The notes beneath the pieces are model-generated. The model ran no database searches and had not been told where the DNA came from. It worked only from the letters and a program-made list of their open reading frames with translations. A program made the translations under genes and the position numbers. A DNA stretch of 64,000 nucleotides from a virus: positions 1 through 64,000 of the IMG/VR virus record IMGVR_UViG_3300021141_000006. One strand, written 5' to 3'. Positions 1 through 64,000 of this stretch are shown one piece after another. The first letter of the stretch is position 1, and every line of letters starts with the position of its first letter.

Positions 1-630
1 AATGCGATTAACGTCAACGACAAAGTTGAGAAGAAGAGTAACCTCACATACCTATCATGGGCATGGGCATGGGCTGAGGTCAAGAAGGTTCATCCTAGTG
101 CGACATACACAGTCCTACGTGACCCTATGACTGAGAAGCCATACTTCTATGATGAGAACCTTGGCTATATGGTGATGACATCAGTTAGCATCAACAATGA
201 AACACTTGAGATGTGGCTACCGGTTATGGATGGCGCTAATCAAGCGATGAAGAAAGAAAGCTATGAGTATACTACACGCTATGGCGTGAAGACTGTTGAT
301 GCTGCTACGATGTTCGACATCAACAAGACACTCATGCGCTGCTTGACTAAGAACCTAGCGATGTTTGGTCTTGGTCTATACATCTATGCCGGTGAGGATT
401 TACCTGAGACCAATGAGCCTGCTCCTGCTGCTAAGCCTGCACCTAAGAAGGCTGCTGCTCCTGCTGCTGATTTACCTTGGTTGAAGTTTGGTGATGACAA
501 TTGGACTAAGATTGCTGCTTACATTGAGGCCAACAAAACACTTGGCTACGACAAGATTGTGGCTCAGGTCAAGCGCAAGTATCAGCTAAGCAACAAGGAG
601 TTGAATGCTATTAAAACATTAGTAAAATGA
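1..630 (+). CDS. ssDNA-annealing recombinase, DUF1071/Sak3-like (5' partial)
   Basis: The reading frame is open from base 1, so the start lies upstream of the window. The first visible residues include KKSNLTYLSWAWAW, which I recognise as the N-terminal signature of the DUF1071 (Sak3-type) phage single-strand annealing family. About 125 residues of conserved domain follow, including DGANQAMKKESYEY and a segment around MFDINKTLMRCLTKN. An Ala/Pro/Lys linker (AAKPAPKKAAAPAA) then leads to a small C-terminal helical domain. The family anneals complementary single strands during phage recombination and pairs with a 5'-3' exonuclease. The next gene is a RecE-like nuclease overlapping by ATGA, which supports the call. 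The ATG at 127 is internal to the conserved domain and is not the real start. Confidence 0.75.
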   Translation, partial: NAINVNDKVEKKSNLTYLSWAWAWAEVKKVHPSATYTVLRDPMTEKPYFYDENLGYMVMTSVSINNETLEMWLPVMDGANQAMKKESYEYTTRYGVKTVDAATMFDINKTLMRCLTKNLAMFGLGLYIYAGEDLPETNEPAPAAKPAPKKAAAPAADLPWLKFGDDNWTKIAAYIEANKTLGYDKIVAQVKRKYQLSNKELNAIKTLVK

Positions 631-1361
631 GTGCAGACATCTTAGAGTTACTCAAAGACGACACCAACTACTACGGCCCAATGGGCAAGGCTTACCTCAG
701 CAACTCTGACATCGGAGCGCTGTTGGGTAACCCTAAAGACTTTGGCAAGAGCCGCCCCGACAACAAGTCATTTGCTGAGGGGCGCTACTTCCATCAGTTG
801 CTCACTGAGCCTGATAAGGCTAAGGTTGCTCATGCTGTTGATGCGAGTACGCGCACCACTAATCTATACAAGGAGTATTGCAAGGAGCACAACCTTGACT
901 TCGCATTACTAAAGAGTGAGGTTGAGACTGTTGAGGCTTTAGCATCTACAATGAAAGCCAATATTGATTTCTATGATGCTATCTATAAAGATGGTAATCA
1001 GTATGAGGTTCCATCTATCACTACAATCTTTGGTGTTGAGTGGAAGGGTAAGACAGACATCCTATGTGATGACATGTTGATTGACTTGAAGACCACCTCA
1101 GACATCAAGAAGTTTAGGTACTCAGCGTATGCTTACAACTACGACAGCCAAGCGTACATCTATCAGATGTTGTTCGGTAAGCCATTAGTGTTCTATGTGA
1201 TTGACAAGATTACGTCTCAGCTTGGTATCTTTACACCAAGCGCAGCATTCATTGAAAGTGGTGAGCGCAAGGTAAAGGCAGCTGTTGAGGTATTCAATCG
1301 ATTCTTTGCACCTGATGCGTGGGACGATATCAGTAATCATTATATCAATGACACACTATAA
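627..1361 (+). CDS. RecE-like PD-(D/E)XK exonuclease
   Basis: A 244-residue protein beginning in an ATGA overlap with the annealing gene, so the two are probably translationally coupled. The N-terminus contains YLSNSDIGALLGNP and SFAEGRYFHQLL, typical of the exodeoxyribonuclease VIII-like PDDEXK families in which substrate-recognition residues precede the core. The catalytic core is visible at about residues 143-155 as WKGKTDILCDD followed by MLIDLKTT (the D-x(n)-LKT form of D-(D/E)XK). A QAYIYQM helix follows, corresponding to the Q-x(3)-Y motif of RecB-type nucleases. The expected role is resecting double-strand ends for annealing by the upstream protein. The exact subfamily (YqaJ-like or RecE-like) cannot be settled by eye. 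Confidence 0.75.
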   Translation: MSADILELLKDDTNYYGPMGKAYLSNSDIGALLGNPKDFGKSRPDNKSFAEGRYFHQLLTEPDKAKVAHAVDASTRTTNLYKEYCKEHNLDFALLKSEVETVEALASTMKANIDFYDAIYKDGNQYEVPSITTIFGVEWKGKTDILCDDMLIDLKTTSDIKKFRYSAYAYNYDSQAYIYQMLFGKPLVFYVIDKITSQLGIFTPSAAFIESGERKVKAAVEVFNRFFAPDAWDDISNHYINDTL

Positions 1362-1447
1362 GAAAGGGTCAGCTATCCCCGGGATTATATTTTTGATAGC
1401 AATCAATTTGTTTACAATTTTTTATTTAATAACTAAAACCAAGTAAA
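1362..1447 (+). promoter_or_regulatory. intergenic leader with a short inverted repeat before the SSB-like gene
   Basis: This gap separates the nuclease from the SSB-like gene. It holds an imperfect hairpin with arms GCTATC and GATAGC around a 17-nt loop, then an AT-rich tract with TTTG and TTTA runs. I cannot identify a clear TAnnTTTG box. It may hold a promoter or a weak transcript-processing signal. Confidence 0.25.
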
Positions 1448-1768
1448 ATGTCAGAAAAAAGAGAAAGAGTATTCGCAGATGGATTCTCATTTAGAAAACC
1501 AACAGGTGATGCACCTGAGTATGTTGTAGGTCGTTTGAGCCTAAAGGTTGACGATGCCATGGCGTTTGTCAATGCCAACAAGAATGCCAATGGTTGGATT
1601 AACCTATCAATCATGATCGGACGATCAGGCAACCCATACGTAGAGCTTGACACCTATGAGCCTAAGAAGGACGAGGGTCAGCCAACTGAGATGAAGGCTA
1701 AAGCTAAGCCTGCACCACAGCCTGAGCCTGAGGTGGAAGAAGATGAGGACGGGGACCTTCCTTTCTAG
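1448..1768 (+). CDS. putative single-stranded DNA-binding protein with SSB-type acidic tip
   Basis: A 106-residue protein. Residues 1-75 have alternating beta-rich sequence (YVVGRLSLKVDD, GWINLSIMIGR, NPYVELDTYEP) compatible with a small OB-like or other beta fold. This is followed by a Lys/Ala/Pro/Glu linker and a strongly acidic end, EVEEDEDGDLPF. That end closely resembles the DDDIPF tip of bacterial SSB, which recruits partner proteins. Its place after the annealing and nuclease genes fits an SSB of the recombination module. The core is not recognisably the classical SSB domain, so the call rests on the tail, size and context. Confidence 0.55.
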   Translation: MSEKRERVFADGFSFRKPTGDAPEYVVGRLSLKVDDAMAFVNANKNANGWINLSIMIGRSGNPYVELDTYEPKKDEGQPTEMKAKAKPAPQPEPEVEEDEDGDLPF

Positions 1769-1774
1769 CATTCC

Positions 1775-2005
1775 ATGAAGTTCGCTAAATATCTACTCAT
1801 ATGGGTCAGCCAAAACTTGGCTGTCCCATTTTGGGTGGTCGGCCATGTTCACCTATCATTGAATGTTTACGAAGATGTAACTGAGATTCTTAGTTCACTT
1901 GGTATGAACATCATTGTGATTGTGGGTATTATCGTAGACTACCGAGACAAGAAGCGTGATAGTGAAGACGACAACGACAACGACATACCAATTGGATGGA
2001 TTTAA
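1775..2005 (+). CDS. small predicted two-pass membrane protein
   Basis: A 76-residue protein starting 6 nt after the SSB-like stop. Two hydrophobic segments are visible, about residues 5-30 (LLIWVSQNLAVPFWVVGHV) and 38-53 (LGMNIIVIVGIIVDY). A highly charged tail of Asp, Arg and Lys follows. No family was recognised. Its position suggests an early membrane protein, but nothing in the sequence indicates a specific role. Confidence 0.5.
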   Translation: MKFAKYLLIWVSQNLAVPFWVVGHVHLSLNVYEDVTEILSSLGMNIIVIVGIIVDYRDKKRDSEDDNDNDIPIGWI

Positions 2006-2018
2006 TAAAGATTCATAA

Positions 2019-2048
2019 AAGTCACAAAACCACGTATAATTGTGACTT
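2019..2048 (+). terminator. 9-bp perfect inverted repeat after the small membrane gene
   Basis: The arms AAGTCACAA and TTGTGACTT are perfect complements around a 12-nt loop, beginning 14 nt after the stop at 2005. There is no T tract on the plus strand, so it may be a processing or protective hairpin, or a dimer operator, rather than a standard intrinsic terminator. Confidence 0.4.
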
Positions 2049-2164
2049 ACAAGACAAGTTAAGATAAGGGGTAAAAATTGCCACATAAGTTAAATTAAAA
2101 TGTAAACCTATAAGCTTACAAAACAGTTGAAAATTTAAACTTATAAGCTTAAACAACAAGAACA
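2049..2164 (+). promoter_or_regulatory. AT-rich upstream region of a small-gene operon
   Basis: A 116-nt AT-rich gap before the 77-residue gene. It contains two copies of a TATAAGCTTA-type palindromic hexamer context, around 2110 and 2142, and the first copy of the 20-bp repeat that ends in the start codon at 2165. A promoter is likely here, but no TAnnTTTG match was seen. Confidence 0.3.
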
Positions 2165-2398
2165 ATGAAAACAGCAGTAGAATGGCTTGAAAAAGAAGTA
2201 AACCAATATGGAATTTTAACAAAAGGCTTAGTACTTAATCTTCTAAGTCAAGCTAAAGAAATGGATAAACAAGCCCACAAAGAAACTTGGGATGTAGCAC
2301 ATCAAGCGGGTAGATTTGAAGGCAAAGGTATTGCAGAAGAAAATTGGCAAACATTTGAAGAGTATTGGGATGAAACCTTTAAACAACAAGAACAATGA
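2165..2398 (+). CDS. small conserved phage protein, first of a tandem paralogous pair
   Basis: A 77-residue protein starting MKTAVEWLEKEV and ending in ETFKQQEQ. The opening MKTAVEWL and the ending are shared with the following gene, so the two are tandem duplicates. Short MKTAVEWL proteins are frequent in Bacteroidota phage early regions, with no known function. The body is Lys/Glu-rich and probably helical. The stop overlaps the next start (ATGA), indicating coupled translation. Confidence 0.6.
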   Translation: MKTAVEWLEKEVNQYGILTKGLVLNLLSQAKEMDKQAHKETWDVAHQAGRFEGKGIAEENWQTFEEYWDETFKQQEQ

Positions 2399-2604
2399 AA
2401 ACAGCAGTAGAATGGTTGATTGATGAGTTATATAAACAAGGAATAAGTTTATACACTCCCGAATTAATTGAACAAGCCAAAGAAATGGAGAAGGAGCAAA
2501 TTATTGAAGCTCATACCATTGGCTATATCATTGGAGGAGGTAATGGAGATTTATATAATCCTAAAGAATACTACAACGAAACCTTTAAACAACAAGAACA
2601 ATGA
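2395..2604 (+). CDS. small conserved phage protein, second of the tandem pair
   Basis: A 69-residue paralogue of the preceding gene (MKTAVEWLIDELYKQGI at the start and NETFKQQEQ at the end). The middle has diverged and contains a glycine-rich GYIIGGGNGD stretch. The 5' end lies in the second copy of the 20-bp repeat TTAAACAACAAGAACAATGA. The stop overlaps the next start. Function unknown. Confidence 0.6.
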   Translation: MKTAVEWLIDELYKQGISLYTPELIEQAKEMEKEQIIEAHTIGYIIGGGNGDLYNPKEYYNETFKQQEQ

Positions 2605-2825
2605 CAGCAAAAGAGAAAGCAAAAGAGTTAGTAAATAAGTATAATTTGAGTTTTGCAGGAGTAATTTCCAATGAAGAGGATTGGGAATTTCTTGCTAAAC
2701 AATGTGCATTGATTGCAGTTGATATGGTAATTGAATGCTGTAGACAATACGATGAATTAAATGAGACATTTGTTACTCAGATTAATCATTGGCAAGAAGT
2801 CAAACAAGAATTAGATAAGCTATGA
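2601..2825 (+). CDS. small conserved phage protein of unknown function
   Basis: A 74-residue acidic helical protein with MTAKEKAKELVNKYN at the start and LAKQCALIAVDMVIECC in the middle. I recognise this arrangement as common in small Bacteroidota phage proteins without an assigned role. Its start lies in the third copy of the 20-bp repeat, and it is coupled by overlap to genes on both sides. Confidence 0.55.
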   Translation: MTAKEKAKELVNKYNLSFAGVISNEEDWEFLAKQCALIAVDMVIECCRQYDELNETFVTQINHWQEVKQELDKL

Positions 2826-3223
2826 GACAACTATTTTACAACGCAGTTACTTGTGTTAAGTGCAAAGAGAAATTAGTTAGCTACACTGTGCACGACTACA
2901 AAACCTGTAGCTGCCCAAATGAGGCAATGGTGGATGGTGGTCTTAGCTACGAGAGATATGGTGCTAAAGACCTTGACAATATATGGTTACACCATTACTA
3001 TGTTGACCAAGTTAATGATGAGACTTGGGAGTACTATCGAGACTACGCCACAAGAGGTAGCCGGGGTAAAGATGGTAAGCAACCACTGAAGTGGATACCA
3101 TTATCAAAGATGGATGACGATTACTTAGAGGCAGTCCTTGATTATGGTGGGGCTGAGTGGCATCTTGACCTGATTAGAAGAGAGATTAAATACAGAGAGG
3201 ATGAACGAAGTAGTAAAGTTTAA
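2822..3223 (+). CDS. small protein with an N-terminal Cys cluster
   Basis: A 133-residue protein. The N-terminal third has a CVKCKEK pair and a CSC pair (TCSCPNE), together resembling a small zinc-binding knuckle. The rest is rich in Tyr, Trp and Asp (WLHHYYVDQ, WEYYRDYATRGS). Similar proteins occur in Bacteroidota phage early operons. It starts in an ATGA overlap with the gene before it and overlaps the next gene by 23 nt. Function unknown. Confidence 0.5.
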   Translation: MRQLFYNAVTCVKCKEKLVSYTVHDYKTCSCPNEAMVDGGLSYERYGAKDLDNIWLHHYYVDQVNDETWEYYRDYATRGSRGKDGKQPLKWIPLSKMDDDYLEAVLDYGGAEWHLDLIRREIKYREDERSSKV

Positions 3224-3554
3224 AGAGAGGCTCAGTAAGATTGGCATCGAGATTGAACTTATGGTAAATATTCCATGGATATATCTTGAGTCAGTCAATG
3301 GAAATAAAGTGAAAGAAGAAGACTGGATAAACGCAAACCATGGGTATACCATAGGTTGGTATCCTATAAGCGTTGTTGACGAGATATCTCTTAATTGGCA
3401 CGACATCAAGACAACCTTTATGCTGATCAGAAAGTACGGCCGGCCGATCCATAAGTATAACAATGGGGTAGGCGCTACGCTGTGCCACGGATGCAGAGTA
3501 GTAATATCGAATGGATTTACTAAAGACCTGAGATGCGAAAAATGTAAGTTATAA
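3201..3554 (+). CDS. small protein with a C-terminal zinc-ribbon-like Cys pair set
   Basis: A 117-residue protein. The C-terminus carries CHGC and, 16 residues on, CEKCKL, the spacing of a zinc ribbon. The preceding domain is mixed alpha/beta with KEEDWINANHGYTIGWYP. Its start lies inside the previous gene (23-nt overlap), which suggests coupled translation. Metal binding is likely, but the ligand or partner is unknown. Confidence 0.5.
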   Translation: MNEVVKFKERLSKIGIEIELMVNIPWIYLESVNGNKVKEEDWINANHGYTIGWYPISVVDEISLNWHDIKTTFMLIRKYGRPIHKYNNGVGATLCHGCRVVISNGFTKDLRCEKCKL

Positions 3555-3613
3555 CCTACATAATCGGCAAAAAACAGACTTTATGCATATTATATTACAC
3601 CTTTTAGGTTACG

Positions 3614-3626
3614 TTTTGTAACAAAA
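3614..3626. promoter_or_regulatory. short palindrome upstream of the 70-residue gene
   Basis: TTTTGT and ACAAAA form perfect arms around one A, inside the 103-nt gap 3555-3657. This could be an operator or part of a promoter for the gene at 3658. The size allows chance occurrence in AT-rich DNA. Confidence 0.25.
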
Positions 3627-3657
3627 TCAGGGTAAAACCTTAAAAAATAAAAACATT

Positions 3658-3870
3658 ATGAATCAAAAAGTAGAAGACCCAATTGTAATGTCAGTGATGA
3701 CAAAGTTCTATGAACGTAGTCAAGTTGGTATTAAGAAGTATAACACAATGCTCACGAGAGACGATTTAAGTACCCTAGAATGGATTTCCCACCTACAGGA
3801 TGAGTTGATGGATGCCACGTTGTATTTGGAGCGCTTAAAACAAGAATTTTATGAAAAAGTGGATAAGTAA
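3658..3870 (+). CDS. small helical phage protein with a MazG-like ELMDA segment
   Basis: A 70-residue protein. Its order of motifs (DPIVMSVMTKFYERS, VGIKKYNTML, LEWISHLQDELMDATLYLE) matches a small family common in phages. The QDELMDA helix resembles one helix of MazG-like nucleotide pyrophosphohydrolases or DUF550-type proteins. The full catalytic set is not present, so an enzymatic role is doubtful. The stop overlaps the start of the next small gene. Confidence 0.5.
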   Translation: MNQKVEDPIVMSVMTKFYERSQVGIKKYNTMLTRDDLSTLEWISHLQDELMDATLYLERLKQEFYEKVDK

Positions 3871-4006
3871 TCACATCAGTGACCTAAACCAAGAGTTGAG
3901 GATGATCAATAAAGAACTTAAAAGACTCATTAATAAGAGGTCAATTATAAAGAGAAAAATTAAAATGTTCAACAAAGTATTAAATAACACAGATGAAACT
4001 GAATAG
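3851..4006 (+). CDS. 51-residue basic helical protein
   Basis: Starts at an ATG inside the last codons of the preceding gene and encodes MKKWISNHISDL followed by a Lys/Arg/Ile-rich helix containing INKELKRLINKR. It ends at TAG 4006. Its place in a chain of overlapping starts and stops supports reality. Function unknown. It may be a small DNA-binding or coiled-coil peptide. Confidence 0.4.
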   Translation: MKKWISNHISDLNQELRMINKELKRLINKRSIIKRKIKMFNKVLNNTDETE

Positions 4007-4112
4007 ACAAGACCGCAGAGAAGAAATGGCAGCGTATGGAACAATGTTTTTATTGGCAGTTGTATCAATCGTTTGTATCATCGTACTCATAACAACATTG
4101 ATGTATGGATAG
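3993..4112 (+). CDS. 39-residue single-pass membrane peptide
   Basis: Encodes MKLNRQDRREEMAAYG followed by one clear transmembrane segment (LLAVVSIVCIIVLITTL). Its ATG lies 14 nt upstream of the previous stop. The charged cytoplasmic N-terminus and single hydrophobic helix are typical of small early phage membrane peptides. No homologue was recognised. Confidence 0.45.
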   Translation: MKLNRQDRREEMAAYGTMFLLAVVSIVCIIVLITTLMYG

Positions 4113-4185
4113 AAGATATGAAATGATGCTGTGCTTCCTATCAGGAATAACAGTTGGATATATAATGTTTAATGTATTACTATGA
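4105..4185 (+). CDS. 26-residue hydrophobic peptide
   Basis: Starts in an 8-nt overlap with the previous stop and encodes MDRRYEMMLCFLSGITVGY and a short hydrophobic end. The overlap chain with genes on both sides is the main support. The length alone would not be convincing. Confidence 0.35.
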   Translation: MDRRYEMMLCFLSGITVGYIMFNVLL

Positions 4186-4256
4186 TCTATACCATCTACA
4201 AGTTAGCCGTAGTGCTTACCTTCTTTTACGTCTTGTTCAAAGATGCATTCAAATAA
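4182..4256 (+). CDS. 24-residue single-pass membrane peptide
   Basis: Starts with an ATGA overlap at the previous stop. It encodes a short peptide whose centre (LAVVLTFFYVLF) is hydrophobic, flanked by Lys. It is the fourth in a row of overlapping tiny genes. The function is unknown and the call depends on the coupled arrangement. Confidence 0.35.
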   Translation: MIYTIYKLAVVLTFFYVLFKDAFK

Positions 4257-4414
4257 ATGTGTCAAATTAAGCATTCCCTATTTATATATATATTTTTATA
4301 TATAATATTATTTTTTTTCTAAATCTAAAAGAAAAAAATAACTGACATAATCGACACATAGTAATAAAATCAGTACCTTTGACAATTCAAATCGACAACT
4401 AAAACGACACACTT
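4257..4414 (+). promoter_or_regulatory. AT-rich control region before the primase-helicase gene
   Basis: A 158-nt gap with no gene. It contains TTCCCTAT followed by a long run of alternating TA, then a T8 run, then GACATAATCGACA. ATCGACA occurs at 4350-4356 and 4391-4397. The same order of elements occurs near 59655-59745. A TACCTTTG box (4374-4381), fitting the Bacteroidota -7 element TAnnTTTG, lies 33 nt before the start at 4415. It is probably a promoter region and may also be a replication-associated site. Confidence 0.5.
4374..4381 (+). promoter_or_regulatory. -7 box TACCTTTG for the primase-helicase gene
   Basis: Matches the Bacteroidota consensus TAnnTTTG and is placed 33 nt before the start codon. 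No clear -33 TTTG is visible at the usual distance, so the promoter may need an activator. Confidence 0.4.
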
Positions 4415-6832
4415 ATGTTAAAATACGTCACAATCTTCCAAAATATTAAGGAAACCTCTACTCCGTTCTTCAGAGATGTTAGTGTAATTCTTGATAGAGT
4501 TAAGGAAGGGGCTTCAAAGGACCTCGTAAAACGGATACGTTCTGAGAAGAAGAAGCCCGAGAGAAACGAGCTAAAGAAATTGCTTCCGGCAATATGTTTT
4601 AGCGGAACATTCAACAAGCGATCTGATGATGCAATCACTGAGCACAGTGGTCTAATATGTTTAGACTTCGATGGCTACGAGCGTCAGAAGGATTTACTCA
4701 ACGACAAGGAGACATTCACAAAGAACAAGTATGTATACTCTGTCTTTATCTCTCCATCAGGCAATGGCCTAAAGGTATTGGTTAAGATACCTGCAGATGC
4801 CGAGAACCACACCAACTACTTCAATAGCTTAGAAAGATACTTCAACTCCCCATACTTCGACAAGACATCCAAAAACATTAGTCGTGTGTGCTACGAGTCA
4901 TACGACCCGCTCATCTACATCAATGAGCATTCATCACTATGGGACAAGATTGAGGAACCTGAGTACAATGAGGTGGTCAAGCACCGTGATGCTCCAACCA
5001 TTCCAATCACTGACGAAAACAAGATTGTTGAAATCTTGGTCAAGTGGTGGCTAAAGAAATACCCAATGGTTGAAGGTCAGCGTAACGCCAACGTATTTGT
5101 CTTGGCATCAGCGTTCAATGACTTTGGTGTCAACAAAAGCTTAGCGGCATACGTACTCAACCAATACGCCACACAAGACTTTGATATCGGTGAGATACAG
5201 CGCACCATTGACTCAGCATATGCACGAACGCAGAACTTTGGCACCAAGTACTACGAGGACGAAGAGCGCATCAATCAGATACGTGCTAAGCTAAGACGTG
5301 GTGTATCACGCAAAGAGATACGCAATCAGCTCAATGATACCAACCTTGATGGTGACGTCATTGAGTCAGTGCTCAATAAAGTTGAGGAAGAGAATTCAAA
5401 GCAGACCTTTTGGACCAAGAACGAAAAGGGGGCTATAAAAATCGTACACATCCTGTTCAAGCAGTTCTTGGAAGACAACGGGTTCTATAAGTACTGCCCT
5501 GAAGGTGGTAAGAACTATGTCTTTGTGAAGGTAACCAACAACCTCATCGACCATACCTCAGAGAAAGAGATTAAGGACTTCGTGCTCAACCACCTCATTG
5601 AGTTGGATGACATGACAATCTACAACTACTTCGCTGACCAAACAAGATTCTTTAAGGAGGAGTTCCTATCAATGATCAATACCATTGACATCTACTTTAT
5701 TGAGGATACACGCAATGCATCATACCTCTACTACCGCAACTGTGCCGTCAAGATATCTAAGGGTGAGATTATTCCAATTGATTACTTAGACCTTGGTGGC
5801 TATGTTTGGAAGGACCACATCATTGACCGTAATTACATTGGATGCGAAGTTGGTATCTGTGACTTCAGAACATTCATCAGCAACATCTGCGGTGGAGATG
5901 AGAGTCGTGTTGCATCAATGGAGAGTACAATTGGTTTTATGCTGCACGCATACAAGACCCGTGAGTACTGCCCGGCCATCATCCTCAATGATGAGGTGAT
6001 CAGTGACAACCCTGAGGGTGGTACCGGTAAGGGTCTATTTATGAATGCGCTTAGTCAAATGAAGAAGGTCGTCACTATTGACGGTAAGTCTTTTACATTT
6101 GAGCGCAGCTTTGCCTATCAGTTGGTATCAGCAGATACGCAGATACTTGTGTTCGATGACGTCAAGAAACACTTTGACTTCGAACGCTTGTTCAGTGTAG
6201 TGACTGAGGGTCTGACTTTAGAGAAGAAGAACAAGGACGCTATCAAGATACCATTCGAAAAGTCACCTAAGATTGCCATTACTACTAATTATGCCATAAA
6301 GGGGTCCGGTAATTCATTTGCACGTCGCAAGTGGGAGCTAGAGCTACATCAGTATTACTCGAAAGAGTTCACTCCATTGGATGAATTCAAGAAGTTGATG
6401 TTCGGTGATTGGGGTGATGATGAGTGGTGTCAGTTCGACAACTACATGATTGGCTGCTTGCAGGGATACCTCAACACAGGATTAGTTAAGAGCAAGTTTG
6501 TCAATCTCAATGTTCGTCAGCTATCAGCTGAGACATGCCACGACTTCATCGAGTGGTGTGGGTTGGTTGACAATGCTGCTCCGAATGGCCTTCTTGATCC
6601 GGGTAATCGAGTGTACAAGCAAGACCTATACAATGAGTTCATCTCTGAGTATCCTGACTACGGTCCTAAGTCACGCATGACAATTAGCCGCACACGATTC
6701 TACAAGTGGCTTACTGCTTATGCTATGTTCAAGGAAGGTGTTCCACCTGAAGAGGGACGTGATCAACAAGGACGATGGATACGCATCAGACGTAAGCATG
6801 AACTTGAATACCAAGATACAATGCCATTCTAA
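4415..6832 (+). CDS. primase-helicase: VirE-N/BT4734-like primase fused to SF3-type helicase
   Basis: An 805-residue protein. Residues about 1-185 match the VirE N-terminal / BT4734-like primase type, with GLICLDFDGYE (acidic metal-binding site near residue 80) and the SPSGNGLKVLVKI strand typical of archaeo-eukaryotic primase folds. A helical linker with DFDIGEIQRTIDSAY follows (primase C-terminal type, about 245-290). The C-terminal half is an SF3/D5-like ATPase with Walker A NPEGGTGKGLF near residue 533, Walker B ILVFDDVKK near 580, and KIAITTNYAI (sensor) near 620. Expected role: priming and unwinding at the phage fork. The next gene, another helicase, overlaps by one nucleotide (TAATG). 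Confidence 0.85.
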   Translation: MLKYVTIFQNIKETSTPFFRDVSVILDRVKEGASKDLVKRIRSEKKKPERNELKKLLPAICFSGTFNKRSDDAITEHSGLICLDFDGYERQKDLLNDKETFTKNKYVYSVFISPSGNGLKVLVKIPADAENHTNYFNSLERYFNSPYFDKTSKNISRVCYESYDPLIYINEHSSLWDKIEEPEYNEVVKHRDAPTIPITDENKIVEILVKWWLKKYPMVEGQRNANVFVLASAFNDFGVNKSLAAYVLNQYATQDFDIGEIQRTIDSAYARTQNFGTKYYEDEERINQIRAKLRRGVSRKEIRNQLNDTNLDGDVIESVLNKVEEENSKQTFWTKNEKGAIKIVHILFKQFLEDNGFYKYCPEGGKNYVFVKVTNNLIDHTSEKEIKDFVLNHLIELDDMTIYNYFADQTRFFKEEFLSMINTIDIYFIEDTRNASYLYYRNCAVKISKGEIIPIDYLDLGGYVWKDHIIDRNYIGCEVGICDFRTFISNICGGDESRVASMESTIGFMLHAYKTREYCPAIILNDEVISDNPEGGTGKGLFMNALSQMKKVVTIDGKSFTFERSFAYQLVSADTQILVFDDVKKHFDFERLFSVVTEGLTLEKKNKDAIKIPFEKSPKIAITTNYAIKGSGNSFARRKWELELHQYYSKEFTPLDEFKKLMFGDWGDDEWCQFDNYMIGCLQGYLNTGLVKSKFVNLNVRQLSAETCHDFIEWCGLVDNAAPNGLLDPGNRVYKQDLYNEFISEYPDYGPKSRMTISRTRFYKWLTAYAMFKEGVPPEEGRDQQGRWIRIRRKHELEYQDTMPF

Positions 6833-8316
6833 TGGCTATGGACTACAAGGGCTTGGGTGTTATTGATCGACTCCCAAGCTACTCCAATGAAAAGATGTTG
6901 CAATATAGCGAGCAACTACACAAAGTGATGACCCAAAAAGTTCCTGTGAAAGTTGGCAGAGGTAAGGCTGCTCGCATTGAGTACGAGCTAAAGTACAAGC
7001 GCAATGGGGACATCATTGAGAAGATGGAGAACAGCATCAAATACTACAAACATTTATACGATAATGAGATGAGTAATACTATTGAACTAAGGCAATACCA
7101 AAAGGACATTGTTGAGAAGGCGTGTGAGATTATAAGAGTAAACAAATTTGTTTACTTGGCAATGGAGGTTCGCACCGGCAAAACACTTACAAGCCTAAGC
7201 ATATGCGACAACCTAGAGAGTGTGAGCAACGTGCTGTTCCTTACAAAGAAGAAAGCAATCAAGTCTATTACTGATGATAGTGAGAAGATAGGAGGTGAAT
7301 ACAACCTCCACGTCATAAACTACGAGAGCATCCACAAACTACCGGACGTTCGATGGGACGTAGTTGTGTTGGATGAGGCGCATGGCATGGGAGCGTTCCC
7401 TAAGCCTAGTGGACGTGCATCGGCAGTCAAGAGTTTAATTGCCAAGAATGGTTCACGCGTAATACTTCTATCGGGGACACCAACTCCTGAGTCATACTCG
7501 CAGATGTTCCATCAGGTGTATGGCATACCAACCAACCCATTTAGAGCCTACAGCAACTTCTACAAGTTTGCCAAGGACTATGTGGATGTGAAGCAGCGCA
7601 AGATAAACGGACTGATGATCAATGATTATTCAGCAGGATACCAAACAATCATTGACAAGATGATACCATACACCATACGGTTCTCGCAGAGTGATGCCGG
7701 CTTCGTAGTAAAGACCACAGAGAAGATTATTGAGGTACCTGTTGACCCTAAGGTCAAGAGTATGATAAAGATACTCAAGAAAGATCTAGTCGTTCAAGGT
7801 AAGGAAGAGGTCATCCTTGGTGACACGTCTGTCAAGTTAATGAGCAAATTGCATCAGATGTACAGTGGTACTGTTAAGTTCGAGAGTGGTAACAGCATGG
7901 TACTTGCTACAACTAAGGCTGAGTACATTGCTGACAACTTCAGCGACAAACGAGTTGGCATCTTCTACAAGTTCAAGGAAGAGCTTGAGGCTATCAAGTC
8001 AGTGCTTGGCGACAATGTGGCCACAACACTTGAGGACTTTGACAACGACAAGTGTCAGCACATAGCGCTGCAGATTGTGTCAGGGCGAGAGGGTATATCT
8101 TTGAGGAGAGCTGACTGCTTGGTGTTCTACAACATTGACTTCAGCGCCACATCATATTGGCAGGCCCGGGATAGAATGACAACTAAAGATCGTGAGGAGA
8201 ACCATGTATATTGGCTATTTTCTGAGGGTGGAATTGAACACCTTGTATACAAGGCGGTATCCAAAAAGAAGGACTACACAGTATCACATTTCAAAAGAGA
8301 TTTGCTAACTTTATAG
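6832..8316 (+). CDS. SNF2/DEAD-type superfamily 2 helicase
   Basis: A 494-residue helicase. After an N-terminal region, motif Q/I appear as LRQYQKDIVEKA and AMEVRTGKTLTS (Walker A near residue 115). Motif II is VVLDEAHGMG near 181, motif III is ILLSGTPTPESY near 212, and motif VI is YWQARDRMTTKD near 440. The order and spacing fit phage SNF2-like helicases. It probably remodels replication or recombination intermediates. The start ATG overlaps the upstream stop. It sits between the primase-helicase and a VRR-NUC nuclease, a common phage replication neighbourhood. Confidence 0.85.
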   Translation: MAMDYKGLGVIDRLPSYSNEKMLQYSEQLHKVMTQKVPVKVGRGKAARIEYELKYKRNGDIIEKMENSIKYYKHLYDNEMSNTIELRQYQKDIVEKACEIIRVNKFVYLAMEVRTGKTLTSLSICDNLESVSNVLFLTKKKAIKSITDDSEKIGGEYNLHVINYESIHKLPDVRWDVVVLDEAHGMGAFPKPSGRASAVKSLIAKNGSRVILLSGTPTPESYSQMFHQVYGIPTNPFRAYSNFYKFAKDYVDVKQRKINGLMINDYSAGYQTIIDKMIPYTIRFSQSDAGFVVKTTEKIIEVPVDPKVKSMIKILKKDLVVQGKEEVILGDTSVKLMSKLHQMYSGTVKFESGNSMVLATTKAEYIADNFSDKRVGIFYKFKEELEAIKSVLGDNVATTLEDFDNDKCQHIALQIVSGREGISLRRADCLVFYNIDFSATSYWQARDRMTTKDREENHVYWLFSEGGIEHLVYKAVSKKKDYTVSHFKRDLLTL

Positions 8317-8320
8317 TCAT

Positions 8321-8560
8321 ATGACTGAACAGCAAATCCAATCTAAACTAATTAAAGAGCTTGAGGCTCAAGGGTATTACGTTATCAAGTTGATAAAGAC
8401 CAATAAGAATGGGATACCTGACCTGCTTGCAATACCAAAGAAGAGCGATGTTGAGTTCTTCGAGGTAAAGACAGGTGTTGGGAAGGTGTCTGAGTTACAA
8501 AAGTATAGACATAAAGAATTAGAAGACCATGGGATCTACGTTGAGGTATACAGAGGGTAA
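8321..8560 (+). CDS. VRR-NUC domain nuclease
   Basis: A 79-residue stand-alone VRR-NUC (PD-(D/E)XK) protein. MTEQQIQSKLIKELEAQG forms the first helix, GIPDLLAIPK supplies the PD motif near residue 31, and VEFFEVKTGVGKVSEL gives the E-x-K and following helix. The size matches short phage versions, which are thought to cut branched DNA (Holliday junctions or flaps). It lies 4 nt after the helicase stop, suggesting they act together. Its 3' end overlaps the next gene. Confidence 0.85.
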   Translation: MTEQQIQSKLIKELEAQGYYVIKLIKTNKNGIPDLLAIPKKSDVEFFEVKTGVGKVSELQKYRHKELEDHGIYVEVYRG

Positions 8561-8852
8561 GGCAGTTTTGTTTGATATTGACTACCCATTTCAAAAGAAA
8601 GTAAAAAAGTATTCTGAAGAGACAATAAAACAGATTGTCTTTCAGATTGTGGATAATGTAAATTCATTTCCAAAGGACAATGAGTACACTCAGGATGTTT
8701 ACGGAGTAATAAAGGGTAAAGACCCTTTGTTTTTTATGATTGAATACCTGAACGAAGAAGATGAGATACCATTATTGGTAGACTTCTTAGAAGTTACAGT
8801 AGATGAATACTTAGATGCAATTAACGAAAACAAACACTTAAAACAATTATGA
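8529..8852 (+). CDS. acidic protein of unknown function
   Basis: A 107-residue acidic protein. The frame starts at ATG 8529, inside the nuclease gene. A shorter start at a TTG near 8568 is possible. Recognisable features are limited to a helical YSEETIKQIVFQIVDNVNSF segment and the acidic YLNEEDEIPLLVDFLEV. It overlaps the DnaA-like gene by ATGA. Function unknown. Confidence 0.55.
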   Translation: MGSTLRYTEGKAVLFDIDYPFQKKVKKYSEETIKQIVFQIVDNVNSFPKDNEYTQDVYGVIKGKDPLFFMIEYLNEEDEIPLLVDFLEVTVDEYLDAINENKHLKQL

Positions 8853-9370
8853 ACAACGAAAGCTTTGAAACAACAAAAACACTTGAATTTGTATCTGACT
8901 TCTTAGGATTTGACTTAACTCAAAAGTGCAGAAAGAGATATATAGTCGAGGGACGAATGATGTATGCTAAGCTCATGAAGCGTTATACAAATGTGTCTTT
9001 GTCTGACATTGGTCGATCAATTGGCAAAGATCATGCTACTATTATTCATTATATTAATAACTTTGGACATCTAAAGAAAACTGATCAGCAGTTTGCCTGC
9101 AAATTTGATATGATGGCAGACACCTATGAGGAGTTCCGAGAGACATGGTTTGATGATGTAAAGTTTGATGACAAGAGAAAGATTAAAGTTCTTGAGTCGT
9201 CACTTAAAGAACTAGTAGATAAAAAGAATGAATACGAACGATACTTCAACAAGATTAAGCGCATTGACTCAATTGTACAGATGATTGAGCAGAGGACACC
9301 AAAGGGTGAAGAGGAGTACGTTGAATCAAAAATTAATAGAATGTTTAACTCCATAATATATAACCCATAG
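8849..9370 (+). CDS. DnaA domain IV-like DNA-binding protein, possible replication initiator
   Basis: A 173-residue protein. Residues about 26-75 (RYIVEGRMMYAKLMKRYT, then SLSDIGRSIGKDHATIIHY) match the helix-turn-helix and signature loop of the DnaA C-terminal domain, in which the family motif reads approximately IGrxFGxRDHTTVxHA. No AAA+ ATPase domain is present. A charged coiled-coil tail follows. Such truncated forms could bind DnaA-box-like sites and recruit the primase-helicase. The window has repeated ATCGACA motifs in two AT-rich regions that are candidate targets. A transcription-factor role is also possible. Confidence 0.65.
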   Translation: MNNESFETTKTLEFVSDFLGFDLTQKCRKRYIVEGRMMYAKLMKRYTNVSLSDIGRSIGKDHATIIHYINNFGHLKKTDQQFACKFDMMADTYEEFRETWFDDVKFDDKRKIKVLESSLKELVDKKNEYERYFNKIKRIDSIVQMIEQRTPKGEEEYVESKINRMFNSIIYNP

Positions 9371-9571
9371 ATGGCAAAGGGCAGCGGTATAGAGAGAGCT
9401 AAACTCATCCTTGTTTACATGGACCGTATACACGACTGCCTAGATGACATCTACGAGGCGCTAGTTGACCGTGAATACCAAAAGTTTAGAGACGAGGTAG
9501 AGTCAGCGATCGAGCATCTCGAGCATTTACTTGAGAAAAAAGATGACTTATTTCGAGACAGAAGAGGATAG
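9371..9571 (+). CDS. small acidic helical protein
   Basis: A 66-residue protein starting directly after the preceding stop. It is nearly all helix, with IERAKLILVYMDRIHDCL and AIEHLEHLLEKKDDLF. No family was recognised. It overlaps the next nuclease-like gene by 29 nt, indicating coupled translation. Confidence 0.5.
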   Translation: MAKGSGIERAKLILVYMDRIHDCLDDIYEALVDREYQKFRDEVESAIEHLEHLLEKKDDLFRDRRG

Positions 9572-9959
9572 GTTACGTGAGAAAAAAGCGATTGAGCGCT
9601 TCGTGTCTATCTTTGATGGCAAATACCAAAAGTTAGGCGATCACGATATTGACTACAAAGTATTTGACAGTAAAGGAGCTCTTATCTCATACGTTGAGGT
9701 AAAGGGTCGCAAGAAGAATATTGCCAATGCTTATCCGTTGCCTGTCGGATGTAGAAAACTACTGAAGCTTATTGACAAGCGTCTCAACCCTGTGGTGATT
9801 TGGGCCTGCGATGATGGCATCATCTACGGCGAGGTACAAAAACTAAAAGGTAAAGTCCTGTTCAGTGGTAGGCAAAATAGATTAAACGCAGTTAATGACG
9901 ATGAGCTAATGGCCTACTATGACAAGCAGAAAGCTTTAAAATATATTCGCTACGATTAG
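9543..9959 (+). CDS. PD-(D/E)XK nuclease-like protein
   Basis: I chose ATG 9543 over an in-frame TTG at 9531, giving 138 residues. The segment DIDYKVFDSKGALISYVEVKG places D and E-x-K residues at the spacing of a PD-(D/E)XK core, preceded by an acidic helix (FVSIFDGKYQ). It probably acts as a phage Holliday-junction or repair nuclease, or is an inactive relative. It is the last gene of the plus block. Its stop codon shares bases with the stop of the minus-strand giant gene, and no terminator separates them. Confidence 0.55.
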   Translation: MTYFETEEDRLREKKAIERFVSIFDGKYQKLGDHDIDYKVFDSKGALISYVEVKGRKKNIANAYPLPVGCRKLLKLIDKRLNPVVIWACDDGIIYGEVQKLKGKVLFSGRQNRLNAVNDDELMAYYDKQKALKYIRYD

Positions 9960-12900
9960 TCTTCTTTTTCTTTGATAAACTCATCACCACCATTCTCCAT
10001 CTCACTGATGTTTGATTTACCCATGGTGCTCTTAATGAATCCAAGTTCATTGATAAGCTCATCGTAGTCAACACCTAATCTATTAGCTGAGTTAATCAAA
10101 TCCATTAGCTCCTTAGCTTTAGCAGCATACTTTTCATTAGCTCTTACCAAAGACTGTTCTGTTTTTTTATTTTGCTCCTGAATATCTTTTTTAGTAGCCT
10201 TAGGGTCTTCTTCAATCTCAAGACTCTTGTAATACTCAGAGTTGTAGATTTTTCTGATATCTTTGAATGACTCATCAAACTCAGCAAGTTTATATCCAAA
10301 CTGCTCCTTAACATCTGACTTTCTTACTTTAAGACCTGTTGCATCTCCAAAAGCAATTTGACCTAGTGATTGTTCACTAGCAGCCGCTTTTCTTATTGAC
10401 GTAATTGTTCCCGGTTCAACAACTTTATACACATAATCTAATATCTTATCTGCCTTCTCAGAAAACGAATCTTCTTCGTTATAGATTGGCTTTCCGAAGT
10501 CATTCTCATTTCCTTTCAATTGAATAGCAAGGTTGGTTAAGATATCCGGGCCTTGGAATTGACCAACTAATTCAAGTGTTGATTGCTTGAATGAGTCAAG
10601 TAAGTCATCTCCTTTTAAAAATGCATTGAGTGCTTTATTGAGTCCACCGTGTGGATCAGATGCGCTAAAGTCAATATATTCAATCTGACCATCAGCAGCT
10701 TTTAATATGATAAGATCAGAGTTCTGAGACCAAGGAGGTAAGAAACTTCTTACGTCCTTTTCTTTTTTCTTCTCATCATCATCATCAAATAAAGCGCTAA
10801 GTACACCTCCAATACCTGTTCCTGCTGCATATCCTAAGTAAGAGAGCATAGCTGTCTTAGCGGCAAGATAGGAAGACGCACCTGCAACTCTCCTTGCTCC
10901 AATATTCTTAATTTTTTTATTCTTTGAACTAAGTTCATCTTTAGCTAAAGCAATTGTATTGTAAGCAGTACGATATGATTCAGCTTGGAATGATATGAAC
11001 GATCCAATAAACAATGGGAACCTTCTGAGTCTCTTGATACCCTCAGGTATTCTACTGTATGTTGGATATGTATTCTTCACATTATTCGCTGCGATGTCAG
11101 ATACCTCTTGCTTTTCTTTATCAGTCAATTGGTCTTTTGACTTGTTGTAAAGCGCATCAGCATATCTATTCATCTCAGTCTCATAGGCTGCAATTTTAAA
11201 CATATCATCTTCAGCTTGATATGCATCTTCCATAGCAGATATAATTTTAGATGACCTTGATGATATTGCTTGTCTGATTTTACCCATCACTCCTTTGCGC
11301 TTCTTCATTGACAATCTTCTTTCTAAGAAACCATCCATGTCAGCATCCTTGAACATATCCCTAATCTCATTGATTCCAGCTCCCTGACGCATGATGCCTG
11401 CCTTGATGTACTCATCAATCTTGGCTTCTACCTCAGGCTTACTCATTGTCTTAAGGTCTTGCGCAACAACTTTTACTGCCTTACCAATCTCAATGAGACT
11501 GTGTCCGTTTACAGCAACAAATCCTAAATTAGAAAATATGTTCTTGGCATGGGTTGCGACAGATCCAATTGTCTTAAGCCACTTCACCAAACCCATTGCT
11601 TTGTAGTAAACCTTGATTGCTTGTTGAGCCCAATGATCTTCACCTTGCTTACCATTATATAAATCAAATGCCTCAGCAATCTCAGGAGTGGTCATAAGAC
11701 CATTTAATGGTGACATTGTATCACTTCCCTCAGAAGCAATCTCAGTGTCAAATCCTTTAGGTCTTTGCGAGTCATTCTTCTCAAAGAAGAACTTACCCAT
11801 ACCTGCCTCTTTGACTTGCGTCAAGAACTGATGTCTTGCAACAAGACTTGAAATATTTAACACTGTTCGTGCATAGTTCATTGCAGGGTCAGAATATTCA
11901 CCCATAAGCATTCTAATCTGCTCAGGAATCTCTTTCCTTTCCTTTAATGTAGAAAGGTCCTTAGAACCAAGCTTTGCCCCTTTAACCAAAGCTCCTGTCT
12001 CAGCGTCAGCAAAATATTCATCAATCTTATTATCAACCAATATATCTAGCGCTTCATTAATAGTTGTTCCGGTACGAGCAGCTTCAGCTTTAGCCAATGA
12101 AATCATCCCCGGTTCTGTTCTCAAGAAGTTCTTAGCAGCTTGAAGTTCTTGTTCTCCTACTTTCTGTCTGAAGTTTTTGTTGTCAAAAATTTCATAAGAC
12201 CTTGTGATGTAGGTTCCCATGTTCTCTCTAATGGCATCAGCCATATCTCCTTCAACAGCACCTGTTGTAATAAGCATTTGAGATAGTCTGTCAATGTGAT
12301 TACGCATCTCATTAGCTAATCCTGCAAATCCTGCAGGAAGTTGGATTGACTTGTCACCTCTTAACGCTTTGTCGAAAGCTTTCAATAGAAGTTCTTTGTC
12401 ACCGGTAAACTTATCGAATAGGACACCAAACTTCTTAGCTGTCTTAGCAGCGCGATTGGCTTCAGCAGATATCTCACCCTCCATTTTTTCTTTGTAGGTA
12501 AAACCAATCTTTGGAAGCAATCCTTTAGATGTAAGGAATTGTTGCTTAAATCTTCTAGCACCATCAACAAATCTACCTACGAGTCCTTTGACTCCTGACT
12601 TCATGAATACCTTCTGTTCCTTGGTATAGTACTTAGATAAAGCCTCAGTCATCTCCTTGTTGGTGAAACCTGCAGCCTTTCCTTCTTGTCTGATCTCAGC
12701 ATCAGTTTTCCCTGCCTTAGTTCCACTATCAACAATCTTATCAGGGCTTGTTGTCTTCTGCTTTCTTACAGCAAATTTTTGCTTAGGCTCTCTTATCATA
12801 GGGAGAGCTTCTCCTTCTTCTTCTAAAACGTAATCAATTAATTCCTCTTTGGTTTCAAACTCTCCACCAAAGGCTTCTTCTAGATTAGGAGTAAAACCAT

Positions 12901-15900
12901 TCTTTTCATAGAAGCTTATAAGAGCTTCTTTACTAAGACCTGTGTCACCAAATGGTTTGGCATCTAATGTCAATGTAATTCCAAGGTCATCGGCAGTATC
13001 TGTAATATCTTTCATTACAGATTTGCCCATACCTTGACCTTTATCCATAGAAGCAATACTTTGTATTGATATTTCTCTTGCTCCGTCTGCTTTATCAAAT
13101 CTACTGAACTCTAAAAATGCTTTATCTCCGTAGATAAATTCTTTACCAATAGGATTTCTTTGAATGTTTCCTTTATCATTAAGTGCAGTCAAGAACTCAT
13201 TTATAATTTCATCATTGGTATATTGAGTGACTTTCTTTGTTTCCTCAGCTTTAGTTTCACTATTTCTTTTGACTAATTCGTCTATAGCTTCAGCTTTATT
13301 TTCGCCTAGTATGTCTCCATATATTGATTCAAAACTATAAGGTTTAAGATTGCGTTTGTCAAATTCAGCATTAACCCATGTCTTCTGACTTCTGTCATAG
13401 TACATCTTTCCAATCTTCTTTCCATCCAATGTAACAGTTGTTTCACCGTCAAACTCATCAATGGTAGTCTTTATCTTCTGCTTTCTTACAGCAGCCTCAC
13501 CTTCTTTCTGTTGGCCTACTTCACGAGCTTCAATCTCTTGACCCGTCTCAACCTTTCTTGATAAGGTATTCATAAACTGAATAGCCTCACGGTCTGTCAT
13601 TTCTTTGAGACCAATAGCTTTAGCTAATCTGTTTAAGAATCGAACGATAATGTTCTTGGATGCAGGTGGCAACTGTTTGTAGTTGTCTGCCAATATAGCA
13701 AACAATTCAGCTAACTTCTCTTCGTTCTTGATATTCTCGTCATAGTTACTCTCAAAGTCATCTAAATAACTCATAAGCTCAGTGGTACCCTCAGCTTTCT
13801 TGAGTGATTTACGAACTGAGTTAATCATTGAACGAGTTAGTCTTTGTGCCTCAACATCTGTGTTGACTCTTGATAGTATCAAAGCATGGAATACCTCGTG
13901 AGGTACCGTTCTATTGGTTGCCTTCTCAAGATTGATGTGTATCTGACCTGTCTTTCTGTCATAAAGACCACCTTCTGATAGTCTTCCGTCCATATCTTTT
14001 GTTGCCTCAACAAATGCCTCAGGTGTTGCGTGAACAACAATCTTTACCTTTGGTAATACTTTAGCAATTGCCTTGGCAGCTCTTGCAATTTGTGCAACAA
14101 CTTTTTCCTTTCCTACATTACGTATTTTCGCTGCAGTAAAGTCATTCTGTGTAAGTACATTGTTTTGCTGAGTAAGATCATCCAATGTCTGATCAACCTG
14201 TGGCACTTCCTGTACCTCAATGGTCTCAATCTTTGCAGTTGGCGCTGCTTGTACAGTAGGTTGTACAACTTCTTCTACTACAGGTGCAACTTCCGCAGCA
14301 GGTGCTTGCTGTTCTTCTTGAGTAGGAGTTAACTGATTTAAGAACTCAGTATAAGTACCTCCATCATTTTTTCTAGCTTCAGCATATGCTATTGGGTTAG
14401 CTTCAAGCTCAGCTGCAAGACCTTGTTTTTCTTCTTGCGTAACAGTATCTCCAAGATTGTTTATTGATTCCCTCTCCGTTTCAACAAAGCTATCTATAAC
14501 GATTTGCCTTTCTTCTTCAGTGAGCTTTGTTTGAGCTTGCCCTCCTTCAGTTTCTTGTCCGACAACTTCTTCTGCGATAGCTTCTCCGGTAACGACTTGA
14601 GGTTCTGATTCGGGTACTCTTTCCTCCACTTGTTGGCCAACTCCGGTTCCTGACTGAACAGGAACCGCATCTGCGCCTTGCTCTTGAACGGCATAACTTA
14701 ATCCTTTTAATTGTTCGTTAATCTCATCGACTCTATCCTTTTGTTTTGCAACAAGGTTAGGGTCTTTATCTTTTATTTCTTTATCTAAACTTTCTCTTTC
14801 CATCAATAACCCAAAGGCTTCCCTTTGAGCTCCGACTGAAAAGTTTGTTGGTATTTGTCTTAGTGCAGGATACGCTTCATTGATGGATTTTATTTCCTCA
14901 TCAGCTTGTTCCCTTGTTATTTGATTATCCTCAACCTTTTTATTTATTGAAGATATAGCTCCCTCACGGGCATCATCATTTAATATGATATCTCTATATA
15001 CAGCAAATCTATTATTTGAAACTTTGTTTGATATAGGTTCTACTACACCGACTGATGCTGTACTACCCATACCACCGGCTACAGCTCCAACAAGAAATGC
15101 ATTACCTGATTCTTTTAATAGCTGCCCTATACCTTCAGTAGTTGATAGGTCAGCAGCATCTTTAAAGAATTTATTCTGTACAATTTGATTGTATATTTCT
15201 TTGGATACAGTACCACCACCTTCTTCCTTGGCTTTGTCTAATTGGTTTGATTGGATGATTCTATTAGCTACATCCTTTTCTACTCCCTCAAAAATCTGCT
15301 GAGTAAACTCGGTACCACCCTCAACTATACCTGCACCTGTAATCTTAAGCATTCCATTAGCTACGCTCGCTGCAACACTTTTGTCAATTGCACTTTTAAT
15401 TTCTAATAGCGAAGCGTTTTTTGGAAGAGAGCTAAATGTCTTTGACATGATATACTCAGAAAACATTCCGAGCGTTTTGTTTTTTGCAGCGCCTGTAGCG
15501 ACTTTAGCTCCTAACTTCTCAAGAGCTCCAATGACTAGACCATAAGGTACAGACATTATTTTCTTTTCATTTTCGCTCAATGCATCAAATTGAGGACCTC
15601 TCATTTGGTCTTCAAGTGCATTGTATGACATTGCAAAGAATCCTGCATTAGTTCCTGCGGTAGCAAGACCACCACCTACAGCTCCTAAGCTTTCTCCTAT
15701 CGCAAAAGCGGCTTGTTCTATAACTCCTCTATCAGTTGACTTTGCATATTCTTCAGTAGTTCCCATACCAAATGCATCAGGAACACTTCTTAAAACTTGA
15801 TTTGCTTTGTTTTTTACTGATTTCTGAATTTCATTTTTTATCTCATCATCACTGAATCCTAACTCTTTTAGCCTTTCATATTCACCCGGTGTAATTGCAT

Positions 15901-17197
15901 CTGCAAGAGTTTTAGCATCTGTTACAGCTGCTGCTCCTGCAATACCAAAGTCAATCATCGCCTGAGACACATCTGTCAATCCTTCTCCAACACCTCTAAG
16001 TACAAGACCTGTAAGGCTACCTTGTTTCTCTCTTTCGGCAGCCGTAATAACTTTGGCATCTTCTAAGTTATTTGTAAGTTTATCAATCTTTTCAGCTTTA
16101 CCAATGACACTTGACATAATGTCTCTTCTTTGGGTCAAAGACTTACGTTCATTCTCAAGCGCTGCTGATCTTGAATCAAAATCAGCCTTAGACATTTTAC
16201 CGCCTTTTACATCCTGATTGAATTTAGCAACTTTTTGCTCGTATGATTTTAAGTCAGAATCATAAGTATCAGCTTTAGCTCTAGTCATTTCTCCATTAAG
16301 AAGTTGTCTTTCTCTTTCAAAATAACTATCTACATCCATTCCTTCTAGCAATGATGCTTTGAATTTATTTGGATTAGACCCAACTAATTCGACTAAGTCT
16401 TCTACGCTTTGTGCATTTTCAAACTGTTCTCTTTCTGATTTCTTTACTAGATTGGTAGAGACAAAACTTTTTAATTCCTTGTCAGCATTAGGATCTGATA
16501 AGTCAATTGTTTCTTGGTTTAGAATAGTACTATTAATACCATCTCCTATTTTTGATGTGACTGTTAGTTGCCAACCTAATTTTTTAAATTCTAAATTTGT
16601 TCCTTCAAATTGCTTATTTAAAATATTGGCAGTTGTCTCCTCATCTAAATCTCTAAGTTTTTTTGAGGATGGAATTTCATTAATAGAAGAATAAGCCTCA
16701 AACTCTTTTTTACCAAAGTCTTCAGCCATCATTTGCATGGCTTCTTTGTCACTCAATGCATCAAATTTTCGGATTGGCTTTGTTTCTTTAGGTTGCTCAA
16801 ATGTACTTTCAACCTTTTGACTTGGGGCCTTAGCTTTTTTCTGAGCGTTCTGAACCTGATCTATATAGTCGTCAGTTCTATATTTCTTTTGTGAAGTAGG
16901 CTCTTCAGTAACGCCTTCAAATCTTCGAGAAGAAGAACCCGATGTAGGTTTTTCCAATTTGGAAGCCGATACGGTAGACTCTTTTTTTTTTACAGGTTCT
17001 TGATTGAAACCAAGTTCAGGGAACTTTGAATTTACAACACCGTAATCGTAATTATTCTTTTCGGCAGTAGCAACATAGTCTTTCAATAATTGCTGATCGT
17101 ATCCTTTCAATTCAGGGAATTTGCCAAATACAGTATTCCAATTGTAATTATACTTCTGTGCAGTAGCAATGAAGTCTTTTAATAGTTGTTCATTCAT
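9956..17197 (-). CDS. giant polyvalent virion protein with metallopeptidase and GNAT-like domains
   Basis: I chose the ATG at 17197 (an in-frame TTG lies 6 nt upstream), giving 2413 residues. The N-terminus has two tandem repeats of about 29 residues (LLKDFIATAQKYNYNW and LLKDYVATAEKNNYDYG, each ending in a KFPEL-type motif). A zinc-peptidase motif HEVFH lies near residue 1100, followed downstream by EKLAELFAILADN, a possible third-ligand region. A GNAT-like segment near 1340-1450 has GQGMGKSVMKDI and SKEALISFYEKNGF. The last 700 residues are helical with a hydrophobic stretch near 2100-2130 (YAAGTGIGGVLSALF). Large multi-domain proteins of this kind are carried inside phage heads and ejected into the host. 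Its position at the end of the virion operon, after other internal-protein candidates, fits that role. A Pro/Glu/Val-rich linker near 834-901 overlaps a second frame that also looks coding. Confidence 0.7.
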   Translation of the reverse strand: MNEQLLKDFIATAQKYNYNWNTVFGKFPELKGYDQQLLKDYVATAEKNNYDYGVVNSKFPELGFNQEPVKKKESTVSASKLEKPTSGSSSRRFEGVTEEPTSQKKYRTDDYIDQVQNAQKKAKAPSQKVESTFEQPKETKPIRKFDALSDKEAMQMMAEDFGKKEFEAYSSINEIPSSKKLRDLDEETTANILNKQFEGTNLEFKKLGWQLTVTSKIGDGINSTILNQETIDLSDPNADKELKSFVSTNLVKKSEREQFENAQSVEDLVELVGSNPNKFKASLLEGMDVDSYFERERQLLNGEMTRAKADTYDSDLKSYEQKVAKFNQDVKGGKMSKADFDSRSAALENERKSLTQRRDIMSSVIGKAEKIDKLTNNLEDAKVITAAEREKQGSLTGLVLRGVGEGLTDVSQAMIDFGIAGAAAVTDAKTLADAITPGEYERLKELGFSDDEIKNEIQKSVKNKANQVLRSVPDAFGMGTTEEYAKSTDRGVIEQAAFAIGESLGAVGGGLATAGTNAGFFAMSYNALEDQMRGPQFDALSENEKKIMSVPYGLVIGALEKLGAKVATGAAKNKTLGMFSEYIMSKTFSSLPKNASLLEIKSAIDKSVAASVANGMLKITGAGIVEGGTEFTQQIFEGVEKDVANRIIQSNQLDKAKEEGGGTVSKEIYNQIVQNKFFKDAADLSTTEGIGQLLKESGNAFLVGAVAGGMGSTASVGVVEPISNKVSNNRFAVYRDIILNDDAREGAISSINKKVEDNQITREQADEEIKSINEAYPALRQIPTNFSVGAQREAFGLLMERESLDKEIKDKDPNLVAKQKDRVDEINEQLKGLSYAVQEQGADAVPVQSGTGVGQQVEERVPESEPQVVTGEAIAEEVVGQETEGGQAQTKLTEEERQIVIDSFVETERESINNLGDTVTQEEKQGLAAELEANPIAYAEARKNDGGTYTEFLNQLTPTQEEQQAPAAEVAPVVEEVVQPTVQAAPTAKIETIEVQEVPQVDQTLDDLTQQNNVLTQNDFTAAKIRNVGKEKVVAQIARAAKAIAKVLPKVKIVVHATPEAFVEATKDMDGRLSEGGLYDRKTGQIHINLEKATNRTVPHEVFHALILSRVNTDVEAQRLTRSMINSVRKSLKKAEGTTELMSYLDDFESNYDENIKNEEKLAELFAILADNYKQLPPASKNIIVRFLNRLAKAIGLKEMTDREAIQFMNTLSRKVETGQEIEAREVGQQKEGEAAVRKQKIKTTIDEFDGETTVTLDGKKIGKMYYDRSQKTWVNAEFDKRNLKPYSFESIYGDILGENKAEAIDELVKRNSETKAEETKKVTQYTNDEIINEFLTALNDKGNIQRNPIGKEFIYGDKAFLEFSRFDKADGAREISIQSIASMDKGQGMGKSVMKDITDTADDLGITLTLDAKPFGDTGLSKEALISFYEKNGFTPNLEEAFGGEFETKEELIDYVLEEEGEALPMIREPKQKFAVRKQKTTSPDKIVDSGTKAGKTDAEIRQEGKAAGFTNKEMTEALSKYYTKEQKVFMKSGVKGLVGRFVDGARRFKQQFLTSKGLLPKIGFTYKEKMEGEISAEANRAAKTAKKFGVLFDKFTGDKELLLKAFDKALRGDKSIQLPAGFAGLANEMRNHIDRLSQMLITTGAVEGDMADAIRENMGTYITRSYEIFDNKNFRQKVGEQELQAAKNFLRTEPGMISLAKAEAARTGTTINEALDILVDNKIDEYFADAETGALVKGAKLGSKDLSTLKERKEIPEQIRMLMGEYSDPAMNYARTVLNISSLVARHQFLTQVKEAGMGKFFFEKNDSQRPKGFDTEIASEGSDTMSPLNGLMTTPEIAEAFDLYNGKQGEDHWAQQAIKVYYKAMGLVKWLKTIGSVATHAKNIFSNLGFVAVNGHSLIEIGKAVKVVAQDLKTMSKPEVEAKIDEYIKAGIMRQGAGINEIRDMFKDADMDGFLERRLSMKKRKGVMGKIRQAISSRSSKIISAMEDAYQAEDDMFKIAAYETEMNRYADALYNKSKDQLTDKEKQEVSDIAANNVKNTYPTYSRIPEGIKRLRRFPLFIGSFISFQAESYRTAYNTIALAKDELSSKNKKIKNIGARRVAGASSYLAAKTAMLSYLGYAAGTGIGGVLSALFDDDDEKKKEKDVRSFLPPWSQNSDLIILKAADGQIEYIDFSASDPHGGLNKALNAFLKGDDLLDSFKQSTLELVGQFQGPDILTNLAIQLKGNENDFGKPIYNEEDSFSEKADKILDYVYKVVEPGTITSIRKAAASEQSLGQIAFGDATGLKVRKSDVKEQFGYKLAEFDESFKDIRKIYNSEYYKSLEIEEDPKATKKDIQEQNKKTEQSLVRANEKYAAKAKELMDLINSANRLGVDYDELINELGFIKSTMGKSNISEMENGGDEFIKEKED
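14494..14694 (-). CDS. possible overprinted small basic phage protein inside the giant gene
   Basis: A 66-residue frame on the same strand as the giant gene but in a different frame. It begins MPFKSKAQMRFLF and continues SQEPELANKWRKEYP, a pattern I recognise from short phage proteins that start MPFKS-x-AQ. A Lys-rich tail with repeated KKL and KLKE follows, also typical of such proteins. The giant protein's own frame here is a low-complexity linker (ERVPESEPQVV). Either both frames are used, or a once separate small gene was captured and is now read in another frame. Translation in this frame is unproven. Confidence 0.35.
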   Translation of the reverse strand: MPFKSKAQMRFLFSQEPELANKWRKEYPNQNLKSLPEKLSQKKLSDKKLKEGKLKQSSLKKKGKSL

Positions 17198-17212
17198 ATG
17201 CAAATATACTTA

Positions 17213-18808
17213 TTATCTCGGTTTCCCACCACTTGCTGCAGCACCTCCTCCTGATGATTTGCTACTACCTGATGAAGCTTGACCTGTTCTTTTTTCTCTT
17301 TCCTCATCAGTGTATGTTGAAGAGCTATATAGCGCATCTTGGCTTAAGCTTATATCAGTAGGTAAATAAGCTCCAAATAATGTAAATCCGTGGATATCTC
17401 TAAATTGATTCTTACCTTCTTTGTAAACTTCTTGAGCTTGCTTTTGATCAATACCATCTAGGTATGAAGCTAAGTCATCAGCATTTGTAACTTTTTTGAA
17501 TTTTTCAGGCTTGTCTGCATATTTAACATTTCCACCTGATGCCACATACATTACATTCTTGCCGCCTGTTTTGTCAAAATAAAAACTGTAGTCTGTAGTA
17601 TTCAAAGCGCCTAGGTTACCTGTTCTCATGGCATTGTTTGCCTTCTCATAATAAGAAACCTTATCTGTTTTTTTATCATTACCAGTTCCGCGTCCGTAGT
17701 TAGGCGCATATTGGATAGAAGGCTCTGCTTGAAGATCAGTCTTTGTCTGTTGGTCTACAGCATTGCGTGTTTGCACGCGAAGGAAGTCACTAGCTGCTTT
17801 TGTTTGATTTTCAGTAAACTTAGGGCGAATCATTCCTGACCCATCATCCTCAAGTAAAATATATTTAGCATTAGTCTTTGCTAACTCAGCATCGAATGTA
17901 GGCTCATAAAAATCATTGGTTCCAGGAACCTTATCAACTGCGTCTGTCAATAAACCAAGTTGGTTAAACGGATTGGCAAGTTCAGCCTTAATCATACCAC
18001 TCTCCCATTCCTGATACGCAGTCAATGTCTTTTGATCCTCATCGCTAAGTCTAGTTCTTAATGTAGGATCAGTCATCTCATCGATGCGAAGCATACGATA
18101 CGCACCTTTTAACTTTGTGACGCTTGTTTTTAAAACCTCTCCCAATGCCTCAACCTGACCATCAACAGCTGCGACATAGTTATACTTGTCGAGCTTTACA
18201 TTCATTCTATTTCGTAATTGATTGACGCTCATATAGTTGTCAGGATTTTCATCCATCATCATAACTTCTTTCCCGTCATCTCCTTTTTTCTTTATCATCT
18301 TAGCAATACTAACCTGACCATTGGTAGGGTTGATGTACGCCTTGGTATTAGTAAAGTTGCTAAGACCTTCAATTTGTTCCATAAGCCAAGCCTCAGTTTC
18401 CTGTGATTTTCCTAGCTCATATCGCTCCATTAATTCTTTGGCTTTATCTTGGTATTCTTTTGACACCTCAAACATTTGCTTTGTGCTATCTCCCAAGTTC
18501 TGTCTCTGAACTGTATAATCACGAACACTTAGTCGACCGCTCTTGAGTAGCCTGTCCTGCATTAAGCGGGCTTGTGCTGCATCATTGGCAAAGTCTAATG
18601 TCCATTCATTGGCAGCCTTAAAATCACCTGTAGGTGCATTGGCCAATGTCTCACCGTATTGACGAGATGCCTCATCAATTGCAGCTTTCTTTTCTTCACG
18701 GATAGTTGCCTCAGTATTGAGCATATCCGTTACATTCTTCCCTACCTCAGCCCAATTAATTTGTGACTCAGCACTGCGTTCCGCAAACTTATAGTATGTC
18801 TTAGCCAT
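17213..18808 (-). CDS. predicted internal or structural virion protein
   Basis: A 531-residue mostly helical protein, beginning MAKTYYKFAERSAESQINWAE and ending in a Gly/Ser-rich tail (SSGSSKSSGGGAAASGG). Charged helices are abundant (QMFEVSKEYQDKAKELMERY). It sits between the giant polyvalent protein and a small internal-type protein. The order resembles the trio of large internal proteins at the end of podovirus virion operons, so it is probably an ejected internal protein. No enzymatic motif was seen. Confidence 0.5.
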   Translation of the reverse strand: MAKTYYKFAERSAESQINWAEVGKNVTDMLNTEATIREEKKAAIDEASRQYGETLANAPTGDFKAANEWTLDFANDAAQARLMQDRLLKSGRLSVRDYTVQRQNLGDSTKQMFEVSKEYQDKAKELMERYELGKSQETEAWLMEQIEGLSNFTNTKAYINPTNGQVSIAKMIKKKGDDGKEVMMMDENPDNYMSVNQLRNRMNVKLDKYNYVAAVDGQVEALGEVLKTSVTKLKGAYRMLRIDEMTDPTLRTRLSDEDQKTLTAYQEWESGMIKAELANPFNQLGLLTDAVDKVPGTNDFYEPTFDAELAKTNAKYILLEDDGSGMIRPKFTENQTKAASDFLRVQTRNAVDQQTKTDLQAEPSIQYAPNYGRGTGNDKKTDKVSYYEKANNAMRTGNLGALNTTDYSFYFDKTGGKNVMYVASGGNVKYADKPEKFKKVTNADDLASYLDGIDQKQAQEVYKEGKNQFRDIHGFTLFGAYLPTDISLSQDALYSSSTYTDEEREKRTGQASSGSSKSSGGGAAASGGKPR

Positions 18809-18811
18809 ATC

Positions 18812-19642
18812 TTAGAATTGGAATGGGTTACTCTTTTGATCTGCTGCTCTGAATAATTTTCTAAATTGAGCATTCTTAATCAACATATCATATTGCTCAG
18901 GAGTTAATGCTTTTTTAAATGCATTGTATTCAGATTCTGACATTTGACTGATTTTATCAAAGTCAAGATTAGTAAAACCTTCACCTGCAGTACCTAATCC
19001 TGCAAAATTAATATTACCAATTTTTTTAATTTCATCAGGTGTTAATTGCATTTTCCCAAATGCCTCTTGCTCAGATAAAGAAGTGTCATTGTATAACGCA
19101 GGTAATTTAGCAGCTTGACCAATCATGCTAGTTACTCCTGCAATTGCTCCTTTAGCAGCCTGTGCAGCACGCTCTTCGTACATTGCTGATGCCTGTTGTG
19201 CGCCTTCAGCTTCATCTAAAGCTAATTGAGCCTTAATGTCTCTGAGTCTTGAGTCCTCAGCAGCTGATAGCTTCTCAAGGTCCATCATCTCTTGTCCTTG
19301 ACGTGTTTGGATATCTCTAATTGCATCTGAGTAGCCGGCATAAACTCGTCCTGCTACCGCTGCAGCACCACGCTCGCTTTCACGACCTGCCTCAATTGAC
19401 TGTGCACCAACAGATGCCAATGCCTCACGCTCTAACTCGTATGGTTTCATTTGAATACCAAGTTGGTCGTAGACATTTACTTCCAAGAATTTATCAGCTT
19501 CTTGTCTGAATTTTAAAGCATCAGCGTCAGACTCCTTTTGGAGCTTTCTCATTCTGCGCATATCTCCAATTGAGAAGGCTGTGGTTAAGGCTGTTGATAC
19601 AGCGCCACCTATTGCTGCTATTGCTGCGAATCCTATTGGCAT
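18812..19642 (-). CDS. predicted internal virion protein with N-terminal hydrophobic segment
   Basis: A 276-residue protein. The start is a hydrophobic Gly/Ala-rich segment (MPIGFAAIAAIGGAVSTAL), followed by a long Ala/Glu/Arg coiled-coil (AALxF and AEGAQQASAMYEERAAQ types). This architecture recalls T7 gp14-like small internal proteins that form a channel on infection, but no sequence identity is visible. A TATCTTTG promoter box lies 22 nt before the start. The following genes 17213-18808 and 9956-17197 probably belong to the same transcript. Confidence 0.5.
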   Translation of the reverse strand: MPIGFAAIAAIGGAVSTALTTAFSIGDMRRMRKLQKESDADALKFRQEADKFLEVNVYDQLGIQMKPYELEREALASVGAQSIEAGRESERGAAAVAGRVYAGYSDAIRDIQTRQGQEMMDLEKLSAAEDSRLRDIKAQLALDEAEGAQQASAMYEERAAQAAKGAIAGVTSMIGQAAKLPALYNDTSLSEQEAFGKMQLTPDEIKKIGNINFAGLGTAGEGFTNLDFDKISQMSESEYNAFKKALTPEQYDMLIKNAQFRKLFRAADQKSNPFQF

Positions 19643-19664
19643 TTTATTATTTTTTTATATTATA

Positions 19665-19672
19665 CAAAGATA
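19665..19672 (-). promoter_or_regulatory. -7 box TATCTTTG before the internal-protein operon
   Basis: Plus-strand CAAAGATA, which reads TATCTTTG on the minus strand, a match to the Bacteroidota -7 consensus. It is 22 nt from the start at 19642, in a 36-nt gap. Confidence 0.5.
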
Positions 19673-19678
19673 AGTTTT

Positions 19679-20482
19679 TTAAGGGAAACTCTTCATAACC
19701 TCTGATTCAACGGCAAATAGCTCAACTTTTGCCGTATTGTCGTTTTCTAAAGTGAACAAACAGTAGTGCCCTAACACGCCATGAGATTCAGCCACAGAGT
19801 TCTTAATGTATAAGAAATAAGCATTCTGTATGCCCGGTATAGAGCCACCTGTAACTGTGGTATCTACTACAAAGTAGTTGTCACCTGCAGGATAGTTCTG
19901 AACAATATCAACAATCTCACCACACAATACAGGCGTACTAAAGCTAGGCGGCAAAGCATAGTAAAGGTAGTCGCCTACACTAGCTATGCTACCAATCTGT
20001 ATCAACGGGTTTATTGAGAAACCAATCTCAACGTTAGCGCCAGTGCCTGTGACACTTAAGCTTCGTCCTACACCATTCAATGATCTCAATGCATACTCAT
20101 CAACTCCCGCAGGTACATCTCCTGAGTTTCTAATAAATGCAAAGTATACCTGCTCTTTCTTTTGAAACCATTCTTCTTGAATGAACCCACTGTTTTGAAT
20201 GTCAGTCTCAATTGGAGTTGCCTCCCACGTATCATCACCCTGCAAAGCAAGTGTCTTGAACAACTTGTTTTCTAGTGGTGAATTATTAAATACGCTAGTT
20301 ATTTTTGAATTGTATTGTACACCATAGAAATTGTTTCTAAGCGCATTTACATTATGTCGGTATAGGTTACCACCTTTAAACGTATAAAAGTAATTGTTCA
20401 TACCAATCATCCAATCAGGCATGAAAGAGTAAAATGATGGCCATCCATCAAATGTTTCGCTATATGTTAGTGTATATTCCAT
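19679..20482 (-). CDS. tail-associated structural protein
   Basis: I chose the ATG at 20482 (a TTG lies 9 nt upstream), giving 267 residues. The N-terminus MEYTLTYSETFDGWPSFYS and MIGMNNYFYTFKGGNLYRHN resembles the structural-protein family found next to the gp10-like stabilisation protein in crAss-like and Cellulophaga podoviruses. The rest is beta-rich. It probably belongs to the tail or hub. The function is inferred from context and partial recognition. It starts 2 nt after the preceding stop, in one operon. Confidence 0.5.
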   Translation of the reverse strand: MEYTLTYSETFDGWPSFYSFMPDWMIGMNNYFYTFKGGNLYRHNVNALRNNFYGVQYNSKITSVFNNSPLENKLFKTLALQGDDTWEATPIETDIQNSGFIQEEWFQKKEQVYFAFIRNSGDVPAGVDEYALRSLNGVGRSLSVTGTGANVEIGFSINPLIQIGSIASVGDYLYYALPPSFSTPVLCGEIVDIVQNYPAGDNYFVVDTTVTGGSIPGIQNAYFLYIKNSVAESHGVLGHYCLFTLENDNTAKVELFAVESEVMKSFP

Positions 20483-20484
20483 AT

Positions 20485-21801
20485 TTAACAACTACATGAA
20501 TCAAGTGTTACAATTACTCCCGCAGGAGACCCCGGTACTGAAACGCTTCCGGTTCTAGCGCAAATATAAGCAATTGTGTATGCAGCTACCGCTTGTGTCT
20601 GTGGAGCTCCTGCGCAATTGTTATAACTTACAGTTACTGAAGAAGCAGTCATATTATCAACGCTATAGTTCTGACATATATCAGCACAAGATTCATAAAC
20701 AGTAATACTATCAATGGTTACTGTTGCTGTAGTAAATGTCTCTGATATCACATTGAATACACATCCTGCGTAAGATGGGTAAGATACTGTAACGAAGTCA
20801 CCTACTTGAACACCAACTACATCTGAGTTTGCAACTATTGTCAAACCATCTCCGCAACGCTCAATAATATATGCATTGTATTGACATTCTCCCATTTGAA
20901 TAATAATTCCACTTTGTACCAAAAACCAATTGTATGAACTAGGTAACATAGTAGGCGCGTGGTAATAACCATCAGTTGCTACAACTTCACCATTAGGATC
21001 CAAGAATACCCAATCAAATAGACCAAGCGTTGTGCCATTTCCATTGACAGGGTAGTTATAGTAAATCAGATCATCCGGATACTCACATACTGAGTCAGCA
21101 GTTGGTCTAACTTGACTAGTATAAGTTGGAAACAAAGGTATAGGGCACGATACGTTTAAATCAATACCACTTGGATTACAAGGAGAAAATACTGTAATGT
21201 TCAGCGTAGATGGATTGATAAGTGGTTTAGGTATAACCATAATGCAATTGCCCGGTGCATTTATAGATGTCTGAATTTGAGTTGGTAATGCACTGATTGA
21301 AGATGTTGTACCATTATACACGTATGTAGATGTTGATGGATCCCAATCATAGTTATTTAAAGTATGTGGGCTATTCGCTACAATACCGCAGTCACTGTCT
21401 TCATCGCCAACATAAACAGGAAGTCCTGATGGAGCTGTTAGAAGCCCGTAGACGGGAGAACTGAACGTATTATATGTAATACCATCATAAGAAGCAATAA
21501 AGCCCTTAGGCACAGACAAAGAGTTAAATGACACTATTATAGCGCCTGTATCTCCAATGTCATTTCCTAAATCAACTTCAATGTTAAATACACCATCTCC
21601 TACGATATATCCATCAAAGTCAACTCCGCATCTAGACCCGCATGATGGGCAGGGCTTTGCTGATCCCAAAACGCAGGACGTTTGAACTCTTGTAATTGTA
21701 CCATCAGAGTACACTCCATTTGGAGCGCAAACAGTAAGCGCCGCGTTAGTATATACTGCGGTCGCTTGAGCTAGTGTTGGTGCGTCTAAGTAATATGGCA
21801 T
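20485..21801 (-). CDS. Cys-rich tail structural protein sharing a C-terminal module with its neighbour
   Basis: A 438-residue beta-rich, Thr/Ser/Val-rich protein with many cysteines (KPCPSCGSRCGVDF and CADICQNYS). The last about 65 residues (ending VIVTLDSCSC) align with the end of the 1538-residue upstream protein: C-x(2-3)-C, then SVTVSYNNCAG, then a C and a final C-x-C. I did not recognise the family. The neighbourhood implies a tail component, and the shared module may be an attachment or stabilising domain. Confidence 0.5.
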   Translation of the reverse strand: MPYYLDAPTLAQATAVYTNAALTVCAPNGVYSDGTITRVQTSCVLGSAKPCPSCGSRCGVDFDGYIVGDGVFNIEVDLGNDIGDTGAIIVSFNSLSVPKGFIASYDGITYNTFSSPVYGLLTAPSGLPVYVGDEDSDCGIVANSPHTLNNYDWDPSTSTYVYNGTTSSISALPTQIQTSINAPGNCIMVIPKPLINPSTLNITVFSPCNPSGIDLNVSCPIPLFPTYTSQVRPTADSVCEYPDDLIYYNYPVNGNGTTLGLFDWVFLDPNGEVVATDGYYHAPTMLPSSYNWFLVQSGIIIQMGECQYNAYIIERCGDGLTIVANSDVVGVQVGDFVTVSYPSYAGCVFNVISETFTTATVTIDSITVYESCADICQNYSVDNMTASSVTVSYNNCAGAPQTQAVAAYTIAYICARTGSVSVPGSPAGVIVTLDSCSC

Positions 21802-21811
21802 AATAATTTAT

Positions 21812-24800
21812 TTATTCTCTACATCCACACTCTTGCGATACCTCTATCAATACTCCTCCTGATATTACAGTTGGATTTACTGATGCAAGGCCACATATGA
21901 TTTGTGTTGCATTTTGTAATATAGTAGCTGTTCTATTAACTCCACTGCAATCTCTGTAAGATACAGTAGCTGTTCCGATGCCTACGTTTTGGAATGTCCA
22001 CTCTCTACAAGGATCAGAACATGGATCGCACTCACAGCAAACATAATCAATATCTGCTGTACTTGCAGACCAACATAAGTCAACTTCATTAAAAGTTCTA
22101 TAATCCCAAATTAAGTATAGGTAGTTACCTACGGTACCCGCAGGAACATCTGCGTAGTAGTAATTACCACCCCCCAATATTGTACCTGTACTAGATGCAG
22201 TAACCAATGCGTTTATACCCGAGGTATTGTTAGCATATAGTGTTGAAGATCTTAGGTATCTAAACTTATTCTGAGAAGGAATAAAGTCATAGTTAGCTAA
22301 CGCAAACTTGTTAGATATGATTCTAACCGTACTACCATTTGTTGGTATATTCGGTTGACCTTGAGGCCCTGTATTGGTATTATATCTAGATACAATAGGA
22401 TTTACTCCTGATGCAAATATTTGTAAATTACTTTGTAAAGACCCCGTATATGTACCATCTGTGTATCTCCATTGAGGATAGATGTTTTTGCCCGCATCAA
22501 CATTTGATGTCAATACCACCTCAACAATAGTAAGCTGATTAGCCGTAGGGCAATTCACAGTGACTTCTAATACAACAGCTCCTGTAACTAAAATCTCAAC
22601 ATTTACAATATCAACTGTATTTGAGTCTTTATCTACAACTAATGTTCCATCAAAAGATGTATCTCCAGTTGTAAATGTATTTCCATCGTATGTGGCTGTA
22701 ATATTGAACTCAGCATCAGGCTCAATACTTACAACATTGTAAGTAATGTCAACATCACCAACTGCTTGACCTACGTTTACACAGAACTCATTAACCTTTG
22801 TGATGTCGCTAATTACAAACTCTTGAGTGATACCACAATCTATACAGCTACTGAAGCTTGGTACTTTTTGATTGTTTGAGCTTAATACATACTCATCTAA
22901 GTATGGGTCAAAAGCTCCAAGTTTTTGAGTGTCAAAGTCAGTGTTAAATAAATCTCTAAACCAAGACCCCATCCCCATATCTGAGATGACTTTCAATTGG
23001 CCTAGACCTGTCTCGCTATCTTGTATATTAATTACAGCTCCACGTTTAACATCGGTAAAGTATCTATTTGATCCCCACTGAATGTAACTCTCAGGGTTAA
23101 ATGAAATACCAAATTTTTCAACTCGTGCAATTTGCGTTCCTAATACCTCAGGTACAGACGTAAGTGCTCCACCCGCTCCGGCATCTGATAGCAAATTCTT
23201 GCTAGTCAATACATAAGACACTTTGTCTTCTTGTAAAACAAGTACGTCAGTCTGACGTGCATCAAGAATATAGATAGGGCCAAATAAGCGCTCTAACTGC
23301 TTAAAGTTAAGTAGACCAAGGTTGAACTCATTGAGTTTATTTACGTTGCTCTCATTGTTGTAAATACCACTATAAGTCATATCAGCGTATCTTCTGATAG
23401 CCCGATAGTCTTCCGCAGCAATACTTGTGACACGGTTACCCAATGTGATAAAATTACCTACAATTGAGTCACGAATCTTGTAACTCTCAACACCATTGCC
23501 AAAAGCATAACAGTTAAAGAAACCTGTGTCAATGACAGCAGGAGACCCTGTTGAGAAGTTTTGGTTCATGATGTTACCCTGATGCTCGCCCTGTGCATTT
23601 ATTTCAAAAGACAAGTTGTTCTCAAAGAAAACATCAGGCAAAGTATCTGCCGGCTCAGTCTCAAAAACAAATGTGGACTCAGCTCTAAACACCTCAAAAT
23701 TAGCTTCAACTAAAGAGTTTTTTGTTCCACAAGCAGATGTTCCACTTATTTGTAATCCTAAATAGTTGCTAGGGGAATCTCTATAGAATCTGTAATAATT
23801 TATACACTCATTAGTAGGCATTGAGCTAGGCCCAAATGCTAATGTAGGTATGAATGTATTTTGTATTGTACATGCAGTAGAGTTGCTTACATATGGAGTT
23901 CCTTCATCCAATAGGTTAGCTATGTTGTCACCAACAAACCACTCATACATATTTCCATAGTTAGCCTGAGAAGTAATTGTTTTTTCTAAAGTGTAAATTC
24001 GTGTCTCACAGTTATTGCCACCGCCGTTTTCTTTACCTCTTTGGAATTTAATATTCATATTGATAATGGTCCCCTGAGGTATATCATAATCAATAAAAGT
24101 ACCGGGCAATGCCGTATCCTCCAAGTTCATAGGGTAATTAAGTATCGGATACTGCCCATTATTTTTTACCTCAACTGCTTTATTCCCTGCTGTTATAAAT
24201 GCATTTTCAGAAAATATAGCATTGAAATTATTAGGCTTTATTTTCATATATACACCTGAAGGAACAGGAATATTGACGCCTGTCACAGAACTTGGTATAG
24301 TAACAAAGTCTTTAGTTTGAGCTTCTTTTTCTAATACATTTGCATAAGCACATTCATCAACAGCTCCAGAAGAATCTCTCTTGACAATTAGCCTATCACC
24401 TGTATTTACTTTTCTAGTATTCTCTCCTTCCAATAAGAAATAAGCGTAATTTGTTTGAGGGTCAACAAAGAATATATTACTGTAGATTGTCTCATATGTA
24501 TCTCTATCTGCTTTAATTACAAACTTATATTTTGTTGCCCAATATGGTGCAACTTGAGGAATTGGGTTACTTGGTATTGTTACAAGTATGCTATTCTTAT
24601 TTACAGAATTACCACAAGGTACGTGCTCAGTATTAAACTCACTAACTAAAACAGTTGAAGATCTTCCAAAATCGTCCATATATACAATACCAATCTCATA
24701 GTCACGATTGCTATGCAAGCTTTGGTTTTGTGATATGGTTTGAAAAACAACATCTGCTGAGTTTATTTTCATGTACTCATATGCAGTATATGTAGGAGAT

Positions 24801-26428
24801 ACCGTGCTATTTACATAGGACACGGCAGGAAATTGAAATGAAATTACATTGCTACCAAATGTACCTAATGCTGATACCAATAAGTTAGCGGTATTTATAC
24901 CACTTGTATACTTAACGTAAGAGTTTAAGTTCTGTGACATAGCACAATTAAATGCATCAGACAAAGTTGTTCCGTTACAAGAACTTGGCATAGGCTGAAC
25001 GTTGGTGACTAAGCCAATAGCGTCTTGGAATGATATGTCATTAACCATGTCAAAAACAGACGCAAAAGTATTAGGTAGATAATACGTGAACGTAATATTT
25101 ATACTGCTATTTGTTTGCGTTGGAAATGGTGTACTACCTGTAAATGTTGAATGACTGAGTGAAAAATCAATTACAATTGATGATCCTTCACTCAATGCTA
25201 TTCCGGATAAGTCAATATCTAGTACAGTATTAGATAAGGTTTGAGATCCATTTATAAGATATGTTCCTGAATCTAAAGAGTTTGGCACTTCACTAATACC
25301 AATCTCATCAGTTTTTAAAGCGGTAGAATATTGAAATTTTACCGTTTGCCCATTTTTATCAAGTAAGTCATAACCCTCTAAATAATTACCGTACATTAGG
25401 CGATTACCCATAATAGTTTGGGCTTTAGCTAACAATGGTACGTTGTCGTACAACCTTAGTATCTCAGACTCAGGAAGTACAGTGTATATCTTGCTGTTTG
25501 CAAAAGTATAGTCGTAGTCAGTATTGTCCGACAAACCAAGCAGTGACTTGTCTAGCTTCTCAATAACTTTGATTACATTACTCTCCATTTCCTTGAAGAG
25601 TAGGTCAATGCCAACTACTAATGGGCCACCTGTGTTGTAAGTAATAATAGCTGCATTAAATGAGTTAACCATACCATTATTTAAGAAACTATCGTTTCCA
25701 AACTCAAAAGGTTCAGGTATAAATGCAGGCTCAGTAAATTGTGATATTGCTGAGTATTCATTGTTTGCATATCTATATCTGTAAGCAAAACAAATGAAGC
25801 GCTCAGTTAAAAAGTTTTCTTGACCTGTTACGTTAGTCAATTGAATCTCAGGCGAAGCCACAGGCGGCTTCTTAATTACTAATAATGACTCAGCTGTAAC
25901 TTGGTCTATATTGCCAATAGGGTTTGGATAATTAGTTCTTACATTGATAAATCTAGGTTCATTGTAGTCATCAGTAAAAAACAATAGGTCATCAATTTTA
26001 TTGATGCCTGTAATCACATACTGCTCGTTAAAATTCAACGTGGTGTTAATACCTCCACTATCATCAATACTGATGACGTGGTACGTTAGTATGTTTGTAA
26101 GTATGTTAAATGAAACAATCAAGTCAAGCTTATCGGTCGCTCCAACCGGAAAATTTGAGTCGTGCACAAACCAATAAATGGTCTCATTTGCACCGTCCTC
26201 AAACGCACCAATGGTTCTAGCATTTGAGCTTAATGGCGTACCATCAATGTAGATTAAAGATGTAATTTTTAAGTTACCTTTAGTGTTCTCAATGGCTCCA
26301 ATGCTCTTCTGTTCTGTAGAACCCATTCTTACATTGAGCGCGTCAATATATTGTCCATCAGGGATTAGTCGTTCATCAACGACTTTGTTCATTTTACCCT
26401 GATTGAAGTTTCTTGTAAGTTTAGCCAT
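21812..26428 (-). CDS. P22 gp10-like / crAss-like tail stabilisation (muzzle) protein
   Basis: A 1538-residue protein. The opening NFNQGKMNKVVDERLIPDG followed by YIDALNVRMG is the hallmark of the phage stabilisation family (P22 gp10-like), also seen in crAss-like phage muzzle proteins. The N-terminal half has beta-propeller-like repeats (IYWFVHDSN, IDDLLFFTDDYNEPRF). The C-terminal part is made of Ig-like beta modules with paired cysteines, and the last about 65 residues match the end of the following gene. It is probably the distal tail assembly protein of a short-tailed particle. Length is greater than P22 gp10 but normal for crAss-like relatives. Confidence 0.7.
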   Translation of the reverse strand: MAKLTRNFNQGKMNKVVDERLIPDGQYIDALNVRMGSTEQKSIGAIENTKGNLKITSLIYIDGTPLSSNARTIGAFEDGANETIYWFVHDSNFPVGATDKLDLIVSFNILTNILTYHVISIDDSGGINTTLNFNEQYVITGINKIDDLLFFTDDYNEPRFINVRTNYPNPIGNIDQVTAESLLVIKKPPVASPEIQLTNVTGQENFLTERFICFAYRYRYANNEYSAISQFTEPAFIPEPFEFGNDSFLNNGMVNSFNAAIITYNTGGPLVVGIDLLFKEMESNVIKVIEKLDKSLLGLSDNTDYDYTFANSKIYTVLPESEILRLYDNVPLLAKAQTIMGNRLMYGNYLEGYDLLDKNGQTVKFQYSTALKTDEIGISEVPNSLDSGTYLINGSQTLSNTVLDIDLSGIALSEGSSIVIDFSLSHSTFTGSTPFPTQTNSSINITFTYYLPNTFASVFDMVNDISFQDAIGLVTNVQPMPSSCNGTTLSDAFNCAMSQNLNSYVKYTSGINTANLLVSALGTFGSNVISFQFPAVSYVNSTVSPTYTAYEYMKINSADVVFQTISQNQSLHSNRDYEIGIVYMDDFGRSSTVLVSEFNTEHVPCGNSVNKNSILVTIPSNPIPQVAPYWATKYKFVIKADRDTYETIYSNIFFVDPQTNYAYFLLEGENTRKVNTGDRLIVKRDSSGAVDECAYANVLEKEAQTKDFVTIPSSVTGVNIPVPSGVYMKIKPNNFNAIFSENAFITAGNKAVEVKNNGQYPILNYPMNLEDTALPGTFIDYDIPQGTIINMNIKFQRGKENGGGNNCETRIYTLEKTITSQANYGNMYEWFVGDNIANLLDEGTPYVSNSTACTIQNTFIPTLAFGPSSMPTNECINYYRFYRDSPSNYLGLQISGTSACGTKNSLVEANFEVFRAESTFVFETEPADTLPDVFFENNLSFEINAQGEHQGNIMNQNFSTGSPAVIDTGFFNCYAFGNGVESYKIRDSIVGNFITLGNRVTSIAAEDYRAIRRYADMTYSGIYNNESNVNKLNEFNLGLLNFKQLERLFGPIYILDARQTDVLVLQEDKVSYVLTSKNLLSDAGAGGALTSVPEVLGTQIARVEKFGISFNPESYIQWGSNRYFTDVKRGAVINIQDSETGLGQLKVISDMGMGSWFRDLFNTDFDTQKLGAFDPYLDEYVLSSNNQKVPSFSSCIDCGITQEFVISDITKVNEFCVNVGQAVGDVDITYNVVSIEPDAEFNITATYDGNTFTTGDTSFDGTLVVDKDSNTVDIVNVEILVTGAVVLEVTVNCPTANQLTIVEVVLTSNVDAGKNIYPQWRYTDGTYTGSLQSNLQIFASGVNPIVSRYNTNTGPQGQPNIPTNGSTVRIISNKFALANYDFIPSQNKFRYLRSSTLYANNTSGINALVTASSTGTILGGGNYYYADVPAGTVGNYLYLIWDYRTFNEVDLCWSASTADIDYVCCECDPCSDPCREWTFQNVGIGTATVSYRDCSGVNRTATILQNATQIICGLASVNPTVISGGVLIEVSQECGCRE

Positions 26429-26429
26429 G

Positions 26430-27353
26430 TTACTTTATCCACTTATTCTGACCACGTAGGTTCATTAATAATCTGCCCGGATGAATATTGCTCAATCTAA
26501 TTTTTGCATTTCGTAATAAAGAAGATTTTTCTTTTCTTGCTCTCATTATCACATACTCTTGTACACCAAGCTTTGAATTGAGTATCTCATGCTGAATATA
26601 TGCGTACACATACTTCTCAAATAACTTGTTTACAGTAATTAAACTATCATCTCCATTCTCCATACCATCAGATATGTACTCAAGGATGACAGACTCACCT
26701 GACATATGTGAGCTAAAGTTAATAACTCCTGACTTCTTATCAATAGTAAATGTAGGATTTCTATTAGCGGTCTCTGTATTTAAACCATATCTGGCGCCAA
26801 TACCTGCTTCAAAATACCAATCCCCCTCATAATACCAACCTTCTTGCCCGTCAAATTGATGACCCGGATTTAAATAGATACTCTTCTGAGTGCCCGTAAT
26901 ACGATCCCAATCAAGCTCAGAGTACTCAGGCTCAAGGGCGTTGCCATTCTGATCAAATAAAATCTTACAATTATGGTCTTGAAGATAGGCTTTTGCTGAT
27001 TGAATTTGAATATTCTCAGTCATTGGTCTAATATACCCATCTTTGTATAAAGATATACGAACCCAATTGACGTAGTCAGATGGTAAAACAAATCTTAGCT
27101 GATCACAAACGGTAAGCTGAAGTACTTTAATTTCTTTAAACGCATCGTAGTTAAGCTCTTGTACAGCTCTCTTTGCGTGAAAGATTATCTTGTAACGCTC
27201 CTCATTATTAACCAATGAGTGGTTTCCTGTATACATCAACAAGAAATTATTGACAATGTCATGCAGACTTACGTACTGATAAGACCCCCAATTAGCGTCC
27301 TCAGGCGCATTACCGCCATTCTCGTAATATTGATACTGTGAAATATATGCCAT
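26430..27353 (-). CDS. connector/ring-type tail protein (P22 gp4-like position)
   Basis: A 307-residue protein. The start MAYISQYQYYENGG and the helix NNFLLMYTGNHSLVNNEERY followed by KIIFHAKRAVQELNYDA are typical of connector or ring proteins in crAss-like podoviruses. Beta-rich segments with YEGDWYFEAG follow, and then a helical end (MRARKEKSSLLRNAKIRL). It lies 1 nt from the gp10-like gene and 6 nt from the other connector candidate, in one operon. Assigned by context and general resemblance only. Confidence 0.55.
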   Translation of the reverse strand: MAYISQYQYYENGGNAPEDANWGSYQYVSLHDIVNNFLLMYTGNHSLVNNEERYKIIFHAKRAVQELNYDAFKEIKVLQLTVCDQLRFVLPSDYVNWVRISLYKDGYIRPMTENIQIQSAKAYLQDHNCKILFDQNGNALEPEYSELDWDRITGTQKSIYLNPGHQFDGQEGWYYEGDWYFEAGIGARYGLNTETANRNPTFTIDKKSGVINFSSHMSGESVILEYISDGMENGDDSLITVNKLFEKYVYAYIQHEILNSKLGVQEYVIMRARKEKSSLLRNAKIRLSNIHPGRLLMNLRGQNKWIK

Positions 27354-27359
27354 GGTCTA

Positions 27360-28106
27360 TTATTGTTGTTGGCTAAATGCAGGGTTTTCACTCTGTTCTT
27401 GTTGAATTGCGTATTGAGCAACTTGAATCTCTCTAATTGACATACCGCAGTACTGAAGAATCTTCATTACTACTTTGTACTCATCTTCACCCGGAAGCTC
27501 AAAGTCTTGATAGTCAGGTTGTGATTGATCGAATGCAGGCTCACCATTTGACAATGTAATGTATGTCCACTTAGGGTCTAAAGGCAACCTAAAGTATGAG
27601 CACTTCAATGATGATACACCATTGATGGTATCAGGATATACACTGATAGTATCACCCTCGATAATATAAGATGGATACTTTGTAGTTGGTGCCGTAAGCA
27701 TTGAGTCCAATAACATATACAAACGTGCGTTAGCAACCTTCTCAGCATCACCTAATCTTGTGGTACCATTAAAACAAGTAAGTCTACTAATCATATAGAA
27801 GTTATAACCTGTAGTCGTTAGCGATGGTACATAGTATTGGTTTGTTGCAGGCGTAACCTGTGTGAGCGTATCATTACGCAAGAAGCCCTCTAAGACCTCT
27901 GCAATAGGATTCTCGATATCAGCATACTCAGTGCCTGATAGCCTTGCATTCTCTGCATTTATGGTCTTATTATAGCTGCTGTAGTATTCTTCGTATATCT
28001 CCATCTGTGCCTGTTTTGCAAACAAATTAAAGTCAGATGGTGAGATATATCCGTAGTTGTTCTTGTTAAGAACTGACAATACGGTGTTTCTTACTGAGTT
28101 AATCAT
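27360..28106 (-). CDS. head-tail connector/adaptor protein
   Basis: A 248-residue protein. The N-terminus INSVRNTVLSVLNKNNYGYI, then SPSDFNLFAKQAQMEIYEEY, is a recurrent start in Bacteroidota crAss-like connector genes. The middle has beta strands around YPSYIIEGDTISVYP, and the C-terminus is Gln-rich. It probably forms one of the rings below the portal. It is preceded by a TATCTTTG promoter box and a strong terminator, so it begins a new transcription unit with the tail genes. Confidence 0.55.
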   Translation of the reverse strand: MINSVRNTVLSVLNKNNYGYISPSDFNLFAKQAQMEIYEEYYSSYNKTINAENARLSGTEYADIENPIAEVLEGFLRNDTLTQVTPATNQYYVPSLTTTGYNFYMISRLTCFNGTTRLGDAEKVANARLYMLLDSMLTAPTTKYPSYIIEGDTISVYPDTINGVSSLKCSYFRLPLDPKWTYITLSNGEPAFDQSQPDYQDFELPGEDEYKVVMKILQYCGMSIREIQVAQYAIQQEQSENPAFSQQQ

Positions 28107-28121
28107 TGAAATATCTTTTCA

Positions 28122-28129
28122 CAAAGATA
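28122..28129 (-). promoter_or_regulatory. -7 box TATCTTTG at the start of the connector-tail operon
   Basis: Plus-strand CAAAGATA, 15 nt before the start codon at 28106, directly after the terminator of the preceding gene. This suggests the operon 28106 to 18812 is expressed from its own promoter. Confidence 0.5.
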
Positions 28130-28130
28130 C

Positions 28131-28161
28131 AAAAAAATAAAGGTGCCACTAGGACACCTTT
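28131..28161 (-). terminator. intrinsic terminator after the 252-residue capsid-associated gene
   Basis: On the minus strand AAAGGTG and CACCTTT form a stem, extended by CC/GG past a bulge. A long T run (plus-strand A run 28131-28138) follows. It separates the capsid unit from the connector operon. Confidence 0.7.
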
Positions 28162-28215
28162 ATCAAACAAACAAATGAGTAGAACTCTAAAACAACATTA
28201 CAAATATAACATTAT

Positions 28216-28974
28216 TTATGCATTCTCTAAATGGTGCTCTAACATTTTTAATGCTTCAACACCTTCATCGGTTTTAAGATACATAGCGACTAGCACATAT
28301 GGGTCTTCACCGTAAGGTATATTCATCATTTTTTTCTTATTACTTGGTGTGCTATACCAAACCTCTTTGTTTCCACTTCGGAAACCAAGTAACCCCATGT
28401 CAAAGAATATATGAACCTGTGATTGTAGGTGTAGCATTGGATCTTCAAGAGAATTCAAGAAGCTACCCGGATAGTTACGTGCATAGATAAGCACATCGCG
28501 CTTCATTTCTGCTGTGGTAACACGGCTTACATCTTTGTTGAATAATACTCGATATACTGTCTCAAGTTGATCAATACTTAACTCACGAGCTCTGATTAAT
28601 GCATCAACCTCAGTTACCAAGAATTCAACCTCTTCTTGTGCATCACGCTCTTTGTTTACTTCTTCAAATACGATACCATTTTGTGGATGGTAATATAAGA
28701 ACTCCTGTAGCACAGGATTGTTTCTAGGAACGCTTAAGAAGCCATTCTCAAAGATAATAGGTTGGATAAGTGGGTTGCCATCTTGCTCATCCTCAAATGG
28801 GCTCTTTTGGTTTACTGCGTAACGGAGAGGTCTGTTTTGATTGGTTTCCTCATCGTACCAAAGGAGTGCTGAGCGTTTTGTGTTTCTTGCTGATAGCATA
28901 TAAGACAATGGTGCCTTTTCATTTTTGAGTCGATAGACTCTGTCGGCAGCAGCCAACGTGACTTTTTTTGACAT
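28216..28974 (-). CDS. predicted capsid-associated protein of unknown role
   Basis: A 252-residue protein between the capsid gene and the connector operon. Recognisable stretches are PLSYMLSARNTKRSALLWYD and NNPVLQEFLYYHPQNG, followed by an acidic helix (EEVEFLVTEVDALIRAREL). I recall similar proteins in other phage head modules but not a function. It could be a minor capsid, head-completion or proteolysis-independent assembly protein. It is followed by a strong terminator. Confidence 0.5.
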   Translation of the reverse strand: MSKKVTLAAADRVYRLKNEKAPLSYMLSARNTKRSALLWYDEETNQNRPLRYAVNQKSPFEDEQDGNPLIQPIIFENGFLSVPRNNPVLQEFLYYHPQNGIVFEEVNKERDAQEEVEFLVTEVDALIRARELSIDQLETVYRVLFNKDVSRVTTAEMKRDVLIYARNYPGSFLNSLEDPMLHLQSQVHIFFDMGLLGFRSGNKEVWYSTPSNKKKMMNIPYGEDPYVLVAMYLKTDEGVEALKMLEHHLENA

Positions 28975-29000
28975 AAGATATAATATAATTAAAGTTTACA

Positions 29001-29031
29001 ATAAAAATAGAGAGGGACCGAAGCCCCTCTC
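29001..29031 (-). terminator. strong terminator with UUCG tetraloop after the major capsid gene
   Basis: On the minus strand GAGAGGGGC, TTCG and GTCCCTCTC form a 9-pair stem (one G-T wobble) capped by the stable C(UUCG)G loop, followed by TATTTTTATT. It lies just after the capsid stop at 29048. Confidence 0.8.
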
Positions 29032-29047
29032 ATATTTTGAGTGCTAA

Positions 29048-30493
29048 TTAGGCACCGTAACGGAACAAGAAGAAGTTGTTCGCGCCTAAGGTACAAAGTG
29101 CACGCTCAGACAAGAAGTTAACTTCCATTGCATCGAGGTCGCTAGTAGCAGCACCACCGGCAGAACCTGTGATCCAAGTTTTGTAACGACGATCTTCAGT
29201 TTCAGACGCACGGTAACGAACGTGTAAGAACGGACGCTTAGCGTTTTTACCAAGGATTTGGTCGTATACAGTTGTTGAACCTGCAGGAACAAGCATACCT
29301 GTGATTACGTTAGCAGTTGAAGCTCCTGTAGCAGATGAAGTCAAACCACCACGCATTGTTGGATCGTTGAGGTATTTCCAATCTGTTTTGTAGAAGTCAT
29401 AACCACGACGGAATCCTGAGAAACCAAGGTTGAGGGCCATGTCACGGTCGTTATCAAACAAACCATAAGATGTACCTGCAGCACCGTAAGAGTTCTGAGC
29501 AGCCAACATATCGTCGATGTCGAAAGAGAAATCACGATTAACGAACAATACGTTCTCTTCGATAGAACCTTGTTTGTCAAGACGAGAAATCATATCATCG
29601 AAATCTTGCAATGAAGTTGGGTTACCACCGCCCCATACGTTACCACGAGAGTTAACAACGTAGAAAGCACCTTCAGAACCTTTGTTACCATAAGTTGGGT
29701 TAAGACCTGAGTTAGCAACACCTGAACCTGATTCAGCAGGAACAGCTTCTAACATTGCAGTTTCGAGGTAGTCTTCAAAACGGAGACGAGTTTCGTGCTC
29801 AGACTTCAAATACCAAAGGTATCCGTTAGCACCATTCTCAGTAGTGATTTCAATCCAACCAATCTGAGCCATGTCAGAACCGTTGACAGCATACTTGTCT
29901 TTGATGATGATTGGGCTGTTAGAGAAGATTTCGTCTTCAGCTTCCAATGAACCAATCATACCTGTAGTGCCTTTCTTGAATTCAGAACCGTAAACAAATA
30001 CGCTAAATTCGTTAGCTGTAGAAGCATTGGTCATACCTAATGCCTCATAGAAAGCAACTGTAAATTGGTTAGTAGCAGTGTTAACAGCAGTAACGATAGC
30101 TTTGTTTTGGGTAGGACCCGCAACGTTAGGTGTAATCATTACAGTTTGACCTGCGCGGATAGCGATACCTGTAACGTTCAAGTCATTGACTTGGAATGTT
30201 GCGCTGTCAGCGTTAGACAAAGTAGCTGTAGAAACAACTTTAGTGTACTTAGTGTGAAGACGACCTTGTTCTGCCCATTTGATTTGGTCAGAGATAGACG
30301 GCATCTCAGCACCTACCATACGAAGGAAAGATGCAACGGTACGGTTTCCGTAACGCTCAAATTCTTTCTCATATGTATCAGGTAAATACTGATTCATGAA
30401 GTTAAATCCGTTTGACGGGATGTAGTTTGTTGACAAAGCTACCTGCTCAGCACTTGGCTGTAACTGATAACCGGGTGTAGATAAAACAGACAT
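29048..30493 (-). CDS. major capsid protein (HK97-type, crAss-like group)
   Basis: A 481-residue protein. The start MSVLSTPGYQLQPSAEQVA and the segment YEKEFERYGNRTVASFLRMVG, then EMPSISDQIKWAEQGR, match the crAss-like and related Bacteroidota podovirus capsid proteins. The centre has ESGSGVANSGLNPTYGNKGS and a long helix-rich core. A strong terminator follows, and the upstream gene is the scaffold, the usual order. Codons look more constrained than in the neighbours, as in a highly expressed gene. The assignment is by position and N-terminal resemblance. Confidence 0.8.
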   Translation of the reverse strand: MSVLSTPGYQLQPSAEQVALSTNYIPSNGFNFMNQYLPDTYEKEFERYGNRTVASFLRMVGAEMPSISDQIKWAEQGRLHTKYTKVVSTATLSNADSATFQVNDLNVTGIAIRAGQTVMITPNVAGPTQNKAIVTAVNTATNQFTVAFYEALGMTNASTANEFSVFVYGSEFKKGTTGMIGSLEAEDEIFSNSPIIIKDKYAVNGSDMAQIGWIEITTENGANGYLWYLKSEHETRLRFEDYLETAMLEAVPAESGSGVANSGLNPTYGNKGSEGAFYVVNSRGNVWGGGNPTSLQDFDDMISRLDKQGSIEENVLFVNRDFSFDIDDMLAAQNSYGAAGTSYGLFDNDRDMALNLGFSGFRRGYDFYKTDWKYLNDPTMRGGLTSSATGASTANVITGMLVPAGSTTVYDQILGKNAKRPFLHVRYRASETEDRRYKTWITGSAGGAATSDLDAMEVNFLSERALCTLGANNFFLFRYGA

Positions 30494-30513
30494 TTTTTTT
30501 CTTTTTTAATAGT

Positions 30514-31596
30514 TTATATTCTTTTTGCACTTGTGATTTTCAATCCATTGCCGGAGCCCGGATTTACTTCTCGGATTTGCATTCCTCCTTTGGAGATTGA
30601 TTCAGGTGCTCTGCGCTCAGACATATTCACATTCTTTATTTTTTTAGTGACATTATCTGTCGCATCGGCCTGACCTTGTTCGTAGAAGAACTTGGCAAAC
30701 TTCTCAGGATTCATTGCGATCGCTAAAGCTCTATGGTATCCCGCAGCATCACTTACCATTCCGCTCTCATCCAAATACTTATTGATAAAGTTTGTTGGAG
30801 TTGATTGGAGCTTCTTAAGCTCTGTTGCGTCACCGGGAGAGAAAACCACTTTCTTGTCGTCAATATTGAACTCAAAACCTTTGAACTCTTGACTAAACAC
30901 CTCATCAGTTTTCTTTAGGAACCAATCACGTTTGCGACCATTTTCCTCCTCTAGGGTTTTAGCTTGTTGTATGTATTGTTTATACGCCTCAAACTCTTCT
31001 TTCTCTTCAGAAGCAATTGTACTTCCCCTTGACTCAAGAGGTTGTTTGTATTTCTCCTTTTCAGATGTGAAGTAATCCTTGGCCTTAGCAATAGCCTTTT
31101 TCTTAGCAATCTTAGCTTTCTTAATTTTAGAGTCATCATCTAGATCCTCATCATAAGCAAACTCTTCCAACATGGCATCAATGTCGTCCTCATCGAGACC
31201 AACCTCTGTAGCCATGAGGTATTGCTTTAGCATTTTATCAGGATTCATGGAATCAAAGTCTTCTTGCAATTTTAAGTAGTCTTGGATACCACGCCCTGTT
31301 TCTTTCTTGTACTTCAAGAATGCTTCAACATCTTCAGGTAACGGTTCGTTTTCCTGACGCTGAGCCATCAACTCGTCAAACGAATTGATTTCCTTGTTGT
31401 ACCTTTTTCCCAAATATGAAAGAACGTCTTCTTCTTTTAGCTCAGGTGTCTCAATTGGCGGCTGCTCAATCGGAGGTGTTTCAATCACAGGTGGATCGTT
31501 ATTTAAACTCTCCTCATGCTTTTGTAATAATTCCTCTTCAATCTGAGCTGCGCTCTTTTCAACAATTCCTGTTACTTCTTTTACTTTAAATTCCAT
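30514..31596 (-). CDS. capsid scaffolding protein
   Basis: A 360-residue protein. It is very acidic at the N-terminus, with Pro/Glu repeats (PPVIETPPIEQPP), then helical with DDIDAMLEEFAYDEDLDDD and a Lys-rich coiled coil (KIAKKKAIAKAKDYFTSEKE). This composition, the lack of Cys in most of the body and the position between portal and major capsid protein are typical of phage scaffolds. The C-terminus is basic (KKIKNVNMSERRA), as expected of a capsid-binding end. A TAACTTTG promoter box lies before the start. Confidence 0.7.
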   Translation of the reverse strand: MEFKVKEVTGIVEKSAAQIEEELLQKHEESLNNDPPVIETPPIEQPPIETPELKEEDVLSYLGKRYNKEINSFDELMAQRQENEPLPEDVEAFLKYKKETGRGIQDYLKLQEDFDSMNPDKMLKQYLMATEVGLDEDDIDAMLEEFAYDEDLDDDSKIKKAKIAKKKAIAKAKDYFTSEKEKYKQPLESRGSTIASEEKEEFEAYKQYIQQAKTLEEENGRKRDWFLKKTDEVFSQEFKGFEFNIDDKKVVFSPGDATELKKLQSTPTNFINKYLDESGMVSDAAGYHRALAIAMNPEKFAKFFYEQGQADATDNVTKKIKNVNMSERRAPESISKGGMQIREVNPGSGNGLKITSAKRI

Positions 31597-31611
31597 TAGA
31601 TTTAATTTTTA

Positions 31612-31619
31612 CAAAGTTA
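31612..31619 (-). promoter_or_regulatory. -7 box TAACTTTG before the scaffold-capsid unit
   Basis: Plus-strand CAAAGTTA, 15 nt before the scaffold start at 31596. It would allow the abundant scaffold and capsid proteins to be transcribed apart from the portal and terminase genes. Confidence 0.45.
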
Positions 31620-31638
31620 TATATTATTTTTTATTGTT

Positions 31639-34074
31639 TTAACGTGGCTCAAATTCAGCCATGTCAAAGCCATCAAGGGAATCCTCATTGGATTCAAAAC
31701 TAATTGGTGGTAGATTGTTCTTTCGCTGATTAATCAACTTAGATTGCTCTGAGTTTTGTTGACTAATACGTTTAGCTTTAGCATCTTCCCTTTCTTTTTC
31801 TCTTTTATCCATAGAGTCAACCTCAACGCCCTTAAGTTGCATTTGCATATCAAACTCAGTCTGCATCAATTGCTGCTTAAGAATGGCCTCATTCTTCATC
31901 TTCTCAATTTCAAAAGCCACTTCGGCTTGCTTAATCTGCATCTTAGACTGAGTCTCAAGTTGAATCTTCTGCATAGCAGTTTGAGCTGCCATCTGTTGGA
32001 TTTGAACTTGCTGTTGAGCTTGAATAGCCTGAGTCTGCATTAAACGCTGTTGCTCTTTCTCCTCTTTCTTAACTCGCTTGAGTTTTAAGAGTTGGTTAGC
32101 CAACTTGAGATTTTTAATCTCGCGTATATCAATTGCATCCTCAAGGTTAATATCACCCTTAGATAAAGCAACTTGAATATTTTGCTCAAGCTGCGCTTTC
32201 TCTTCTTCGTCTGGAGAGATGTCGATGAAAATTCCGAAGTCATATACGTATAGGTCTTTAATTTCATTTAAAATAGATACATTGTATTTGCCAATCTTAT
32301 TGGCGAAGTCATCTCTAAAGTCAGCGTACTCAAGAATATCTGCAATTCTATACGTAAGTGCCTCGGCTATTGATTTGAACATATATAGACTACCGTCAAG
32401 AATATGGCGTGTAGCTGTGTTTGAGTTAAGCGCTGCAAGCTTCTGTACACCAATCAACGCACGCGGATCAGGGTCTGAACCATCACGAGCCTCATTAAGA
32501 CCTGTTACTGAACGCAACATATCCATATAGTGGTTGTAGTTTGCAATAAGCATTTGTGTCTTAGCAGCACCGGAGTTACTGTTTAACTCTTGGATTGGAA
32601 CACGAGCATTGTTGAACTCACCATCTTGAGTATAGCTACGTCCAATTACACTACCCGTTTGGAAGTATAGTCGGAGTGCATCCTCAGGATTGTAAGCCGC
32701 TCCTGTACCAAGGTCAACCTCATTGAGACCATCAGCATCGATGAACACACCATCAGGTACAACACGTGCAATTACTTGCTGAAGCTTCAAGTGCGTCAAC
32801 TGAATCAAGTCAGCAAATGGTATCATTCGACGAACCATTGACTCAATAACACCTTTGTACATACGTGGAGCAACAGCTACATAGTTTGGTAAAGCGTGCT
32901 GAGTAGCTGACTTTGGTCTAACCATATTCTCAGCTAACTCCCACTTAAGTAGGATATTGGTACCCATAACCATGATACCATTATACCAAACGTCAATTGT
33001 TTTCTCAATTTTTTCAAAGCGACCTTCTTCCATCATCTCCACAGGAGGATTGAAGTTATCGTCTTTCTCAATTACTCTCGTATTTCCATTGTCAAGAATT
33101 TTTTTCTTGTATACAATTTTTTTAGTAGTCTTATAGTTAAAGTAAAGAAGAGTGCACGTATCACGGTAAAAAACATTATTCTCGTAGAACTGAGCTACAT
33201 TGTAGTAGTCATACCAACTTTGGCTGTATTTTGAAATTTGCTCCAAGTCCTCACGCGTTAGCGATTGGTCAATCTTGTAAAGCTCTGTAATTGAAAGCGT
33301 TCTTATTTCACCCCAATAGAAGCAGTCTCTAAAGTATGGATCTTCAGTGTAGCTGTAAACAATGTTTGCAGGATCTACGTATGAGATTTGAACACCTGCT
33401 CCCGGAAGGAACTCATGCTTCTCTACAGCGATACCAAGAGTCATTAGGTCGTAGTCACACTGCTTACGAATATTGTCATATCTATTCTCATCAAGAATGG
33501 TATTGATAGCCTCCTCTTCTGCAATCTCAATTGCAGGTTTGTAGTTGAGGTTCATATACAATGATAGCTCTTCGTCAGTGCTTGGAAGCTCATCAGGGTT
33601 CATTACAAATGGATCAACACCTGTTTGCTCTTGTATATTCATCAGAAGGTCTTTTGCAACCATCTGACTCTCAATCATATCTTGATACTTGTTTCTTTTT
33701 GCCTGAGACATTCCATCCTGAGCATATGCCTTAACCTTGAATAAACGGTCAGACATTCCATTGACAACAATGTCAACAAACTTAGGAATGATTGGCACAG
33801 GTGTCCAATCAAGGTTGATGTATGATAGATCACCATCAATAGCAAGCTCATCCTTGTATTTAGCAATAGGCTGCTCACCACGCGCATATAAACGCAAGCG
33901 GTGAAAGTCACGCCATTGGCTGTAATATCTACATTGGTTACCATCCTTGCGGAACCACTCGTATTGTATGGCCTGTCCAACTTGGAGACCAAACTCATCG
34001 GTTGCTTTTTCTGCATCAGTTGCGAATTGACTCGGAAATGATGTAGATGATATGTTTACGATTACTTCTTTCAT
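31639..34074 (-). CDS. portal protein
   Basis: An 811-residue protein. The N-terminal clip/wing region contains WRDFHRLRLYARGEQPIAKY and WTPVPIIPKFVDIVVNGMSD, typical of podovirus portal families in Bacteroidota phages. The middle has ATQHALPNYVAVAPRM and the stem region LMIANYNHYMDMLRSVTGLN. Residues about 665-760 are an extremely Gln-rich coiled coil (QAIQAQQQVQIQQMAAQ). Position between TerL and scaffold gives the usual order. It overlaps TerL by 4 nt, so the two are coupled. Confidence 0.8.
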   Translation of the reverse strand: MKEVIVNISSTSFPSQFATDAEKATDEFGLQVGQAIQYEWFRKDGNQCRYYSQWRDFHRLRLYARGEQPIAKYKDELAIDGDLSYINLDWTPVPIIPKFVDIVVNGMSDRLFKVKAYAQDGMSQAKRNKYQDMIESQMVAKDLLMNIQEQTGVDPFVMNPDELPSTDEELSLYMNLNYKPAIEIAEEEAINTILDENRYDNIRKQCDYDLMTLGIAVEKHEFLPGAGVQISYVDPANIVYSYTEDPYFRDCFYWGEIRTLSITELYKIDQSLTREDLEQISKYSQSWYDYYNVAQFYENNVFYRDTCTLLYFNYKTTKKIVYKKKILDNGNTRVIEKDDNFNPPVEMMEEGRFEKIEKTIDVWYNGIMVMGTNILLKWELAENMVRPKSATQHALPNYVAVAPRMYKGVIESMVRRMIPFADLIQLTHLKLQQVIARVVPDGVFIDADGLNEVDLGTGAAYNPEDALRLYFQTGSVIGRSYTQDGEFNNARVPIQELNSNSGAAKTQMLIANYNHYMDMLRSVTGLNEARDGSDPDPRALIGVQKLAALNSNTATRHILDGSLYMFKSIAEALTYRIADILEYADFRDDFANKIGKYNVSILNEIKDLYVYDFGIFIDISPDEEEKAQLEQNIQVALSKGDINLEDAIDIREIKNLKLANQLLKLKRVKKEEKEQQRLMQTQAIQAQQQVQIQQMAAQTAMQKIQLETQSKMQIKQAEVAFEIEKMKNEAILKQQLMQTEFDMQMQLKGVEVDSMDKREKEREDAKAKRISQQNSEQSKLINQRKNNLPPISFESNEDSLDGFDMAEFEPR

Positions 34075-36332
34075 GTATTCAAGGAGCTAATATTCCCTTT
34101 ATTATTATATGTAGCAAATTTAATGCTTATTTTTGACTCTTTTACCTCAGGTTGATATAAGTGCTTCTGACAAGCCATAATAGCCAATCCTGAGCTAATT
34201 GTCGCATCAAACATTGTACGGTCGCTAATATCGAATTTAGCCCAATCCTCTAGTGTTTTGTTGAACGGCATAAATCCCATTTCCCCATCTTCTCTAACAC
34301 CGATGTACTTCTCGATGTGACTTTCAATAGCCGCAGCGTGCGCCTGCTTGACATCCTCTGATGAGTTTGGTATACCACCTAACTCACGTTCTGTCTTAGA
34401 CAACTTAGCGTACACCTTGTCAGGACGATTGATACAGAAACCACGGTACCCTCTGTTCTTAAAGTGATACAGCAAACGAGGTTTGTTGTTCTCAATCAAA
34501 ATTGGCATACCATAAAACACACAGGCCATCAATACCTCCTCAAAAAATATCTCAGCAGTCTGAGGACGCGCAATGTATTCTAAGAAGAATTGGTTTATAG
34601 GCGCCTCATCCATGTGGTATTTGGTTAGACCATGCAGTGCACCATTTGAACCACGTCCTACCACAACTCCTGAGATGTCATATGAGTCACAGCCAAAGGC
34701 ACCAATATGTTCATTTCCGGGATACTTAATGCCGTTCTTTGTGTATACTTGGTTTTGTAAATGCCTTGCAGGAGCCCATGCTATCAAGAACCTTCCCCTT
34801 CGATCAGGAGTAAATATCACTTGCGTATCTTTGATGCCATCCTTCCAACTAAATGAGCCTCTAGTGTAGTGGTGCTCTTTAATCAATGTATCATTAAAGT
34901 CAATCTGCTGATATATCTTAGTCAAGTTAAATAGAGCAGCCTTGCTTTCATCTCTAAATGCGTGCGACTCTGTTCTTGGGAACTGACGGTAGAATTCGTT
35001 AAGTGCGTCAGGGTCGTTCTTCAATGAGTCAACCTCTGCCTCCCAATAGTCAATGGCCCCATTAACAATCATATTCCCATCAACTCCTTTGATAGGAGCA
35101 CTTGGTTTACGCAATACAGGCATACCATAAAGGTCAATGAAGCCCTCCATGTTCCACTCCATCGGGATGAATAGACCATAAAGTCCCGACTTTGTTTGAC
35201 CATTGGCATTTCGTGTAGACGGCTTAGAATCCTCATACAAGTCTTTGTAGTTCTGACCGCCTTTGCTCAATGCATTGGATGTCGAACCCATCATACACTT
35301 ACCGATAATCTTAGAACCCAATCGCAAACACGTCTTGGTTACACGCCAATTGTTCAGGATATTATTTGGCTTAGTCCATTTTGCGCTCTCGTCATGTGCT
35401 AAAAACAATAGTTTCTCACCATCGTAAGAGTTCTCATCTGTGTTCTTCCAATCTATTGTTGTGTCAAGGCCGTCTACGCCATCCTCATCAATCTCATGCA
35501 TATTCTTTTTGGTGATCTTGGAAGCAGGAACACGATAGGCAAGCTCTGTCTTTGGTTTATCCATACCATCCATCACCGGCTTAAAGAAAAACGGCAAGTT
35601 ACTGTTGATGGGCACAACCTTGTCCGTAAACATCTTCTTGGCATCGGAACCTGTCTTTGACAAGATACCAACCCGTGAATCTTTAGCGAGAGTTGCAATA
35701 TTCACGCATTCTGATGATGACATAAAGGAGAACCCGGAACGACGTATCTTTAAATATACCATACCAAAGCTTCTATAGTCAGCCTTACAGGCCTCCCAAT
35801 AGATAAAGAAGATGCGATTTGCTTCCCGAAAGTCAGGGTATCCGACGTCAATCTTAGACCATTGAAGGTACATATAGTGGGACCCCGTCATATATGTAGG
35901 AGTGCCATTGTTCATAAACCAATGCCCCTGATCTCTACGATCAAACTCTTGCTCTATGTAGTCAACGTATTGCGCCTTGAACTCCTTAGGCATCTCATGC
36001 CATTGGAAGATTGACTGAATGCGACTCAACTGTTTTGGTATGTCAACACGCTCCCAATACTGCTCTGATGATTTTGAACTTCTGCTCGTTAATTTTGAAG
36101 GCACATCAGGAAGGGCTATATTCACTCCATTGATGTTGTATATATCACCTATTCTTCCCGTCTTTGACAAGATTACAACGTCATATTGGTCATTATAACC
36201 ATACTGCCAACTGTGGTTTCGGTTCTTTTGATCCTTAACCCTCTTTGGGATGTGATCTCTGATAACGCTATATAGCTTATTTAGCTCTTCGCTCTGCGAA
36301 TCCCTGTTTAATGTCAAGCTTTGGTGATTCAT
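34071..36332 (-). CDS. terminase large subunit
   Basis: A 753-residue protein. The ATPase half contains GHWFMNNGTPTYMTGSHYMY (adenine-binding area), YLKIRRSGFSFMSS near residue 197 where Walker A is expected (an unusual, glycine-poor form), and LLFLAHDESAKW near 310 (Walker B and catalytic glutamate). The nuclease half has IGAFGCDSYDISG with its acidic residue and VFYGMPILIENN. The overall pattern matches crAss-like TerL proteins. It packages DNA through the portal encoded next. The start overlaps the candidate small terminase gene by 56 nt. Confidence 0.85.
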   Translation of the reverse strand: MNHQSLTLNRDSQSEELNKLYSVIRDHIPKRVKDQKNRNHSWQYGYNDQYDVVILSKTGRIGDIYNINGVNIALPDVPSKLTSRSSKSSEQYWERVDIPKQLSRIQSIFQWHEMPKEFKAQYVDYIEQEFDRRDQGHWFMNNGTPTYMTGSHYMYLQWSKIDVGYPDFREANRIFFIYWEACKADYRSFGMVYLKIRRSGFSFMSSSECVNIATLAKDSRVGILSKTGSDAKKMFTDKVVPINSNLPFFFKPVMDGMDKPKTELAYRVPASKITKKNMHEIDEDGVDGLDTTIDWKNTDENSYDGEKLLFLAHDESAKWTKPNNILNNWRVTKTCLRLGSKIIGKCMMGSTSNALSKGGQNYKDLYEDSKPSTRNANGQTKSGLYGLFIPMEWNMEGFIDLYGMPVLRKPSAPIKGVDGNMIVNGAIDYWEAEVDSLKNDPDALNEFYRQFPRTESHAFRDESKAALFNLTKIYQQIDFNDTLIKEHHYTRGSFSWKDGIKDTQVIFTPDRRGRFLIAWAPARHLQNQVYTKNGIKYPGNEHIGAFGCDSYDISGVVVGRGSNGALHGLTKYHMDEAPINQFFLEYIARPQTAEIFFEEVLMACVFYGMPILIENNKPRLLYHFKNRGYRGFCINRPDKVYAKLSKTERELGGIPNSSEDVKQAHAAAIESHIEKYIGVREDGEMGFMPFNKTLEDWAKFDISDRTMFDATISSGLAIMACQKHLYQPEVKESKISIKFATYNNKGNISSLNT

Positions 36333-36561
36333 CTTTTACCTCCTCCAATATAGCCTTCTCGGCTTCGATTTTATTTAGAATTTCGAATGCATCAAATATA
36401 GCTAATCGTTTTGACGCAGCAGCGTTCTTTAATTTGTCCACTGACAAGTCATCTTCAGGATCAGGTTTAATGATATCCTCTTTAGCAACTTTGATGAGTT
36501 GTTCAACGGCTCTGTATCCTGCCTCAATAATATTACGTCTTAAGTCTTTCTCTCTACTCAT
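36277..36561 (-). CDS. candidate terminase small subunit
   Basis: A 94-residue helical protein: MSREKDLRRNIIEAGYRAVE, then EDDLSVDKLKNAAASKRLAI and FDAFEILNKIEAEKAIL. Proteins of this type precede TerL in many Bacteroidota phages and fit the size of the DNA-binding small terminase. It has no clear helix-turn-helix by eye. The 3' end overlaps TerL by 56 nt, supporting a joint role. It could instead be a packaging accessory protein. Confidence 0.5.
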   Translation of the reverse strand: MSREKDLRRNIIEAGYRAVEQLIKVAKEDIIKPDPEDDLSVDKLKNAAASKRLAIFDAFEILNKIEAEKAILEEVKDESPKLDIKQGFAERRAK

Positions 36562-37121
36562 AATTTCACTGTGATTTGATGGTCATACATGCGGTATAGC
36601 TTCTCATCGTCTACGATAAACTCATACTCACTCTCAGGCTTAAAGCACACCTTGTCTCCGGCTTTTACTCCGGCCTTTATAAGCGACTCGTTTGGATAGC
36701 GCATAATTCCCATCAGTGGTTCTTCGCTTAATGGCTTGTAGATGTACGACTCCTCAGGTTTTACAGGCTCAACAAAGCAGTACTTGTCGTAGGCCATCCA
36801 AGACTCTCCATCATGGAACATATAGAATTGGTCGGGCTCAATAAAAAATAAATCTTCTTTGAAAAAACTCTTACCGCTCTTGCGACGACCCTTCATGTCG
36901 TTGTAAAACTTGAATACGTTGTGATGTACAAGTAGCTTATGCCCGGGCTTGATAGGCCCTTCATAGCCTAGTGGTATCTCGACAACCTCTGCCTCTCTAT
37001 TTGAGAACCTGTGGTCTTCCTCTGAAGTGCTTATAATAAGGTCGATACCACCAATATCCTTGGTGTTGTTGTATCTCTTCCCCTTAAGTGGTTTAGTGAT
37101 AAAGTAAAATGGTGATTGCAT
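36558..37121 (-). CDS. GroES-like double-domain protein
   Basis: A 187-residue protein. The second half (KAGVKAGDKVCFKPESEYEF, then IVDDEKLYRMYDHQITVKL) resembles the end of GroES, where V-x-V-G-D-x-V-x-F is followed by a beta strand and an I-L-A/V-type end. The first half (REAEVVEIPLGYEGPIKPGH, then KLLVHHNVFKFY) repeats a similar pattern. It may therefore be a tandem of two co-chaperonin folds, comparable in role to T4 gp31. It sits between unknown small genes and the terminase operon. No mobile-loop sequence is obvious. Confidence 0.5.
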   Translation of the reverse strand: MQSPFYFITKPLKGKRYNNTKDIGGIDLIISTSEEDHRFSNREAEVVEIPLGYEGPIKPGHKLLVHHNVFKFYNDMKGRRKSGKSFFKEDLFFIEPDQFYMFHDGESWMAYDKYCFVEPVKPEESYIYKPLSEEPLMGIMRYPNESLIKAGVKAGDKVCFKPESEYEFIVDDEKLYRMYDHQITVKL

Positions 37122-37348
37122 TAGATATTTATATTGTACTCAATGGCAACAGGAACGGTATTATTGAACTCTTTCCAAAGGACAATCTCATTCTTATCAT
37201 TGGCAATATAAATCTTAATTGATTGCTTGTAGTCGTCGTACTTAATGAGGTGAATATCTTGAGTATCACCTAGTACTTTCTGACCAACAATGTAATGCAT
37301 TGCTCCACCCTTGTAGTCCGGTCCGACTGATATTTTCCTGATTTCCAT
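37121..37348 (-). CDS. small unknown phage protein
   Basis: A 75-residue beta-rich protein with MEIRKISVGPDYKGGAMHYI and VGQKVLGDTQDIHLI. It overlaps the GroES-like gene by one nucleotide (TAATG form), so the two are coupled. Similar proteins occur in Bacteroidota phages. No function is suggested by the sequence. Confidence 0.5.
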   Translation of the reverse strand: MEIRKISVGPDYKGGAMHYIVGQKVLGDTQDIHLIKYDDYKQSIKIYIANDKNEIVLWKEFNNTVPVAIEYNINI

Positions 37349-37384
37349 TGAATTTAATTTCTAAAATAAGTCACCTGACATATT

Positions 37385-37618
37385 TTATTTTTTTGTGACC
37401 TCTCCGGTTTGAAGGTTGATTACAGCATCCTCACCGTACTTGTCCATTAGACCTTTTTCGTGTTGCTGAAACTCTAGTCTTAGCATATCAATATGCTTTA
37501 ATAGACCGTGCTTCTGTAGCTCAACGTCAGCAAGCTGAATCTTTAGCTTGTTAAACTCGTTGTGCATTCCTTGAGTAGCCTCTAGCTCCTCCTTAGTTAA
37601 AAACTTTTCTACTTTCAT
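37385..37618 (-). CDS. small coiled-coil phage protein
   Basis: A 77-residue protein. A long helix with KLKIQLADVELQKHGLLKHI and heptad-like spacing is followed by GEDAVINLQTGEVTKK, an ending I have seen in other phage coiled-coil proteins. A TATCTTTG promoter box lies before it. Function unknown. Confidence 0.5.
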   Translation of the reverse strand: MKVEKFLTKEELEATQGMHNEFNKLKIQLADVELQKHGLLKHIDMLRLEFQQHEKGLMDKYGEDAVINLQTGEVTKK

Positions 37619-37633
37619 TGGATTTAATTTTTA

Positions 37634-37641
37634 CAAAGATA
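37634..37641 (-). promoter_or_regulatory. -7 box TATCTTTG before the GroES-like/terminase operon
   Basis: Plus-strand CAAAGATA, 15 nt before the start at 37618. It may drive the string of genes from the coiled-coil protein through terminase and portal. Confidence 0.45.
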
Positions 37642-37648
37642 CAATTTA

Positions 37649-38521
37649 TTAGATAATTATTTTATAAGAGTCAATACTCTTCTCAACTCTATCAATACCA
37701 CCTTTCATAATACGTACATTTTTAAGTCTAAGTACACGTCCACCAATTGGTTTTGGGGGAGCACCTCTCTCAACGTGCCATCCATGGTGCCCATCCTCAT
37801 ATTCCTCTTTGTATGTTCCTGTGAGCATAAGGTGAATCTGACGCTGCTTCATTTGATAACCTAAGTTGGGGTGATGTTGAATCATATCCCTAACGTCATT
37901 ACGTGAGGCATTCTCATGTATGTGGCCCATTGTAAACACGTCAAAATCCTCATATAGCTCTAGCGCTCTTGTTAGATTGATGGCCCCCTTTGTGACAATT
38001 CCACCGCCTCCCGAGCCATGAAAATATTTTACTTTGTAAGTGTGTATTGATCTAGTGCCAATCTTAAATACCAACCACCCGCCGTACCCTCCTACCTGTA
38101 CATTTGTTCCGCACTTAAGGTTGAGTAAATCAACAAATCGCTGAAGTATGTCAGTCTCTTGCCACTTTATGACACCTGTCTCGTGATTACCATATCCAAT
38201 TACTGTTAAGATGTCTGCATATGGCGTCCACCACTCTACAGCAGTCTCAACAATTGAGTCTAAGTATCTGAAGTTATTGTGTTCAGGCCTAATGTCAGAC
38301 TTGTTTCTACGATTATCGCCACGACCCTGCATCAAACAGAAAAAATCCCCATTTATCATGACTGGTATGTTGTTCTTCTTGAAGTAATCTAGGTGACTTC
38401 TCAAGACATCCCAATCGCACTTTGGATTGTCCCAATGGATGTCTGATAGCATTGCTATCTGAAAATCATCTGTCGGAATGATTAACTCATGTAAATTTTT
38501 TGAGTGCTTGATTAATTGCAT
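37649..38521 (-). CDS. calcineurin-like metallophosphoesterase
   Basis: A 290-residue protein. All metal-binding blocks are visible in order: SDIHWD (D27-x-H29), NGDFF, GNHETG and GHIHEN near the C-terminus, with FHGSGGGG between them. The family hydrolyses phosphomonoesters or phosphodiesters with two metal ions. A phage enzyme of this type could process nucleotides or DNA ends, but the substrate is not apparent. It shares 35 nt with the upstream lipoprotein gene. Confidence 0.8.
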   Translation of the reverse strand: MQLIKHSKNLHELIIPTDDFQIAMLSDIHWDNPKCDWDVLRSHLDYFKKNNIPVMINGDFFCLMQGRGDNRRNKSDIRPEHNNFRYLDSIVETAVEWWTPYADILTVIGYGNHETGVIKWQETDILQRFVDLLNLKCGTNVQVGGYGGWLVFKIGTRSIHTYKVKYFHGSGGGGIVTKGAINLTRALELYEDFDVFTMGHIHENASRNDVRDMIQHHPNLGYQMKQRQIHLMLTGTYKEEYEDGHHGWHVERGAPPKPIGGRVLRLKNVRIMKGGIDRVEKSIDSYKIII

Positions 38522-38978
38522 ACCTTATGATTATAGTGAGTATTACACCTGTCACTAAACCAAATAGGAATAGGTTTTGGCTTTTCTTATTTTGTCTAGT
38601 TTTTTGCTTAATTAACTTGACATCAGCTTTTAAGCTGTCACGATGCATTTTGACATCAGCTTTTAAGCTGTTAGAATACATCCTTCTAATGGTCTTGAGG
38701 CTATCGCTAAACTTGTGCTTATCCAATCTTATCTCAAGTCTCGTTTTAGGCACAATACTTTGCTTGTAACGAATGATTGTATCTTTTTGGACCAAGATCT
38801 TCTCCCACACAATTGAGTCGTGTACAATTACAGGAATTGAGTCTATCGAAGTTATCTGAATTGTATCAGATATCTCCTCGCATCGGTACCCTTTCTTTAT
38901 GGCCTTGTTTAGGTGGTAGTTTGACGAGCACGCAAAAAGTAGGTGCAGCGCAGCAAAAGTAAGTGCAAATCGTTTCAT
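38487..38978 (-). CDS. candidate unimolecular spanin (lipoprotein with C-terminal transmembrane segment)
   Basis: A 163-residue protein. The N-terminus MKRFALTFAALHLLFACSS has a lipobox with Cys at position 17, so it should be anchored in the outer membrane. A hydrophobic segment lies at the other end (LFLFGLVTGVILTIIIRYA). Between them is a charged, helical region with two SLKADVK-type repeats. An N-terminal lipoprotein plus a C-terminal inner-membrane helix is the layout of u-spanins, which join the two membranes in the last step of lysis. The endolysin lies about 1.1 kb upstream in the same direction. Confidence 0.55.
   Translation of the reverse strand: MKRFALTFAALHLLFACSSNYHLNKAIKKGYRCEEISDTIQITSIDSIPVIVHDSIVWEKILVQKDTIIRYKQSIVPKTRLEIRLDKHKFSDSLKTIRRMYSNSLKADVKMHRDSLKADVKLIKQKTRQNKKSQNLFLFGLVTGVILTIIIRYAINQALKKFT
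38617..38671. repeat. 22-bp direct repeat inside the spanin candidate
   Basis: Two perfect 22-bp copies lie at 38617-38638 and 38650-38671, 33 bp apart. Each encodes a SLKADVK-containing heptad-like unit. The spacing of exactly 11 codons keeps the frame, so copy number could vary and change the length of the periplasmic region. Confidence 0.8.
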
Positions 38979-39259
38979 TACTTGAAAAATGAACGCTTCT
39001 TATCAGCGCGGTTCTTTGATTGAGACTGCATACGTGTACGCGTGCGAGACTTGTGGGCTACGTCCTTACCATCTCCGTTCCCGTAGGTACCACGCTCACG
39101 GTTCTCTTTGTTGAGTCCGGCACGATATTCTTTACGCTCATCTGAAGAGTGGTATTCTTTGTCATATTTCTCCTTCTTGGCTCTCGCCTCAGGGTTTGAC
39201 TGATAGTACTTAGCACTCCTTGATGTACCTGTTTTAGTTCCTGCTAATTTGTTTCTCAT
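38978..39259 (-). CDS. small basic protein of a widespread phage type
   Basis: I chose the ATG at 39259 (an upstream TTG adds 7 residues). The 93-residue protein is strongly basic, with SNPEARAKKEKYDKEYHSS and YRAGLNKENRERGTYGNGDG followed by KDVAHKS. I recognise the N-R-x(n)-GTYGNGDGKD-x-xH motif from small proteins in many phages, whose role is unknown. It could be packaged with DNA. It overlaps the spanin candidate by one base. Confidence 0.55.
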   Translation of the reverse strand: MRNKLAGTKTGTSRSAKYYQSNPEARAKKEKYDKEYHSSDERKEYRAGLNKENRERGTYGNGDGKDVAHKSRTRTRMQSQSKNRADKKRSFFK

Positions 39260-39282
39260 CTTTGATAAGGTTATAAACAAAG

Positions 39283-39307
39283 ACAGTAGCCACTAATGAG
39301 CTACTGT
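39283..39307. terminator. 8-bp hairpin between two minus-strand genes
   Basis: ACAGTAGC and GCTACTGT pair around a 9-nt loop. Minus-strand bases after it are CTTTGTTT, only a weak T tract. Plus-strand bases after it read ACTTTTTA. It could stop minus transcription from the fibre-type gene, or act in the opposite direction. Confidence 0.5.
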
Positions 39308-39337
39308 ACTTTTTATTTGGTATCCATTTTGCAATTA

Positions 39338-39931
39338 TCATCTATAGACAATGTATCGTGAAAATGGTATAGACATCGTTGATGTTGATGCAACGTTTGA
39401 AACTGCGACCATAAAATAATTATCAACTGTTACATCTATATTGTAAGATCCATCTGCAAAAGGGCTATTAGACTCATCTGTCAAAGCCTCAGATCCAAAA
39501 TCATATCCTGTTAATACAGAGTTTTTGATATAGAATGTTCTAGAAAAAGAAGCACTTCTTGTTGAAGTACTAGCTCCTAAAGCAAAAGCCAAGTTTGTAG
39601 ATCCTGTTAAGTTATTTGATGTATTTACAAATAATCTAACTGTAGAAGAAGTTACATTCGCGTCAGTCTTTAAAAATCTTGAGACAAAATCTAAAGTACA
39701 ATTATTAGTCAATGAGTTAGCAGGAATCATAACGCTAGATAATATGACAAGAGTACCTACACCTGTTAAGGTGCCACCAACCATATCATCAAATTTAAAC
39801 GAAGATACATTTGTTAAAGATAAAATATCAGCAATTCTAAAATTAGCTGTAGCATTATTCGTAGAAACATTTGTTCCTATTAATATATCGCTTGGTGTAG
39901 GTGCCTCTACAGAATAGTTTTGTATTTTCAT
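39338..39931 (-). CDS. fibre- or decoration-type protein, paralogue of the gene at 54936
   Basis: A 197-residue Ser/Thr/Asn-rich protein with a beta-rich, jelly-roll-like pattern: VILSSVMIPANSLTNNCTLD, FVSRFLKTDANVTSSTVRLF and VDNYFMVAVSNV. The same sequence order (ILIPANTFTS, GALEFMARYQKTGT, STVYINTSNTLTGA and VDNYLLFAVQ) occurs in the gene at 54936-55550, so they are duplicates. The likely role is surface decoration or adhesion. It is coupled by ATGA to the 43-residue gene upstream. Confidence 0.55.
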   Translation of the reverse strand: MKIQNYSVEAPTPSDILIGTNVSTNNATANFRIADILSLTNVSSFKFDDMVGGTLTGVGTLVILSSVMIPANSLTNNCTLDFVSRFLKTDANVTSSTVRLFVNTSNNLTGSTNLAFALGASTSTRSASFSRTFYIKNSVLTGYDFGSEALTDESNSPFADGSYNIDVTVDNYFMVAVSNVASTSTMSIPFSRYIVYR

Positions 39932-40059
39932 CTTCCTTGTCCTTTATATGACTTTTTATAATTCTTAGAAGACTTTAACTTAGACGTCTTACACTTAGCG
40001 TGAATTCCAGGGCGGCTAACCTTAATATCCTTCTTAGTTGACTGCTCAATTTTCTTCAT
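39928..40059 (-). CDS. 43-residue basic protein
   Basis: Encodes MKKIEQSTKKDIKVSRPGIH, then a Lys/Ser-rich end finishing KKSYKGQGR. Short proteins with DIKVSRPGIH-x-K and YKGQGR ends are common in Bacteroidota phage virion regions. The stop overlaps the next start by ATGA. A TAACTTTG box lies only 4 nt before the ATG, so the mRNA may be leaderless. Function unknown, possibly DNA binding. Confidence 0.55.
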   Translation of the reverse strand: MKKIEQSTKKDIKVSRPGIHAKCKTSKLKSSKNYKKSYKGQGR

Positions 40060-40063
40060 GTAG

Positions 40064-40071
40064 CAAAGTTA
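40064..40071 (-). promoter_or_regulatory. -7 box TAACTTTG almost touching the 43-residue gene
   Basis: Plus-strand CAAAGTTA, only 4 nt from the start codon at 40059. Transcription would begin near the ATG, implying a leaderless message, or the motif could be a chance match. Confidence 0.35.
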
Positions 40072-40083
40072 ACAAAAAAAATG

Positions 40084-40545
40084 TTACTTGTATGGAACGT
40101 AAGTAGTCTTGCCACCTACACGCTTAGCTACAAGGATTTGTTTGCGTTGCTTGCCGGTAGACTCATAAGATACGTGAACCCAATCAGGATTCTTATCTGT
40201 TCCAAATTCCCAAATCATTTGGTCAAAGTTTAAGTTGTCCTTGATGAAGTTAAAGATTTGAGCATTGGTGATAGATGTACCATCCATGTCGATATCAATC
40301 GCTTCACCAGTGCAATGTTGACTGGATGCGCTGCCCCCTACGGCCTTGTTCAAAGCAGCAGAGCGATAGCCTGATGAGATGTGAATAGGAACACCAAAGT
40401 GCTCGCGGATAGGTTGGAACACATTCTCAGCTAACTTCTTGAAGTTCTCCAAGTGCTCAGGTGTTGGCATATTAGAAATGCCTTTACGTTTTGCAGTTTC
40501 GCTACGTGTTACTTCTGCTAGTGCTAAATTTTTACTCAGTTGCAT
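40084..40545 (-). CDS. endolysin, M15-type D-Ala-D-Ala carboxypeptidase
   Basis: A 153-residue single-domain peptidase of the M15_3 kind. The motif blocks SSGYRSAALNKAVGG, SSQHCTGEAIDID (the S-x-H-x-x-G-x-A-x-D zinc site) and DWVHVSYE (second His) are in the right order. There is no signal peptide, so export should depend on a holin. It is coupled by a 14-nt overlap to a two-pass membrane protein upstream. It cleaves peptidoglycan peptide bonds at lysis. Confidence 0.85.
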   Translation of the reverse strand: MQLSKNLALAEVTRSETAKRKGISNMPTPEHLENFKKLAENVFQPIREHFGVPIHISSGYRSAALNKAVGGSASSQHCTGEAIDIDMDGTSITNAQIFNFIKDNLNFDQMIWEFGTDKNPDWVHVSYESTGKQRKQILVAKRVGGKTTYVPYK

Positions 40546-40786
40546 CTTTATCTTTATTTTTAAGTTTCATAATACGCCCGGCAGTTGTGATACCAAACGC
40601 TCCCAAAGTTAGTAACATAAATCCATCAAAGATAAATTCTTTAATGACAAGTTCGTTACCAATTACACCGGTGATTACATCTGTCAATAAGACAAACACC
40701 ATTGCGAAAAACGAGATGACGCCAACAAAAGCCTGCTCGTTAATTTGATTATCGTCCGAAATCAACTCTCTGAAAAACTTTCTCAT
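40532..40786 (-). CDS. holin candidate, two-pass membrane protein
   Basis: An 84-residue protein with two hydrophobic segments (VGVISFFAMVFVLLTDVITG and DGFMLLTLGAFGITTAG) and charged ends (MRKFFRELISDD and MKLKNKDKDATE). It directly precedes and overlaps the endolysin, the usual position of a holin. Identification rests on topology and location, since holin sequences are poorly conserved. Confidence 0.6.
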   Translation of the reverse strand: MRKFFRELISDDNQINEQAFVGVISFFAMVFVLLTDVITGVIGNELVIKEFIFDGFMLLTLGAFGITTAGRIMKLKNKDKDATE

Positions 40787-41337
40787 AGTTTAAAAATATT
40801 TAGTTTAGGTCTTTTTGGTTTTACTACATCGTAGTGCCAACCAACAGGCGGTTCTTTTTGTTTATCGTCATTAGGGCAGTCTTCTGTTCTTTTATAGAAC
40901 ATTATATCACCCGTATAGTCATCCTTTCTTACAACGTAGTCAGATAAGTCCACAGCTACTATCTCATTGTTTATGTATGAGTAGTAGATCCAAGCTCCTT
41001 CAATGGCTCTCTTTTGAAGCCACTGACGTATGGTGTCAAGCTTATCTTCACGTACAATCTGTAGGTCAATCACGTTCTTATACTGCACAACCTGTTGGCT
41101 GTAGAACATAAGCACTGTATCTCTAACTGATATAATAGAGTCCTTTGTCTTTACATCGGACTTAAATCTTGCAATCCTAGCTTTCTGATTTTCGAATATT
41201 GCGTTTATTGTATCAGCCTGTGCCTTTGTTAGTATGACAACAGAGTCACCATCAATTACCGTCTGAAGTGGGTAACGTGATTGGCTGAAACTCAAACTGC
41301 TTACCAGTAGACTGACTACGAACAATATCTTTCTCAT
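40783..41337 (-). CDS. secreted coiled-coil protein of the lysis region
   Basis: A 184-residue protein. The N-terminus MRKILFVVSLLVSSLSFSQS is a typical signal peptide with no lipobox Cys. VIDGDSVVILTKAQADTINA and FENQKARIARFKSD follow, a start seen in many Bacteroidota phage lysis-region proteins, then a charged, Tyr-rich end. It should be periplasmic or at the envelope. It is coupled to the holin candidate by ATGA and its 5' end overlaps the preceding gene by 86 nt. The function may be in spanin-like or envelope disruption, which the sequence does not prove. Confidence 0.55.
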   Translation of the reverse strand: MRKILFVVSLLVSSLSFSQSRYPLQTVIDGDSVVILTKAQADTINAIFENQKARIARFKSDVKTKDSIISVRDTVLMFYSQQVVQYKNVIDLQIVREDKLDTIRQWLQKRAIEGAWIYYSYINNEIVAVDLSDYVVRKDDYTGDIMFYKRTEDCPNDDKQKEPPVGWHYDVVKPKRPKLNIFKL

Positions 41338-41611
41338 TTGCTAGTTCTTTTTTAATATCTTTTACGACCGACTTGGTGCTGTCTAGGTCTCCTATGACCT
41401 CAGATACCATGTCTTGTAAGTTCTCTTTATCAGCTTTTAATTCGTTTACACTATTAGTAAGCTTCTTATTAGCTGTTGTAAGCTTCTTATTTTCCCCGGT
41501 TAGCTGTATGTTATCCTCAACCACGACAACGTGACCATGTCCGCTTGAGAATACTTGCGTTACCACAAGTATAATAAATAGAGAGCCTACAATGATGAGC
41601 TTCTTTTTCAT
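41252..41611 (-). CDS. membrane-anchored coiled-coil protein (i-spanin-like)
   Basis: A 119-residue protein. One N-terminal hydrophobic helix (LIIVGSLFIILVVTQVFSSG) is followed by a long coiled coil (LTTANKKLTNSVNELKADKE). This is the layout of an inner-membrane spanin subunit. The next gene starts 86 nt inside this one in another frame, recalling nested Rz/Rz1 pairs, though that partner lacks a lipobox. Assignment is by architecture only. Confidence 0.5.
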   Translation of the reverse strand: MKKKLIIVGSLFIILVVTQVFSSGHGHVVVVEDNIQLTGENKKLTTANKKLTNSVNELKADKENLQDMVSEVIGDLDSTKSVVKDIKKELANEKDIVRSQSTGKQFEFQPITLPTSDGN

Positions 41612-41850
41612 TTCTTACTTAAGAACATCAGAACTATCTCCTTGAGACTTTTAGAACTCTCAGTGCTCTCTGTAAGCTTGCTGTCAAGCTTCTCACGATA
41701 CTCTCCCTCAAGATCATTTACCTTTGCCTTAAGATCATCCTCGCTCTGCATTAGGCGATTAAGGAACATCCAACACAGGTAGCCAAGTGCTAATACTGCG
41801 AATCCTAGGACACCATACTGCGTTAATACTTCAAATGGACCGAATGACAT
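41608..41850 (-). CDS. holin-like small membrane protein with coiled coil
   Basis: An 80-residue protein. One transmembrane segment (YGVLGFAVLALGYLCWMFLN) is followed by a charged coiled coil (LKAKVNDLEGEYREKLDSKL). This resembles BhlA/UviB-like holins. Its first half is paralogous to the next gene upstream (QLSEYGPLGLVVLALGYVAW), from which it probably arose by duplication. The start shares one base with the upstream stop. Confidence 0.5.
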   Translation of the reverse strand: MSFGPFEVLTQYGVLGFAVLALGYLCWMFLNRLMQSEDDLKAKVNDLEGEYREKLDSKLTESTESSKSLKEIVLMFLSKK

Positions 41851-41984
41851 TACTTATTATCTAAATGTCTTTTGATGAATAACCATGCCACATAGCCCAA
41901 TGCCAATACAACGAGACCCAATGGCCCGTACTCAGATAGCTGTGAGAATACACCGAAGTCAGGTGTTGTTGATACTGTATCCAT
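41850..41984 (-). CDS. 44-residue single-pass membrane protein, paralogue of the next gene
   Basis: A 44-residue protein whose central YGPLGLVVLALGYVAWLFIK resembles the transmembrane part of the 80-residue gene downstream. It lacks the coiled coil. Its stop overlaps the downstream start (TAATG) and its start overlaps the upstream stop by one base, so all three are coupled. It may be an antiholin or a helper of the longer form, but that is a guess. Confidence 0.5.
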   Translation of the reverse strand: MDTVSTTPDFGVFSQLSEYGPLGLVVLALGYVAWLFIKRHLDNK

Positions 41985-42238
41985 TATCTATTAATTATTA
42001 GTTGCTTTACTGCGTCTGATAACTCAGCTACACTTCTAGCTAAGTTTTTTATCTCTAGTTGAGTTTGCTCCTGAATGGCTTGATATTTGAGACGAGACTC
42101 CTGCTCGACAAGCTCAATCTTTCCTTTGAGTTTGCCGGCATCTTCAGTGTTCTTACGTACATCAGAGTGAACCATCTTTAAAAAATATCCTATAATAGCT
42201 ATGGCCGTAACCATACCAAATTGAATCAACTCTTGCAT
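41984..42238 (-). CDS. membrane-anchored coiled-coil protein
   Basis: An 84-residue protein. An N-terminal hydrophobic helix (FGMVTAIAIIGYFLKMV) is followed by a heptad-rich helix (GKIELVEQESRLKYQAIQEQ). The topology is like XhlA- or spanin-type lysis accessory proteins. It begins 3 nt after the preceding stop and is part of the same operon of lysis-region genes. Confidence 0.5.
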   Translation of the reverse strand: MQELIQFGMVTAIAIIGYFLKMVHSDVRKNTEDAGKLKGKIELVEQESRLKYQAIQEQTQLEIKNLARSVAELSDAVKQLIINR

Positions 42239-42241
42239 TTA

Positions 42242-42574
42242 TTATACATTTTGCTGCCAAGCCGGCGGAAGTGTTACAACAACAGGGTTGATTTGTAAGT
42301 CAATATTCTCTTGAAGACTTGCAGTCATCGCAGGAACATCTAACTCCGCTTCTAACCATCCAACAACTTGCTCCTCTGTAAGTTGATCGTATGGAGTAAA
42401 GTTTTCCGGATCAGGCATACCTACTGAGGTAGCGCCATAAGTTTCCGCAAAATAATCTTTTTCATCGTGAATCTCATTCCCCTGGAATCTCCAGTGAACA
42501 ATGATTACAACATCGTCCATGTTCTCTTCATGAACTCTACACTCCATAGCGGAGATCACCCAATTAGTTACCAT
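42242..42574 (-). CDS. small fibre-associated protein (DUF7936-like)
   Basis: A 110-residue protein. VVIIVHWRFQGNE, FTPYDQLTEEQVVGWLEAEL and the Pro/Trp-rich end (VVVTLPPAWQQNV) match the short proteins common beside tail-fibre genes in many podoviruses and cyanophages (I recall DUF7936). It sits directly after the giant fibre gene. The likely role is fibre assembly or trimming, but that is not established. Confidence 0.55.
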   Translation of the reverse strand: MVTNWVISAMECRVHEENMDDVVIIVHWRFQGNEIHDEKDYFAETYGATSVGMPDPENFTPYDQLTEEQVVGWLEAELDVPAMTASLQENIDLQINPVVVTLPPAWQQNV

Positions 42575-42704
42575 CTTCTTCCTCTGGCTTCAGTGCCTGA
42601 AGCGCTGCTAAAATAGCAGACACATCCTGCAAGTTAAACGATCCTTTTGTAGTTGCTAAGTTGATTGCATCTACTAATACTTGATAAGCTTGTTCTTTTT
42701 TCAT
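42564..42704 (-). CDS. 46-residue helical protein
   Basis: Encodes MKKEQAYQVLVDAINLATTK followed by a short hydrophobic helix (DVSAILAALQAL) and an acidic end. It overlaps the 110-residue gene by 11 nt. A TATATTTG promoter box lies 16 nt before its start, so this small gene begins the unit that includes the lysis genes. Function unknown. Confidence 0.5.
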   Translation of the reverse strand: MKKEQAYQVLVDAINLATTKGSFNLQDVSAILAALQALKPEEEDGN

Positions 42705-42720
42705 AATTAGATTTTTTTTA

Positions 42721-42728
42721 CAAATATA
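42721..42728 (-). promoter_or_regulatory. -7 box TATATTTG for the lysis-region operon
   Basis: Plus-strand CAAATATA, 16 nt before the start at 42704 and just after the giant fibre gene ends (minus-strand order). Confidence 0.45.
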
Positions 42729-42734
42729 ATGAAT

Positions 42735-45700
42735 TTAGTGTAATGGTACCCAACTGCTTCCGTTGTATACTGTTACTTTATTGTTAGTTGTGTCATACAC
42801 AATTAATCCTGTAGCAGGTGACCCTATACTGTTCATTTCTGAATTTGTCATTCTCGGAGGTAAGAAACCTTGCCTTCTTGATGACAAGTCCATTATAGAT
42901 GATGTATCAGGAGCAGTTGTTCCAACGCCTACACTACCGTTAGCAGCTATACGCATCATTTCAGATCCACCAATATTTATGGCAAATGGATTAGCAAATG
43001 AAAGATCTAAAGATGATACTCCTGTAGAGTTTGAGCTTAATGATAATGTCTGAGGAGTTCCAAATGCTTGGCTATGTACAAGTTTCATCGTAGTAGGCAC
43101 GAATGATGTACCTACAACATGAAGTTTAACATCAGGACTAGTTGTACCTATACCAACATCCCCAGACCCAGCTACAGCTACTCTAGTTGATCCAAAAGTA
43201 GTTAAGTGAACAGAACTAAATCCTGCAACAGTTAATATATTAGAGCTATCTCTTCTTATAAAATTAGAAGTGTTACCGAAATACAAGTAATTGTTCTCAG
43301 GTAATCTAATATCTCCAACAACATCTAATTTATAAGTTGGAGCAGCAGTACCAATACCTACATTACCTGATCCATTTAATATTGTAAATCTTTTTAGTTG
43401 ACTTTCATAAATATTGAATGAATCACCATTAGTGACATAAATATTATTTGTTTGAGACTGGGAAACAATTAAAACATGATCAAGATATGTGTCTGTTACT
43501 CCTGTTTGCCAATCTATCCATCTTAACTCATAAGAAGATGAATCATTACTACAAGTAAAAGGTATATCAATATAGTAATAATCACCTCCACTTGGTAACA
43601 TATTAGGCCTAAGCTCTATAGCATTTCCAATAATATTTGTTCCTACAACGTCAATATATCCTATATAAGATGAACTAGAGTTATTAGCAAATTTTATTCT
43701 AAATCTTGCTACATAACTACCAGCGTCTAATGCTGCGTAAGGACCGTAGAAAAATGTATTACTAGGAGAAGAGCTATATCTTACAGCTGCAGTACCATCT
43801 GATGCCTGAGAATCACTTACAGCAGATCCAATAATTGCAAGTGAACTATAAGGTATTTTAATAGCAACAGGAGTGGAACCTATATATTGCCCATTTGAAG
43901 CAATAATATTACCTTGAAAACGCGCAGTACCATTAACATCTAATTTATAAGTTGGAGTAGTAGTCCCAATACCTACGTTGCCACCTGAGGTGATGCGCAT
44001 ACGTTCTGCTCCACCTGTTTCAAATGCCATAGGAACATAAGAAGATGAGCCGATATATGATGAGCTTAAATATGCTGCATTTCCGTCTATACTAAATATA
44101 AATTGTTGTGTATTTGCAGTTCCATTTGTAACACCTACTAACCCATTTACTGTTAATGTTCTATTTGGCGATGTAGTGCCTATACCTACATTGCCTGATG
44201 GTACATAAAAATTAGTATTAGCTGCTATAGATACGACATTTGTAGTATATCCAGCTATTGTATCAACAAATAAATTTCCAGATTCAATATAAGTATTTCC
44301 TACAACGTGTAATTTAGCTCCAGGACTAGTAGTGCCTATACCTACGTTGCCAGCTGCTGTTAGGTACATTATATTACTTGCCGTACTACTATGGAATGCT
44401 ATTTGGCCTTCATTAAATAGATTTAAAGCATTAATGCCTCCGTAAGCACCATATCCATTTGAATTTTTAAAAATATAAGCTGAACTGTTTGCGCTTTGTA
44501 AACGCATTTCAGCATAAAGATTGGATACTGTGTTTGATAGCGTTAATCCAGTTCCTGTAGTATAATTTATGTGAAGCTTAGTTGCAGGACTAGTAGTACC
44601 GATTCCTACGTTACCTGATGCATCAATAATTGCTCTTACTTCAGCAGCAGCATTGGAATAAAATCGTAATGTTCCAACACCCCATGTTATTGTAGGGTTT
44701 GTGCTATCTAAGAATAGATCATCAGTTAATCTTATTTTACCAGCTACATCTAGTTTTTGAGATGGACTAGTAGTCCCAATACCTACGTTAGTACCATTAT
44801 CATACAACAATGAATTACCAATGCTATTAGCACTTGTGAATTTAGATATATAGTTTGTTGTACCTGAGATATCTGCGCTGTATGCTATTTTCTTCCAAGA
44901 TCCCCATGTACCATTTGCTCTAACACGAGTGTATACTTCGTTTGCTGTATTTCCTGAACCAAATGATGTGGCTGTTTGATGTATCCAGTTATTGTCTCCA
45001 CTATAGGTTTCAACAGTAACATAGAACCAACCTGAATTTGGTGCATTTGACATATTTTCCCCATCATAAAAACCTGCTGTAGTTAATGAATTTAAATCTC
45101 CACTACTATAATCTATAGCTTTTGTATATTGGAAACGATCAACAAGTGCTCTGCCTGCTACGTGAAGTCTTTGAGATGGACTAGTAGTACCAATACCTAC
45201 GTTATTTTTAAAATAAGAAACTCCGCCTTTTACAAATACAACGTCAGGGTCATACCATAATCCAAATGTAGCACCATTTACAGCATCGAAATTTAATGCA
45301 CCAGATGATGAGTTAAATACTGTTCCACCTTGCCAAGCCTGTGAAAAAGAATGTATTGTGCTATAATTAGCACCGTTTTGATAAAATCTAATTCTTCCAT
45401 AATCACTAATTCCATTACCATGATCTATATCTATACCCAAATCATTTCCTGATGTAGCTCCAAATCTACCATTTCCAATTACTTGAAGTTTTTCTGAAGG
45501 TGCAGTAGTACCAATACCTACATTACCACCAGCGGTGATGCGCATACGCTCAGAAGAGTTAGCAAAAAACTTTACAGGACCACCTGTTGCAAAAACACTT
45601 GCACTATTATCTGATCCATCTCCAAAAAATAATGCTGTATTCTTTGAATTTATATTTCCATTAACAACTAATTTATCTCCTGGGGAATCAGTACCAATAC

Positions 45701-48700
45701 CTACGTTTCCGCCGCCTGAATCACTTCCTTGAAGGATTAAATGACCATTTGTTATTTGGTTAGCTATTTCAAAAGTATTACCACCTACATTGTAAATCAA
45801 GCTAGCCTTTCTATTACTTGCCCCAGGTGTTAATGCTGCTGAATTATAGAATGTTATTTGAGCATAATTATTTGAGGCAATTTGTAATTGGCCAGCATAT
45901 GCAACATTAGCTCCACTTATTGTCAATTTAGTTTGTGGTGCAGTTGTGCCTATTCCTACGTTACCAGCAGCGGTAATCTTCATCCAATCTGTAGAGTGAA
46001 GTTCATTTCTGAATACGTGTGATACAGCTGAATAATAATTTGTACCATCAGTAAATGGTAACCAGTTATGATTAGTTGAGCTATCTAAAGCTATTAAGTT
46101 TGCTCCACCGCTTCCAGCTGCAACTTCAATTCCTGTAGCACTTGGATGAGCTTCAGCTCCAACTTGAAGTTTTGCTGTTGGATTAGTATTGCCAATACCT
46201 ACGTTACCACCTGAGGTGATACGCATTCGTTCAGTATTGTTAAAAAATCTAACACTTGAAGCAACAGTAGGAGTGCCAAATATACCTAATACCAAATCAG
46301 TTGGAGCTGCTGCACTTGAATACTCAAATCCAATCCCCCCCTTAGCTGTTTGTGTTGCACCCGGTATGCCTGTTGCAGCTACAATATTTGAAGATAAATA
46401 TAATGCAGGTTCAGCTCCTATTGAAGCAATACTCCAAGCTCCCCCATTTAAAGCTAAGTCGGGTGTTGAAGAACCTGCCGTTAAGTTTACAATTTTACCT
46501 GCGGCTGTATTTGTAGTAGAAGATGTTCCAACTAGTAATGCGCCAGCTGAGGTGATGCGCATTCTTTCAAGATACGAAGTACCAGTAGCAAATATGATAT
46601 TTTTAGCTAAACCTGCTGTTCCAAATCCTAAATCATCTGACGCGCCTGTTGGAGTAACAGAATTACCAGAACCCATTTGAGCAAATGTAGTTCCGTTATT
46701 AGCAAAACTAATAGCCATCTGACCATACGATGAATCAAAAGTAGCTACATTAAATCCACTACTTGAGACATATAGTTTATCAGCTGGGGTAGTTGTACCA
46801 ATACCAACGTTGCCTGTAGAAGTTATCCTAACTTTTTCAGTTCCACCTGTCTCAAGGACAATGTGTCCTAATGCTGATGGCCCATAAGAACCTACTATAA
46901 GTTTCCCTAAAGAATAATTATACTCTAAATATGCAGGCGTAGAACCCCCTGCTAAATTATCACTAAAAGAAAGTAGGTTTCCTGTTAATGCAACATTTCC
47001 CGCAACCTGTAATTTTGCCCAACTACCTAAAGCAGTTGTTGCAATACCAACATTGGTGCCGTTGTCATACAACACACCTGTACTAATATTAGAAGATGAT
47101 GTCCATCTAGCCACATAGTTAGCTGTGCCTGTACCTGTGACAGGGTTAGTAATGACTGACTGATATTGTGGGATATTGAGAACACCTGTTGAGCTATTAT
47201 AAGTAGCCGCTCCACTTGTTCCGCTTGTTGTTAAGCTTATTGATCCTCTAGCTCTTGCGTCAGTGAAATATAAATTGCTACCCTCAGCAATGTCATCTGT
47301 AGTTAATGTTTGCGAGCCAATACCTAAGATATGGCCGAATTCATCAAGCATTATGTTCTGAATGACAGTACCTCTATAGTTAAATGTACCTAAAGGCGTA
47401 GACAAATCACCCAACTCACCTAGAGTTGTAGCTAAACATCTGAATGCCTCAAAGTCACCTCCATCATCTTCAGTTCTGTTCAATAGATCTTGAGCAGTCT
47501 GAACGTCAAGGCCTTGACCAATACCGTGAGAGATTGTAATGTTGCCTGATGATGTAATAGGGCCGTCCTCAGAGACGATTCTAGGGCCTGCAGTTACGCC
47601 AATGCTAGTAACAGTACCAACGCTCCATGATCTGTCAGCAGAGAGGTCGTATGACGTGCCATTTATTGTCAACTGACGGCTTGTCGGAACATAGCCACTT
47701 AATGCCGATGAGTAGTTTGGTATATTTAAAGTACTTCCAATAAGCGTAGCCGCTCCACTTGATCCTGTAGTGGTAAGTGTAATTGCGTTCTGCTTATTGT
47801 TGAAGGTATTCCAATCAGTTGAACTTAAGAACCCGTTTGTTGACGCTCCTGCTTGACTAATTGAGAAAGTTTTTGTAGCACCATTAAAGCTCAAAGGAGC
47901 TGTAGTGTTTAACTGAGTGTATGCTAAATTACTTCCGTTAAAAAACACAAAATCATTTGTAGTAGCACCACCTGCAATCAATCCTGCTGTAATTGTCCCT
48001 GTGTTCTGCTGTGTGAGCACAAGGCTTGTTGAAGCAATGCCATAGTTTACAGCGGCAGAAACAATTGATCGGTTATATGCAGTTGTCCAGTTAGATTGAT
48101 TAGCTGTTGTTGGTATTGAATACCCTGATTGAAGACCTAATGCAAATGTGCCTGATGATGTTATTGGAGATCCCGTAACAGTTAATCCCGTAGGGACAGT
48201 CATCGCAATGTTAGTTACAGTACCAACGTTCCAAGATCTATCTGCACTTAAGTCATATGCAGTACCGTTAATAGTTAACTGCCTAGTAGTCGGAACGGGA
48301 GTATAGCCTAATGCTGTATCAATACTCTTATTCTTCCAAAGCTGTGTAGCTGTCTCGTAAAATAAGCCCTGATTGTTTAAAGGATTGTTGATGTAAACAT
48401 TATGAAGCTCATCAAGCTCCCATCCGTTCATGATCTTCACATATATCTTACCGTGATTAGCATGAGCGTACTCAACGTAACCAATTACGACAATGTGCCC
48501 TGTAGACCCATTTGGCTTAACATTTGTCAGGCCACCCGGAATGGTAGGGCTTAAGTATAATACGTCACCATCTGCCCAAGTTTCACCTTGCAATGATCCG
48601 GTTGTATTGATATCCTCAAGATGACCAACAGTAATAATAAAGCCTTCTTGATTTGTAGCAATAGTCTCTGTAACCAAACCAATGGTGTCAGCGCTATTAG

Positions 48701-50018
48701 CATCGCTGTCAGCCTGAGCGTATGCTACAGCTAATCGCTGACCTTGAGCACCACTTACCCTAACAGCAGCATACCCTGCCTTTGTTAGTGTTGTATTAGG
48801 TGTGACCTTGTTGACCACTCTAGCCACCAAGTCAACACCGTTCTTTAGTATAACGCTGCCGCCTTTTAGTGTGGTCTCGCTAGATCCAATTGTGTTGTTC
48901 CACCTAGTTGTACCTACAACAGCAGTGCCCGTAGGTGATACGTCAAGTGTCAACTGACCTGCAGTCAAACCAAACTCACCTAAGTTTACATCTTGTGTAG
49001 CACCAATATAAGGAACATAACCACCTAATGCTGTTGAGTAGTTAGGTATATTGAGCACACCTGTAGTATTGTCATATGTTGACAAACCACCGGTGCCTAA
49101 TGTTGTTAAACTTAATGCCTGACGCGAACGCAAGCTAGTAAAGTAAAGATTGGTAGCGCCCTCAGGTATGTTATCAGTCGTCAAACTGACAGCACCGGTC
49201 TGCCCGTTGACAGATGTAACTGAGTCAGTGTTGTCAACCTGTTGCCATGCTGTGCCATCAAATATAGCCCAGTCACCTACGTTCCAGTCAGTGATGCCGT
49301 CAAGGTTAGTACTACCTGCCACGTTGACAATGTAGTAGTAACCACGAGTACCAACACCGCTAGTTAAGGCAGGTGTATTTGTCAAAGCGTTCCACGTACC
49401 TTGATAGATTGAACTACCGATTAGTCCATTGATTTGGTTCTGCAACTTACCAAATGCAGTAAGAATGCTGTCAGAGGCATTTATAGAGCCTCCAGTGACA
49501 TTTACACCCGTCAACACCTTAGCGGTTACCGAAGCGTTATTCAGTGTCACAGAAGCCGTCCCCGGGCCTGATCCTGTAGCCTCACCACTTAGTGCAGTGA
49601 TATAGTTACCTGCAGGCTGCTTGCTATTGAAGGTATTCCAATCAGTAGCGCTTAAGAAACCACTAGTGCTAATGTTAGCCTGTGGTATTGTGATATTAGG
49701 AGTAGTACCACCTGATGAGCTTAGAGGAGCTGATGCGGTGACTGCTGTCAAAGTTCCAACATTCCAAGTTCTATTTGCGCTTAGATCATATGTTGTACCA
49801 TTAATAGTAAGTGTCCTACTATTTGGCACATAACCACTCAAAGCTGTTGAGTAGTTTGGAATGTTTAAGATGTTATTTACAAAAGTAGAAGGCCCTGAAG
49901 AGCCTAATGTTGTAAGTGTGATTTTATTTTGAAATATGGACTTTACATTTCCGTATTTATCAGTTACAACAAGCTCTTTATTATTAGAGCCGAGACCATA
50001 CTTATTTATTTTTTCCAT
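42735..50018 (-). CDS. giant tail fibre with NVGIGTT-type repeats
   Basis: A 2427-residue repetitive fibre. The N-terminal third carries repeats of RQLTINGTSYDLSADRSW type and GFLSATDWNTFNSKQ type. From about residue 960 onwards at least 14 copies of a G-N-V-G-I-G-T-T-x-P motif are followed by a K-L-x-V strand (for example GNVGIGTTSPSQKLDV), with RMRITSGGNVGIG linkers. This is typical of collagen-like or beta-helical phage fibres. The C-terminus (SRRQGFLPPRMTNSEM and GLIVYDTTNNKVTVYN) matches a common fibre tip type of Bacteroidota and cyanophages. No intramolecular chaperone peptidase was seen. Function: host recognition or a long surface fibre. Confidence 0.8.
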   Translation of the reverse strand: MEKINKYGLGSNNKELVVTDKYGNVKSIFQNKITLTTLGSSGPSTFVNNILNIPNYSTALSGYVPNSRTLTINGTTYDLSANRTWNVGTLTAVTASAPLSSSGGTTPNITIPQANISTSGFLSATDWNTFNSKQPAGNYITALSGEATGSGPGTASVTLNNASVTAKVLTGVNVTGGSINASDSILTAFGKLQNQINGLIGSSIYQGTWNALTNTPALTSGVGTRGYYYIVNVAGSTNLDGITDWNVGDWAIFDGTAWQQVDNTDSVTSVNGQTGAVSLTTDNIPEGATNLYFTSLRSRQALSLTTLGTGGLSTYDNTTGVLNIPNYSTALGGYVPYIGATQDVNLGEFGLTAGQLTLDVSPTGTAVVGTTRWNNTIGSSETTLKGGSVILKNGVDLVARVVNKVTPNTTLTKAGYAAVRVSGAQGQRLAVAYAQADSDANSADTIGLVTETIATNQEGFIITVGHLEDINTTGSLQGETWADGDVLYLSPTIPGGLTNVKPNGSTGHIVVIGYVEYAHANHGKIYVKIMNGWELDELHNVYINNPLNNQGLFYETATQLWKNKSIDTALGYTPVPTTRQLTINGTAYDLSADRSWNVGTVTNIAMTVPTGLTVTGSPITSSGTFALGLQSGYSIPTTANQSNWTTAYNRSIVSAAVNYGIASTSLVLTQQNTGTITAGLIAGGATTNDFVFFNGSNLAYTQLNTTAPLSFNGATKTFSISQAGASTNGFLSSTDWNTFNNKQNAITLTTTGSSGAATLIGSTLNIPNYSSALSGYVPTSRQLTINGTSYDLSADRSWSVGTVTSIGVTAGPRIVSEDGPITSSGNITISHGIGQGLDVQTAQDLLNRTEDDGGDFEAFRCLATTLGELGDLSTPLGTFNYRGTVIQNIMLDEFGHILGIGSQTLTTDDIAEGSNLYFTDARARGSISLTTSGTSGAATYNSSTGVLNIPQYQSVITNPVTGTGTANYVARWTSSSNISTGVLYDNGTNVGIATTALGSWAKLQVAGNVALTGNLLSFSDNLAGGSTPAYLEYNYSLGKLIVGSYGPSALGHIVLETGGTEKVRITSTGNVGIGTTTPADKLYVSSSGFNVATFDSSYGQMAISFANNGTTFAQMGSGNSVTPTGASDDLGFGTAGLAKNIIFATGTSYLERMRITSAGALLVGTSSTTNTAAGKIVNLTAGSSTPDLALNGGAWSIASIGAEPALYLSSNIVAATGIPGATQTAKGGIGFEYSSAAAPTDLVLGIFGTPTVASSVRFFNNTERMRITSGGNVGIGNTNPTAKLQVGAEAHPSATGIEVAAGSGGANLIALDSSTNHNWLPFTDGTNYYSAVSHVFRNELHSTDWMKITAAGNVGIGTTAPQTKLTISGANVAYAGQLQIASNNYAQITFYNSAALTPGASNRKASLIYNVGGNTFEIANQITNGHLILQGSDSGGGNVGIGTDSPGDKLVVNGNINSKNTALFFGDGSDNSASVFATGGPVKFFANSSERMRITAGGNVGIGTTAPSEKLQVIGNGRFGATSGNDLGIDIDHGNGISDYGRIRFYQNGANYSTIHSFSQAWQGGTVFNSSSGALNFDAVNGATFGLWYDPDVVFVKGGVSYFKNNVGIGTTSPSQRLHVAGRALVDRFQYTKAIDYSSGDLNSLTTAGFYDGENMSNAPNSGWFYVTVETYSGDNNWIHQTATSFGSGNTANEVYTRVRANGTWGSWKKIAYSADISGTTNYISKFTSANSIGNSLLYDNGTNVGIGTTSPSQKLDVAGKIRLTDDLFLDSTNPTITWGVGTLRFYSNAAAEVRAIIDASGNVGIGTTSPATKLHINYTTGTGLTLSNTVSNLYAEMRLQSANSSAYIFKNSNGYGAYGGINALNLFNEGQIAFHSSTASNIMYLTAAGNVGIGTTSPGAKLHVVGNTYIESGNLFVDTIAGYTTNVVSIAANTNFYVPSGNVGIGTTSPNRTLTVNGLVGVTNGTANTQQFIFSIDGNAAYLSSSYIGSSSYVPMAFETGGAERMRITSGGNVGIGTTTPTYKLDVNGTARFQGNIIASNGQYIGSTPVAIKIPYSSLAIIGSAVSDSQASDGTAAVRYSSSPSNTFFYGPYAALDAGSYVARFRIKFANNSSSSYIGYIDVVGTNIIGNAIELRPNMLPSGGDYYYIDIPFTCSNDSSSYELRWIDWQTGVTDTYLDHVLIVSQSQTNNIYVTNGDSFNIYESQLKRFTILNGSGNVGIGTAAPTYKLDVVGDIRLPENNYLYFGNTSNFIRRDSSNILTVAGFSSVHLTTFGSTRVAVAGSGDVGIGTTSPDVKLHVVGTSFVPTTMKLVHSQAFGTPQTLSLSSNSTGVSSLDLSFANPFAINIGGSEMMRIAANGSVGVGTTAPDTSSIMDLSSRRQGFLPPRMTNSEMNSIGSPATGLIVYDTTNNKVTVYNGSSWVPLH

Positions 50019-50303
50019 TTACTCTATATTAAGAGTATAAAAAGTATTAGCTACAGATGATCTAGCCAATATTTTATCTCCTTGTGCTAGTTCGTATTTT
50101 AAATTGTCAGTTACAACATCTCCTGCGTCAAGTATTAGCGTATACAAATCTACTGTTCTGTCTTCTTTTGCGACATACAAAAAAACTTCTAACGTGTAGC
50201 TAATGTCATTTGTAAATCGCATACTCAAGACATCATTACCTATCTTATCCACGCAAGTAAAGATACTTGCTGTTACAGTAGTTACTGATCCGCTTTTAGT
50301 CAT
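50019..50303 (-). CDS. small beta-rich protein between fibre genes
   Basis: A 94-residue protein with SVTTVTASIFTCVDKIGNDV and YTLEVFLYVAKEDR. It ends one nucleotide before the giant fibre start, and its own start shares one base with the preceding stop. It is probably a fibre-associated adaptor. No family was recognised. Confidence 0.5.
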   Translation of the reverse strand: MTKSGSVTTVTASIFTCVDKIGNDVLSMRFTNDISYTLEVFLYVAKEDRTVDLYTLILDAGDVVTDNLKYELAQGDKILARSSVANTFYTLNIE

Positions 50304-50662
50304 TACTCTTCAATTTGCACTATTGGCTCATATGGAAACTCCTCTGTTATTGCGTGTCCGGCAAAAGCGTGTTTTGGGTTCTTAGGTTCTACTAAGTTAG
50401 CACCGAAGTCGTAAAGCTCTGAAGACATAACGTCGTAGTGGTAGCCGTCAGCGTAGATAGGTTCTTCGATTACTTCCATTCCTTCCATTACTGGAGGGGT
50501 CAATACGATGAGACCGATTTCGACCACAGCAGCCACACCCGGGCCATAAGCTTCATGCAGTTCACCATCAGGTCCTTCAACCTCGATAAGAATATTTTTA
50601 GCGTAAAGGTCAGCAACTGCTGCGGCCTTGTCTGTGTACGATAGTTTAAAGATATTTTCCAT
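50303..50662 (-). CDS. acidic tail-region protein
   Basis: A 119-residue acidic protein. It has FKLSYTDKAAAVADLYAKNI at the start and a Pro/Tyr-rich later part (EPIYADGYHYDVMSS). It lies 2 nt after the lectin-like gene in the same operon. Proteins of this type are often found beside fibre or receptor-binding genes. Function unknown. Confidence 0.5.
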   Translation of the reverse strand: MENIFKLSYTDKAAAVADLYAKNILIEVEGPDGELHEAYGPGVAAVVEIGLIVLTPPVMEGMEVIEEPIYADGYHYDVMSSELYDFGANLVEPKNPKHAFAGHAITEEFPYEPIVQIEE

Positions 50663-50664
50663 AG

Positions 50665-52467
50665 TTATAAAGTTGTGAGCTCAGCGAGCTGTGTATTTGT
50701 TAATGCTTCATCCCATAAAGCGATTGCGTTAATTCCATCACTTAATTGATATTGTGCAATGTTTGAATAGTTACCTAATTCCAAAATGTTCAAACCAGTG
50801 GCTTTTGTTGCTACAACATTGGTTCCTATTTGAACTCCATTAACATAAAAAGCAAAATTATTGTCTTCAATCCTTGCAGCCATTTTTAATCTTTTAGTTG
50901 TATTTGTTGGAATGGCATTGCTTAAGGCTATATCTACTGAAGAAGTTGGATTTGTATATTGAAAATGTAGTTGATTATTTACGAAATAACGAAAGTAACC
51001 CTCATAGCTACCACCACGAATTGTCAAGACCATACAACTATTGCTTCCGTTTATTTGTAAATAGCTTAAGTCAGCGTCAGCAAACCAAGTTTTTGCACTT
51101 TCCGCTTGTGCACAAGGATTTTTACCTATTGAATCTGCGTTTCGTGTTACACTTGCTGAGGTTGTAGGTATGTATGAAGTAGGGTAGCTTCCGAGTTCAG
51201 CTTGTGCGCCCCAAATGTATACGCCTTTTGTTCCCGTTCCCGTAAATGTAAAATCTCCAGCATCGTTTAAAAGTCCGTAACCGTAAGTTCCGCTTGTGCT
51301 TGTTGTTGCACTTAATCTATACCATCCGTTGCCGTAGTTTTCAATTTTTGCGTTGCTAAAATTAGCACCCGTTGAAATAACGCTGCCAGTAGATAAATTG
51401 AATTTAACATACTCACTTGATGATAAATTAGCAATAGCAAACCTTGTATATTCCGCTGCCTTTGCAAAAATAGAAAGAGTTGTTGCGGTTGTAATTATAA
51501 AAAGTGACGATGTAGCGCGGATTCTATGCTCATTATTTGCTGTGGTGTCGGTTATTTTATCAGCATTTTGCGTTCCATCGGGCGAAATAACACTATTTGC
51601 CGTAACTGTTAATTCAGTTTTAAGCCATTCCGCATTATCAAACTGCTCTGAATAATACCACAAATTAGTCCTTTGCGGTTCTACAAGTAAACTCGGACAA
51701 GTTCCATTTGAGTAGTCAAGTCTTGGGATGTTTAGGCGTGTTTCCGTTTTTTGGTAGTCTTTAGCGGTTGAGCCTTCGACAAGTTGTGCGCCCCAAATGT
51801 ATATGCCAGTTCCACTACCAACATAGCCAGCAGTAGCAAAAGTCGATTGATTGAGAAGCATACCTAAAACATAGGCATTGCCACCATCTAAAGCAGTTGC
51901 ATAAGTTAAAGTCCCAGTAACTCTATACCAACCATTGCCTACACTTGTTATTGTACTTGTAAGAGTATCTAAACCAGAAGACTTGTAATTTTCTGTAATT
52001 GTGCCATTCATTAAATCCACAACCACTTGAGACCTATAATTAGAATCATCCGTAACACCAAAAGACGTATATTGGTGGTCTTTGTATTTTAAATAAACTG
52101 AAAACGAAATAGTTTGAGGTTCACCTAAATTAGATAAAGGCCCTTGATAATACCTATGGAAAGCATTTGTATTGTTATTTACAATAGTGTCAGCAGTCAA
52201 AGTCCCGTCGGGCGCGGCAATAGTATTTGCACTTGGTGTGTTATTGTCGTAAGCCCAAACGCTTGTAAAGTCTTGGCTATTTCGCAATAAATTATAAGGC
52301 ACTAACTCCACCAAGCCTTGTGCATTAATTCGAGTAGCTGTGGTCGCTCTTACTGCATCAATCTCACGAGCATAGTACTTCCCGTCAATCAGCTTATAGC
52401 CCAATAGACTGCCCTCTTTGTTCGCCCAATTGCAATTTCCAATTACTAAGCTTGCTTGTTCTATCAT
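50665..52467 (-). CDS. modular receptor-binding-type protein A
   Basis: A 600-residue protein made of three parts. Residues about 50-250 and 260-450 are two similar beta-sandwich domains (YNLLRNSQDFTSVWAY with NGWYRVTGTL, and NLWYYSEQFDNAEWLK with NGWYRLSATT), each ending with a GxYIWGAQ motif. A C-terminal region (FYVNGVQIGTNVVATK, NAIALWDEALTNTQL) resembles concanavalin/LamG-type lectin domains. It is a paralogue of the next gene upstream. The likely function is carbohydrate recognition on the host. Confidence 0.65.
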   Translation of the reverse strand: MIEQASLVIGNCNWANKEGSLLGYKLIDGKYYAREIDAVRATTATRINAQGLVELVPYNLLRNSQDFTSVWAYDNNTPSANTIAAPDGTLTADTIVNNNTNAFHRYYQGPLSNLGEPQTISFSVYLKYKDHQYTSFGVTDDSNYRSQVVVDLMNGTITENYKSSGLDTLTSTITSVGNGWYRVTGTLTYATALDGGNAYVLGMLLNQSTFATAGYVGSGTGIYIWGAQLVEGSTAKDYQKTETRLNIPRLDYSNGTCPSLLVEPQRTNLWYYSEQFDNAEWLKTELTVTANSVISPDGTQNADKITDTTANNEHRIRATSSLFIITTATTLSIFAKAAEYTRFAIANLSSSEYVKFNLSTGSVISTGANFSNAKIENYGNGWYRLSATTSTSGTYGYGLLNDAGDFTFTGTGTKGVYIWGAQAELGSYPTSYIPTTSASVTRNADSIGKNPCAQAESAKTWFADADLSYLQINGSNSCMVLTIRGGSYEGYFRYFVNNQLHFQYTNPTSSVDIALSNAIPTNTTKRLKMAARIEDNNFAFYVNGVQIGTNVVATKATGLNILELGNYSNIAQYQLSDGINAIALWDEALTNTQLAELTTL

Positions 52468-54218
52468 TGTAATACGTAATTATAATATGAAGCCATTTCG
52501 GCATATGTGTTGAATCCTGTACCTGTTAAAGCCTCAAGCTGATCATTTGTAAGGCGAGTTTTCCAAAGGGCTACTGCGTTGTGTGAAATATTTGCTCCGC
52601 CAAAAAGGTCTGACAAATTAAACACGCTTGTAGCTGGAACTGTTGCTGAAGTATCGCTGCCAACTTCAATGCCATCAACATAAAAAACATAGTCGTTTAA
52701 TTTATAAGCTAAAGCAAATTTATGTTTTCCATTTGTTAAACCAAAAGAGGGTAGGTCAATGTTTACTAATAAAGACCCACTAACAAAAACAGCGGCTTGA
52801 ATACGCCCATCTTGGTAATAACCAACCGCAATAACATTTGAACTTGTCCCGTTATTAAGAAGAATTCCAGCATAACTTGATGAGTCACCCGTTATAGTAA
52901 CATAAGAATCAAAAAACAAAGTCCCCTCAGTTTGCCCTATAAGCGAACTAATACCAGTCTTTGAAATAACATCTGCATTTCGTGTTACACTTGCTGAGGT
53001 TGTAGGTATGTAACTTGTACTATAATTTCCGACTTCGAGTTGTGCTCCCCAAGCATAGATGCCTTTTACTCCGTCTGCACCTGGTGTTTGGTCACTAGCA
53101 TTTGAATTAGCAATATAAATATGAGGCTGTGCTGATGTAGCAACACTTGTAAAAGTCATAGAACATCTGTACCATCCATTTCCGTAAGGAACAATAGAAG
53201 AGCTTATGACCCCACCAATTGTTGAACCAACAACACCAGTTTCAAGATTAAACCAAGCATTGAAATCAGATGGTGAATTTGATACCCTTGCAAAACAAAA
53301 ATTATACCCAGCTGCTTTAGCAAAAAACGAATAAGTATATGTGGTTGAATTTGCTATGCTTAGGGATTGGTAAATACCACCAGCATCATTAGCACCACTT
53401 TGTTGTATTAACTTTTCAGCATTTGAATTACCATCTGGAGATATTGTAGCATTTGCAGTTACGCTACTTCTAAATGTAGGCCACGCCGCATTATCAAAAG
53501 ACGAACTATAAGTGAGTAGGTTTGTCTTCTGCGGTTCTACTAACAAACTTGGACAAGTTCCGTTTGAGTAGTCAAGTCTTGGGATGTTTAGTCTTGTTTC
53601 CGTTTTTTGGTAGGGTAGAGCGGTTGAGCCTTCGACTGCTTGACCTCCATAAATATAAATAAAATCAGAAGTTGAAGCTGCGGAAAAGTATGGATTCAAA
53701 GTATTCGTTAAAGAAATCGAGCTTCTATTTGTTGAGCATCGATACCAACCATTTCCTACACTTGTAATTGTACCAGTTCCAGAAGTTACTGAACCATTGG
53801 CTAAATCAAATGTTACTGCACTACCTATCCAAATATTTAAAATGCTTGTACTTCCAGCTTTTGCGTAAATACTAATATTGCAAACATCTGCACCAGTAGA
53901 AAATGATTGACTTAATTGAGTTACCCCAATTGCTGACGAGTTCCATTTGTAAGCATTATTACCTCCAAATGGGTCTGATTGACCACTTGTTAAAGTAGTT
54001 GTAATTTTAATCCACGCTGCATTTGTAAAATCCTCCGAGTATTGCAATAGATTATAAGGCACTAACTCCACCAAGCCAGCAGAGTTCACTCGTGTTGCTG
54101 TGGTCGCTCGTGTTACTGACATATCGCCAGAACCATCGGACGGAATAACGGAATAAAGTTTGCCCTCTTTATATCCGTTTGGCGTTATGCAAATACTAGC
54201 CTGTGATAATAGACTCAT
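52464..54218 (-). CDS. modular receptor-binding-type protein B
   Basis: A 584-residue paralogue of the 600-residue gene with the same layout: two beta-sandwich modules (YNLLQYSEDFTNAAWIKI and NLLTYSSSFDNAAWP) and a lectin-like end (FYVDGIEVGSDTS, NAVALWKTRLTNDQLEAL). A linker RLNIPRLDYSNGTCPSLLVE is almost identical in both at DNA level, suggesting recent duplication or gene conversion. The ATGA overlaps with both neighbours show a single operon. The two copies may give different receptor specificities. Confidence 0.65.
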   Translation of the reverse strand: MSLLSQASICITPNGYKEGKLYSVIPSDGSGDMSVTRATTATRVNSAGLVELVPYNLLQYSEDFTNAAWIKITTTLTSGQSDPFGGNNAYKWNSSAIGVTQLSQSFSTGADVCNISIYAKAGSTSILNIWIGSAVTFDLANGSVTSGTGTITSVGNGWYRCSTNRSSISLTNTLNPYFSAASTSDFIYIYGGQAVEGSTALPYQKTETRLNIPRLDYSNGTCPSLLVEPQKTNLLTYSSSFDNAAWPTFRSSVTANATISPDGNSNAEKLIQQSGANDAGGIYQSLSIANSTTYTYSFFAKAAGYNFCFARVSNSPSDFNAWFNLETGVVGSTIGGVISSSIVPYGNGWYRCSMTFTSVATSAQPHIYIANSNASDQTPGADGVKGIYAWGAQLEVGNYSTSYIPTTSASVTRNADVISKTGISSLIGQTEGTLFFDSYVTITGDSSSYAGILLNNGTSSNVIAVGYYQDGRIQAAVFVSGSLLVNIDLPSFGLTNGKHKFALAYKLNDYVFYVDGIEVGSDTSATVPATSVFNLSDLFGGANISHNAVALWKTRLTNDQLEALTGTGFNTYAEMASYYNYVLQ

Positions 54219-54370
54219 GATAAGCTATTTAGAAATGATATTAAACAGTTTTGTGCCTCAAATGTACCGCCATCAGCTTGAACTCTGTTGATGAACAACA
54301 TTGTGATATAGTTAGGCTGACCCATAAAGTCATTCCCTATGGCGTTTGATATGGAGATCTGCATATTCAT
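54215..54370 (-). CDS. 51-residue fibre-associated protein
   Basis: Encodes MNMQISISNAIGNDFMGQPN followed by a short hydrophobic/basic stretch and an Ala/Gly-rich middle. It is coupled by ATGA to the receptor-binding protein gene and starts 1 nt after the preceding stop. It may be a short assembly factor. No homologue was recognised. Confidence 0.4.
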   Translation of the reverse strand: MNMQISISNAIGNDFMGQPNYITMLFINRVQADGGTFEAQNCLISFLNSLS

Positions 54371-54371
54371 A

Positions 54372-54845
54372 CTACCAAAGAGCTACGAAGTTCGATGCAG
54401 TCGTTCCTGTTGAGAATACTTTTAATACCTGAACAGGCAAGAAAGTTCCACCTAAAACATTAGAGAATAATACTGTTTGGCCACCTGCGGTAAGCACTGT
54501 TAAATTCCCTCCTGAGCCAATGTAAAGTACACATCCTCCTTTGTTTACATTTGAATATATAACATAAGAGTTTGTTGCTCCTGAGAAAATATTCGCATTT
54601 AATGTCAAGTTTTCCTCGCTTATAACATATACAACTGTAGCAGACGCTCCTGTTGTTGTATTATACACAATATCTCCAATCTGAACATTAGATGTAATGA
54701 AAGATCCTGTTGAATTATCCTCAAGTTCATTAGCTATAGGAGCAAATCCTGTACCTGATGTTACAATACTTGGGGATGGGATTTCTGCGTTATCAGACTT
54801 AACAATATTAATAGCTGTAGATGTCTGTAATTTTTGATATGCCAT
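54372..54845 (-). CDS. decoration-type structural protein
   Basis: A 157-residue Thr/Ser/Val/Gly-rich protein with a beta-only character (TSNVQIGDIVYNTTTGASA and VLYIGSGGNLTVLTAGGQ). Similar small proteins decorate phage heads or tails. It has its own TATCTTTG box and follows a terminator, so it begins the receptor-binding operon. Confidence 0.5.
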   Translation of the reverse strand: MAYQKLQTSTAINIVKSDNAEIPSPSIVTSGTGFAPIANELEDNSTGSFITSNVQIGDIVYNTTTGASATVVYVISEENLTLNANIFSGATNSYVIYSNVNKGGCVLYIGSGGNLTVLTAGGQTVLFSNVLGGTFLPVQVLKVFSTGTTASNFVALW

Positions 54846-54864
54846 GTCTTTTTAATTTATAAGA

Positions 54865-54872
54865 CAAAGATA
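54865..54872 (-). promoter_or_regulatory. -7 box TATCTTTG of the receptor-binding operon
   Basis: Plus-strand CAAAGATA, 19 nt before the start at 54845, just after the terminator of the preceding gene. Confidence 0.5.
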
Positions 54873-54885
54873 GGCAATATTTTAA

Positions 54886-54920
54886 AACGAAAAAGCCACC
54901 GGTTAAGGTGGCTCGACTTT
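54886..54920 (-). terminator. intrinsic terminator after the duplicated decoration gene
   Basis: On the minus strand AGCCACC and GGTGGCT form a 7-bp stem around a 6-nt loop (TTAACC), followed by TTTTCGTTTT. CGAAAA and TTTTCG flank the stem and can extend it. It ends the 54936-55550 transcript. Confidence 0.75.
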
Positions 54921-54935
54921 TCGTAGTAGGTTATT

Positions 54936-55550
54936 TTATTCGTATTTCACCGCTCTAGCCATTTCAACTACCGCTGAATCAGTCCCATCGTTTAATTGAA
55001 CAGCAAATAATAAATAATTGTCAACAGTTGGGTCAAATGCAACCGATGTTTGTGCTGTACTTGTTGCAGCATAATCAGACAATGCAGTTGTATTTGCAGG
55101 ATAAACAGTTAGTGTATTTGCACTTATTCTAGCAGTTCTAATACCCTGAATTAAAGTATTTGGATTTGAACTAAACCATGCTAAAGCATTTGCTCCTGTT
55201 AATGTATTAGATGTATTAATATAAACAGTAGAAGAATAATTTGCAGCAGTACCTGTTTTTTGATACCTAGCCATAAACTCAAGAGCTCCTCCTGCAGATG
55301 TAAATGTATTTGCAGGAATAAGAATAGTTTGAGAGATTGTAGTGTTTGTCGTACCTGTTACAGCCGTTCCGTTTGTTACTTTTAAATCAATAACAGATGG
55401 ATTTGCTGAAACGCTCTGAGACACAGTGTCAACGATATCTTGCATTGTATACGGTTGACTCTCATTGTTGATTAACGCTGAGCGACGCTCTACAGTCTGA
55501 TATGTAGGCGCTAAGCCAATAAACTTAGTGCCTGATGGGATAAGTGCCAT
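54936..55550 (-). CDS. fibre/decoration-type protein, paralogue of the gene at 39338
   Basis: A 204-residue protein. The core ILIPANTFTSAGGALEFMAR, then YQKTGTAANYSSTVYINTSN, and VDNYLLFAVQ aligns with the 197-residue gene at 39338. The first part (GLAPTYQTVERRSALIN) differs and may be an attachment region. Such small Thr/Ser-rich proteins are common in Bacteroidota phages and are probably virion surface components. It is preceded by a TATATTTG box. Confidence 0.55.
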   Translation of the reverse strand: MALIPSGTKFIGLAPTYQTVERRSALINNESQPYTMQDIVDTVSQSVSANPSVIDLKVTNGTAVTGTTNTTISQTILIPANTFTSAGGALEFMARYQKTGTAANYSSTVYINTSNTLTGANALAWFSSNPNTLIQGIRTARISANTLTVYPANTTALSDYAATSTAQTSVAFDPTVDNYLLFAVQLNDGTDSAVVEMARAVKYE

Positions 55551-55564
55551 GATTATTTTTTTTA

Positions 55565-55572
55565 CAAATATA
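55565..55572 (-). promoter_or_regulatory. -7 box TATATTTG of the duplicated decoration gene
   Basis: Plus-strand CAAATATA, 14 nt before the start at 55550, partly between the preceding stop (55577) and the start. Confidence 0.45.
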
Positions 55573-55576
55573 CGAG

Positions 55577-55753
55577 TTATTTTTTATAAGGAAATGCCTT
55601 GTTGAGGGCCTGACGTCGCTTCTCACATGGACTACACTCAGACGTTCCCTTCTTTACTTTAGCAATTGTGTCAGCTATCTTTTTGATACCCGTAGCACTA
55701 GTGACCTTGTGGATTGTATCACCAAGGCCACGGCTAGTACTAGTAAGTTTCAT
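55577..55753 (-). CDS. 58-residue Cys/Lys-rich protein
   Basis: Encodes MKLTSTSRGLGDTIHKVTSA followed by KKIADTIAKVKKG and the end SECSPCEKRRQALNKAFPYKK. A C-x-x-C-x-x-R-R-x-x-L-N ending is common in small proteins of Bacteroidota phages. It may bind metal through the Cys pair. It is the last of a group of small basic genes. The start shares a base with the stop of the 31-residue gene. Confidence 0.5.
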   Translation of the reverse strand: MKLTSTSRGLGDTIHKVTSATGIKKIADTIAKVKKGTSECSPCEKRRQALNKAFPYKK

Positions 55754-55848
55754 TACTTCTTCTTTGACATTGGTTTCTTAGCAGTGTACACAGGTGCACT
55801 CTTCTTAGTAGTAGCACCCATCTTAGTGCCGCAGCTTGACTTTTTCAT
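55753..55848 (-). CDS. 31-residue basic peptide
   Basis: Encodes MKKSSCGTKMGATTKKSAPV followed by a Lys-rich end. Its start is 5 nt after the preceding stop and its own stop overlaps the next start (TAATG). Small basic peptides of this kind recur in phage virion regions. Function unknown. Confidence 0.4.
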   Translation of the reverse strand: MKKSSCGTKMGATTKKSAPVYTAKKPMSKKK

Positions 55849-55853
55849 GATAT

Positions 55854-56195
55854 TTATTTTTTAACGTTACTTACTCTATTACCCATACCAACTCTTGACT
55901 TCTCTGCCTTCTTGGCCGCAAGTTTTGATGGACTCATTTCACTTCTTGTGACAGGAGTCTTTGCAGACACCCTTTTTGATGGTCGACAGTACTCATTCTT
56001 ACCACCACCACCACAGGCCTTACCCGTGCGCGTGTCAATCCACTTCTCCTTCTCCCATCTCTTAAGACTAGCTCCCTTCTCAGTCTTCTTTACGTTTCCT
56101 GATGCCTTACGGCACTTAGCAATAGCCTGCGAAGCTCGAGCTGAGGGGAACACATCATAAGATGCCTTTACTTTTTTGTAGCAGGCGTCCTTCAT
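55854..56195 (-). CDS. basic Cys-containing protein (DUF5872-like)
   Basis: A 113-residue protein with CYKKVKASYDVFPSARASQA and KCRKASG near the start, then WEKEKWIDTRTGKACGG and YCRPSKRVSAKTPVTRS. This C-Y-x-K-V-K-x-x-Y and W-E-K-E-K-W-I-D with GxxCG pattern is what I recall as DUF5872, seen in phages and giant viruses. Function unknown, but it is basic and probably packaged. It is coupled by one base to the upstream gene. Confidence 0.55.
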   Translation of the reverse strand: MKDACYKKVKASYDVFPSARASQAIAKCRKASGNVKKTEKGASLKRWEKEKWIDTRTGKACGGGGKNEYCRPSKRVSAKTPVTRSEMSPSKLAAKKAEKSRVGMGNRVSNVKK

Positions 56196-56485
56196 TAGTA
56201 CTTGCCTCTACGTGTTGATGGTGATGACTTGGTTGATCCACCCGGACCTGCCCATAATTTCTTACAAGCCCAATATCTTGGTGTTAATTTGTCATTGGCA
56301 GTGTCGCAGCTATGACGCGCTTTAAAGCTCTTACGTGCAGCCGCGCTATAATTGTGACCGTAGCCCTTCGCGCCAAAATGCAGTAGCTTCTCAGTTCCTC
56401 CTGAGCACGCCTTTACCATCATCTTCTTACCTGCGCGGTCAGAAGGACGTGGGGAGTTGCATTTCATTTTACTTTTGTCAGCCAT
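56195..56485 (-). CDS. basic protein with KLLHFGAKGYGHNYS motif
   Basis: A 96-residue basic protein. KLLHFGAKGYGHNYSAAARK followed by SFKARHSCDTANDKLTPRYW is a strongly conserved stretch seen in many phages (I recall DUF6321-like). Cys and His in the motif suggest metal binding. Its function is unknown. It belongs to a row of small basic genes read away from the 56746 promoter. Confidence 0.55.
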   Translation of the reverse strand: MADKSKMKCNSPRPSDRAGKKMMVKACSGGTEKLLHFGAKGYGHNYSAAARKSFKARHSCDTANDKLTPRYWACKKLWAGPGGSTKSSPSTRRGKY

Positions 56486-56488
56486 GTC

Positions 56489-56746
56489 TTATTTTCTTGG
56501 TCGTTGGTACCCCTGAGGCATCTTCATGCCTACTGAACTGCCGAGCTGTGCGAGGCCGCGCTCCGCGTAGGCCCCTGCAATATTGCGTTTTTTGCGTCCC
56601 ACGTCGTTTTTAACGGCGTATTTTGCGTCCAAAAGTTTCATTGCCTGCGCATTTTTCACATTTAGCGCATCTAATGTAGCCTTTAAGTTATCTGTCTTCT
56701 CAGAAGTTGGGACTTTTTTGGTTTCTTCTTTTTTATCTTCGGCCAT
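56489..56746 (-). CDS. Lys-rich small protein
   Basis: An 85-residue protein. A Lys/Glu start (AEDKKEETKKVPTSEKTD) is followed by a basic helix and AYAERGLAQLGSSVGM with a GYQRPRK end. It is the first gene of the small-basic-protein operon, preceded by a TAAATTTG box. Function unknown. Confidence 0.45.
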   Translation of the reverse strand: MAEDKKEETKKVPTSEKTDNLKATLDALNVKNAQAMKLLDAKYAVKNDVGRKKRNIAGAYAERGLAQLGSSVGMKMPQGYQRPRK

Positions 56747-56765
56747 TAGTTGTAATTTTACACAA

Positions 56766-56773
56766 CAAATTTA
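56766..56773 (-). promoter_or_regulatory. -7 box TAAATTTG of the small-basic-protein operon
   Basis: Plus-strand CAAATTTA, 19 nt before the start at 56746. It lies in the 42-nt divergent gap shared with the plus-strand gene at 56789, which also contains a tandem ATTTAATAA. Confidence 0.45.
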
Positions 56774-56788
56774 ATAAAATTTAATAAC

Positions 56789-57232
56789 ATGGATGACTAC
56801 CTAAAGTATTGGAAGGTCATACGCCAATATGTCAAGATAAAGTATGGACTAAACCAAGCTGATCTTGATATGATCCTGTTTCTCTACTCAGAGGCGTACT
56901 TCAATAAGGATAAATTTGATGAGTTCACCCGCCTAGTCGGATGGGACTCGAAGCGCTTCAAGCGAATGCTCAAAGAGGGATGGCTTGAGTCGTTCCGTAA
57001 GACTGACCCAAAAACACATAGGAGAGCCCTGTATAAGCTCTCCTTTAAAGCGAAGCATCTTGTGACGCTGATCTATAAATACCTGAACGGTGAACAGCTC
57101 ATCGCTGAGTCTTACGTCAACAACCCACTAATGCTCAGAAAAAACAAGAGATACCGCGATGCTGTGATGAGAGGTGCCGTGCTAAAGCTCAACGACTCTA
57201 TACGACAACAACAACATCTCGCTCGTGAATGA
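56789..57232 (+). CDS. putative winged-helix regulator embedded in the minus block
   Basis: A 147-residue protein. The N-terminal part (YLKYWKVIRQYVKIKYGLNQ then ADLDMILFLYSEAYF) and KDKFDEFTRLVGWDSKRFKR match a common Bacteroidota phage type with a MarR-like winged-helix fold. The C-terminal part is basic (MLRKNKRYRDAVMRGAVLKL). It probably regulates transcription or replication. It runs opposite to its surroundings, and its last 35 nt overlap the end of groES on the other strand. Confidence 0.55.
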   Translation: MDDYLKYWKVIRQYVKIKYGLNQADLDMILFLYSEAYFNKDKFDEFTRLVGWDSKRFKRMLKEGWLESFRKTDPKTHRRALYKLSFKAKHLVTLIYKYLNGEQLIAESYVNNPLMLRKNKRYRDAVMRGAVLKLNDSIRQQQHLARE

Positions 57233-57455
57233 TGGTGTACGGCTTGTCTTTGATCACCATCGTGTAGGAGTGCCCCTTGTCGTAGTAAATCTCGTCACCT
57301 GACTTGATAGCCGCCACCTCAGTGCCCGCCACCACGACCTTGCCAATCTTGTAGCGAAAGTCATTGGCGTCATGTGCACTCAATAGGAGGCCTGACTCAG
57401 TCTTGACCTCCTTCTCAATTGTCTCAATAATTATATTTTTCCCGATAGCGATCAT
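57198..57455 (-). CDS. groES: co-chaperonin GroES
   Basis: An 85-residue protein. IAIGKNIIIETIEKEVKTES is the first strand pair, followed by GLLLSAHDANDF, where the mobile loop lies, then IGKVVVAGTE, KSGDEIYYDK and the end IHERDVVVVV. These match GroES in order and length (usual length about 95). It caps the GroEL encoded just before it. It overlaps groEL by ATGA, and its 3' end overlaps the plus-strand regulator gene by 35 nt. Confidence 0.85.
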   Translation of the reverse strand: MIAIGKNIIIETIEKEVKTESGLLLSAHDANDFRYKIGKVVVAGTEVAAIKSGDEIYYDKGHSYTMVIKDKPYTIIHERDVVVVV

Positions 57456-59071
57456 TGTGCTTGATATGTTCGCGCCATTGTGATAATAGCGTCAGTTGAT
57501 AAAATTGTCGTAGCCACACTCACAGCGTTCTGTAGGGCTGAGCGCGTCACCTTGAACGGGTCAATGACACCCATCTGCAATAGGTCACCGTAGCTATTTG
57601 TCTTCAAGTTGTACCCATACCCCTCATCCATGGTGCCATCACCAAACTGATAGATGTCCTCAAACTTAAGGCCGGCATTCTCAAGAATTTGCTTCACAGG
57701 TGTCCTCAACGCCCTGCTCATGATCTCAAACGCAATATGAAGCTCAGCACTGTCAGCCTGCATGCCATTGAACGCAATGGCCTCTTCAAGTAGTGCCTTG
57801 CCACCACCCGGTAGCACACCCTCTTCCAAGGCAGAGCGAACCGCCGACACAGCATCATCGACCCTGTCGTATAGCTCCTTCTGCTCAATGTCAGTCGTGC
57901 CACCTACAAAGATGACACCAACACCGCCTGTGAGCGAGGCAATGCGCGACAGAATAAAGTCCTTCTCATGCTTCTTAGTCGCCTCACCATGCGCTGCCCA
58001 TAGTTGCTCCACGCGCTCAGCCAATGCCTCTTCGTCAGTACGCACCGGTGAGTTAATGATCACAGTGTTCTGCGAGTCCACAATAATCTTGGCAGCATGA
58101 CCAAGGTCAGCATACGTCATTAGGCTCAAGTCATCACCGGTCTTCTCACTGAAGTACTTTGCACCCACCGCTAGGGCAATGTCACCCATCAGCTCATGCT
58201 TCTTGTATCCAAAGTTAGGCGGCTCAATAGCACACAGATTTAAGACACCCTTAGCCACGTTCGCTGCTAATGTGTTGACCACCTGTGTCGCACACGGCGC
58301 AATAATGAGAAGGCGCTTGCCCTCTTGAATAATTGGCTTGAGAATATTCTCTAACTGCAAAATATTATGGATCTCAGCGTCACACACCAAGACCATCACG
58401 TCCTCGAACACACACTCATCACGCTTGTGGTCATTGATGAAGTATGGCGAGTAGTACCCACGCTGTACCTTGAAGCCATGAGTGCTCTCAGCATATGTCT
58501 CATTAGTCTGCGACTTTTCCACGGTCACAATACCATTGGTTCCAATCTCATTGTACACTCGTGAGATGATGCCACCAATATGCTTGTCGTTGTTCGCCGA
58601 GATTGTCGCCACGTCATTGAGCATCTTTTTGGTCACCTTCTTCTTCTTCTTCTTTAAACTCTCCACCACCTCATCAGATATCTCCACCATGTGGCGTAGC
58701 ACCTGTATGCGGTTCAAGTCAGACGTAATGAGATCATCACCCGCCTTGACCAAGGCCTCAGTCAACACAATGGCCGTAGTCGTTCCATCACCCGCATTCG
58801 TAGCAGTCTTGTCAGCAGCCTCCTTCATCATCCTTACAGCTAAGTTCTCAACCGGATCAATCAAGTCAACAGCCTTCGCGACAGTTACACCATCCTTCGT
58901 TACAGTAATACCACTCGTATGATTCGCTGACTCGATCAGCACTGTGTTGCCCCTTGGGCCTAAAGTGCTCTTGACAGCACCTGCGATTTTTGTGATTCCA
59001 CTGATGAGCCTCGCTCGCCCATCATCCCCGAAACGGATATCCTTCGGAGAGTAACCTAAGTTCTCAGTCAT
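57452..59071 (-). CDS. groEL: chaperonin GroEL
   Basis: I chose the ATG at 59071 (a TTG lies 6 nt upstream), giving 539 residues against a usual 545. Conserved blocks are KIAGAVKSTLGPRGNTVLIE (nucleotide site), GDGTTTAIVLTEAL (with the catalytic Asp), DRVDDAVSAVRSALEEGVLP followed by GGG, and apical HGFKVQRGYYSPYFIND. The usual Gly-Gly-Met tail is absent (ends TMARTYQAQ). Groups of Lys (KKKKKKVTKK) lie near residue 140. It probably folds phage proteins such as the capsid. The gene order groEL then groES is reversed relative to bacteria, and the gene looks GC-richer than its neighbours. Confidence 0.9.
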   Translation of the reverse strand: MTENLGYSPKDIRFGDDGRARLISGITKIAGAVKSTLGPRGNTVLIESANHTSGITVTKDGVTVAKAVDLIDPVENLAVRMMKEAADKTATNAGDGTTTAIVLTEALVKAGDDLITSDLNRIQVLRHMVEISDEVVESLKKKKKKVTKKMLNDVATISANNDKHIGGIISRVYNEIGTNGIVTVEKSQTNETYAESTHGFKVQRGYYSPYFINDHKRDECVFEDVMVLVCDAEIHNILQLENILKPIIQEGKRLLIIAPCATQVVNTLAANVAKGVLNLCAIEPPNFGYKKHELMGDIALAVGAKYFSEKTGDDLSLMTYADLGHAAKIIVDSQNTVIINSPVRTDEEALAERVEQLWAAHGEATKKHEKDFILSRIASLTGGVGVIFVGGTTDIEQKELYDRVDDAVSAVRSALEEGVLPGGGKALLEEAIAFNGMQADSAELHIAFEIMSRALRTPVKQILENAGLKFEDIYQFGDGTMDEGYGYNLKTNSYGDLLQMGVIDPFKVTRSALQNAVSVATTILSTDAIITMARTYQAQ

Positions 59072-59074
59072 ATA

Positions 59075-59090
59075 CAATTAAATTTAATTG
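59075..59090. promoter_or_regulatory. 16-bp perfect palindrome before groEL
   Basis: CAATTAAATTTAATTG is its own reverse complement. It lies between the -7 box (59094-59101) and the groEL start, where it would overlap the transcription start. It is a candidate operator for a repressor of the chaperonin genes. The AT content makes chance formation possible. Confidence 0.45.
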
Positions 59091-59093
59091 CCA

Positions 59094-59101
59094 CAAATTT
59101 A
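59094..59101 (-). promoter_or_regulatory. -7 box TAAATTTG with -33 TTTG for groEL-groES
   Basis: Plus-strand CAAATTTA, 22 nt before the groEL start. A TTTG on the minus strand stands 20 nt upstream of it. That gives the Bacteroidota -33/-7 pair. Confidence 0.5.
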
Positions 59102-59121
59102 AAAATAATTGTGACACAAAA

Positions 59122-59150
59122 CAAAAAAAAAGCCATCCCGAAGAATGGCT
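59122..59150 (-). terminator. UUCG-capped terminator after the 98-residue gene
   Basis: On the minus strand AGCCATTC, TTCG and GGATGGCT form an 8-pair stem (one wobble) with a UUCG loop. A run of nine T follows. It lies between the small gene ending at 59171 and the groEL promoter. Confidence 0.8.
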
Positions 59151-59170
59151 CTAATTTTAGCTAAGCACAA

Positions 59171-59467
59171 TTACGCAACAGTGACAGCACTGATAGCACG
59201 TGGAACTTGAGCCACATATACCACATTAGTCCAAGATGTCTGCAATGCATTCTTCACAGCATCCTGAATAACATCACGCATGTCATAAGCCACCTGCGCA
59301 GCATGCGTCAATGTGATAGCACGGCCTGTTTGGTAAGTAATGACAGTTGTTGTTGCAGTAGCCGTGTTGTTAGTTGCACCTGTACCCGCAGATACCATGG
59401 CAATGCCAACTACACTAATCAACTGATTTGGTTGTCCCGTTACAGGGACCGAAATAAACTTTTCCAT
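59171..59467 (-). CDS. small Thr/Ala-rich structural-type protein
   Basis: A 98-residue protein. FISVPVTGQPNQLISVVGIA and the Thr-rich TGATNNTATATTTVITYQTG resemble short beta-rich phage virion proteins, followed by a helix (QVAYDMRDVIQDAVKNAL). It has a TATCTTTG box, a strong terminator and thus its own transcript, as expected for an abundant product. I could not place the family. A decoration or minor capsid role is likely. Confidence 0.5.
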   Translation of the reverse strand: MEKFISVPVTGQPNQLISVVGIAMVSAGTGATNNTATATTTVITYQTGRAITLTHAAQVAYDMRDVIQDAVKNALQTSWTNVVYVAQVPRAISAVTVA

Positions 59468-59498
59468 CTTAAAAAAATTAATGGGTTAAACAATACCA

Positions 59499-59506
59499 CA
59501 AAGATA
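59499..59506 (-). promoter_or_regulatory. -7 box TATCTTTG of the 98-residue gene
   Basis: Plus-strand CAAAGATA, 31 nt before the start at 59467, directly following the T tract of an upstream terminator. Confidence 0.45.
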
Positions 59507-59507
59507 C

Positions 59508-59573
59508 CAAAAAAATAATGGGGTACCGCTTTCAACTGATACCCCAATTACTCCGTTTTGAAACGACTAAAGT
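59508..59573 (-). ncRNA. candidate small RNA with own promoter and terminator
   Basis: A promoter (TTTG, 20 nt, TAAATTTG at 59611-59580) points to a start near 59573. Only about 65 nt downstream a stem (TGGGGTA / TACCCCA, 59519-59546) ends in a T run (plus-strand A run near 59508-59516). Between them a small hairpin (CGTT / AACG, 59554-59565) lies. No reading frame fills the unit. It could be a regulatory RNA, or an attenuated leader of the 98-residue gene. Confidence 0.45.
59519..59546 (-). terminator. terminator of the small RNA unit
   Basis: TGGGGTA and TACCCCA arms with a 14-nt loop. On the minus strand the stem is followed by TTATTTTTTTGG. Confidence 0.6.
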
Positions 59574-59579
59574 AGAACT

Positions 59580-59611
59580 CAAATTTACAAACTATTTTTC
59601 ATTAGACCAAA
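59580..59611 (-). promoter_or_regulatory. full Bacteroidota-type promoter, TTTG-N20-TAAATTTG
   Basis: The -33 TTTG is at 59608-59611 and the -7 TAAATTTG at 59580-59587 (minus strand), with exactly 20 nt between. It is one of the few complete matches to both boxes in the window. Confidence 0.5.
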
Positions 59612-59649
59612 CCCATAACGTTCCCAAAAGTATCTTTTAGTAGCATGTC

Positions 59650-59925
59650 AGAATTAGGGTTCCCTATATATATATATATTTTATTACCTCCTTTTATTAT
59701 TTTTTTTAATTATAATTCATTTTTAAAATCGACATTATCGACAAAATATTAATAATCAATAAGTTAAATAACATTCTAATAGCATTTTAATGTCAATAAT
59801 CTATCATAATAGTAGTAGTAAGAGTAAAAACCATACTTTTTACAGTAGTAAAAAAAGACCCATTTTTAGAGGGTAGGTGAAGAAATTTATTCAAAGTGCA
59901 TTACTCGTGCATTCAGTTTTAGGGC
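59650..59925. other. gene-free AT-rich stretch with TA run and ATCGACA pair
   Basis: No gene is visible here. It has TTCCCTATATATATATATAT-type DNA near 59660, a T8-rich stretch near 59700, two ATCGACA at 59728-59734 and 59737-59743, and a GTAAAAA / TTTTTAC inverted repeat (59824-59843). The first elements also occur, in the same order, before the primase gene (4257-4414). Possible origin or promoter area. Confidence 0.4.
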
Positions 59926-59950
59926 AAAAAGAAGGGGGATCACTCCCCCA
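59926..59950 (-). terminator. intrinsic terminator after the 65-residue gene
   Basis: On the minus strand GGGGGA and TCCCCC form a 6-bp stem with a 4-nt loop (GTGA), followed by TTCTTTTT. It ends the transcript of the gene at 59971. Confidence 0.75.
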
Positions 59951-59970
59951 TTCCAACCTTTCTAGTTTAA

Positions 59971-60168
59971 TTAAGACTCGTATCCCATCATCTTCTCGCG
60001 CATAGATGCACGTACATCAGCCTCTACCATCATCTCAATCTTCTGCTCACGCTTCATCATCTTTCTGAGGTCTATAGCCTGCTGAATGCCAGTGACTCCA
60101 CACGGTCTCTCATTAATCAATCGTCCGTTCTTCATAGTCAACCCGGACATGTCAGTGTACTTTTTCAT
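59971..60168 (-). CDS. small Met/Arg-rich helical protein
   Basis: I chose the ATG at 60168, which follows a TATCTTTG box by 14 nt. A longer start at 60195 would sit in the promoter. The 65-residue protein has MKKYTDMSGLTMKNGRLI and a highly charged helix (LRKMMKREQKIEMMVEA). A terminator follows, so it forms a single-gene unit. Function unknown. Confidence 0.5.
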   Translation of the reverse strand: MKKYTDMSGLTMKNGRLINERPCGVTGIQQAIDLRKMMKREQKIEMMVEADVRASMREKMMGYES

Positions 60169-60182
60169 AATTATCGTTTTTA

Positions 60183-60190
60183 CAAAGATA
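60183..60190 (-). promoter_or_regulatory. -7 box TATCTTTG of the 65-residue gene
   Basis: Plus-strand CAAAGATA, 14 nt before the start at 60168. Confidence 0.5.
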
Positions 60191-60317
60191 AGCATTTCAG
60201 ATATATGGGGGCTGAGGGTTATATATAGGTCTGACGAGGTCGACCCCCGTCGCGGAAACGGCTTTTAAAAAGGGGGTGGGGGGTGCATTTCGACCGCCTT
60301 TGCCCGATTTTTTTGGC
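60191..60317. other. gene-free stretch with a GC-rich patch and G runs
   Basis: This part of the control region has no credible gene. A GC-rich patch with GTCGACC and CCGT / ACGG hairpin arms lies around 60236-60270. It is followed by two G runs (five and six G) and then a T7 run. It borders the palindrome array and may be part of the same control region. Confidence 0.4.
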
Positions 60318-60630
60318 TTTTTGTACATAGTACAATAAGTAGTTATGGTACAAAGTACAATAAGTCCCGCACCCCTACGCACGCACGCATACGCACGTAC
60401 ACACGCGCGCCCGCGCACACGCACACGCACGCGCACACACATGAGATTGATTTAGTTATGGTACAAAGTACAATAAGGTTAGTGTCATTCGGACACTAAG
60501 TAACGCATTTAGTTATTGTATAAAGTACAATAAGTAGTTAGTGTCATTCTTACACTAAGGTAGCTCATTTAGTTAGTGTCATATCTACACTAAGTCGACC
60601 AAATAGTAGTAAGTGTCATTTGGACACTAA
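60318..60630. repeat. array of eight 21-bp palindromic elements
   Basis: Eight inverted repeats of exactly 21 bp share the form TTAKTGT-N7-ACAMTAA, each followed by G. Positions: 60318-60338, 60343-60363, 60456-60476, 60479-60499, 60513-60533, 60538-60558, 60573-60593, 60610-60630. Four belong to a TTATTGTAC type and four to a TTAGTGTC type. Loops vary while arms are kept (compensated or single mismatches). They may be operators of a dimeric regulator or initiator, or RNA hairpins. Confidence 0.75.
60376..60442. repeat. alternating purine/pyrimidine (Z-DNA-like) tract
   Basis: About 67 bp of CG, CA and TA steps with few breaks, lying between the second and third palindromes. It is strikingly GC-rich in an AT-rich region. 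Such DNA can flip to the left-handed form under negative supercoiling, or may be a microsatellite. Confidence 0.7.
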
Positions 60631-60845
60631 GTCGTTAACTCCCCCAAAATTTCCCCCTAATCAAAAAATTTACACCCCCTTACAAAATTTTTTTTTCGCG
60701 CTGTATCCCTTATAAACACTAAGGTATAATGAAATTTTATGTTGGTCATAAATAATTTTAATGAAAAAAGTTTTTGTTTATCCAAATAGTCGCCGTAGTA
60801 TTGCACCATCAAACAACGATAAACACACACACAAACAACAGCAAC
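60631..60845 (+). promoter_or_regulatory. homopolymer-rich stretch and promoter of the second early block
   Basis: C5 and A/T runs (60635-60690) are followed by a TTTTTG box (60771-60776) and TAGTATTG (60796-60803) 19 nt later. This is a near match to the Bacteroidota -33/-7 pair (one mismatch in the -7 box). The gene start at 60846 is 42 nt further on. No coding frame is credible in this stretch. Confidence 0.4.
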
Positions 60846-61076
60846 ATGAACACTAACATACGTATTGAGGTACATAACAACAAAGATAAGAGTGTAATAA
60901 CATTTACAGATAGTCGTAAAATTAAACACTCACAGAAAGACACAACAAACGGCGCGAAGCGGGTTAGAATTGAAAACTACAAAGACATGGCATTGAACGC
61001 AGTTGTGCGCGTAATGCAAAAAAGTGACCGCGCAAACAAACAACGCGAAGAGCGAAGAGCGAAGCGCAACAAGTAA
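60846..61076 (+). CDS. small basic protein at the start of the second early block
   Basis: I chose ATG 60846 (a TTG at 60774 lies in the promoter). The 76-residue protein has MNTNIRIEVHNNKDKSVITF followed by a very basic end (NKQREERRAKRNK). It may bind nucleic acid. No homologue was recognised. It lies next to the palindrome array and could be a regulator of it, which is only a guess. Confidence 0.5.
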   Translation: MNTNIRIEVHNNKDKSVITFTDSRKIKHSQKDTTNGAKRVRIENYKDMALNAVVRVMQKSDRANKQREERRAKRNK

Positions 61077-61239
61077 GACATATTTACGCCCATGCGGGCA
61101 AAGTGGTGACCACACTATAAACGGACGGAAGCAAGATAGGTGCATATACCTACGCGCTCATGCGCTTTGGTATAGGTCTATAGCTACGGCTATGGGTTTA
61201 GGTCTTAACGATGCTCAAACCTATAAATATTTTTCAATT
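61077..61239 (+). other. structured non-coding leader with several hairpins
   Basis: A 163-nt gap with no convincing gene, though an upstream in-frame start can be drawn. It contains GCCC-ATGC-GGGC (61088-61099), GTGG-TGA-CCAC (61103-61113), TAGGT / ACCTA, GCGC-TCAT-GCGC and TATAGC / GCTATG pairings in close order. A regulatory RNA or leader of the 133-residue gene is plausible. No known riboswitch class was recognised. Confidence 0.4.
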
Positions 61240-61641
61240 ATGAACACAACAAAATTATCAATTGAATTCGTGCAAGGCGCGAATAAATTAAACGTTTCAA
61301 ACGTGAAAATTAATTCAATCAACATTGGACAAATTGCGGAGACATTGGCGGGCAAAATTTTGACAGCGCGCTCAAATATGAAACGTTACGGCATGAGCAT
61401 CAAAGGCTTTTCTTTTAACCGAAAGTTTGACGTGGTATTAAACATTGACGGGTGCGAAGCTGTGAACGTTTCCGACCTATTCGCGGGCTTATTCGATGCA
61501 AAAATAACTTTGCAAGCAAATGAGAATTCGTATAGACGTTTTGCGAACATCTTGCACGACATGACCTTTTGCGCCATGACATCGGCAAAGAGTGACGTAT
61601 TAGAATTGGGCGAAGTTAACGTACAAAAATTACTTGCATAA
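61240..61641 (+). CDS. unknown protein of the second early block
   Basis: I chose ATG 61240. The longer reading starts far upstream and would run through the hairpin region. The 133-residue protein has KLSIEFVQGANKLNVSNVKI and AETLAGKILTARSNMKRYGM, with an alpha/beta pattern. No family was recognised. It is close to the small membrane and lipoprotein genes that follow. Confidence 0.5.
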   Translation: MNTTKLSIEFVQGANKLNVSNVKINSINIGQIAETLAGKILTARSNMKRYGMSIKGFSFNRKFDVVLNIDGCEAVNVSDLFAGLFDAKITLQANENSYRRFANILHDMTFCAMTSAKSDVLELGEVNVQKLLA

Positions 61642-61643
61642 TC

Positions 61644-61733
61644 ATGACAACAGGCGAATTCATCTACCTATCTATGTTATTGAACATAGTGCTATTCATT
61701 AAGTATTTACAATATAGACCAAAGAACAAATGA
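61644..61733 (+). CDS. 29-residue single-pass membrane peptide
   Basis: Encodes MTTGEFIYLSMLLNIVLFIK followed by a basic end. It starts 2 nt after the preceding stop and its own stop overlaps the lipoprotein start (ATGA). A short membrane helix is clear. Function unknown. Confidence 0.4.
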   Translation: MTTGEFIYLSMLLNIVLFIKYLQYRPKNK

Positions 61734-61903
61734 GAACAAACATAGCTTTATTACTTGCCATTGTGGCAACATTGGCATTGGCTTTGACATCATGCAAGAG
61801 TACAAAGTACCATACTTGCGATGCGTACAAAGTGCAGTACAAACCATTGAAAGCTGAGAAGCACAAGAACCACCACCACAACCTTTGCGATGCTTACAAT
61901 TAG
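61730..61903 (+). CDS. small lipoprotein with CDAY repeats
   Basis: Encodes 57 residues. MRTNIALLLAIVATLALALT followed by SCKS is a lipoprotein signal peptide with lipobox Cys at position 22. The mature part has two CDAY motifs, five Lys residues and a cluster of His (HKNHHH). It may bind metal. It could be a superinfection-exclusion or envelope lipoprotein, as some phages carry. It is translationally coupled to its neighbours, and its 3' end overlaps the next gene by 14 nt. Confidence 0.5.
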   Translation: MRTNIALLLAIVATLALALTSCKSTKYHTCDAYKVQYKPLKAEKHKNHHHNLCDAYN

Positions 61904-62063
61904 TGCAGTATACAACGCATTCGAAACTTGGATAAGTGACGGAAATGCTGTGGAATCAAACGGCTATTGGTCAACGCAGGATGCGCAATGGCGCAACAAG
62001 ATTGAGGGCAAACAAGAACTTTTTAAATACTTTCTAAAACAATTTTATTATGAGTTTATCTGA
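61890..62063 (+). CDS. 57-residue aromatic-rich protein
   Basis: Encodes MLTISAVYNAFETWISDGNA, then NGYWSTQDAQWRNKIEGKQE and LFKYFLKQFYYEFI. Its ATG lies inside the end of the lipoprotein gene, and its own end overlaps the 62-residue gene by 14 nt. The overlap chain supports it. Function unknown. Confidence 0.45.
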   Translation: MLTISAVYNAFETWISDGNAVESNGYWSTQDAQWRNKIEGKQELFKYFLKQFYYEFI

Positions 62064-62238
62064 GGCATTAGTGCATCAGGGCTATGACCCTACGTACATT
62101 CACGAGATTATTGACGACATGAGAGACCGCGTGGTTATCTTATGCGAGTGGCCCGATGACGTGCTACTTGACTATGGGCTAGACCCGAACTTTATTTTCC
62201 AACTATTAAACATTAAGCAATGCAATTACCTGAATTAA
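62050..62238 (+). CDS. small acidic protein
   Basis: A 62-residue acidic protein with MSLSEALVHQGYDPTYIHEI and VILCEWPDDVLLDYGLDPNF. It overlaps the next gene by 19 nt. No family was recognised. Confidence 0.5.
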   Translation: MSLSEALVHQGYDPTYIHEIIDDMRDRVVILCEWPDDVLLDYGLDPNFIFQLLNIKQCNYLN

Positions 62239-62660
62239 GAATCAAGGTCGAGCGCAAAGATGGCGACGGCCAAGTATACCAAGTGAAGTCAAGCAATGAT
62301 GCGGCGACATTCTTTCGCACAATATTCAACGCAGACACAATGCTATGGACTGAGGAGAGTGCAATGATCTGTTTGAACCGAGCCAATGAGGTCATCGGCT
62401 ACTTCAAAGTGAGCAGTGGTGGCACGGCATCAACAATTATGGATGCAAAGGTCATCTTCACTCAGGCATTGCAGTCGGGCGCGCACTCAATCATCTTGGC
62501 GCACAATCATCCGAGCGGTAACCGAACGCCTAGTGACAATGACATCAAGTTAACCAAGCAATTGGTGAAGGGTGCTGAGTTGCTTGACATGAGGGTACTT
62601 GACCACATTATACTAACTGAGACAAGCCACATGAGTATGGCTGATGAAAATTATATCTAA
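62220..62660 (+). CDS. RadC/JAB-type (DUF2466) protein
   Basis: A 146-residue single-domain protein. The JAMM metal motif AHNHPSGNRTPSDND is complete, preceded by FKVSSGGTASTIMDAKVIFT and QSGAHSIIL, and followed by LLDMRVLDHIILTETSH, as in the RadC C-terminal domain. The bacterial HhH domain is absent. The role of RadC is not established. Phage and plasmid versions may help in recombination or anti-restriction. It lies among other accessory early genes. Confidence 0.85.
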   Translation: MQLPELRIKVERKDGDGQVYQVKSSNDAATFFRTIFNADTMLWTEESAMICLNRANEVIGYFKVSSGGTASTIMDAKVIFTQALQSGAHSIILAHNHPSGNRTPSDNDIKLTKQLVKGAELLDMRVLDHIILTETSHMSMADENYI

Positions 62661-62672
62661 AAACAAAACAAC

Positions 62673-62969
62673 ATGAGAAAAGTAACAAGTGAGGCTGTGT
62701 ACGCATTTGAGAATGCGCGCAGATTTAAGAAAGGCAACATGAGCGTTGAGGTAATGCCGAACGTGACTGTGATGAAGTTGTATGGCAATGCAATTGCGTA
62801 CCTATACAATGACCCTGAGCGCACGCTCTCAATCACCAGTGCGGGTTGGTTTACTGACACAACAAAAGAGCGCCTGAACGGCATCAAAGGCGTGCATATA
62901 CGCCAACACAAATGGGATTGGTATCTCAATGGTGAGGTATGGGATGGCAAATTAATTGACGTAAAATGA
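62673..62969 (+). CDS. small conserved mobile-element protein
   Basis: A 98-residue protein. MRKVTSEAVYAFENARRFKK and LYGNAIAYLYND, then ITSAGWFTDTTKERLNGIKG and HKWDWYLNGEVWDG match a conserved phage and plasmid type with W-x-T-x-TTKERLN and WYLNG motifs. No function is assigned. The stop overlaps the next start (ATGA). Confidence 0.6.
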   Translation: MRKVTSEAVYAFENARRFKKGNMSVEVMPNVTVMKLYGNAIAYLYNDPERTLSITSAGWFTDTTKERLNGIKGVHIRQHKWDWYLNGEVWDGKLIDVK

Positions 62970-63178
62970 AAACATTTAAGATTGGAGAGTACTGCATGGG
63001 TGGTATCATCAAGGCTGACAACAAGAAAGGAGTAATGCATATTCAAGTCATCAACGTAGGTACTAAAGAGGTGCTACGAGATTGGAAATGCACCGACCAA
63101 ATGGAAGCATATGAGTATCTCGCTGAGGTGACTACTCACTACTATGCAGATAAAGTATTAAACTATTTAATTAAATAA
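62966..63178 (+). CDS. small unknown protein
   Basis: A 70-residue protein with FKIGEYCMGGIIKADNKKGV and a Tyr-rich helical end (MEAYEYLAEVTTHYYADKVL). It is coupled to the previous gene. Small proteins of this composition occur in Bacteroidota phages. The function is unknown. Confidence 0.5.
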   Translation: MKTFKIGEYCMGGIIKADNKKGVMHIQVINVGTKEVLRDWKCTDQMEAYEYLAEVTTHYYADKVLNYLIK

Positions 63179-63180
63179 CT

Positions 63181-63540
63181 ATGGGACGATATTATTCAGG
63201 AGACATTGAGGGTAAGTTTTGGTTTGGATTGCAAGCAAGCGATGCGGCCGATAGGTTTGGGTCAATTGGTCAAGTGCCTGACTACCTAACATATTGGTTT
63301 GATGAAGACCACAGGCAACGCCTTGAGAGTGAATTAAAATCTATTGAGGGTGAGATGGGCACTCAACTTGAGTTATTCAATAAATTCTTTGAGAATAACA
63401 CAACATATAGTGATGAGAAGATGGCAGGTGCAGGCCTTGACCTCAGCTTGTTCAGCGACTATGCGGACTACTTGTTGGGCAAGAAAATACTTGACTGTAT
63501 TAATGAGCATGGCTCTTGCCATTTCTCAGCTGAATTATAA
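63181..63540 (+). CDS. conserved phage protein starting MGRYYSGDIEGKFWFG
   Basis: A 119-residue protein. The N-terminus MGRYYSGDIEGKFWFGLQAS, then DAADRFG is a strongly conserved start in environmental and Bacteroidota phages. The rest is acidic and helical, with FSDYADYLLGKKILDCIN. No domain is assigned. It begins 2 nt after the preceding stop. Confidence 0.55.
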   Translation: MGRYYSGDIEGKFWFGLQASDAADRFGSIGQVPDYLTYWFDEDHRQRLESELKSIEGEMGTQLELFNKFFENNTTYSDEKMAGAGLDLSLFSDYADYLLGKKILDCINEHGSCHFSAEL

Positions 63541-63553
63541 TTAGGTTGGAGGG

Positions 63554-63580
63554 GTGCGACTCCGTTAACGCACACTTTTT
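63554..63580 (+). terminator. weak terminator-like hairpin
   Basis: GTGCG and CGCAC arms around a 10-nt loop are followed by CACACTTTTTA on the plus strand. The short stem makes this uncertain. Confidence 0.3.
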
Positions 63581-63591
63581 ATACTTTGGAT

Positions 63592-64000
63592 ATGAAACTA
63601 TTAAGCAATGGGAAAAGCAATGCAAAGATTGCGAAGAATCCAATTAATTCCTACATCATGCACCTATCTCCTTACAAGGAGAATAGTCATGGCAAGAATG
63701 TGTGTGGGCATGCGAGTAATGGATGTGCTTCGGCCTGCTTAAACACAGCAGGTCGTGGTGCATTCTCAAATGTACGCAATGCAAGGATAAAGAAAACTGA
63801 CTACTTATTTGACGACATGACTAGCTTCTTAGCTACGTTATCAGGTGAGTTACGCAAGGCCAACAATAAACCAAGTGCTGTGCGCCTGAATGGTACGAGT
63901 GACCTTGACTTCATATCTTTACTACGTGCGAAGCTCGGAGTAGATGTCCTCACTGATATGCCGAACCTTAAGTTCTATGACTACACCAAGAACCTTAAGC
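63592..64000 (+). CDS. GP88-like protein (3' partial)
   Basis: The frame is open to the window end. MKLLSNGKSNAKIAKNPINS, then YIMHLSPYKENSHGKNVCGH and ASNGCASACLNTAGRG followed by VRNARIKKTDYLF match what I know as the Gene-88 (GP88) family of phages, with a conserved set of Cys residues. The family is of unclear function. The C-terminal part is missing from the window. Confidence 0.6.
   Translation, partial: MKLLSNGKSNAKIAKNPINSYIMHLSPYKENSHGKNVCGHASNGCASACLNTAGRGAFSNVRNARIKKTDYLFDDMTSFLATLSGELRKANNKPSAVRLNGTSDLDFISLLRAKLGVDVLTDMPNLKFYDYTKNLK

Follow-up and report, generated by a model that had tools for sequence, protein, structure and literature searches.

In this study, an array of eight short palindromes in a phage genome was analysed, and the explanation that we favour, with moderate confidence, is that it consists of mimic operators for two paralogous repressors of the NrtR/AraR family of a Bacteroidota host, most likely serving as a sponge. 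Judged by their sequence, the sites very probably belong to the operator type of NrtR/AraR regulators (Nudix plus winged-helix proteins), and it is likely that NrtR proteins of the host would bind them during infection. Since the sites resemble those of host repressors while the phage carries no detectable repressor gene, the phage probably takes over, or makes use of, metabolic switches that belong to the host. The original prediction of a palindrome array at 60318-60630 is confirmed as an observation, and its interpretation, in which a dimeric regulator, a replication initiator or an RNA-hairpin system could use the array, is partly supported.

Architecture and genomic setting of the array

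The window, i.e. the whole stretch of 64,000 nucleotides that was analysed, is part of a 66,935-bp IMG/VR record. A direct repeat of 99 bp is present at both ends of this record, and the phage genome therefore appears to be complete, with a circular length of about 66.8 kb. All eight 21-bp palindromes were found where they had been claimed, with half-sites seven bases apart in each of them, a G directly after every element and an irregular spacing (25, 113, 23, 34, 25, 35 and 37 bp) that was reproduced exactly. The description of an exact unit, TTAKTGT-N7-ACAMTAA, is slightly overstated, because four elements match it exactly and the other four carry one mismatch. The existence of two variants is confirmed; a paired change, T4:A18 to G4:C18, separates four T-type elements (TTATTGT-N7-ACAATAA, with slight departures) from four G-type elements (TTAGTGT-N7-ACACTAA). 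With at most one mismatch, the whole record harbors these eight elements and none outside the array, against a chance expectation of 0.05 per 64 kb in Markov-1 simulations; when three mismatches are allowed, the window-wide count is ordinary (28 versus 21 expected), so only the cluster is significant.

Table 1. Coordinates, strands and particulars of the array elements and neighbouring features in the window.
Feature	Position	Strand	Remarks
Element 1, T-type, TTTTTGTACATAGTACAATAA	60318..60338	+	1 mismatch
Element 2, T-type, TTATGGTACAAAGTACAATAA	60343..60363	+	1 mismatch
Element 3, T-type, TTATGGTACAAAGTACAATAA	60456..60476	+	1 mismatch
Element 4, G-type, TTAGTGTCATTCGGACACTAA	60479..60499	+	exact
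Element 5, T-type, TTATTGTATAAAGTACAATAA	60513..60533	+	exact; 1 base off a host site
Element 6, G-type, TTAGTGTCATTCTTACACTAA	60538..60558	+	exact
Element 7, G-type, TTAGTGTCATATCTACACTAA	60573..60593	+	exact; 1 base off the L231 host site before GAPDH
Element 8, G-type, TAAGTGTCATTTGGACACTAA	60610..60630	+	1 mismatch
Alternating purine-pyrimidine (Z-DNA-like) tract	about 60368..60443	.	similar tract in the L046/L050 clade
Conserved block GATTTTTTTGGCTTTTTGT	60306..60324	+	extends into element 1; retained by the distant L022/L046 clade
G-tract GGGGGTGGGGGGTG	60272..60285	+	kept in relatives
Putative Bacteroidota-type -7 box TATCTTTG of the leftward unit	60183..60190	-	consensus match only; conserved in relatives
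First gene of the leftward unit	59971..60168	-	small protein, 0 family matches
First gene of the rightward early unit	60846..61076	+	small protein, 0 family matches; homologue after the array in L116/G036

In the clade of the window, the elements are directional, with an almost invariant right half and a degenerate left half; plain dimer binding does not predict such asymmetry, and growth of the array by duplication would explain it. Use as an RNA-hairpin system was not borne out, as the fold of the array (z of -1.9, with 2 of 100 shuffles equally stable) has only a slight advantage that does not rise clearly above composition. An Rfam search gave no match, and the paired T4:A18/G4:C18 change, which is explained by two operator classes, counts against the hairpin reading.

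As predicted, the array is placed between a minus-strand unit and the second early block, where it occupies the gap between two divergent gene blocks. The leftward block, comprising structural genes, groES and groEL, extends from about 60.2 kb to 10 kb, and the rightward block of early and replication genes runs from about 60.8 kb through the record ends to 10 kb. The predicted Z-DNA-like tract is present, although it is not beside the array but within it, separating element 2 from element 3. The nearest element is 128 bp away from the leftward -7 box, and no convincing candidate for a rightward -7 box was seen in the window. The array is also located at the minimum of strand asymmetry (GC-skew); the skew switches where the coding strand changes, and a skew switch is present in an array-less relative, MW202828, too, so the position at the minimum is non-diagnostic for an origin.

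With reference to conservation, 80 relatives were collected through the groEL protein; the phage-encoded GroES and GroEL (57198-59077 of the window) are common to many environmental viral contigs. The four closest relatives with sequence covering the region all carry the array, and a search for the consensus in related phages, as the original prediction had proposed, thus revealed conserved units in the nearest ones. Allowing two mismatches, nine units were counted in L089/L006, 11 in L100/L009, eight in L010 and seven in L085; the sites of L010 and L085 are all T-type. Alignment of the relatives indicates that the units are kept while the spacers, the alternating tract and the copy number (3-11) drift, and the array of the close relatives is situated at the same divergent-promoter and GC-skew switch. 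A clade at about 65-68% groEL identity (L022, L046, L050, L081 and L114) displays three to five units at the same junction and retains the G-tract and the GATTTTTTTGGC block. For 42 relatives, the sequence upstream of groEL extends over 3 kb or more; five of them harbor at least two sites at one mismatch, and the array is therefore lineage-specific and not universal in these phages. A further array-bearing phage, G037, is apparently complete, with a 127-bp end repeat. A near-identity search of phage records returned no match, and a terminase search recovered Flavobacterium elemo, Cellulophaga, Maribacter and Tenacibaculum phages, from which the array was absent in all seven records checked. 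The hosts of these isolated, array-less relatives support a Bacteroidota host.

Operator family and two site types in bacterial genomes

Scans of viral contigs for motif pairs detected 17 and 11 stretches, compared with none for a scrambled-arm control pair; only clustered sites were counted, as single-site viral matches were mostly at chance level. The same kind of scan in 84,980 genomes, one per species, disclosed 18 cellular loci, and the NrtR winged-helix domain PF21906 is encoded in all 18 pair-bearing genomes as against 4 of 14 control genomes. In cells, the motif stands beside NrtR genes or their targets, with many of the paired sites adjoining NrtR-like (Nudix-type), nadA/nadB, pncA or pncB genes; the arms of the search pattern were derived from the phage, and this gene adjacency is independent of the pattern. 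A well-described member of the family is BtAraR of Bacteroides thetaiotaomicron, whose sites contain GTGT-N7-ACAC in a 21-bp motif, with target DNA including AAAGTGTAAAAAAGACACTTA and AAAGTGTTACTTTTACACCCA (PMC4666351). At one operon, such sites follow each other in tandem with 3 bp between them; the dimer spans 25 bp of DNA, which it contacts through Lys179, Arg180 and Asn181 of the recognition helix (PMC4666351). The view of a control array for a dimeric regulator is thus upheld and, by sequence, narrowed to the NrtR/AraR operator type, and the label "uncharacterised" holds for the phage array itself but not for its motif, which is that of an already described family of regulators.

In 148 Bacteroidota genomes, single exact sites were about as frequent as a control pattern, and enrichment was noticed in the family of genome G081 (40 versus 16 control). 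T-type sites are found 12-160 bp from NrtR genes with the helix DKANFRK in eight genomes of one family, and G-type sites (GTGT-N7-ACAC) go with DKRNFR regulators, AraR included, in several other phyla too, this pairing being drawn from related genomes that are statistically non-independent. At one locus (L204), a G-type site is located 90 bp after its own regulator gene, where the helix reads DRRNFRK. Weaker G-type sites, which were not selected by the phage-derived pattern, occur at NrtR, GAPDH, zwf and kinase promoters. Both paralogues are encoded at the bacterial locus L231, where GAPDH is preceded by a G-type site and a GH3 glycosidase gene by a T-type site, and at locus L260 both site types stand together before GAPDH. 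Both regulators of L231 match the BtAraR structures 5bs6/5deq (E 4e-46 and 9e-48). The T-type and G-type sites thus appear to correspond to two NrtR paralogues, with the helices DKANFRK and DKRNFRK, respectively, which suggests a simple recognition rule (Arg in the helix with G in the operator, Ala with T) for a large and poorly mapped Bacteroidota regulator family.

The site-bearing loci comprise GH3-like and GH16-like genes, SusC-like receptors, zwf, Entner-Doudoroff-type enzymes, GAPDH, enolase and glutamate dehydrogenase, names that were read from the sequence and not from a family search, and the sites adjoin beta-glucan, pentose-phosphate, GAPDH and enolase genes. Separately, it was noted that genes for an NrtR paralogue, a BadF-like kinase and GAPDH are clustered at L231, L251 and L260, with zwf included at two of these loci. 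These clusters constitute a predicted glycolysis regulon of NrtR-family regulators in Bacteroidota, of which we know of no earlier description.

Weight matrices built from the host sites ranked, at the top of the entire phage, exactly the four T-type and the four G-type elements, each with its own matrix. The phage site TTAGTGTCATATCTACACTAA differs from the host site TTAGTGTCATATTTACACTAA at one position (20/21 match), and likewise TTATTGTATAAAGTACAATAA differs from TTATTGTATTAAGTACAATAA at one position. The similarity of the arms is partly circular, because most host sites were picked by their fit to arms taken from the phage, a choice that had no bearing on the inner bases, on the adjacent genes or on the helix pairing. 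For the G-type sites, the seven inner bases come nearer to host sites than shuffled versions do (0/5000), and the result for the T-type sites is borderline (P 0.05). It is important to note that the "host" sites are those of candidate-family bacteria with the T-type/DKANFRK and G-type/DKRNFR pairing, which may not be the actual host of the phage; a comparison of 20 kb of phage DNA with 240 genomes of this family gave only short, chance-like matches.

Candidate binders and competing explanations

A complete NrtR system has its regulator gene on the same replicon, and no such gene was detected here: the PF21906 domain was absent from the phage and from 22 array-bearing viral records, the absence being weaker evidence in several of these because they are fragments, and a recognition-helix search in five records gave no convincing match. 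A phage-encoded NrtR was set aside as the binder for lack of domain and helix matches, and the regulator is therefore probably that of the host. Two other kinds of phage protein were considered and rejected, as neither is common to all array phages. The first, g60, is a winged-helix-like regulator (phrog_12817), which is present in the array-less MW202828 and elemo phages and was not found in the complete array-bearing G037. The second, two small DnaA domain IV proteins (PF08299; window 8849-9370 and L005:7522-7827), has no DnaA-domain counterpart in the array-bearing G037, G036 and G035. With no NrtR detected and the remaining candidates not shared by the array phages, the host paralogues are the likeliest binders.

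On the favoured reading, NrtR/AraR dimers of the host would occupy the array, the four T-type sites serving the DKANFRK-helix paralogue and the four G-type sites the DKRNFRK-helix paralogue. As the phage genome multiplies, the 8-11 near-consensus sites per genome would soak up both repressors, and this titration by a DNA sponge would derepress sugar catabolism and glycolysis in the host. The number of sites and their distance of at least 128 bp from the leftward -7 box do not suggest simple promoter occlusion, and they favour titration, to which we give a little short of an even chance of being the main effect. More tentatively still, a genomic sponge that titrates both repressors could turn on glycan degradation and central carbon metabolism of the host with no need of a phage protein. 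A sponge, promoter control and origin control are all equally compatible with the constant location of the array at the divergent junction, and the same binding may also let the carbon status of the host act on both divergent phage promoters.

Such promoter control is possible, though rather unlikely, as the main effect. If it were, the same host paralogues would gate the divergent promoters, and early and late transcription would track the sugar or ADP-ribose status of the host, with titration unneeded; we regard this alternative as doubtful, albeit the strongest of those considered. The array is placed exactly in the divergent gap, at the GC-skew minimum, and in the L022/L046 clade a -7-like box, TATGTTTG, begins about 20 bp ahead of the first base of a T-type site, so that gating keeps a place among the candidate roles; in bacteria, moreover, the sites of NrtR/AraR regulators precede the regulated genes. 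The distance to the leftward box and the lack of a convincing rightward box in the window speak against gating, as do the 8-11 sites compared with one to three per host locus and the drift of site number and spacing between relatives.

A further, unlikely possibility is that the likeness to NrtR operators is convergent and that the array is bound by a phage protein outside the NrtR family, which would repress or activate the two divergent units. The phage does encode g60, conserved in relatives, together with many small early proteins without family matches, and other phages of the group have other early-region palindromes, as if each had its own regulator. Besides the distribution of g60, which does not follow the array, both site types, the spacing and partly the inner bases match host NrtR sites. 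Least probable of all is that the array is the iteron part of a replication origin, bound by an initiator such as a small DnaA-domain protein, because the position at the GC-skew minimum, the adjoining AT-rich and alternating tracts and the two DnaA domain IV proteins of the phage, which fit the replication-initiator use that had been proposed, are outweighed by the array-less state of most groEL relatives, among which the array is not generally conserved, by array-bearing phages devoid of DnaA-domain matches (G037 of g60 as well), in which no cognate initiator was thus found, by a skew switch that follows the coding strand even without the array, and by the lack of any element resembling a DnaA box.

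Relation to known systems and other palindromes

The array shares with the BtAraR operators the 21-bp near-palindrome with a GTGT-N7-ACAC core and tandem sites about 24 bp apart, and the BtAraR helix, DKRNFRK, is the one that goes with G-type sites (PMC4666351). The BtAraR system differs in that a host sugar operon carries just one or two sites and the regulator is encoded in the same genome, whereas the phage has 8-11 sites and no detected regulator. Comparably, NrtR operators at the NAD genes of several phyla read TTAGTGT-N7-ACACTAA and are often paired, with DKRNFRK in the regulators read; unlike the array, they control cellular NAD biosynthesis with one to three sites per locus. Some phages carry operators of the host LexA repressor at phage promoters, and these promoters are thereby coupled to DNA damage. 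They resemble the present phage in holding operators of a host transcription factor in phage DNA, and they are not known to have a dense array directed at a pair of metabolic paralogues. Iteron origins and phage stoperators are likewise repeats of about 20 bp bound by protein at a control region, with the binder encoded by the element, whereas no candidate binder is common to all array phages. Searches of open-licence papers, which do not extend to most subscription journals, revealed no phage decoy arrays of host repressors. The operator family is known, and no regulator-less phage array of mimic operators that serves two metabolic paralogues was seen in the literature searched.

Phages are known to reprogram the metabolism of their hosts by means of genes. 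If the favoured reading is true, the host metabolism would be reprogrammed through DNA sites alone, with two sugar repressors targeted together, and the operator types could allow a sequence-level prediction of the host switches targeted, as well as a guess at the host of a phage.

Other palindromes were also noticed. Two further viral contigs hold seven (L104:737-897) and four (L101:11306-11397) near-tandem TTAGTGT-N7-ACACTAA units, spaced at 23-25 bp between early genes. Upstream of groEL, three copies of GTGTCTT-N2-AAGACAC occur in each of L013 and L056 and three copies of GTCCGAC-N2-GTCGGAC in L045, about 0.4-1.3 kb apart, and three clustered AGTC-type palindromes of a different motif are present in L030 (2486-2553). 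The array-less relative MW202828 (L141) displays 14 dispersed copies of a perfect 16-bp palindrome, GTGTCGTTAACGACAC, confined to its early region (13245-24670).
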